Part shown: one piece after another, positions 1 through 34,837 of the stretch | Layout: every line of letters begins with the position of its first letter | Numbering within the stretch: the first letter of the stretch is position 1 | NCBI GenBank assembly: GCA_037379885.1 | Contig: JARRJC010000037.1 | Coordinates: forward strand, 1-34,837 | DNA: 34,837 nt | Reading direction: 5' to 3' | Source: Limibacillus sp. | Lineage (GTDB): Bacteria > Pseudomonadota > Alphaproteobacteria > Kiloniellales > CECT-8803 | Translations under genes and position numbers: made by a program | Notes under the pieces: model-generated | The model's database searches: none | What the model was told of the DNA's origin: nothing | Seen by the model: the letters and a program-made list of their open reading frames with translations, nothing else

Positions 1-76
<76 letters not shown>

Positions 77-93
77 ACTTGCAAAGTGGCGAG

Positions 94-122
94 AAGCTAC
101 GCAGGGCATCCCGCTCCGTCAA
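94..122 (-). promoter_or_regulatory. putative promoter of tRNA-Lys
   Basis: On the minus strand TTGACG (-35, 5 of 6 consensus bases) is followed by a 17-base spacer and TAGCTT (-10, weak). Transcription would start near 87, about 11 bases before the mature tRNA 5' end, a normal short tRNA leader. This is consensus matching by eye. Confidence 0.5.
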
Positions 123-164
123 GCCGCCTGGGCGCCGATTCCGGTATTTACTCCGAAGCGATGG

Positions 165-683
165 CTACTCGCCGTCTTCGAGCCTTCCGAAGCGGTCCTG
201 AAGGATGGTCGCCACCCGCGGGCTGACGAAGGAGCGGATGTCACCGCCGAGGCGCCCGATCTCCTTCACGAAACGCGAGGATATGAACTGCTGGCGCTCG
301 GAGGCCATGAGGAAGATGGTCTCGATCTCGGCGTTGAGCCGCGTGTTCATCGCCGCCATCTGGAACTCGTACTCAAAGTCCGAGACAGCCCGCAGACCGC
401 GCACGATGACATTGGCGTCCAGGTCCTCACAGAAATGCATCAGCAGATTGTCGAAAGAGCGGACCTCCAGAGTGGCGCCGTTGGCGGTCAGTTCCTCCAA
501 TTCGTCCTGCACCATCTGGACCCGTTCGCCCGTCGAGAACATCGGCGCCTTACCGGCGTTGCGCGCCACGGCGATGATTAGCCGATCGGCGATACGGGTG
601 GCCCGCTTGATGATGTCCATGTGCCCCAGAGTGATGGGATCGAAGGTTCCGGGGTAAACCGCAACCAGTTCCTTGGCGGCCAT
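165..683 (-). CDS. coaD: phosphopantetheine adenylyltransferase
   Basis: Catalyses the fourth step of coenzyme A synthesis, transferring AMP from ATP to 4'-phosphopantetheine to make dephospho-CoA in the cytoplasm. The 172-residue protein has the usual bacterial PPAT length. The nucleotidyltransferase motif YPGTFDPITLGH spans residues 10-21 (T18-x-G20-H21), and the second conserved motif ISSRFVKEI spans 134-142. The ATG lies 5 bases after the gyrA stop and is preceded by a strong GGAGGAG ribosome site inside the gyrA 3' end. It is therefore very likely cotranscribed and translationally coupled with gyrA. No frameshift or missing residue is seen. Confidence 0.97.
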   Translation of the reverse strand: MAAKELVAVYPGTFDPITLGHMDIIKRATRIADRLIIAVARNAGKAPMFSTGERVQMVQDELEELTANGATLEVRSFDNLLMHFCEDLDANVIVRGLRAVSDFEYEFQMAAMNTRLNAEIETIFLMASERQQFISSRFVKEIGRLGGDIRSFVSPRVATILQDRFGRLEDGE

Positions 684-688
684 CGGCC

Positions 689-3511
689 CTACTCCTCCTG
701 CCCTGCATCAGGATCAGGGGTCTCCTCCCCCGCTTCTTCACCGGCAGTGTCGTCGCCCGGCGTCTCTTCGGGGTCCTCCGCAGCCTCCGGCAGATCCTCC
801 GGCAGGTCCTCGGCGTCCTCGCTCTCGCCCATCCAGGCGACGGAGACCACGCGTTCCTTCTCGTCGATGCGGAACAGCGTCACGCCCCGGGTGGTGCGCC
901 CGGCAATGCGGATCCCCTCGACCGGCATGCGGATCAGCTTGCCTGCGTCGGTCACCAGCATCAGCTGATCGTTCGCCTCCACCGGGAAGGCGGCGACCAC
1001 CTTCGTGCGCTTCTTGCCCCGCGAGAGGTCGAGGTTGGCGATGCCCTGCCCGCCCCTCTTGGTGAGTCGGTATTCGTAGGCTGAGGTGCGCTTGCCGAAG
1101 CCATCCGCCGCAACGGAGAGAATGAACTGCTCGGCGGCTTCCAACTCCAGAATCTGCTCCTCGGAAAGATCGACCGCCGCCGTCTCCGGGGCCTCGCCCT
1201 CACCGTCTTCCAGGCCGAGGGCACGGCGCTTGGCGGAAGCATAGCGCAGGTAGGCGTCCCGCAGCTCCGTGTCGACCTCCTTATGGGTCAGGATCGACAT
1301 GGAGATGACCTCGTCCTTGTCGGCCAGAGAGATACCGCGCACACCAACCGAGTTGCGGCCCGCGAAGACACGCACGTCGGTTACGGGGAAGCGGATCGCC
1401 TTGCCCATGGCGGTCGCCAGCAGGACGTCCTGCTGATCGCTGCAAAGCTGCACGGAGACCAGCGAGCCGCCGCCGGCCTCTTCCAGCTTCATGGCGATCT
1501 TGCCGTTCGCCTTGATGTTGGTGAAGTCCGAGAGGCTGTTGCGGCGCACCGTTCCCTTGGAGGTCGCGAACATCACGAACATGTCCTGCCAAAGCGCCTC
1601 GTCCTCGGGCAGCGGCAAACAGGTGGTGACGTACTCGCCCTGCTCCAGCGGCAAGAGGTTCACCAGCGCCTTGCCACGGGCCTGCGGCGTGCCCTGGGGC
1701 AGGCGCCAGACCTTCATGGTGTAGGCCATGCCGCGTGAGGTGAAGAAGAGCACCGGCGTGTGGGTCGAACAGACGAAGACCTGCGTCACGAAATCGTCGT
1801 CTCGCGTCGCCATGCCCGAGCGGCCCTTGCCGCCCCGGCGCTGCGCGCGATAGGTCGAGAGAGGCACGCGCTTGATATAGCCGCCGTGGGTGATGGTCAT
1901 GACCATCTCCTGGCGCTGGATCAGCGATTCGTCGTCGTGCTCGAAGCCCGCCTCGTCGATCTCCGTGCGGCGCGGGTCCGCATAGCGTTCGCGCACCTCG
2001 AGCATCTCCTCGCGCAGCACCTCTTGCAGGCGCTCGCGGCTCTCCAGGATCGCCAGGAATTCCTTGATCTGGTCGATGAGGCTCTGGAGTTCCTCGGCGA
2101 TCTTGTCACGCTCCAAGCCGGTGAGCTTCTGGAGGCGCAGCTCCAGGATCGCACGGGCCTGCGCTTCGGAGAGCTTGTAGTTCCCCGTCTCGTCCAGCAC
2201 CCGCCCGGGCTCGTCGACCAGCGCGATCAGCGGAGCCACTTCCTCCGCCGGCCAGGAACGTTCCATCAACTGGGCGCGCGCGGAGTCCGGGTCGGACGCG
2301 CGGCGGATCAGCGCGATGATCTCGTCGATGTTCGCCACCGCGACCGCAAGACCCAGCTGGATATGCGCCTTTTCCCGGGCCTTGCGAAGGTCGTAGGCCG
2401 TGCGCCTGGTGATGACCTCCTCGCGGAATTCGATGAAGGCGGTGATCACGTCCTTCAGACCCATCAATTCGGGCCTGCCGCTGTTCAGGGCCAGCATGTT
2501 GACGCCAAAGGAGGTCTGAAGCTGCGTGAAGCGGTAGAGTTGGTTCAGGACCACGTCGCCCATGGCGTCGCGCTTCAGGTCCACCACCACGCGCATGCCC
2601 TGCCGGTCGCTCTCATCGCGCAGCTCGGAAACACCCTCGATGGTGCCCGCGCGCACGGCGTTGGCGATCTGCTCGATCATGCGGGCCTTGTTCACCTGAT
2701 AGGGAATCTCGGTGATGATGATCGATTCACGGTCGCCGCCGCGCACCTCGATCTCCGCGCGCCCACGCACCACGACCGATCCACGGCCGCTGTGCATGGC
2801 GTCGCGGATGCCCTGGGTGCCAAGGATGATGCCGCCGGTCGGGAAGTCCGGCCCTTTGACGTACTCCATCAACTGCTCGACCGAGATCATCGGGTCGTCC
2901 AGGTAGGCACAACAGGCGTCGATCACCTCGCCCAGGTTGTGGGGCGGGATGTTGGTCGCCATGCCAACGGCGATACCGCCGGCGCCGTTGACCAGCAGAT
3001 TGGGATAGCGAGCCGGAAGCACGCTGGGCTCGGTGGTGGATTCATCGTAGTTGGGGACGAAATCCACCGTCTCCTTGTCCATGTCCTCCAGCAAGGCTTC
3101 GCTGGCCAGGCGCTGGAGCCGCGCCTCGGTATAACGCATGGCCGCCGGCGGATCGCCGTCGATGGAGCCGAAGTTGCCCTGGCCGTCCACGAGCAGCGCG
3201 CGCATCGACCAGTGCTGCGCCATGCGCACCATGGCGTCGTAGATCGCGGAGTCGCCGTGCGGGTGATACTGGCCCATGACGTCGCCGACGATGCGCGCCG
3301 ACTTGCGGTAGGCCCGGTTCCAGTCGTAACCGCCGTCCTTCATGCCATAGAGAATCCGGCGGTGAACCGGCTTCAAACCGTCACGCACATCCGGCAGCGC
3401 CCGGGCCACGATCACGCTCATGGCGTAGTCGAGGTAGGAGCGCTTCATCTCGTCTTCGATGGTGACCGGCAGGATGTCCGAATCGGTCGGCTTCGGGGTC
3501 TCTTCGCTCAA
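689..3511 (-). CDS. gyrA: DNA gyrase subunit A
   Basis: Breakage-reunion subunit of gyrase, which introduces negative supercoils with GyrB using ATP. The 940-residue protein is longer than E. coli GyrA (875). The catalytic tyrosine is Y127 in [10 protein letters not shown]. The quinolone-region residues equivalent to E. coli S83 and D87 are S88 and D92 in [12 protein letters not shown], both the susceptible type. The GyrA box QRRGGKGR needed for DNA wrapping is present. An inserted acidic segment at roughly residues 740-795 and an acidic C-terminal tail explain the extra length; I recall such an insertion as common in alphaproteobacteria. The start is TTG at 3511, with AGGA about 9 bases upstream; the next in-frame ATG would remove the conserved N-terminus. 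coaD follows 5 bases after the stop. Confidence 0.98.
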
Positions 3512-3612
3512 CGGCTGAATTCCTGGAAAATTATTGTTATAATTCAGGTTTTTATCGCGCTTTTCTCACCTGCCGTGACGCAAAGGTCAAAACAACCCGG
3601 CGAGTCGCAAAA

Positions 3613-3641
3613 AATATAACAAATTTAAGCCTTTACCACAA
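3613..3641 (-). promoter_or_regulatory. putative gyrA promoter
   Basis: In the AT-rich gap between the acetyltransferase and gyrA, the minus strand reads TTGTGG, a 17-base spacer, then TATATT (5 of 6 bases of the -10 consensus). A start near 3606 would give a leader of about 95 bases. The gap (3512-3654) is strikingly AT-rich for this window. A second TATAAC closer to the gene lacks a matching -35. Confidence 0.4.
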
Positions 3642-3654
3642 GGAAACCGGCCAT

Positions 3655-4104
3655 CTAAGCGGCGACCTCGCGGCGCATGTCGATATGAGGGATTCCGCCA
3701 TCGTCGTAAGGGTCCGAACAGACCCTGAATCCCAGGCTCTCGTAGAAGCCCTGCTGGACCGCCTGTGCGCCCAGAAGAACCGGGCAAGCGCCCCAGTTCC
3801 CCAAGATATAGCCAAGCGCCTCGGTCATCATCTCGCGCCCGAGACCGCGCCCACGGGCGCTCGCGGAAACGACGACACGGCCGATGGTCGCTTCCGGGCG
3901 GATGCCGCCGGGTTCCTCGACCCGCAGGCTGCCGATGAGCCCGCCCTGCTCCAGGCAGAGGAGATGATGGGCCGCCTGATCGCGCCCGTCGATGTCCCGG
4001 TAGAGGGATTGCTGCTCCAGCACGAACACGTCGCTGCGCAATTGGAGCAAGCCGTAGAGCGTCTCCAGATCAAGCTCGTGAAACTGCCGCCAGGATAGCT
4101 GCAC
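3655..4104 (-). CDS. elaA: ElaA-like GNAT family N-acetyltransferase
   Basis: Predicted acetyl-CoA-dependent N-acetyltransferase; the substrate is unknown. The N-terminal block with LLQLRSDVFVLEQ and YRDIDGRD matches the E. coli ElaA signature (LLQLR..VF.VEQ...YQDIDG). The acetyl-CoA loop reads VVVSASARGRGLGREMM, the R/Q-x-x-G-x-G/A pattern, and a GFYESLGF block follows. A longer reading frame runs up to 4281, but its extra residues overlap ssb and are low-complexity. I therefore choose the GTG at 4104, four bases after the ssb stop, giving 149 residues, close to ElaA length. The ribosome site is weak, so expression may depend on translation coupling from ssb. Confidence 0.75.
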   Translation of the reverse strand: MQLSWRQFHELDLETLYGLLQLRSDVFVLEQQSLYRDIDGRDQAAHHLLCLEQGGLIGSLRVEEPGGIRPEATIGRVVVSASARGRGLGREMMTEALGYILGNWGACPVLLGAQAVQQGFYESLGFRVCSDPYDDGGIPHIDMRREVAA

Positions 4105-4108
4105 GGAC

Positions 4109-4606
4109 CTAGAAGGGGATGTCGTCGTCCAGGTCCGGCGCGTTGCCGCTGGATCCCGTTCCGGAGCTGCTGCTTGAGCCGCCACTGCCGCCTGCGGAGG
4201 AAGAGCCATAGCCGCCGTCGTCCGAGTAACCGCCCCCGCCGCCTTCGCCGCCGCCACGGGTGTCCAGCATTGTGAGCTCACCCCGGAAGCGCTGAAGCAC
4301 GACCTCGGTCGTGTAGTTGTCGCGCCCGTCCTGCCCCTGCCACTTACGGGTCTGAAGCTGGCCCTCGATGTAGACCTTCGAGCCCTTCTTCAGGAAACGC
4401 TCCGCCACGTCGATCAGGTTTTCGTTGAAGATGACGATGCGGTGCCACTCGGTGCGCTCCCGGCGCTCACCCGATTGGCGGTCGCGCCAGGTCTCACTGG
4501 TCGCCAAGGGGAAATTCGCTACCTTCGCGCCTGCATTTGTCGAACGGACTTCGGGATCGCGGCCGAGATTTCCGATCAAGATCACCTTGTTGACGCTACC
4601 TGCCAT
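4109..4606 (-). CDS. ssb: single-stranded DNA-binding protein
   Basis: Coats single-stranded DNA in replication, recombination and repair, and recruits partner enzymes through its C-terminal tip. The 165-residue protein begins with an OB fold (about residues 4-105, starting [17 protein letters not shown]). A glycine/serine-rich flexible linker spans about 118-157, and the protein ends in the acidic tip DDDIPF that binds partners. The ATG at 4606 is preceded by GGGAG. It is divergent from uvrA, as in E. coli, where both are SOS-regulated. I found no GTTC-N7-GTTC or GAAC-N7-GAAC box, the alphaproteobacterial LexA site, in the shared gap. Confidence 0.97.
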
Positions 4607-4706
4607 TCTGCCCGGCTCTCCCTATCTTTTCTTCGAGGTTCACTGCGCCCTCCGCGGCGCGATTCGCAGCCGTGACTTTAGACCGCCAGCCCCCACCCTG
4701 TCACCT

Positions 4707-4742
4707 ACCGCCGCCGCCCTCAGAAAGACCGTTGGCGGCGGT
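4707..4742. repeat. inverted repeat in the ssb/uvrA gap
   Basis: ACCGCCGCC at 4707-4715 is the exact reverse complement of GGCGGCGGT at 4734-4742, separated by 18 bases. It lies between the divergent ssb and uvrA starts. It could form a leader hairpin or be an operator. There is no T-tract on either side, so a terminator is unlikely. GC-rich repeats of this kind can occur by chance in such DNA. Confidence 0.4.
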
Positions 4743-4819
4743 GGCAAATCCGCCTGCCATGCCCCATATTGGAGGACGAGCAGATTTGGAAGCCTATCCT
4801 TGAAAAGAAGAGCCTTTTT

Positions 4820-7693
<2,874 letters not shown>

Positions 7694-7710
7694 CGAAAGG
7701 GCCCCCACCC

Positions 7711-8901
7711 ATGATCGAGCTTCAGGACAAGGGACTGCGCGCCAAGGCCATCGAGGTCAGCGAATGGCTGTTGCGCAACCGGGATACCTATGGGCGCCAC
7801 ACGCTTTTCATCGACGGCTATGCCCGAAAGCTGCGGGAAGTGGGCATCCCGCTGGACCGGCTCTCCTTGCACCTTCGGCAGCTGAACCCGCAGCTCCGCG
7901 CCAGGACCTTTGTCTGGAACAGGGACGCGGGCGGCACGGCCGAGACCGGCCGGCAGTATGGGATCGAGGTAACGGATGTCTATCTGCGCTCGCCCGTGCG
8001 GCCGATCTTCGAGGGCGGTCCCGCTATCGAGCGCCGCTTGACCGCGGCTCCCGACGAGGAAGACTTCCCGATCCTGAATGAACTGCGCGGGCAAGGCATT
8101 TCCCATTACCTCGTGCTGCCCCTGCCGATGTGGGTGCTGGGCCCCGCTGCGATTTCGATTGCGACCCGCAAGGAAGAAGGCTTTTCCGCTGACGAACTCG
8201 CGCTTATCGATAACACCAACGCCACCTTCGGGGCGGCGCTGGAATTGCAGGAGACGCGCCAGCTCGCCCGCACGCTTCTGGACACCTACGTGGGTCGGAA
8301 CGCCGGCGAACGAATCCTCAACGGCGCGATCCACCGTGGAATCTCCGAGGAAATCCACGCGATCATCTTCTACTGCGACCTGCGGAACTTCACCCCGATC
8401 TCCGAGAGCCTGGAGCAGGGACAGGTGGTGGAACTGCTCAACCGCTACTTCGATGCCGTGGCGGAACCCGTGCAGCGGCATGGCGGCGAGATTCTGAAGT
8501 TCATCGGTGACGGCATGCTGGCGATCTATCCCTGCCCGGCAAACCATATCAAGGACTGCACGGCCGCCTCTTCGGCTCTCCTGGCCGCCATCGAAGCACA
8601 GCAGGCCATGGAGAAGCTGGCCGCGGACTATCCGGACCTCGAATTGGCCTGCGGCATAGCCCTGCACGTCGGCGACGTCCAGTTCGGAAACATCGGCGCA
8701 CTCAACCGCTTGGATTTCACCGTGATCGGCCCCGCGGTCAATCTGGTGACGCGCATTGAGCCTCACAGCAAGGATACGCCTGAGCGCATCGTGGTTTCCC
8801 GAGAGTTTGCAGAGCGTCAAGGCGGGGATTACCAAAGCCTGGGGCAGCATCCCTTGAAGGGCATCCAGGACGCGCGCGAGATTCTCTATCCCTCGCTCTG
8901 A
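7711..8901 (+). CDS. class III adenylate/guanylate cyclase, soluble
   Basis: Predicted to make a cyclic nucleotide second messenger. The 396-residue protein has no membrane segment. Residues 1 to about 190 form an N-terminal region with no motif I can name, possibly sensory. The class III catalytic domain occupies about 212-395. Metal-binding aspartates are D223 (FYCDLRNFT) and D267 (FIGDGML). K263 and D335 (LDFTVIG) are the purine-selecting pair expected of an adenylate cyclase rather than the guanylate E/C pair. N344 and R348 (AVNLVTR) are the transition-state residues, so the domain looks active. It starts 17 bases after the uvrA stop and may be cotranscribed with it, an unusual neighbour for a repair gene. 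cAMP is inferred from the K/D pair. Confidence 0.88.
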   Translation: MIELQDKGLRAKAIEVSEWLLRNRDTYGRHTLFIDGYARKLREVGIPLDRLSLHLRQLNPQLRARTFVWNRDAGGTAETGRQYGIEVTDVYLRSPVRPIFEGGPAIERRLTAAPDEEDFPILNELRGQGISHYLVLPLPMWVLGPAAISIATRKEEGFSADELALIDNTNATFGAALELQETRQLARTLLDTYVGRNAGERILNGAIHRGISEEIHAIIFYCDLRNFTPISESLEQGQVVELLNRYFDAVAEPVQRHGGEILKFIGDGMLAIYPCPANHIKDCTAASSALLAAIEAQQAMEKLAADYPDLELACGIALHVGDVQFGNIGALNRLDFTVIGPAVNLVTRIEPHSKDTPERIVVSREFAERQGGDYQSLGQHPLKGIQDAREILYPSL

Positions 8902-8914
8902 TGCAAGAATTTTG

Positions 8915-8934
8915 CCAAAGGGGGCTTCCTTTGG
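8915..8934 (+). other. small hairpin between cyclase and trmFO
   Basis: CCAAAGG at 8915-8921 pairs perfectly with CCTTTGG at 8928-8934 around a six-base loop. There is no T-tract after it on either strand, so it is at best a weak terminator or a processing or leader structure within the 72-base gap. The trmFO ribosome site (GGAGAG) lies downstream of it. Confidence 0.35.
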
Positions 8935-8973
8935 TAGAGACGGTGCCCCTGATCCGGAGAGAACGAGGCAGTC

Positions 8974-10341
8974 ATGACCAAGACAAAGGCGGTACATGTC
9001 GTGGGCGGTGGGCTTGCGGGCAGCGAGGCCGCTTGGCAGATCGCCCAGGCGGGCGTGCCGGTTCTGCTTCATGAGATGCGCCCTGTACGCAAGACCGACG
9101 CCCACCACACTGACGGCTTGGCTGAGCTGGTCTGCTCCAACTCCTTCCGGTCCGACGACTTCGAGAGCAACGCGGTCGGCCTGCTGCATGAGGAGATGCG
9201 CCGCTGCAACTCCCTGGTGATGGCCGCCGCCGACAAGGCGCAGGTGCCGGCGGGCGGAGCCCTGGCTGTCGACCGCGACCTCTTCTCGCAGGAGGTGACG
9301 CGGCACCTGGAAGAGCACCCGCTGGTCTCCATCGAACGAGGCGAGGTCGCAGGTCTGCCGCCCGCCGACTGGGACTCCGTGATCCTGGCGACCGGCCCCC
9401 TCACCTCGCCCGCGCTTGCCGAGGCGATCCGCGAGGCGACGGGCGAAGGCTATCTCTCTTTCTTCGACGCCATCGCGCCCATCGTCCACAAGGACTCCAT
9501 CAACTTCGAGCGGGCCTGGTTCCAGTCGCGCTACGACAAGGTTGGGCCTGGCGGCACCGGCAAGGACTACATCAACTGTCCGATGGACCGTGAGCAGTAT
9601 GAGGCCTTCATCCAGGCCCTGGTCGAAAGCGAAAAGACCGAGTTCAAGGAGTGGGAGAAGGACACCCCCTACTTCGAAGGCTGCCTGCCCATAGAGGTGA
9701 TGGCCGAGCGCGGCGCGGACACCTTGCGGTTCGGTCCCATGAAGCCGGTTGGCCTGACCGATCCCCACACCGGCAAGCGCGCCCATGCCGTGGTGCAGCT
9801 GCGCCAGGACAACAAGCTGGGCACGCTCTATAACCTCGTCGGCTTCCAGACGAAAATGAAGTACGGCGAGCAGGCCCGCGTGTTCAGGATGATCCCCGGA
9901 CTGGAAAACGCGGAGTTCGCGCGCCTCGGCGGGATTCACCGCAACACCTTCATCAACTCGCCCCGTCTGTTGGATGAAAGCTGCCGTCTCAAGGTCGATC
10001 CGCGCATCCGTTTCGCCGGACAGGTGACCGGGGTCGAAGGCTATGTGGAAAGTGCGGCCATCGGCCTTCTGACAGGTCGTTTCGCCGCGGCTGAACGCCG
10101 GGGTGAAGCGCCCTCCCGCCCGCCGGAGACCACGGCGCTGGGCGCGTTGCTGGCGCATATCACGGGCGGTGCGGAGGAAGAGTCCTTCCAGCCCATGAAC
10201 GTCAACTTCGGCCTCTTTCCGCCGCTGGAGGACGCCAAGGGCGGACGGCGCGGCAAGGCGGAGCGGAAGAAAGGCTACAGCAGCCGCGCGCTCGCCGATC
10301 TGGATGGTTGGTTGAACCATCCCGCCCAAGCCGCCGAATGA
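8974..10341 (+). CDS. trmFO: methylenetetrahydrofolate-tRNA-(uracil-5-)-methyltransferase (FAD)
   Basis: Forms 5-methyluridine at position 54 of tRNA T-loops using methylene-tetrahydrofolate as carbon donor and reduced FAD. The 455-residue length fits the family. The N-terminal FAD fold has [11 protein letters not shown] at 11-21. The conserved cysteines equivalent to Bacillus subtilis C53 and C226 are C54 ([12 protein letters not shown]) and C237 ([14 protein letters not shown]). The ATG follows a GGAGAG site. The gene converges on the NDUFAF6-like gene with only 6 bases between the stops, so no separate terminator fits. The protein's TrmA alternative is not seen in this window. Confidence 0.96.
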
Positions 10342-10347
10342 TCTGAG

Positions 10348-11199
10348 CTAAAAGCGCCCCAGGAGCCGTGCGCCGAGCAGCCGCCAGGGCCGTGCCGGCG
10401 GGGCCTCCTGCACTCTTGCATCAAAGGGATCGAAGCCCGCCGCGTGAAGTCTGCGCAGGTGCAACTCGGCCAGGGTCGCGGGCCAGAAGACCGGCAGGGC
10501 GTGCCGATCTATCCGGCGGCTGTCCCGGCGCGCCAGCATGAGGTGCCGGGCAGCGCGCTCGGCGATCGGGCGTACCACCGGCGACAGCGCGGAGGGGGCG
10601 AGACGCCCGTCCAGCAGTTCCTGAGGACTGACGTCCGCCGCCCTCATGCCTTTGAGCGGCAAGAGGATGCGCCGCTGGCGGGTGAGAAAGGCCGTGGCGC
10701 GCAGGATGCCCGTCAGCGCCAGGGCCAGACCGGCATGGCGCGCGGCCTTCAAGGCCGGACCCTCGCGCACTCCGGCTGCCTCCAGACCCAGCAGCATCAC
10801 AGGGACCGAGGTCGCTTCCGCGTAGCGCTCGAGCGCGGCCAGCGATTCCGGCGGATCCGGGTCGAGGTCTCGCTCGCGCGCATCGATCAGGCCCTCGAAA
10901 TGGCTTCGAGTCAGATTCCCGGTCGATATCGCCTCCTCAAGCGGCTGGATCACGGCATTGCGGCGCGGCGCGCCGCCATAGAGACCTTCAATGCTGTCGC
11001 GCCACCACTGCAGGCGTATCTGCCCGATCATGGGTTCGCTAACCGATTCCGCCGTGCGCGCGATCTCCAGATTGAAGGCGTAGATCGCCAGGAGGGAACG
11101 GCGCAACGGCTCCGCCGCCAGCAGCAGCGAGAGGTAGCGATCGTGGTCGAAGCGCCGGACTTCCGCCGCGCAGTAGTTGTAGTCTTCCGCGAGAGCCAT
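10348..11199 (-). CDS. squalene/phytoene synthase family protein, NDUFAF6-like
   Basis: The 283-residue protein has the all-alpha prenyl-synthase family outline. The first aspartate-rich motif of true squalene/phytoene synthases is replaced by EIARTAESVSE (45-55), and the second region reads LTGILRATAFLTRQRRILLP (162-181) without its aspartates. It shares the block SEPMIGQIRLQWWRDSIE and later segments with human NDUFAF6, a mitochondrial complex I assembly factor. I therefore call it NDUFAF6-like and think it unlikely to make a carotenoid or squalene precursor. No carotenoid or hopanoid genes are nearby, while an NDUFAF3-like gene is. Its role here is inferred from mitochondrial homologues. 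Confidence 0.82.
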   Translation of the reverse strand: MALAEDYNYCAAEVRRFDHDRYLSLLLAAEPLRRSLLAIYAFNLEIARTAESVSEPMIGQIRLQWWRDSIEGLYGGAPRRNAVIQPLEEAISTGNLTRSHFEGLIDARERDLDPDPPESLAALERYAEATSVPVMLLGLEAAGVREGPALKAARHAGLALALTGILRATAFLTRQRRILLPLKGMRAADVSPQELLDGRLAPSALSPVVRPIAERAARHLMLARRDSRRIDRHALPVFWPATLAELHLRRLHAAGFDPFDARVQEAPPARPWRLLGARLLGRF

Positions 11200-11322
11200 G
11201 CCCCTAGCCTATCAGGGGGTGAGGCCCGACCAAGCCGTGAAAAGCTGAAACACTACTTTTTTCGGCCCTTGATGGTTTATATGAAACCGAGAACGCCTAT
11301 CTATCGAGAGGTAAGACAATAC

Positions 11323-11347
11323 GCAGGCCCCCGGTTACCGGGCCTGC
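11323..11347 (+). promoter_or_regulatory. GC-rich hairpin in the sodB leader region
   Basis: GCAGGCCC at 11323-11330 pairs perfectly with GGGCCTGC at 11340-11347, with a nine-base loop that can form two more G-C pairs. No T-tract follows. It lies 39 bases before the sodB ATG, ahead of an AAAAAGGGGG ribosome site. An AT-rich stretch with TATATG at 11278-11283 is a possible -10, but I see no convincing -35. The hairpin may stabilise the message or be a regulator site. The rest of the 187-base gap shows nothing else I recognise. Confidence 0.45.
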
Positions 11348-11386
11348 AACGAACCTGGAACCGCAAACCTCAAAAAGGGGGAAACC

Positions 11387-11986
11387 ATGGCTTTCGAGCT
11401 CCCGAACCTGCCCTACGCCAAGGATGCGCTGGAGCCGCACATCTCCGCTCAGACCTTCGACTTCCACCACGGAAAGCACCATAAGGCCTATGTCGACAAG
11501 ACCAACGAGCTGATCGCGGGCAGCGAGCACGAGGGCAAGAGCCTCGAAGAATTGATCCAGGCGGCCGCCGACAGCGGCAACGCCGGTCTCTTCAACCAGT
11601 CGGCCCAGATCTGGAACCACACCTTCTTCTGGAACTCCATGAAGCCCGGCGGTGGCGGCGCACCGACCGGTGCGGTGGCCGACATGATCACGGAGGCCTT
11701 CGGCTCCTACGAAGAGTTCGCCAAGCAGTTCAAGGCCGCCGGCGCGGGCCGCTTCGGGTCCGGTTGGGTCTGGCTGGTCGCAGAGGGCGGCAAGGCCAAG
11801 ATCGTCGCCACGCTGAATGCGGACACGCCGCTGACCCAGGCTGGCCAGACCCCGCTTCTGACCTGCGACGTCTGGGAACATGCCTACTACCTGGACTACC
11901 AGAACCGCCGTCCGGACTTCCTGCAGTCCTACCTGGACAACCTGGTCAACTGGGACTTCGCCAACGAAAACCTGGCGAACGCCTAA
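11387..11986 (+). CDS. sodB: superoxide dismutase, iron type
   Basis: Converts superoxide to oxygen and hydrogen peroxide, probably in the cytoplasm since no signal peptide is seen. The 199-residue protein carries all four metal ligands: H27 (FDFHHGKHH), H78 (QIWNHTFFW), D161 and H165 (DVWEHAYY). Q74, just before the second histidine, is the second-shell glutamine position typical of iron enzymes (E. coli SodB Q69), so iron is preferred over manganese. A very strong ribosome site precedes the ATG and a strong intrinsic terminator follows, indicating a highly expressed single-gene unit. It is inserted in opposite orientation between two complex I assembly-factor-like genes. Confidence 0.96.
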   Translation: MAFELPNLPYAKDALEPHISAQTFDFHHGKHHKAYVDKTNELIAGSEHEGKSLEELIQAAADSGNAGLFNQSAQIWNHTFFWNSMKPGGGGAPTGAVADMITEAFGSYEEFAKQFKAAGAGRFGSGWVWLVAEGGKAKIVATLNADTPLTQAGQTPLLTCDVWEHAYYLDYQNRRPDFLQSYLDNLVNWDFANENLANA

Positions 11987-12015
11987 AACCTGTTCATTCT
12001 GGGTACTAAGAAGAG

Positions 12016-12044
12016 CGCCCGGGCCCGATGGCCCGGGCGTTTTT
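12016..12044 (+). terminator. intrinsic terminator of sodB
   Basis: A perfect 10-bp GC stem, CGCCCGGGCC (12016-12025) with GGCCCGGGCG (12030-12039), closes on the loop CGAT and is followed directly by TTTTT. Thirty bases separate it from the sodB stop. Read on the other strand it is followed by CTCTTCTT, so it may also end the convergent yajC-secD-secF transcript. Confidence 0.93.
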
Positions 12045-12051
12045 CATTGGG

Positions 12052-12432
12052 TCAAGCGCCCGGTATCAGCGCCGCCGCCACCAAGCGGCCCTCAGCGAGC
12101 AGCACGTTGTAGGTGCGGCAGGCCGGACCGGTGGCCATGGCGTCGGGAACCGGCCCCTTCTCCCGTAGAGCCTCGCGCAGCGGGCGCGGCAACAGGAAGC
12201 CGCTGCTGCCCAGGCCTATCTGAAGGATCTCGGGCGGCTCGCCAATTTCGAACAGCGGTGCGAAATGCTCCGCCTCCAGGGACCGGAGGTCTTCGGGGGG
12301 CGTCCAGGGAATGACCCGCGTCGGCAGCAGGAGGATCGCGCCCTCGTGCCACTCTCCGCTCACCTTGAAGCCGGTCTCGCGATAGCTATCGATAAGCTTG
12401 CGGTCCTCGGGGACGAGCGGTGTCAGGTCCAT
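12052..12432 (-). CDS. Mth938-like domain (DUF498) protein, NDUFAF3 homologue
   Basis: A 126-residue single-domain protein of the Mth938/DUF498 family. Recognisable parts are GEWHEGAILLLPTRVIPW (about 26-43), the central ILQIGLGSSGFLLP loop and the C-terminal ATGPACRTYNVLLAEGR block. Human NDUFAF3, a complex I assembly factor, is the best-known member; the bacterial function is not established. It is 27 bases downstream of secF on the same strand, an arrangement I recall as common in alphaproteobacteria. Cotranscription with yajC-secD-secF is likely and suggests a link with inner-membrane protein insertion or assembly. Confidence 0.85.
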   Translation of the reverse strand: MDLTPLVPEDRKLIDSYRETGFKVSGEWHEGAILLLPTRVIPWTPPEDLRSLEAEHFAPLFEIGEPPEILQIGLGSSGFLLPRPLREALREKGPVPDAMATGPACRTYNVLLAEGRLVAAALIPGA

Positions 12433-12459
12433 GGGGCCTCCCGGTCGTTGCAGACTCTA

Positions 12460-13389
12460 CTAGGGCCGCGCCTCCGCGGTGGTCTCCTCCAGGCTGGAGC
12501 GGCGCACGCCGGTGTAGAGCAGCAGCGGCACAGCGATGCCGATGGAGGAATAGGTGCCGATCACCACGCCCCAGACCAGGGCCAGCGAGAAGCCGCGGAT
12601 TACCTCACCGCCGAAGAGCGATAGCGCCAGCAGGGCGATCAGGGTCGTAAGACCGGTGATCATGGTGCGCGACAGCGTCTCGTTGATGGAGTTGTTCAGC
12701 ACCTCGGTGAGGGGCGCCTTCTTGAAGCGGCGCAGGTTCTCCCGCACCCGGTCGGCGATCACGACGGTGTCGTTGATCGAATAGCCCGCGACCGTCAGGA
12801 CCGCCGCCACGCTGGCGAGGTTGAACTCCAGGCCGGTCAGGGCGAAGAAGCCGATCGTGCCGATTACGTCGTGCAGCAGCGCGACCAGCGCACCCACCGC
12901 GAACTGCCACTCAAAGCGGAACCAGACGTATGCGGCGATGGCCGCCAGGGCCAGCACCGTCGCCAGAATCCCGGCTTCCTTCAGTTCCTCGCCGACCTTC
13001 GGACCGACGAACTCAACGCGGCGGTAGTCCGCCACCACATCGCCGATGGCACCCTTCACGGTTTCGATGGCCGCCAACTGCTCGGCTTCCTCGCCGGGCT
13101 GACGTTCGATGTTGATCAGCACGTCGGTGGGCTCGCCGAATTCCTGGAGCGTGACCTCGCCCAACCCAAGCCCGCCAACGCGGTCGCGCAGGTCGGAGAG
13201 GTCGGCCGGGCCTTCGGTGCGAACCTCCATGAGGATGCCGCCCCGGAAATCGACACCAAAGTTCAGTCCCTTCAGCGCAACGCCCAAAAGCGAGGCCGTC
13301 ACGACGACGATGCCGATGGCGAAGAAGATCTTACGGCGCGGAATGGCGTTTAGGTTCGGCGCGATGGGCAGCTTCTTGATCAAAGCCAT
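12460..13389 (-). CDS. secF: protein translocase subunit SecF
   Basis: Inner-membrane partner of SecD that uses the proton gradient to help late steps of Sec export. The 309-residue protein has a first membrane helix at about 21-40, the conserved FGVDFRGG element near 49-56, a short periplasmic domain and five further helices from about 140. The conserved TVAGYSINDTVVIADR block lies in the membrane domain. A GGGGAGG ribosome site precedes the ATG. It follows secD by 21 bases. Confidence 0.97.
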   Translation of the reverse strand: MALIKKLPIAPNLNAIPRRKIFFAIGIVVVTASLLGVALKGLNFGVDFRGGILMEVRTEGPADLSDLRDRVGGLGLGEVTLQEFGEPTDVLINIERQPGEEAEQLAAIETVKGAIGDVVADYRRVEFVGPKVGEELKEAGILATVLALAAIAAYVWFRFEWQFAVGALVALLHDVIGTIGFFALTGLEFNLASVAAVLTVAGYSINDTVVIADRVRENLRRFKKAPLTEVLNNSINETLSRTMITGLTTLIALLALSLFGGEVIRGFSLALVWGVVIGTYSSIGIAVPLLLYTGVRRSSLEETTAEARP

Positions 13390-13410
13390 CTGGTTATCCT
13401 CCCCGCCCGG

Positions 13411-14973
13411 TCAGATCGCCAGCTGCGCGGGACGCTTCCGGCGCAGCCAGGTAACCACGATCAGGCGGGTGAACATGATCGAGGTGAACATGGAAGTAAC
13501 GATGCCGATGGCCAGGGTGACGGCGAAGCCCTTGATCGGACCCGAACCGAAGTTGAACAGCAGCACCGAGGCGATCAGCGTGGTGAGGTTGGAGTCCAAG
13601 ATCGTGGTCAGGGCGCGTTTGTAACCCTGCTCGATGGCGGGCACCGGCCCGCGCCCTCCCCTCACTTCCTCGCGGATGCGCTCAAAAATCAGAACGTTCG
13701 CATCGACCGCCATGCCGATGGTGAGCGCGATACCCGCGATCCCTGGAAGCGTCAGCGTCGCCTGGAGCCCGGACAGCGCGGCCATGATCAAGATGATGTT
13801 CGCCAGGAGCCCGACATTGGCGATCATACCCAAGAAGCCATAGGCGCCCGCCATGAAGACGACGACGAGCAGAAGCCCCACGAGGGACGCGATCTCGCCG
13901 GCGGCGATGGAGTCGGCGCCGAGACCCGGCCCCACGGTCCGCTCCTCGAGAATGGTCAGGGGCGCAGGCAGCGCACCGGCGCGCAGCAGCAGCGCCAGAT
14001 CGTTGACCTCCTGAACCGTGAAGCGGCCTGAGATGACACCGCTGCCGCCGAGGATGGGTTCCCGGATCACCGGCGCGGATATCACCTGATTGTCGAGGAC
14101 GATGGCGAAGAGCCGGCCGACGTTCTCGCGCGTTGCGTCGGCGAAGCGCTTTCCGCCCACGGAATCGAAGGTGAAGCTGACGACGGGCTGGTTCTGTTGA
14201 AAGGTCGGCTGCGCATCGGTCAACGTGTCGCCGCTGACCATGACCCGCTTTTGGACGACATAGGGCCGCGGATCGCCGCCCGGTACGTCCGGAGGACCGT
14301 AGAGCAGCTCCGACCCGGGCGGGATGGGATCGCGGCCCGGCACCACCTCGCTGTTGACGAAGCGGAAGGTCATCTTGGCCGTGCGGCCCAGGATTTCCTT
14401 GATGCGCTCGGGATTGTCGACGCCGGGAAGCTGAACCACGATGCGGTCGTCGCCCTGACGCTGGATGGAGGGTTCGCGGGTGCCGGTCTCGTCGATACGG
14501 CGGCGAACGATCTCAATGGACTGGCTGAGAACGCTGGCCTGACGCTCAAGCCGGCTTTCCTCGGTCATGGCGAAGGTGAAGGTGCCGTCCTCGACGGTCA
14601 GGTCGTAGCCCTCAGCAATGGGCGCCAGCAGCTCGCGGGCCTGATCGGCCTTGCTGCTATCGCGCAGACCGAAGACCACCTGGCCGTTCTGGATGCCCAG
14701 ATTGGTGTAGTTGATCCGGTTCCCGCGCAGTTCCAGACGGATGGCGTCCACGAGGTTCTCGAGCTGCTCCTCAACCACGGCATCCATCTCGACTTCAAGC
14801 AGCAGGTAGGAACCGCCGCGCAAGTCCAAACCCAGGTTGATCTGCTTGTTGGGCAGCCAGTCCGGCAGACTGTCCAGGGTCTTCTGGGAAACGAAGTTCG
14901 GGGCGGTGAAGGCCACGCCCAGAAGGACGATCCCCAGGATCAAGATGCTTTGCCAACGCGGGATGTTAATCAT
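13411..14973 (-). CDS. secD: protein translocase subunit SecD
   Basis: RND-like membrane protein that works with SecF in releasing exported proteins at the periplasmic face. The 520-residue protein has an N-terminal helix (about 9-28), the LGLDLRGGSYLLLEVE element, and a large periplasmic region including RRIDETGTREPSIQRQGDDR. A C-terminal six-helix membrane block contains GIALTIGMAVDANVLIFERI. The ribosome site is weak (AGAAGAT). It lies between yajC (93 bases upstream) and secF, the standard order. Confidence 0.97.
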   Translation of the reverse strand: MINIPRWQSILILGIVLLGVAFTAPNFVSQKTLDSLPDWLPNKQINLGLDLRGGSYLLLEVEMDAVVEEQLENLVDAIRLELRGNRINYTNLGIQNGQVVFGLRDSSKADQARELLAPIAEGYDLTVEDGTFTFAMTEESRLERQASVLSQSIEIVRRRIDETGTREPSIQRQGDDRIVVQLPGVDNPERIKEILGRTAKMTFRFVNSEVVPGRDPIPPGSELLYGPPDVPGGDPRPYVVQKRVMVSGDTLTDAQPTFQQNQPVVSFTFDSVGGKRFADATRENVGRLFAIVLDNQVISAPVIREPILGGSGVISGRFTVQEVNDLALLLRAGALPAPLTILEERTVGPGLGADSIAAGEIASLVGLLLVVVFMAGAYGFLGMIANVGLLANIILIMAALSGLQATLTLPGIAGIALTIGMAVDANVLIFERIREEVRGGRGPVPAIEQGYKRALTTILDSNLTTLIASVLLFNFGSGPIKGFAVTLAIGIVTSMFTSIMFTRLIVVTWLRRKRPAQLAI

Positions 14974-15066
14974 GTCGCCTATCTTCTCAACCGGCCTTGG
15001 ATACCAAAGGAACCGGGGCTCAAGCAGTTCCCCCGCTTCCGAGCCGCCCTTTGCCGCTCCAGCCGC

Positions 15067-15348
15067 TTATTTCTTGGTTTTTTCCTCACCCGGCGCGATC
15101 TCAACCTCCGCTTCGGAATCGCTGATGATCTTGGTCACCTCGCCGATGATGCCGCCGGAGGTCACAACGCGGTCGCCCCGCTTCACGGCCTCAACCATGT
15201 TGCGGTGCTCTTTCATCTTCTTCTGCTGCGGACGGATCAGGAAGAAGTAGAAAACGACGAAGATCAGGATAAGCGGCAGCAGGGATATGATATCGAATCC
15301 GCCGCCAGCGGGGGCCGCGCTCTGGGCGTAAGCCGTGGAAATCAGCAT
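15067..15348 (-). CDS. yajC: preprotein translocase auxiliary subunit YajC
   Basis: Small single-helix protein that associates with SecD and SecF. The 93 residues include one membrane segment at about 24-40, directly followed by the family signature FFLIRPQQKKMKEH, and then a soluble domain containing GDRVVTSGGIIGEVTKI. The ATG has a good AGGAG site. It is the first gene of the yajC-secD-secF-Mth938 unit. Confidence 0.97.
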   Translation of the reverse strand: MLISTAYAQSAAPAGGGFDIISLLPLILIFVVFYFFLIRPQQKKMKEHRNMVEAVKRGDRVVTSGGIIGEVTKIISDSEAEVEIAPGEEKTKK

Positions 15349-15392
15349 GGTCGACTCCTAGTAGGATAAACGCGCTGGAAAATCAGGCGCGG

Positions 15393-15420
15393 ACTATAAC
15401 TCTCCTCAGAGGAAATGCAA
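15393..15420 (-). promoter_or_regulatory. putative yajC-secDF promoter
   Basis: On the minus strand TTGCAT, a 16-base spacer and TATAGT (5 of 6 at -10) lie 45 to 72 bases upstream of the yajC ATG. The -35 is weak. This is the only good -10 match on this strand in the divergent gap. Confidence 0.4.
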
Positions 15421-15476
15421 CGCCCGGCCTGGATTTACAAGGGTAAGCGGCACGCCCCTCTCCCGCCGCCGCCAAG

Positions 15477-15505
15477 TTGACCGCCCTGGGGCGTGGAGCT
15501 AGTCT
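15477..15505 (+). promoter_or_regulatory. putative promoter of the DUF815 ATPase gene
   Basis: TTGACC, a 17-base spacer and TAGTCT lie 39 bases upstream of the chosen ATG. The layout resembles the tRNA-Lys promoter, with a strong TTGAC -35 and a weak TAG-type -10. It helps reject the longer GTG start at 15493, which would fall inside the promoter. Confidence 0.5.
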
Positions 15506-15543
15506 CCGCCGATTCTTTTCTCAGGGGAGCTTTTCAGACGGTC

Positions 15544-16422
15544 ATGGCCCAAGACCAGGACGATCATATGACCCAGGTTCTGACGCGCATCGCCGACGCG
15601 CTGGAGCGTTTGGCCCCGCCACCACAGGCGGCCGCCGACTTGAATTCCGCCGACGCCTTTGTCTGGCATGCCGATGCCAACCGGCTGGAGCCGGTCGCCA
15701 AGGTGAACCGCGTCGACATCGACCTGCTTCAGGGCATCAAGCGGCAGCGCGAGACCTTGCGCGACAACACCCTGCGCTTTGCGAAGGGATTCCCGGCCAA
15801 CAACGCCCTGCTCTGGGGTTCGCGCGGCATGGGCAAGTCGAGCCTGGTGAAGGCCGTCCACGCCGACGTCAACGAGGCCGCCGAGTCTGAGGGTATCGCC
15901 AAGCTGCTGCTGGTGGAGATCCACAGGGAAGACATTCCCAGCCTCCCCCGCCTGCTCTCCATGCTGCGCAGCCAGCCCCGCCGCGCGATTCTCTTCTGCG
16001 ACGATCTCTCCTTCGATCAGGAGGATGCGACCTACAAGTCCTTGAAGGCCGTGCTGGAGGGTGGTGTCGAGGGACGCCCCACGAACGTCATCTTCTACGC
16101 GACCTCCAACCGCCGTCACCTGATGGCGCGGGACATGATCGACAACGAGCGCTCCACGGCGATCAACCCCTCAGAAGCCGTCGAGGAGAAGGTCTCCCTC
16201 TCCGACCGCTTCGGCCTCTGGCTCGGGTTCCACAACTGCGATCAGGACACCTTCTTCGCGATGATCGAGGGTTACGTCGAGCGCTACGGCCTGAAGATCG
16301 ATGCTGAGACGCTGCGCAAGGAAGCCGTGGAATGGTCAGTCACGCGCGGCAGCCGCTCTGGCCGCGTCGCCTGGCAGTACATTCAGGACCTGGCCGGCCG
16401 CCTGGGGCAACCTCTGGACTAA
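15544..16422 (+). CDS. DUF815 family AAA-type ATPase
   Basis: A 292-residue P-loop ATPase of unknown cellular role. The Walker A motif is GSRGMGKSS (92-100), Walker B is ILFCDD (149-154), and a sensor-like YATSNRRHL lies at 185-193. The arginine-rich RDMIDNERSTAINPSEAVEEK region is typical of the family. No membrane segment is seen. The frame is open up to 15493, but ATG 15544 is preferred because of the promoter placement; ATG 15568, with AGGA nine bases upstream, is also possible. Its stop codon overlaps the stop of the convergent nlpD-like gene by three bases. Confidence 0.88.
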   Translation: MAQDQDDHMTQVLTRIADALERLAPPPQAAADLNSADAFVWHADANRLEPVAKVNRVDIDLLQGIKRQRETLRDNTLRFAKGFPANNALLWGSRGMGKSSLVKAVHADVNEAAESEGIAKLLLVEIHREDIPSLPRLLSMLRSQPRRAILFCDDLSFDQEDATYKSLKAVLEGGVEGRPTNVIFYATSNRRHLMARDMIDNERSTAINPSEAVEEKVSLSDRFGLWLGFHNCDQDTFFAMIEGYVERYGLKIDAETLRKEAVEWSVTRGSRSGRVAWQYIQDLAGRLGQPLD

Positions 16423-17501
16423 TCGCTGATAACGGCCGATTGCAGGGCTGGCAGGTGCTTCATGGGATCCACCGCGTCCGAGCCCTTGCGCAGCTCGAAG
16501 TGAAGCTGGGGCCGGTCCACGTTCCCGGTGGCGCCGACCAGGGCGATCTCCTGACCCTTGGTGACCGTCTGTCCCCGGCTGACCAGCAAACGCGCGTTGT
16601 GCGCATAGGCTGTCACCCAGCCGCCTGAATGTTTGACCAGCAGCAGGCGGCCAAAGCCCTTCAGTTCGGACCCGGCATAGACCACGACGCCGTTTTCCGC
16701 GGCCCGGACCGTCGCCCCCGCCGGCGCTTCGATATTGACCCCGTCGTTGAAGTACCCGCCGTCCTTCGCGCCGAAGCCGGAAAGGATGCGTCCCTGCAAC
16801 GGCCAGGAGAAGCGACCGCTCGCCCCCGGTGGCGGCGGCAAGGGCGCGGGCTTTGGCTTGGCGGTGACCGCCGCCGTTTGGCTATCACCGCTCTGAAGCG
16901 GTTTCTCCTGTGGCAGCGGGGGCTGCGCGGCGGTCTCCGCCGTCTGACTTGGCTCAGCAGGCGCCGGGGCCGCCTGAGGCTGCGGTGCCCTCGCCAGGGG
17001 CGCCGGAGTGGAAGAGCTGCCGGGCGCTGGAATGGTCAGCTGCTGGCCGACCTGTATGTCATAGGGTGGCCCCAGACCGTTCGCCCGGGTCAACTCCGTC
17101 ATGGACACATCGTAGCGCTTGGAAAGGCTGTAGACCGTGTCACCACGCTGAACCGTATGCACCTTGGCCCGCGGGATGGACAGGCTCTGGCCCGGAAGCA
17201 GCGTATAGGGCGGCCTCAGGCTGTTGGCGTCGATCAGGCTGCGCAGGGGTACGCCGTAACCACGGGAGATGCTGTAGAGCGATTCACCGCGCCGCACCAC
17301 GTGGACCCCGCCTTGGGGCAGCAGCGGGCGCTGCGCCGTCTGGCTTCCGGTTGCGGCGCCCGGCTGGTAGGTGGAGCTTGAAGATCCATAGGTGACGGGG
17401 GCCGGACCCTCGCTCCGCGCGCAGGCAGACAGCAGCAGAAGAGCCGCACAGGCAGCTGCTAGTCCCTTGGCCGTCCGGGCGTTCGTCTCACCCCACCCCA
17501 T
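16419..17501 (-). CDS. nlpD: NlpD-like lipoprotein: two LysM domains plus degenerate LytM (M23) domain
   Basis: Likely an envelope activator of amidases for septal peptidoglycan splitting. The 360-residue protein starts with a lipoprotein signal ending LLSAC, the lipidated cysteine being C27. LysM domains lie at about 66-110 and 114-158, a proline/alanine/glutamine-rich linker to about 225, and a LytM fold at 229-345. Two zinc-site positions are lost: N252 and N256 replace H and D of the HxGxD motif. Q332 replaces the first histidine of HxH, with only H301 and H334 kept. It therefore looks non-catalytic, as in NlpD and EnvC. A longer frame to 17867 overlaps pcm; ATG 17501 with GGAG and the signal peptide is the true start. 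The surE-pcm-nlpD order matches E. coli. Confidence 0.9.
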   Translation of the reverse strand: MGWGETNARTAKGLAAACAALLLLSACARSEGPAPVTYGSSSSTYQPGAATGSQTAQRPLLPQGGVHVVRRGESLYSISRGYGVPLRSLIDANSLRPPYTLLPGQSLSIPRAKVHTVQRGDTVYSLSKRYDVSMTELTRANGLGPPYDIQVGQQLTIPAPGSSSTPAPLARAPQPQAAPAPAEPSQTAETAAQPPLPQEKPLQSGDSQTAAVTAKPKPAPLPPPPGASGRFSWPLQGRILSGFGAKDGGYFNDGVNIEAPAGATVRAAENGVVVYAGSELKGFGRLLLVKHSGGWVTAYAHNARLLVSRGQTVTKGQEIALVGATGNVDRPQLHFELRKGSDAVDPMKHLPALQSAVISD

Positions 17502-17614
17502 GCCGGCAACACTCCATGTCCCCTTCGTCCGGCGGGCGACTCGCAATGCTGCGCCCACCTGTTCTTGATGCCAGAGAAGCCCCGCAGCGTCCAGGGCGAT
17601 GCGATGAATCCGAC

Positions 17615-18274
17615 TCAGCCGTTGGTTGCTTTGACGGCGCTTTTCGGCAGACCGTGGACCATGGGCACGAAGCGCACGGTGGTCAGGTGCTCCTCCTCGA
17701 AGCCCTGCGGCCCGCGTGTCAGGCGCACCACCTCCTGCTCCTTGCCCGGACGCGCGAGGGGAATGACCATGATGCCCCCCTCCCCCAACTGATCGACAAG
17801 CCCACCCGGGATGTCGGCGGCGGCGGCCGTCACGATGATCCGCTGGAAAGGCGCCTGCTCGGGCCATCCGGCGTAACCGTCGCCCACCTTGGCCGTGATG
17901 TTGGAGATGCGCAGCGCCTCGAACCGCTCTTCCGCGCTGCGCAACAGCTCCCTGTAGCGCTCGATGGTGTAGACACGGCGGAAAAGGCGCGAGAGCACGC
18001 TCGCCTGGTAGCCGGAGCCCGTGCCGACCTCCAGGATCTTCTGGCCCTTGTCTGGCATTACCGATTGGGTCATGAGGGCAACGACGCCCGGCTGGCTCAA
18101 GGTCTGCCCCTGCCCGATCGGCAGGGTGCGGTTCTCATAGGACTGGTCCTGGAACGGCTCCGGCACGAAAGCCTCGCGCGGGATGCGCTCTATGGCCGCC
18201 AAGACGCCGGTATCGGTGATGCCGCTGCGCCGCAGTTCCATGATCAAGCGTATCTTGCGGGCCTCGAGGGTCAT
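17615..18274 (-). CDS. pcm: protein-L-isoaspartate O-methyltransferase
   Basis: Repairs isoaspartyl damage in ageing proteins by S-adenosylmethionine-dependent methylation. The 219 residues show the substrate-side block YENRTLPIGQGQTLSQP (46-62), the SAM-binding EVGTGSGYQA (82-91) and the family end region with FVPMVHGL. The ATG directly abuts the surE stop (TAGATG), so translation is probably coupled. A 113-base gap, in which I see no clear promoter, separates it from nlpD. Confidence 0.97.
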   Translation of the reverse strand: MTLEARKIRLIMELRRSGITDTGVLAAIERIPREAFVPEPFQDQSYENRTLPIGQGQTLSQPGVVALMTQSVMPDKGQKILEVGTGSGYQASVLSRLFRRVYTIERYRELLRSAEERFEALRISNITAKVGDGYAGWPEQAPFQRIIVTAAAADIPGGLVDQLGEGGIMVIPLARPGKEQEVVRLTRGPQGFEEEHLTTVRFVPMVHGLPKSAVKATNG

Positions 18275-20438
<2,164 letters not shown>

Positions 20439-21266
20439 TCAGGGTCCGCCGGTCTCGTCGTCCAGCTCCTCGTCCATCTCTTCCGCGCGCTCCTCACGCT
20501 TCCGCTCGACGAGCTTGGCCATGTAGATGGACACCTCGTAGAGCAGGATGATCGGAACGGCCAGGGAGATCTGGCTCAAAGGATCGGGCGGCGTGAAGAT
20601 CGCGGCGACGATGAAGACGCCGACGATGGCGTACTTGCGCTTGGCGGCCATGCCGGCCGAAGTCGCAAGGCCGACGCGCGCCAGAAGGGTCATGATCACA
20701 GGAAGCTGGAAGCAGAGCCCGAAGGCGAAGATCAGCTTCATCACCAGCGAGAGGTATTCGTTGACCTTGGGTTCGAACTGGATCGGCAGGGAGCCCTCGC
20801 CGCCCGGCGTCTCGAAGCCCAGGAAGAAGCTCCAGGCCATCGGCATGATGAGGTAATAGACCAGCGCCCCGCCGATGAAGAAGAGGATGGGGCTGGCGAT
20901 CAGGAAAGGCGCGAAGGCCGAACGCTCGTGTTTGTAGAGCCCCGGGGCCATGAAGAACCAGATCTGCGACAGGAAGATCGGACAGGAGATGAAGGCCGCA
21001 GCGAAGAAGGCCACCTTGATCTGGGTGAAGAAGACCTCCGTCAAGTCGGTCGCGATCATGCGCCGGCTCTGATCCTGGGACGCCCCCATCTCTAGCAAAA
21101 TATCGGCCAGGGGCTGGTTCAGGAAATCGTAGATCGGCTGAGCGAAGAAGAACGCCACGATGAAGGCGCCGAACAGCGCCAAAACGCTGTAGAGCATGCG
21201 CTGGCGCAACTCGATCAGGTGATCGAGCAGCGGCATCTTGCTCATTTCCACGGAGTTATCGCTCAT
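20439..21266 (-). CDS. tatC: Sec-independent protein translocase TatC
   Basis: Core receptor of the Tat pathway, which exports folded proteins bearing twin-arginine signals. The 275-residue inner-membrane protein has six predicted helices. The N-terminal MPLLDHLIELRQRM and the first periplasmic region with DLTEVFFTQIKVAFFAA are family signatures, and the C-terminus is strongly acidic. A GAGAGG ribosome site lies in the 17-base gap after tatB. Confidence 0.98.
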   Translation of the reverse strand: MSDNSVEMSKMPLLDHLIELRQRMLYSVLALFGAFIVAFFFAQPIYDFLNQPLADILLEMGASQDQSRRMIATDLTEVFFTQIKVAFFAAAFISCPIFLSQIWFFMAPGLYKHERSAFAPFLIASPILFFIGGALVYYLIMPMAWSFFLGFETPGGEGSLPIQFEPKVNEYLSLVMKLIFAFGLCFQLPVIMTLLARVGLATSAGMAAKRKYAIVGVFIVAAIFTPPDPLSQISLAVPIILLYEVSIYMAKLVERKREERAEEMDEELDDETGGP

Positions 21267-21283
21267 CGCCTCTCAGACCCTCT

Positions 21284-21808
21284 TCAAGCGCTTTTCTGCG
21301 AGGCGCTGGCCGTCTCGGCCTTGCTCTCTTTCGCCGGTTCGGCGGTCTTCTTCGCGCTCTCCGCTCCGCCGGAAGCAGCCTTCGCGTCGCCCGTCTTCGC
21401 GTCGCCCGGCGAAGCTTCGACCTTCGACTCGGCCGCTTCTGCCTTCTTCTCTTCCTTGGGCTTTTCGGAGAGCCTGCCGGGGTTCTTGGCGTCGGTGGTC
21501 AGGCGGCGGCCCTCGTCTTCCAGGTCCTTCGCCTCCTTCTCGACGTCGCCGGTCGGGTCGATGGTGTCCTTCAGCGCCTTTGACGGATCCTTGAGTGATT
21601 TAGTGGACTCGACCGCCTTGCGGGCTTCGTCCAGTTCGCTTTCACGGATCATGTCATCGAGGTTGGATTGGAAATCGCGGGCCATCAGACGGATCTTGCG
21701 CACCCAGTGGCCCACCGTGCGCATGGCGCCGGGCAGGTCCTTGGGCCCGATCACCACCAGGGCGACCAAGGCGACGACCGCCATTTCGGTCCAACCAAGA
21801 TCAAACAT
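21284..21808 (-). CDS. tatB: Sec-independent protein translocase TatB
   Basis: Partner of TatC in the Tat receptor complex. The 174 residues begin with MFDLGWTEMAVVALVALVVI, a single membrane helix, followed by the GPKDLPGAMRTVG hinge and an amphipathic helix. A long low-complexity charged tail rich in K, E, A and S follows. It lies 123 bases downstream of tatA, a gap that contains a terminator-like hairpin. Confidence 0.96.
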   Translation of the reverse strand: MFDLGWTEMAVVALVALVVIGPKDLPGAMRTVGHWVRKIRLMARDFQSNLDDMIRESELDEARKAVESTKSLKDPSKALKDTIDPTGDVEKEAKDLEDEGRRLTTDAKNPGRLSEKPKEEKKAEAAESKVEASPGDAKTGDAKAASGGAESAKKTAEPAKESKAETASASQKSA

Positions 21809-21824
21809 GCCTGTCTAGCACCAG

Positions 21825-21854
21825 AAAAAGTGGCTCTCTCGAAAAGTGAGAGCC
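21825..21854 (-). terminator. terminator-like hairpin between tatA and tatB
   Basis: Read on the minus strand, GGCTCTC (21854-21848) pairs perfectly with GAGAGCC (21838-21832) around a nine-base loop. It is followed, after AC, by TTTTT (21829-21825). It sits between tatA and tatB and only 17 bases before the tatB start. The seven-bp stem is modest, so it probably acts as a partial attenuator rather than a full stop. Confidence 0.55.
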
Positions 21855-21931
21855 GGATGGGAGACAAAGGGCGACGGGCTCAGATACTCGCGCCGCCGCC
21901 CTGCGTTCAGGAAGCCTTCAAAGCCAGCGGC

Positions 21932-22201
21932 TTAACCGTTGGCGGCCTTCTTTTCTTCGGTCTCCTCGCTCGAAGACGAAGCCGCCGTGGTCGTGGCGGA
22001 CTCTTCGCCCTCAATGGCCTTGGGCGGCGAATCGTCCTCGGCTTCGGCCTTCTTCTTGTCTTCTTCCTTGAGGCCCTTCTTGAAGGCATTGATGCCCGAG
22101 CCGACGTCCTTCATCAGCTTGGGAATCTTGCCGCCGCCGCCAAAAAGCAGAAGCACGACCGCCAGAACGATCAACCAGTGCCAGATGCTAAAACTACCCA
22201 T
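21932..22201 (-). CDS. tatA: Sec-independent protein translocase TatA
   Basis: Pore-forming component of the Tat system, normally needed in large excess over TatB and TatC. The 89 residues contain one membrane helix (about 6-20), the FG-type hinge [17 protein letters not shown], an amphipathic helix ([11 protein letters not shown]) and a low-complexity tail of acidic, serine and alanine residues. A GGGAG ribosome site precedes the ATG. It is first in tatA-tatB-tatC, following the ABC ATPase gene by 100 bases. Confidence 0.97.
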
Positions 22202-22252
22202 TTGGGCTTCTCCCTAGAATTTCCCTGCCCGCTGGAGCAGTGCTCGTGGCGG

Positions 22253-22281
22253 ACTATCGCAAAATACGGCCTGCACGGCAA
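22253..22281 (-). promoter_or_regulatory. putative tatABC promoter
   Basis: On the minus strand TTGCCG, a 17-base spacer and GATAGT (4 of 6 at -10) lie in the 100-base gap after the ABC ATPase stop, 52 bases before tatA. Spacing is ideal, but both hexamers are imperfect. Confidence 0.35.
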
Positions 22282-22301
22282 TGCCACGCGAACTTCATCC
22301 A

Positions 22302-23375
22302 CTATCTAGCAGTGCCTACAGGGAAAACAAAGGCCTGACTGCGGTCGAGCTGCACTTTCAGGCGCTCGCCCTCGGACGGCAGGAAACGGCCTGGAACCCG
22401 GGCGTGGAGATGCAGGCGCGCACCCTCCTCCGAAGCGCCGGTCGAAAGGTGAATTAGGCTGCTGCGGCCCAGGAGCCGGGCCGCCTCGACCTCCACGAGC
22501 CCGGCGCCGTCACCGGCGTCCCCCTGCCCGGCCATCAACTGGAGCGCCTCGGGACGGATCAGGACCTCGACCTCCGCGCCCTCATCGAAGCCCTTGGCCT
22601 CCAAATCTCCGAGCGGGGTTGCGACGCTGCCGCCAGACACCTGACCGACCAAGCGGTTCGTGTCGCCGAGAAAGGAGGCGACAAAGGCGTTCTCGGGCGC
22701 GAAGTAGAGCTCCGCAGGTGTGCCGACCTGCATCAGCTTGCCGTCCTTCATGACGGCGATCCGGTCGGCCATGAACATCGCCTCTTCAGGGTCGTGCGTG
22801 ACCAGAAGCGTCGCGGCGCCAACTTCCTTCAAGACGTGGAGCGCTTCGTCGCGCACCTGACCGCGCAAACGGGAATCAAGGCCGGAGAAGGGTTCGTCCA
22901 GAAGCATCACCGGCGGACGAGGCGCCAGCGCGCGGGCCAGAGCCACCCGCTGCTGCTGCCCTCCTGAGAGCTGATGGGGATAGCTGCGCGCCTGCCCGGC
23001 CATGCCCACCAGCTTCAAGGCGTGCTGGACCCGCTCCCTGCGTTCGGCGGAGGAAAAGCGGGTCAACCCGAAGCCAACGTTCGCTTCCACCGTCAGATGG
23101 GGGAAGAGCGCGTAGTCCTGAAACACCAGGCCCACGTTCCGGTCCTCCGGCGCCATGTCGCGCCTGCCGTCGGCAACGACCTTGCCGCCCAGGCGGACCT
23201 CACCCTCCTGCAAGGTCTCCAGTCCCGCGGCCACACGCAGCGCGGTGGTCTTGCCGCAGCCCGAGGGGCCCAGTAGGCAGACGACCTCCCCCGCTTCGAC
23301 GGCGATCGAAAGATCGTCGACGGCATGGATGTCGCCATACCAGTGGTGGACCGACTTGAGTGCGAGGACTTCCAT
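22302..23375 (-). CDS. ABC transporter ATP-binding protein, ferric/polyamine (FbpC/PotA) type
   Basis: ATPase subunit that would energise import of a small solute. The 357 residues hold Walker A GPSGCGKTT (36-44), the Q-loop glutamine Q86, signature LSGGQQQR (136-143), Walker B with LLDEP (158-162) and the switch histidine H194. A C-terminal TOBE domain lies at about 285-355. Sequence style (VFQDYALFPHLTVEANVGFGL) resembles FbpC-type ferric importers. No permease or binding-protein gene is in the window, so partner and substrate are unknown. A longer frame reaches 23654 inside scpB; ATG 23375 with GGAAGG is chosen. It lies between scpB and tatA. Confidence 0.9.
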   Translation of the reverse strand: MEVLALKSVHHWYGDIHAVDDLSIAVEAGEVVCLLGPSGCGKTTALRVAAGLETLQEGEVRLGGKVVADGRRDMAPEDRNVGLVFQDYALFPHLTVEANVGFGLTRFSSAERRERVQHALKLVGMAGQARSYPHQLSGGQQQRVALARALAPRPPVMLLDEPFSGLDSRLRGQVRDEALHVLKEVGAATLLVTHDPEEAMFMADRIAVMKDGKLMQVGTPAELYFAPENAFVASFLGDTNRLVGQVSGGSVATPLGDLEAKGFDEGAEVEVLIRPEALQLMAGQGDAGDGAGLVEVEAARLLGRSSLIHLSTGASEEGARLHLHARVPGRFLPSEGERLKVQLDRSQAFVFPVGTAR

Positions 23376-23448
23376 GGACCTTCCGGCTGATGGTTCTTTG
23401 CTGTGCAGGGAACTAAACGCCCGAGGGCAAGATAGGGAGCAGCGGCGG

Positions 23449-24225
23449 CTATTGCGAGCCCTCGCGGCGGGATTCGGGCTCATCGGACTCTTCGTCCGGC
23501 TCCTGCTCGTCCCGCGGGGCAGCGGCATCCTCGTCTTCTTCCAGGGCAATATCGGAGCCGAAGTCCTCGGCGACGGCCATATCGATTTCGCTCTCGTCGA
23601 GCGCATCCTCTTCTTCGGGCTCGTCGCCTGCGTCGGTGTCGTCGGCATCGCCAATCTCGGTCAGCATCCCGCGCGCGGAGAGCGCGGTCAGCGCCGGGCG
23701 TTTGTCCAGCAGGCCCGCCGCCTTCAACTCGTCAATGCCCGGCAGTTCGTCAACGCTCTCCAGACCGAAGTGGTCCAGGAAGGCTGGCGTCGTGCCCCAG
23801 GTCACCGGTCGGCCCGGCGTCCGGCGGCGGCCGCGCGGGCGTATCCAGCCCGCCTCAAGCAGCAGGTCCAGGGTTCCCTTGGAGATGGCAACGCCCCTGA
23901 TCTCCTCGATCTCAGCGCGCGTGATCGGTTGGTGGTAGGCGCAGATCGCCAGCGTCTCGACCGCCGCCCGGGACAGCTTGCGCGTCACCTCCTGCTCCAG
24001 CTTCATGTGAGGCGCGAGATCGGGCGCCGTGCGAAAGGCCCAGGCGTCTCCGATCCTTTGCAGGCTGACGCCGCCATTGGCGTAGCGCTGCATCAACTCA
24101 TCAAGCAGCGGTTCCAGTTCCACCTCCTCCGGGAAGTGGCGTTTCAGGTCCTTCAGCGTCAGCGGTTTCGCCGAGGCGAACAGCAGCGCTTCCAGAAGCC
24201 GCAGGTTGTCGAAGCCCCCGCTCAT
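23449..24225 (-). CDS. scpB: segregation and condensation protein B
   Basis: Subunit of the SMC-ScpAB complex that compacts and segregates chromosomes. The 258-residue protein has two winged-helix domains in about 1-180, including RLLEALLFAS and the signature YHQPITRAEIEEIRGV. A long, very acidic tail (about 193-258) is unlike the short tails of many homologues. Its ATG overlaps the scpA stop (ATGA), indicating coupled translation. The smc gene is not in this window. Confidence 0.95.
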   Translation of the reverse strand: MSGGFDNLRLLEALLFASAKPLTLKDLKRHFPEEVELEPLLDELMQRYANGGVSLQRIGDAWAFRTAPDLAPHMKLEQEVTRKLSRAAVETLAICAYHQPITRAEIEEIRGVAISKGTLDLLLEAGWIRPRGRRRTPGRPVTWGTTPAFLDHFGLESVDELPGIDELKAAGLLDKRPALTALSARGMLTEIGDADDTDAGDEPEEEDALDESEIDMAVAEDFGSDIALEEDEDAAAPRDEQEPDEESDEPESRREGSQ

Positions 24226-25022
24226 GACCCCTCACTCTTGCTGCGCAGGTAGAGGGGACCGAAGGCGCCATCCTGCCGCAACTCCAGCTTGCCCGACTTC
24301 GCAAGCTCCAAACTGGCTGCGAAGGTCGAGGCCACGGCGGAGCGGATCATCAGATCATCGCGCAGGTCGCGAGGCAGGAAGGAACTCATTTCGCTCCAAT
24401 CCGGAAGGTTGCCCAGGAAATGCGTCAGACGCTGCAAAGCATCCTCGACGCTGTAGAGATCGAAGGCCTGCACCTGGAGGCTGCTGGCCTTGACCCTGGC
24501 GTGGTGTCGCGTGTAGCCGCGCAACAGTTCGAACAGCGATACGTCGTAGCGGGTGTGCTGCACCGTCTCCAAACGCTCGGGCTCCCCGCGCGCGAAGATC
24601 TCGCTGCCCAGGCGCGGGCGCTCCAGCAGTTGCTTGCCCAGTCGCTGCATGGCCTCCAGCCTTTGAAGCTGGAACCGCAGGGCGGCGGCCATGGCGACGG
24701 CGGAGGGCTCTTCGCCCTCCTCTTCCTTCTGGGTCGGCAGTAGCAGCCGCGACTTCAGGTAAGCAAGCCAGGCCGCCATCACGAGGTAATCCGCGGCCAG
24801 TTCCAGACGCAGTTTCTTGGCCTGACGAATGAACTCCAAGTACTGGTCGGCCAGTTGCGTCATGGAGATCTGAAGGATATCCACCTTCTGATCGCGGGCC
24901 AGTTCCAACAGCACGTGAATCGGACCCTCGAAGCCCTCCAGATCGAGCTTCAGCACGCCCTCCAGGTCGAGGGGTGCATCCTCCTCGAAGCCGTCCGGCG
25001 TTCTGCTGTCGTCTTCGGCCAT
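24222..25022 (-). CDS. scpA: segregation and condensation protein A
   Basis: Kleisin subunit bridging the heads of SMC. The 266 residues have an acidic N-terminal extension, then the signature FEGPIHVLLELARDQKVDIL (34-53), helical segments, and a C-terminal winged-helix region with VASTFAASLELAKSGKLEL that contacts SMC. It follows nagZ by 15 bases and overlaps scpB by four. Confidence 0.96.
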   Translation of the reverse strand: MAEDDSRTPDGFEEDAPLDLEGVLKLDLEGFEGPIHVLLELARDQKVDILQISMTQLADQYLEFIRQAKKLRLELAADYLVMAAWLAYLKSRLLLPTQKEEEGEEPSAVAMAAALRFQLQRLEAMQRLGKQLLERPRLGSEIFARGEPERLETVQHTRYDVSLFELLRGYTRHHARVKASSLQVQAFDLYSVEDALQRLTHFLGNLPDWSEMSSFLPRDLRDDLMIRSAVASTFAASLELAKSGKLELRQDGAFGPLYLRSKSEGS

Positions 25023-25037
25023 GCTATCGCCCGCTTC

Positions 25038-26057
25038 CTAGACCGCCGCCGGCGCCGAGGCCAGCAATCGGTTGAGTTCATCGCTCAGCGCCGCGCGATC
25101 CAGGACTTCCTTTGCATCCCGCCGCGTCGCTTCGCCTCGCTCCAGGCGTTGCTTCGCCGCCTGGGTCAGGCTGGCGCTGCCCTTGGCGACCTTCGCCATT
25201 TCGGCCCGGTCGCCATTGCAATGAAGCACGAGATCGCAACCCGCCTCCAGGGCCAAGGCGGCCCTCGTCTCGAACGCGCCGCCCAGGGCCTTCATGGAGA
25301 GGTCATCGCTCACCAATACACCATCGAAGCCGATCTCCTCGCGCAGGAAGCGCAGGGCCTCCGGCGACTGCGTTGCCGGCCGCTGGGGGTCAAGCGCATC
25401 GTAAACGATATGCGCGGTCATGCCCCAGGTCGCATCCTTCAAGGCGCGGAACGGTTTGAAGTCGCTTGCCTCCAACTCATCGAGGCTGGCTGAGACGCGC
25501 GGCAGCGCCTCGTGACTGTCTTCGCCCGCGCGGCCATGTCCGGGCAGGTGCTTGATCACCGGCAGGACGCCAGCCGACAAGAGACCCTCGCAGACGCTGC
25601 GGCCCAGGGCTGTCACCCGGTCCGGATCCGAACCATAGGAGCGGTCCCCGATGATGTCATGCGCGCCTTCGACCCTGAGGTCCAAGACCGGCGCGCAGTC
25701 CACGGTGATTCCCGCCTCGATCAAATCCAAGCCCATCAGGGCGGCGTTCGCCCGGCAGGCCGCCACCCCAGCCTTCGGATCGCGGGCATGGAGCTCTGAG
25801 AAGCATTCTGCCGGCGGCGCCTTGCGCCAGCTCGGCGGCCCCATGCGCTGCACCCGCCCGCCTTCCTGATCGATCAGGATCGGTGCATCCTGACGCCCGA
25901 CGCAGTCGCGCAGCTCCAGGGTCAGGGCGCGAAGCTGATCGGGGCTCTCCACGTTGCGCGCGAACAGGATGAACCCAACAGGGTTCGACTCCCGGAAAAA
26001 TGCTTTTTCCCAGTCGTTTATTTGTGTTCCTTCAAGTCCGAAGATTGAAGCCAGCAA
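25038..26057 (-). CDS. nagZ: beta-N-acetylhexosaminidase (peptidoglycan recycling)
   Basis: Cytoplasmic family 3 glycosidase that removes GlcNAc from anhydromuropeptides during wall recycling, the step that feeds AmpC-inducing signals in many species. The 339 residues contain DQEGGR (63-68) and the general acid/base dyad D180 and H182 in KHLPGHGRAGEDSH. The nucleophile is D251 in LVSDDLSM. The start is TTG at 26057 with GGGAGG about 12 bases upstream; the N-terminus SIFGLEG matches the usual family start, so a later start would truncate the barrel. The first codons are AT-rich and include a perfect GGAAAAA/TTTTTCC inverted repeat (25994-26010). Confidence 0.95.
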   Translation of the reverse strand: MLASIFGLEGTQINDWEKAFFRESNPVGFILFARNVESPDQLRALTLELRDCVGRQDAPILIDQEGGRVQRMGPPSWRKAPPAECFSELHARDPKAGVAACRANAALMGLDLIEAGITVDCAPVLDLRVEGAHDIIGDRSYGSDPDRVTALGRSVCEGLLSAGVLPVIKHLPGHGRAGEDSHEALPRVSASLDELEASDFKPFRALKDATWGMTAHIVYDALDPQRPATQSPEALRFLREEIGFDGVLVSDDLSMKALGGAFETRAALALEAGCDLVLHCNGDRAEMAKVAKGSASLTQAAKQRLERGEATRRDAKEVLDRAALSDELNRLLASAPAAV

Positions 26058-26079
26058 GGGTTTTTCTGCGCCTCCCGTC

Positions 26080-26988
26080 CTACGGTGAGACCACGAGGCA
26101 GGGTTGCTCCCGGCCCTTCAGGACATCGCACAGGTCCGCCGCCGTCTCCCGGCTTGGCAAGGGGCCCGCCTGGATACGGTGGAAGGTGCCACGCCCCTCG
26201 ATCTCCACCGTTTCGGTGAAGAGGGTGAGGTTGCCAAGCAACTCGGGATGCAACCCCTGCAGCCTGCGCCACTCCCGCTCAGCCGCTGAGGCATCCTGGA
26301 CGGCGGCGAGTTGGACCTGGTAACCGCTCACCTGTCCGACCTGAGCCTGCTGCGTCACGCCAGGGTCGGGTGTGGGGTCGGGTGTGGGCGCAGACGCCGC
26401 CTCGGAATTTGCTTCGGGTGCCTCGGGCTTCACCTCCGGCAAAGGATCAGCTTCAGCCGCCGGATCGCTGCCGCCGCTTTCCAACTCGGCCGTCTGGATC
26501 ATCTGGCCGATGGGATCCTCGGAGGGCGCGGGGGCCGTGCCCTCTGCTTGAGTTTCGGCTATTTCGGGCGCTGCCGCGGGTGCCGGCGCCGCCGCGGGTT
26601 CCGGCATGGCTTCCAGGGGCAGAGGCTCTTCCGGCGGGGGAACGATGCGCTCCACCCCCTCCTCGCTGCCGTTCAGGACGAGGCTGTCCTGGTAGGGAAC
26701 CTCAAGCCCGCCCCGCTCATCGGGAAGCGTTTTCTCGGGACCTTCGGCGGCGCGGACGATGGGTATCTGCCCTTCGCCGACCTCGCCGACGCCCCAGGAA
26801 TAGGCGTACCAGACGATCCCGCCGAAGAGCGCCAGCACCGCCAAGGCGGAAAGCCGGGCCAGCCAGCGCGCGCCACGCGACCGCTTGCGGCTCGCCTGCC
26901 TGGCGCGCCGCTGTTCTTCTTCATTGATCACAGGGCGCTCTCCCGCGTAGAGCGCTTCTCGTCTGCCGTAGTCGTCCCCTGACGGCAT
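26080..26988 (-). CDS. SPOR-domain membrane protein
   Basis: Predicted single-pass inner-membrane protein with a periplasmic SPOR domain, which in known members binds denuded glycan strands at division sites. The 302 residues have a basic cytoplasmic tail, a membrane helix at about 44-64, and a long proline/alanine/glutamate-rich linker (about 110-220). The SPOR domain is at about 224-300 (YQVQLAAVQDASAAEREWRRL ... FHRIQAGPLPS). The ATG follows the argS stop by a single base (TGAGATG). It lies upstream of nagZ and downstream of argS, a context I recall as conserved in alphaproteobacteria; an FtsN-like role is possible but unproven. Confidence 0.88.
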   Translation of the reverse strand: MPSGDDYGRREALYAGERPVINEEEQRRARQASRKRSRGARWLARLSALAVLALFGGIVWYAYSWGVGEVGEGQIPIVRAAEGPEKTLPDERGGLEVPYQDSLVLNGSEEGVERIVPPPEEPLPLEAMPEPAAAPAPAAAPEIAETQAEGTAPAPSEDPIGQMIQTAELESGGSDPAAEADPLPEVKPEAPEANSEAASAPTPDPTPDPGVTQQAQVGQVSGYQVQLAAVQDASAAEREWRRLQGLHPELLGNLTLFTETVEIEGRGTFHRIQAGPLPSRETAADLCDVLKGREQPCLVVSP

Positions 26989-26989
26989 C

Positions 26990-28741
26990 TCACATCTCCT
27001 CGACCGGCTGGACCCCCATGAGCTTGAGCCCGGAGGCGATCACCGTCGCCAGCGCCTGCACGAGGGCCAGGCGCGCGCCCGTCAGCTCAAGATCGTTGGG
27101 TTGCAGGAAGCGCAAGGTCGTGTCGTCCCTGCCCTTGTTCCAGAGCTGATGGAAGGCAGCGGCCAGATCGTAGAGGTAGAAGGCGATGCGGTGCGGCTCA
27201 TAGCTTTCCGCCGCGCCTTCGACGACCTTCGGCCAGCCCGCCATCAACTTGATCAAAGCAAGCTCGTCGGGGTCGGTCAAGCGATTGTGGGCCTGACCGG
27301 CCAAAGCCACATTATCTTGTGGAATTTCCGCCACTTCCGAGGCAGCGTGCCGCAGCACCGAGCGGCAGCGCGCATGGGCGTACTGGACATAAAAGACTGG
27401 ATTCTCGCGACTCTGCTCCAGCACCTTCTCGAAATCGAAGTCCAGGTGCTGGTCCGACTTGCGCGTCAGCATGATGAAGCGGAGAGCGTCCTTGCCCACC
27501 TCCTCCACCATGTCGGCGAGGGTGATGAAGGTGCCGGAGCGTTTCGACATCTTCACCGGATCGCCGCCGCGCAGCAGCTTGACCAGCTGACAGAGCACGA
27601 TGTGCAGCTCGCCCTGGCCTTCGGTCAGCGCCTTGACGGCGGACTTCATGCGCTTGACGTAGCCGCCGTGGTCGGCGCCCCAAACATCGATCTGAAGCGC
27701 GAAACCGCGCTGGAACTTGTCGAGGTGATAGGCCATGTCGCCCGCGAAGTAGGTCCAGGCGCCGTCCGACTTGCGCAGCGGACGGTCGACGTCGTCGCCG
27801 AACTGCGTCGCTCGGAACAGGGTTTGCGGGCGCGGCTCATAGTCTTCGGGCGTCTTGCCTTTCGGCGCCTCCAGGATTCCCGTGTAGAGCAGGTCGCGCT
27901 CTTCCAGGAAAGCGACCACCCGCTCCACGCCCCCGGCTTCCACCAGGGCGCGCTCGGAACTGTAGACTTCCTGATGGATGCCGATCAGGTCGAGGTCGGC
28001 CTTCACCCGGTCCATCATGGCCGCAATCGCGAAGGCCCGAACCTCAGGCAGCCAGGCTTCCTCCTCCGCGTTCAGCCACTTGTCGCCGTCCCTCTCGCTC
28101 AGGGCCTTGCCGACGTCTTTCAGGTATTCGCCGGGATAGAGGCCGGGCGGAATCTCGTCGATGGCCTCGCCCAGAGCCTCGCGGTAGCGCAGATAGGCGG
28201 ACCGGGCCAGGACGTCCACCTGCCCGCCGGCGTCGTTGATGTAGTACTCGCGCGTGACCGCGAACCCGGCTTTGTCGAGAAGAGAGGCAAGCGCATCGCC
28301 CACCACCGCGCCACGGGCGTGGCCGACCGTCAGCGGCCCCGTGGGATTGGCCGAGACATACTCGACGTTGACCTTGCGGCCCCCTCCCATATCGCTCTCA
28401 CCATAGGCTTCCCCTGCTTGGAGAATGTCGCGCAAACGCTCGTGCCAGAAGCCCGGCGCGAGCCGCAGGTTGATGAAACCGGGGCCGGCGACTTCGCCCG
28501 CCTCGACGATATCCCAGACAGTCATGCGCGCCAGAAGCCGATCGGCCAGATCGCGCGGCTTGAGGCCCGCGGGCTTCGACAGCACCAACGCGGCGTTGGT
28601 CGCGACGTCGCCATGGCTCGCATCGCGGGGCGCTTCGACCACGCAGCGCTCCAGCGGCAGGCCGTCGGGCAAAGCGCCTTCGGCGACCATCGCCTCCAGT
28701 TCAGTCTGAAGTCTATCTTTTAGGTAATTGAAAAGATTCAT
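26990..28741 (-). CDS. argS: arginyl-tRNA synthetase
   Basis: Class I synthetase charging tRNA-Arg. The 583-residue protein carries the N-terminal additional domain. The signature [18 protein letters not shown] (132-149) has the HIGH motif as T138-V-G-H141, and the KMSKR loop is at about 397-401. The C-terminal helical anticodon domain ends [12 protein letters not shown]. The frame stays open up to 28915 inside dgt, but ATG 28741 is the true start: it begins the conserved [11 protein letters not shown] and overlaps the dgt stop by four bases (ATGA). The protein is full length. Confidence 0.97.
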
Positions 28742-29919
28742 TTCTCTGACAGCGCATTCAGATCGAAAAGGCGCCGGTGCTCCTTCATGGCGTAGGAATC
28801 TGTCATGCCAGCGATGTAGTCCGTCACGATCTGGGCGCGGGCCGCCGCCTCGTTCGTCTCCTCGGCCTCCGCGCGCCAGCCGTCCGGCAGGCATTCGGGT
28901 TCGGCCAGATAGCACTGGAAGAGGTCGGAGACAATCCGTCTCGCCTTCCGCCGCGTGCGATTCACCTTGGTGTGCCGGTAGAGATGGGTCAGCAGGAAGC
29001 CCCGCAGGCCCCGGTCCTTCTCCCGCATGGCCTCCGAAAAGGCGACCAGCGGCCGGCCCAGCGCCCTGACATCCTCTGGCGAGGCAATTTGCGCTTCGTC
29101 GGCCCGGCGGCGGGTCTCGGCGATCAGGTCGTCCACCATGTGGGTGATCATGCGGCGGATCACTTCGTAGCGCTGGCGCGCGGCGTCGGCGGCCGGATGA
29201 AGCGCCCGGACCTGCCGGTAGAGATCGCCCACCAGGGGCACCTCGTCGAGTTGCTCTTCGGTGATGAGGCCGGAGCGCAAGCCATCGTCCACGTCATGGC
29301 TGTTGTAGGCGATGTCGTCGGAGAGAGCGGCGACCTGAGCCTCGGCCCCCGCATGCTCGTTCAGTTCCAGCCGCCATTCCCGGTCGAAGGCGGCAATGCG
29401 CGGGCGCAGTGGGCGGTTCCCCTCCCCGCCCAGCGGCCCGTTGTGCTTGGCCACGCCCTCCAGCGTCTCCCAGGTCAGGTTCAGACCGTCGAAGTCCGCG
29501 TAGCGCTGCTCCAGTTCGGTCAGGATGCGGAAGGTCTGTTCGTTGTGGTCGAAACCGCCGAAAGGCTCCATGGCCTCCTGAAGCGCATCCTCCCCGGCGT
29601 GCGCGAAGGGGGGATGGCCCAGGTCGTGGGCCAAAGCGCAGGCCTCCGCCAAGTCTTCATCGAGTCCCAGGGCCCGCGAGATCGAGCGGGCGATCTGCGC
29701 CACCTCCAGCGAATGCGTGAGACGGGTTCGATAGTAGTCGCCCTCGTGGACCACGAAGACCTGGGTCTTGTATTGAAGCTTCCGGAAGGCCCCGGCATGC
29801 AAGATGCGGTCGCGGTCGCGCTGGAAGGCAGAGCGCGTATGGCTCTCATCCGTCGCGTAGCGCCGCCCCCGGCTGTTCTCCGGGCGGCAGGCATAGGGGC
29901 TGAGGTACGGCTGGTTCAT
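28738..29919 (-). CDS. dgt: deoxyguanosinetriphosphate triphosphohydrolase-like protein
   Basis: HD-domain dNTP triphosphohydrolase that releases tripolyphosphate and deoxynucleoside, probably controlling dNTP pools. The 393 residues carry the metal-binding set H69 (RTRLTHS), H98-D99 ([16 protein letters not shown]) and the distal aspartate in [14 protein letters not shown]. Length and the N-terminal [14 protein letters not shown] fit the shorter dGTPase-like group common in alphaproteobacteria. It heads the long minus-strand series with argS, and its start faces erpA across a 132-base gap. Confidence 0.95.
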
Positions 29920-29962
29920 GGCGCGAAACCTACTCTAGAAGCATCGCGCCGGGCAAAGGGCT

Positions 29963-29990
29963 TTGACAGAAGGAAGAAGCTTCTTACATT
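29963..29990 (+). promoter_or_regulatory. putative erpA promoter
   Basis: A perfect -35 TTGACA (29963-29968) is followed by a 16-base spacer and TACATT (29985-29990, 4 of 6). Transcription would start near 29997, leaving a leader of about 55 bases with GAGGAG ahead of the erpA ATG. The spacer contains a perfect palindrome. Confidence 0.6.
29974..29985. promoter_or_regulatory. palindrome in the erpA promoter spacer, candidate operator
   Basis: AAGAAGCTTCTT is a perfect 12-base palindrome lying between the -35 and -10 elements of the erpA promoter. A protein bound there would block polymerase. Its AGAA..TTCT core resembles, from memory, iron-control elements bound by Irr in alphaproteobacteria; that link is inference. 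Confidence 0.45.
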
Positions 29991-30051
29991 TAGGGGTGCC
30001 GGACGACAGAGACACAAGACCACACCGGAGTCGAGGAGTTACAACGCAGTC

Positions 30052-30399
30052 ATGAGCGACGTCGCTGAGATGCAGGGACTGACCCTGAGCGCCAATGCCG
30101 CAAAGCGCATCGCCTGGCTTATGGAGCAGGAAGGCGACGAGGCGCTGATGCTGCGCATTTCGGTGTCAGGCGGCGGCTGTTCGGGTTTCCAGTACGGCTT
30201 CACCTTCGACGATGCCGTCAACGCCGACGACCTGACCTTTGAGCGGGACGGCGCGAAGATCGTCGTGGACGAGGTTTCGATACAGCTGCTGGCGGGCGCC
30301 GAGGTCGACTTCGTGGAAGACCTGATGGGCGCCTACTTCAAGATCGACAACCCGAACGCGACCGCCTCCTGCGGCTGCGGCACGTCTTTCTCCATCTAG
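30052..30399 (+). CDS. erpA: A-type iron-sulfur cluster carrier (ErpA/IscA family)
   Basis: Receives iron-sulfur clusters from the assembly machinery and passes them to target enzymes. The 115-residue protein has the three invariant cysteines C43 (GGGCSGFQYGF), C107 and C109 (SCGCGTSFSI). The upstream frame is open for more than 1 kb, but that part is the reverse side of dgt. ATG 30052 gives the family length, and GAGGAG lies upstream. No isc or suf genes are adjacent, which suits an ErpA-type carrier. A strong promoter-like sequence precedes it and a terminator follows. Confidence 0.93.
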   Translation: MSDVAEMQGLTLSANAAKRIAWLMEQEGDEALMLRISVSGGGCSGFQYGFTFDDAVNADDLTFERDGAKIVVDEVSIQLLAGAEVDFVEDLMGAYFKIDNPNATASCGCGTSFSI

Positions 30400-30409
30400 A
30401 AGGCTGCGG

Positions 30410-30439
30410 CTGACAGAGGCCGCCGCTGTTGCTAGATTG
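30410..30439 (+). promoter_or_regulatory. putative xthA promoter
   Basis: CTGACA (5 of 6) and TAGATT (4 of 6) are separated by 18 bases just after the erpA stop. Transcription would begin near 30446, inside the left arm of the following hairpin. Confidence 0.4.
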
Positions 30440-30443
30440 CCGG

Positions 30444-30482
30444 TCCCGCGCCACCCGAATGGGGCGCGGGACTTTTCGTTTC
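30444..30482 (+). terminator. intrinsic terminator after erpA, at the 5' side of xthA
   Basis: GTCCCGCGCC (30444-30453) pairs perfectly with GGCGCGGGAC (30464-30473), followed by TTTTCGTTT. It ends 17 bases before the xthA ATG, so it can stop erpA transcripts while also occupying the xthA leader. Confidence 0.85.
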
Positions 30483-30499
30483 GCCCCTAAGGTCCTGTC

Positions 30500-31273
30500 A
30501 TGGTCAAGATCGCCACCTGGAACGTGAACTCCATCAATGCCCGGCTGCCGAACGCCGAAGCCTGGCTGAAGGCCGCCGAGCCCGACGTGGTGCTGCTCCA
30601 GGAGATCAAGTGCGAGAGCGACAAGTTCCCCGCCCTCGCCTTCGAGGCCCTGGGCTACAAGGCCCATGCCCATGGCCAGAAGAGCTACAACGGCGTCGCC
30701 ATTCTCTCCAAGGAAGCGATCGAGGATGTGCAGGAAGGCCTGCCGGGTGGCTCGGATGACAGCCAGGCCCGCTATCTTGAAGCGACCACCTTCGGTCTGC
30801 GCGTCGCCAGCATCTATCTGCCTAACGGCAATCCCGCGCCCGGCGAGAAGTACGACTACAAGCTCGCCTGGATGAAGCGCCTGAAGGCGCAGGCCGAAAG
30901 CCTATTGAAGAGCGAGCAGCTTGTGGTGCTGGGGGGCGACTACAACTGCATCCCGCAGCCCGAGGACTGCCACGACCCCAAGGCCTGGGCCGACGACGCC
31001 CTCTTCCTGCCACAGACGCGCCAAGCCTTCCGGGAGATCCTGAACCTCGGTTATGCGGAAGCTTTCCGCGAACTGCACCCCAGCAAGATCGACTATAGTT
31101 TCTGGGACTACCAGCGGGGCGCCTGGCAACAGGACAAGGGCATCCGCATCGATCACCTGCTGCTCAGCCCCCAGGCGACGGACCGGCTCGTCGCCTGCGA
31201 GATCGACCGGGGACCGCGCGGTGAGGAGAAGGCCTCCGACCACACGCCCGTTTGGTGCGAACTGGAGCTATAG
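30500..31273 (+). CDS. xthA: exodeoxyribonuclease III (AP endonuclease)
   Basis: Cuts DNA at abasic sites and degrades 3' ends in base excision repair. The 257-residue protein has ATWNVNSINARL (N8, N10), metal ligand E35 (LLQEIK), D147 and N149 (GGDYNCIP), and D247-H248 (SDHTPVW), all expected for the exonuclease III fold. The substrate loop YSFWDYQRGAWQQDKG is intact. The ribosome site is TAAGG. The next gene starts 5 bases after its stop. Confidence 0.97.
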   Translation: MVKIATWNVNSINARLPNAEAWLKAAEPDVVLLQEIKCESDKFPALAFEALGYKAHAHGQKSYNGVAILSKEAIEDVQEGLPGGSDDSQARYLEATTFGLRVASIYLPNGNPAPGEKYDYKLAWMKRLKAQAESLLKSEQLVVLGGDYNCIPQPEDCHDPKAWADDALFLPQTRQAFREILNLGYAEAFRELHPSKIDYSFWDYQRGAWQQDKGIRIDHLLLSPQATDRLVACEIDRGPRGEEKASDHTPVWCELEL

Positions 31274-31278
31274 ACGCC

Positions 31279-32664
31279 ATGCCAAGCGAACCCCAGGACA
31301 AGAGCGCGCTGTCCGGCGAGTTGGACCGTTTCCTGTCGAGCCACCCGCAAGCACGCAGCTTCACCATGATCTACACCGACCTCTGCGGTGTGCAGCGGGG
31401 CAAGATTCTGCGCCGGGAAGAGTTGGCGGCCACCTATACCCATGGCCGGCCCTTCCCTGAATCCATCACCGTCCTGGACGTGACCGGCGAAGACGTGCCG
31501 GAAACCGGGCTCTGCTTCGACCACGGCGATCCGGACAAGCCCGCGCGGCCCATTCCGGGAAGCCTGCTCCTCTCCCCCTGGGCCGGGCCCGAGGCAGCAC
31601 AGTTCCAGGTGACGGTGGAAGAACCCGATGGCCGCCCCTTCTTCACCGATCCCCGCGCCATTCTGGAGCGTGTGGTCGACCGCTTCGCGGCCCTGAAGCT
31701 CAGACCCGTGGTCGCCGTGGAGATGGAGTTCTACCTGCTGGACCTCTCGGCGGCTGCCGAACACCGGGCGCAACCGCCGCGACCGCTGAACGGCCAGGCC
31801 GCTCCCAGCAAGCTGCAGGCCAACCTTCTGAGCGACCTGGAAGACTTCCAGCCCTTTTTCGCGGAGCTCTATCAGGCCTGCGAGGTCCAAGGTCTGCCCG
31901 CGCGGACCCTCTTGAGCGAATACGCGCCAGGCCAGATGGAACTCGTTCTCCAGCACCGCAGCGACGCCCTGCTCGCCTGTGATGAGGCGATACGCTTGAA
32001 ACGGGCCATCAAGGGCGTCGCCGCCAAGCATGGCCTCTGCGCCTGCTTCATGGCCAAGCCCTATGCGCAATACAGCGGCTCTGGCATGCATCTCCACGCC
32101 TCGCTCGAAACCGAAGCGGGCGAGAACCACTTCTCGAGCGAGGACCGGCTCGGCAACGAGGCGCTGCGCCATGCCATCGGCGGCCTGAAGGCCACCATGG
32201 GGGACGCCATGGCGATCTGGGCGCCGGGCGGCAACTCCTACCGCCGCTTCCGCCGCTCCTCCTACGCACCGCTCGCCGCCTGCTGGGGCGCTGACAACCG
32301 CACCGTCAGCCTTCGCATTCCGGGCGGCCCCGCCGCGTCGCGCCACCTGGAGCACCGCGTCGCGGGCGCAGACGCCAACCCCTACCTGGTGGCCGCCGCG
32401 GTTCTGGCGGGCATGCACAAGGGGCTCGTGGAGAAGATCGACCCCGGCGCGCCGGTCGAAGGCAATGGCTATGAGCAGGAGCACCCCGCCCTGCCCGGCA
32501 ACTGGTTCGCCGCGCTCAGCGCCTTGAGGGAGTCGCGCTTCCTGCGCGACTACTTCGGAGCGGACTCGCTGGAGGTCTATGCCGCGCTCAAGGAAGGCGA
32601 GGCAGACCGTTTCTTCGCCGAGCCCACGGCCCTTGACTTCCAGTACTACCTGAGGACGGTTTGA
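31279..32664 (+). CDS. glutamine synthetase family protein (gamma-glutamyl-amine ligase type)
   Basis: ATP-dependent ligase that probably joins glutamate to an amine. The 461-residue protein has the GS catalytic set: E148 and E150 (VEMEFYLL), E214 and E221 (SEYAPGQMEL), H271 and H273 (GSGMHLHASL), plus NSYRRF and NRTVSLRIP. The N-terminal YTDLCGVQRGKIL and overall length match PuuA/GlnT-like enzymes rather than housekeeping GlnA. The substrate (polyamine, methylamine or other) cannot be fixed from sequence. The frame is open to 31252, but ATG 31279, with GGAG in the xthA end, is preferred. Its stop overlaps the start of the GFA gene. Confidence 0.88.
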   Translation: MPSEPQDKSALSGELDRFLSSHPQARSFTMIYTDLCGVQRGKILRREELAATYTHGRPFPESITVLDVTGEDVPETGLCFDHGDPDKPARPIPGSLLLSPWAGPEAAQFQVTVEEPDGRPFFTDPRAILERVVDRFAALKLRPVVAVEMEFYLLDLSAAAEHRAQPPRPLNGQAAPSKLQANLLSDLEDFQPFFAELYQACEVQGLPARTLLSEYAPGQMELVLQHRSDALLACDEAIRLKRAIKGVAAKHGLCACFMAKPYAQYSGSGMHLHASLETEAGENHFSSEDRLGNEALRHAIGGLKATMGDAMAIWAPGGNSYRRFRRSSYAPLAACWGADNRTVSLRIPGGPAASRHLEHRVAGADANPYLVAAAVLAGMHKGLVEKIDPGAPVEGNGYEQEHPALPGNWFAALSALRESRFLRDYFGADSLEVYAALKEGEADRFFAEPTALDFQYYLRTV

Positions 32665-33086
32665 GGGTGGCCGGGGAGGACCAGAGGGTCACGGGCGGCT
32701 GCGCCTGCGGCGCGCTCCGCTATGAGGCGGGGCCGGTTCAGGCGGTCGACGCGTGCCATTGCGGGCAATGCCGCCGCGCCAGCGGCACGACGCCGGTCGT
32801 CTGGGCCACGGTCGCCAGCGCCACTTTCCGATGGGTCAAGGGTGAGCCGCGCTACTATCAGTCTTCCGACCATGGTCGGCGCGGGTTCTGTGCTGTTTGC
32901 GGAACTCCCGTGATCTTTGATTCGAGCCGCTGGCCCAAGGAACTGGACCTGACCATCGGCAGCTTGGACGAGCCGGAAGCCCATCCTCCGCAGCGCGAAA
33001 GCTTCCTGCATGACAAGCTGTCCTGGGTCCGCGCCGACCCCGCCCTGCCACAGCTTCCCGGGGAACTGCCCGGCGAAGACGACTGA
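32661..33086 (+). CDS. GFA family (glutathione-dependent formaldehyde-activating enzyme-like) zinc protein
   Basis: A 141-residue zinc protein of the GFA superfamily, named after an enzyme proposed to form S-hydroxymethylglutathione; most members have unproven substrates. The zinc-binding cysteines are C14 and C16 (GGCACGALRYE), C32, C34 and C37 (CHCGQC), and C77 and C80 (FCAVCGTPV). The start may be TTG 32661, overlapping the upstream stop as TTGA, or GTG 32667, which sits at better spacing from GAGGA. Both imply coupling to the ligase gene. Confidence 0.85.
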   Translation: MRVAGEDQRVTGGCACGALRYEAGPVQAVDACHCGQCRRASGTTPVVWATVASATFRWVKGEPRYYQSSDHGRRGFCAVCGTPVIFDSSRWPKELDLTIGSLDEPEAHPPQRESFLHDKLSWVRADPALPQLPGELPGEDD

Positions 33087-33104
33087 CGCCCGGGCGCGCG
33101 CTCC

Positions 33105-33857
33105 ATGTTCATTCCCCTCTACGACCGCAATCCGCATCTCAGGATCGAGCGGCCCTATGTCACCTACGGCCTGATGGCGCTCTGCATCGTCGTGTTTCTC
33201 TATCAGGTGAACGGCAGCGCCCGCGATTTCCAGGAGAGCGTCTTCGCCTACGGGTCGATCCCCGCGCTGGTCTTCGGAAACGCTGAACCCGCGCCCTGGA
33301 TGGTGGCGCCCTACCTCTCGCTCCTGACCGCCAACTTCCTGCATGGGAGCTGGTGGCACCTGATCGGCAACATGCTGTTCCTGAGGGTTTTCGGCGACAA
33401 TGTCGAAGACGCCATGGGCCACGGCCGCTTCTTCGCCTTCTATCTGATCTGCGGCATCGGGGCGATCCTGGCGCACGCCATCGCGCAGCCCGGATCGACC
33501 ATGCCCGTAGTGGGCGCGAGCGGCGCCGTCTCCGGCATCATGGGCGCCTATCTGCTGCTGCACCCACGGTCGTCGATCCTGACGCTGATCGGCTGGCTGA
33601 TCCTGCCGGTGCCCGCCTTCATCCTACTGGTGGTCTGGATGGGCTTTCAGGTCTTCAGCGCCCTGGGAGACGGCGGCGCAGGCGCTTCGGTCGCCTGGTG
33701 GGCGCATATCGGCGGTTTCCTGCTGGGTATGGCGCTGACCCCCTTCTTCAAGCGCGACACGGCACCCTATGGCGGCATCACGGGCATCAAGAAGGGGATA
33801 CGGATGAAGCGCCCGCCGAGGGGCTCAGACGACCCGCCGAAAGGTCCCTGGAGCTAG
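33105..33857 (+). CDS. rhomboid family intramembrane serine protease
   Basis: Membrane protease that cuts transmembrane segments of client proteins. The 250 residues have about six helices. The catalytic dyad is S139 in VGASGAVSG and H201 in WWAHIGGFLLG. The conserved HLIGNMLFLRVFGDNVED block (85-102) is complete, so the enzyme looks active. The cytoplasmic C-terminus is basic. No clear ribosome site precedes the ATG, 18 bases after the GFA gene, so coupling is possible. Its TAG stop shares bases with the metG stop on the other strand. Confidence 0.94.
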   Translation: MFIPLYDRNPHLRIERPYVTYGLMALCIVVFLYQVNGSARDFQESVFAYGSIPALVFGNAEPAPWMVAPYLSLLTANFLHGSWWHLIGNMLFLRVFGDNVEDAMGHGRFFAFYLICGIGAILAHAIAQPGSTMPVVGASGAVSGIMGAYLLLHPRSSILTLIGWLILPVPAFILLVVWMGFQVFSALGDGGAGASVAWWAHIGGFLLGMALTPFFKRDTAPYGGITGIKKGIRMKRPPRGSDDPPKGPWS

Positions 33858-34837
33858 CCCGCCAAGGCGGGGTCGCCGCCGTAACGGGCCATGAGGTCCT
33901 CCACCCGCTCTGGCGGAATCTTCTCGAACAGGATCGGCGGCACCTGAAAGGCATGCCCGGCCGGCAGCGCCTGAAGCTCCTCCTTGACCGGCTTTGCAGG
34001 CCAGTCGGGCGCATCGCCGGGTAGCCCAAGGCTTTCCAGAAGCTGGCCAGCCGCCCGCGGGATCACCGGATGGGCCAGAACCGCGAAGAGCCGGATCAGG
34101 TTGATCGCCACGCGCACCGAGAGGGCGGCGGCTTCCGGGTTCTCCTTGATCGCCGACCAGGGCGCCGCTTCGGTCAGGTATTCATTGCCCAGCACCCAGA
34201 TCGCACGCAGGTCGGCCAGCGCCTTGCGCACCTGCACCGCCTCCATGTTCTCCGCATAGCGCTTGACGAGCTTCTCCAGATCGGCGGCGAGCTTGTCTTC
34301 CGCCGCGCCCCATTCGCCGCCCTCCGGCACGCTTTCGCCGAAGCGCGCAACGGTGAACTTCAGCGTGCGGTTGACGAAGTTGCCCAAGACATCCGCCAGG
34401 TCCTTGTTGACGCCATCGGCGAAGGCCTGCCAGGTGAAGGAGCTGTCCGAGCCCTCCGGCGCATTCGCCATGAGCCAATAGCGGTAGTAGTCCGCCGGGA
34501 ACTCCTCCAGCGCCTTGTCCATGAAGATGCCGCGCTTCTGGCTGGTGGAGAACTTGCCGCCATAGTAGGTCAGCCAGTTGAAGCCCTTGATGAAGTCCAC
34601 CTGCTTCCAGGGCTCGTGGGAGCCGATGATGGTGCAAGGGAAGCTGACGGTGTGGAACGGCACGTTGTCCTTGGCCATGAACTGCACATACCGCAGGTCC
34701 TTGGCCTCGTTGTCCCACCAGGACTTCCAGTCGCGCTCCTCGGGCGCTTCATCGCCCCATTCCTTGGTCGAGCCGATGTACTCGATCGGCGCATCGAACC
34801 AGACGTAGAAGACCTTGCCCTCGAAGCCCTCCCGGTC
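33854..34837 (-). CDS. metG: methionyl-tRNA synthetase, C-terminal part (partial at window edge)
   Basis: Class I synthetase charging tRNA-Met, including the initiator. The last 327 residues are present; the frame stays open to the right edge, so the start and Rossmann N-terminus lie outside. Visible are the catalytic-domain segment GKVFYVWFDAPIEYIG close to the edge, the KMSKS-equivalent loop GGKFSTSQKRGIF, and the helical anticodon-binding domain. It ends without a C-terminal tRNA-binding dimer domain. The KFSTS form of the loop is a variant I recall from other alphaproteobacteria. Its stop overlaps that of the rhomboid gene within CTAG. Confidence 0.97.
   Translation of the reverse strand, partial: DREGFEGKVFYVWFDAPIEYIGSTKEWGDEAPEERDWKSWWDNEAKDLRYVQFMAKDNVPFHTVSFPCTIIGSHEPWKQVDFIKGFNWLTYYGGKFSTSQKRGIFMDKALEEFPADYYRYWLMANAPEGSDSSFTWQAFADGVNKDLADVLGNFVNRTLKFTVARFGESVPEGGEWGAAEDKLAADLEKLVKRYAENMEAVQVRKALADLRAIWVLGNEYLTEAAPWSAIKENPEAAALSVRVAINLIRLFAVLAHPVIPRAAGQLLESLGLPGDAPDWPAKPVKEELQALPAGHAFQVPPILFEKIPPERVEDLMARYGGDPALAG

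Follow-up and report, generated by a model that had tools for sequence, protein, structure and literature searches.

An NDUFAF6-like gene and a DUF498 gene beside secDF in an old alphaproteobacterial gene neighbourhood

Do two neighbouring bacterial genes that resemble the human complex I assembly factors NDUFAF6 and NDUFAF3 serve the same enzyme, or do they just lie together? The question is raised by a contig of Limibacillus sp. (JARRJC010000037.1), analysed over a stretch of 34,837 nucleotides, here called the window. An earlier note on this DNA had proposed that the two genes, separated only by a superoxide dismutase gene and located beside secD-secF, form an ancestral assembly or membrane-insertion module that is interrupted here by an inverted sodB. 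We use the name AF6 for the NDUFAF6-like gene of the window (10348–11199, minus strand). The features of the region are as follows.

8974–10341, plus strand: trmFO, the convergent neighbour of AF6 (profile match)
10348–11199, minus strand: AF6, squalene/phytoene-synthase-fold gene with both catalytic aspartate motifs lost (PF00494 match, structure model)
11200–11386: divergent AF6-sodB intergenic region, 187 bp (sequence scan)
11387–11986, plus strand: sodB, Fe/Mn superoxide dismutase (profile match)
12010–12045: hairpin, terminator-like on both strands, between the convergent sodB and DUF498 genes
12052–12432, minus strand: DUF498/Mth938 gene (PF04430 match)
12460–13389, minus strand: secF (profile match)
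13411–14973, minus strand: secD (profile match)
15067–15348, minus strand: yajC (profile match)

The arrangement is as the note had described it. The 852 bp between AF6 and DUF498 are composed of the 187-bp gap, the 600-bp sodB and 65 bp containing the hairpin, and DUF498 is followed by secF, secD and yajC, all on the minus strand. Elsewhere in the window, two long open reading frames (1760–3619, plus strand, and 31153–32484, minus strand) have no Pfam match at E 0.001; they are perhaps antisense or spurious frames of GC-rich DNA.

Family, motifs and predicted fold of the two proteins

In a profile search of the window proteins, the AF6 protein matches PF00494 (SQS_PSY) with E 9.8e-59. Its scores against the equivalog models are 128.8 bits for HpnD (cut-off 278.6) and 59.6 bits for HpnC (cut-off 250.45), and the cut-off of CrtB is also far from reached. 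AF6 reads ARTAE and ATAFL where its aligned paralogues have the two aspartate motifs, whereas D...D is present at both positions in all three other SQS_PSY proteins of the same genome. One of these paralogues, as cut here, exceeds the HpnD cut-off; the other two are nearest to CrtB and to HpnC, respectively, and remain below the cut-off. None of the 30 aligned AF6 sequences (the window and its 29 nearest relatives in the class sample) retains either motif. The first is replaced by A...E in 27 of the 30, including the window, and the second by A...H in 22 and by SxxxH in one, the window itself having A...L. In the family f29, discussed below, the second motif varies and is mostly not A...H, with AxxxH in one and SxxxH in three of 47 sequences. 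The invariant residues of the 30-sequence alignment include N43, E45, R62, L63, W66, R108, D111 and R167. This pattern suggests that a function different from the lost catalysis is conserved.

The AlphaFold2 model of AF6, calculated from the same alignment, has a mean pLDDT of 94.7. Its best matches in the PDB are CrtM-like proteins, dehydrosqualene synthases and squalene synthases, which cover the whole length with a Z of about 30 and an rmsd of 2.3–2.6 over 266–267 residues. The carbazole prenyl transferases 7vws and 7vwt, of the same fold, are also among the matches. Judged by the predicted fold and the lost motifs, AF6 most likely derives from prenyl-synthase-fold proteins, having kept the fold and lost the catalysis.

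The DUF498 protein of the window matches PF04430 with E 1.1e-27 and 96.6 bits, against a curated cut-off of 33, and 2fvt and 2fi9 are related solved structures. NDUFAF3 is a member of this family (DUF498/Mth938); no PDB profile match of the window protein bears that name. Human C11orf67 (2ab1) is another match of the profile, with E 3.8e-5, and a control search with DUF498 finds Thermus and Methanosarcina besides Caulobacter. Eukaryotic NDUFAF6 is not among the entries listed by the PDB profile search with AF6. The two homologies claimed in the note, and its description of a squalene/phytoene-synthase-family protein devoid of both aspartate motifs, are thus upheld as far as fold, lost motifs and family model go.

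Gene order in relatives and the place of sodB

Gene order was compared in 80 named loci, the best 80 of at least 590 pattern matches, from Azospirillum, Kiloniella and other, often uncultured, relatives; the sample therefore leans to near relatives. DUF498 is present in 55 of them, and several of the remaining 25 are short or end near AF6. The gene before DUF498 is secF in 45 of the 55 loci, secD in three that lack secF (L040, L058 and L060) and yajC in six that have neither secD nor secF between (L059, L065, L067, L078, L087 and L092); one locus has nothing near. The next recognised gene after AF6 is trmFO in 60 of the 80 loci, with none recognised in the other 20. Many loci also share the order and strand of tatC, serS, surE, pcm, LysM/M23, DUF815 and trmFO. 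Since unrelated genes such as serS, surE, pcm and trmFO share the neighbourhood, order alone does not establish a common task. The named loci also contain 19 minus-strand SQS_PSY matches opposed to a nearby AF6 (for example L035:8222-8848), mostly in Azospirillum, and all 19 carry a DDxxD motif.

Distances within the pair were taken from a class sample of 385 genomes, among the best 150 matches of each gene and thus not from all positives; the DUF498 position of the Limibacillus genome itself was taken from the window. DUF498 and AF6 are less than 10 kb apart in 98 of the 121 genomes for which both coordinates were listed. The remaining genomes have the genes on different contigs (20) or far apart on one contig (3). 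In all 98 close pairs the genes are on the same strand with DUF498 upstream of AF6, and so uniform an arrangement indicates that the linkage is not due to chance. The spacing is 23–158 bp in nine of the 101 genomes with both genes on one contig. In a phylum sample of 200 genomes, no AF6 match above 152.3 bits is listed outside the class, and paralogues are possibly among those matches. The order yajC-secD-secF-DUF498-(gap)-AF6 is an old, widely shared alphaproteobacterial gene order.

The gap between DUF498 and AF6 contains sodB in 30 of the 55 loci with DUF498. It is opposed to AF6 in 28 of these, on the same strand in one, and present in one copy each way in another. We therefore rejected sodB as an interruption peculiar to the window, and the note's module interrupted "here" by an inverted sodB does not hold. 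Among the 25 sodB-free gaps, four are shorter than 80 bp, and eight of ten inspected contain a hydrophobic open reading frame. The three such frames that were scanned are Urate_ox_N genes (PF06181; L037:9233-9847, L043:9283-9891 and L104:9247-9858), which may be a further partner or another bystander. A frame in locus L066 looks radical-SAM-like by eye.

In the window, DUF498 and AF6 are not an operon in the sense of co-directional, adjacent genes with no opposed gene between them. A scan of the 187-bp AF6-sodB region, where promoters are presumably located, gave no sigma-70 consensus. Two terminator-like matches were observed in the region, against 1.8 expected from shuffled sequences. The hairpin at 12010–12045 has T-rich tails on both strands and is possibly a terminator common to sodB and DUF498. 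The opposed sodB and the possible terminator hairpin make a joint DUF498-AF6 transcript unlikely in the window.

Presence of AF6 and type of complex I

Co-occurrence with complex I was counted in the 315 good genomes of the class sample (at least 90% complete, at most 5% contaminated). The AF6 counts, made at E <= 1e-40, are a minimum, since partial matches of 114–138 bits occur in family f25; paralogues reach 1e-36, and AF6 matches near 1e-42 may be paralogues. Some of the NuoD matches, defined by E <= 0.001, may be weak, hydrogenase-like or cut-off hits. With these definitions, 287 good genomes have a NuoD match, 159 have AF6 and 182 have DUF498. NuoD is matched in 158 of the 159 AF6-positive and 181 of the 182 DUF498-positive genomes, and also in 129 of the 156 AF6-negative ones, some of which have a divergent AF6. 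Complex I in many genomes without AF6 or without DUF498 means that neither gene is generally required. Only one (G383) of the 28 good genomes without a NuoD match has AF6 and DUF498. Neither NuoD nor NuoH was found in three AF6-positive genomes (G383, 96% complete; G011 and G372, both 77%). NuoH is present in all AF6-positive genomes more than 90% complete that have a weak NuoD (G076, G224, G230, G351 and G368).

The class-wide association of AF6 with nuo has a Fisher p of 2.8e-8. We rejected it as strong proof, since none of the 27 good genomes that lack both NuoD and AF6 exceeds 2.0 Mb, and among genomes up to this size, in lists read by hand, the difference is not significant (AF6 in eight of 84 with NuoD and none of 27 without, p 0.2). 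The earlier note had asked for a survey of gene distance, secDF and nuo, and would have abandoned its idea had nuo genes failed to co-occur. The survey gives a distance below 10 kb for 98 of 121 pairs, secF before DUF498 in 45 of 55 loci and NuoD in 158 of 159 good AF6-positive genomes, with the reservation about small genomes just made. The link of AF6 to complex I is consistent with these data, which do not prove it, and is a likely reading in bacteria.

A new lead comes from family f29 (that of genome G256), which is perhaps, as a guess, Acetobacteraceae. We searched 60 of its genomes for NuoD, DUF498 and AF6. AF6 was called by sequence on chosen candidate stretches, by the absence of DDxxD, a match starting near the N terminus and, mostly, RLQWW. 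The 14 hits judged not to be AF6 (the best hits of the 13 AF6-less genomes and one second hit) all have D...D at both motifs. NuoD was typed in the 51 genomes with a match over the cut-off, using 53 stretches with upstream DNA: it is unfused in 43 genomes, and eight have only a fused NuoCD. Nine fused proteins submitted to a domain scan all hold the 30-kDa (NuoC) and 49-kDa (NuoD) domains; one scanned unfused control has the 49-kDa domain alone, and the other unfused proteins were recognised by the lack of an in-frame NuoC end. In E. coli, the annotation gives NuoCD as a single gene.

AF6 is present in 41 of the 43 genomes with unfused NuoD, one of the eight with only fused NuoCD (G582) and none of the three counted as lacking NuoD (G256, with no NuoD or NuoH hit; G591, 58 bits; G612, 45 bits). 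The assemblies of the two unfused-NuoD genomes without AF6, G586 and G598, consist of 380 and 1240 contigs. Six genomes whose NuoD hits are only partial or weak (G561, G571, G576, G578, G585 and G593) were not assigned a type; five of them have AF6. One genome, G600, combines an unfused with a fused-type NuoD (C6:46050-47198 and C11:36662-37816) and keeps AF6. DUF498 was found in one of the 60 genomes, G597. The best AF6 match of the family is in that genome too, 2.4 kb downstream of DUF498 on the same strand; 50 of the 51 genomes whose NuoD exceeds the cut-off lack DUF498. With DUF498 absent from 59 and AF6 present in 47 of the 60 genomes, the two genes can evidently part.

In an rpoB tree of 13 chosen f29 genomes (G581 and G582 left out), the nine AF6-less genomes are on one side of a branch with support 98/99. 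The absence of AF6 thus needs one change, and a single loss is consistent with a connection to complex I, without being statistical proof. For the same reason we discarded a Fisher p of 2.9e-8 for f29 as support, since it treats related genomes as independent where one loss is enough. A 21-row HpnD tree that needs more changes was set aside for its poor resolution; three of its 18 inner branches are starred and one row is very long. AF6 loss in f29 coincides with the replacement or loss of ordinary complex I. We tentatively suggest that AF6 belongs to the complex I with unfused NuoC and NuoD, which is mitochondrial-like, and is dropped where the fused-NuoCD enzyme replaces it or where complex I is lost. 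If so, bacteria with both types of complex I would offer a direct test bed for the role of NDUFAF6.

Possible roles and comparison with known systems

The reading that we favour, and hold to be reasonably probable, is that the pair, part of an old neighbourhood, are related to NDUFAF6 and NDUFAF3, that AF6 is a complex I assembly factor or chaperone, that the two genes are probably transcribed separately, and that sodB is a bystander, sharing the gap in many relatives. AF6 might act on NuoH, the counterpart of ND1, or on the quinone-site module, and its old substrate cavity could hold a membrane helix, a quinone or an isoprenoid. By analogy with NDUFAF3, the neighbouring subunits of the peripheral arm (Q) may be the target of the DUF498 protein, so that both proteins would work at one stage, probably from separate transcripts in this genome. 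The location with secDF-yajC may be historical or serve co-regulation. The ancestral module of the earlier note stands as an old shared gene order (98 of 121 pairs linked); for a joint insertion module, or a physical association with Sec, the argument is purely positional.

It is unlikely that the neighbourhood is simply conserved, the whole stretch being kept in order and nearness saying nothing about a common task. The recurrence of tatC, serS, surE, pcm, LysM/M23, DUF815 and trmFO (the latter next to AF6 in 60 of 80 loci) would fit such conservation, as would the nine of 55 loci that lack secF or secDF before DUF498 and keep yajC or yajC-secD adjoining. However, the DUF498-AF6 linkage itself recurs class-wide, in 98 of 121 genomes and with 23–158 bp between the genes in nine, and PMC4938201 and PMC3436739 have both human relatives acting early on one assembly line.

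We consider it improbable that AF6 retains isoprenoid or quinone chemistry, as a binder, carrier or unusual transferase in quinone supply, and affects complex I indirectly. Its predicted fold is complete, and 7vws and 7vwt show the fold taking other chemistry, but all 30 aligned sequences have lost both metal-binding aspartate motifs, while the three further SQS_PSY proteins of the genome keep theirs. Genomes with only fused NuoCD still need quinone, yet AF6 is missing in seven of the eight such genomes of f29. A Sec-linked module, in which AF6 and the DUF498 protein insert NuoH or other Nuo subunits together with SecDF-YajC, is also improbable, even though DUF498 directly follows secF in 45 of 55 loci and PMC12470011 describes a role in ND1 biogenesis in man: yajC adjoins DUF498 without secD or secF in six of the 55 loci, secF is missing in three, AF6 is probably its own transcription unit in the window, and SecDF-YajC is also found in bacteria that lack AF6.

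A simple bacterial system with relatives of both factors would let the function of NDUFAF6 be tested directly, and a family in which AF6 is kept or lost as the complex I type changes is a further route to that function. We know of no bacterial experiment on AF6 or the DUF498 gene, and our literature search showed none; nor did it contain a paper that we recognised as stating a gene-cluster link between NDUFAF3 and SecDF or SecF.

NDUFAF6 (C8orf38) and AF6 are alike in belonging to the squalene/phytoene synthase family and fold and in having lost both DxxxD motifs. According to PMC8007014, NDUFAF6 and its orthologues lack these motifs, bacterial orthologues were used as an outgroup, and NDUFAF6 defects cause Leigh syndrome. 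Human and Arabidopsis NDUFAF6 have AxxxD and AxxxH/SxxxH, and Drosophila has other residues, as reported in PMC12470011. Compared by these reported motifs, the first motif is A-xxx-acid in both (A...E here, A...D in man); the second, of A...H type in man, is shared by 22 of the 30 aligned bacterial sequences and differs in the window, which has A...L. In man, NDUFAF6 and NDUFAF3 act early, at the peripheral-arm/ND1 stage, and their rates co-evolve, as described in PMC4938201 and PMC3436739.

The head-to-head prenyl synthases HpnC, HpnD and CrtB share the fold and PF00494 with AF6, which in contrast falls far under their equivalog cut-offs and lacks the aspartate motifs. The DUF498 protein of the window resembles NDUFAF3 (C3orf60), a PF04430 member, at the level of that family, which is broader than complex I factors. 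The abstract of Saada et al. (2009) reportedly links NDUFAF3 to secF/secD/yajC and to C8ORF38 (NDUFAF6); the neighbourhood has thus very probably been described already, and is largely ordinary. The cluster reported there and the window appear to have the same genes in the same neighbourhood; the window differs in the opposed sodB within the gap, and the present analysis adds the numbers on gene order and complex I type.
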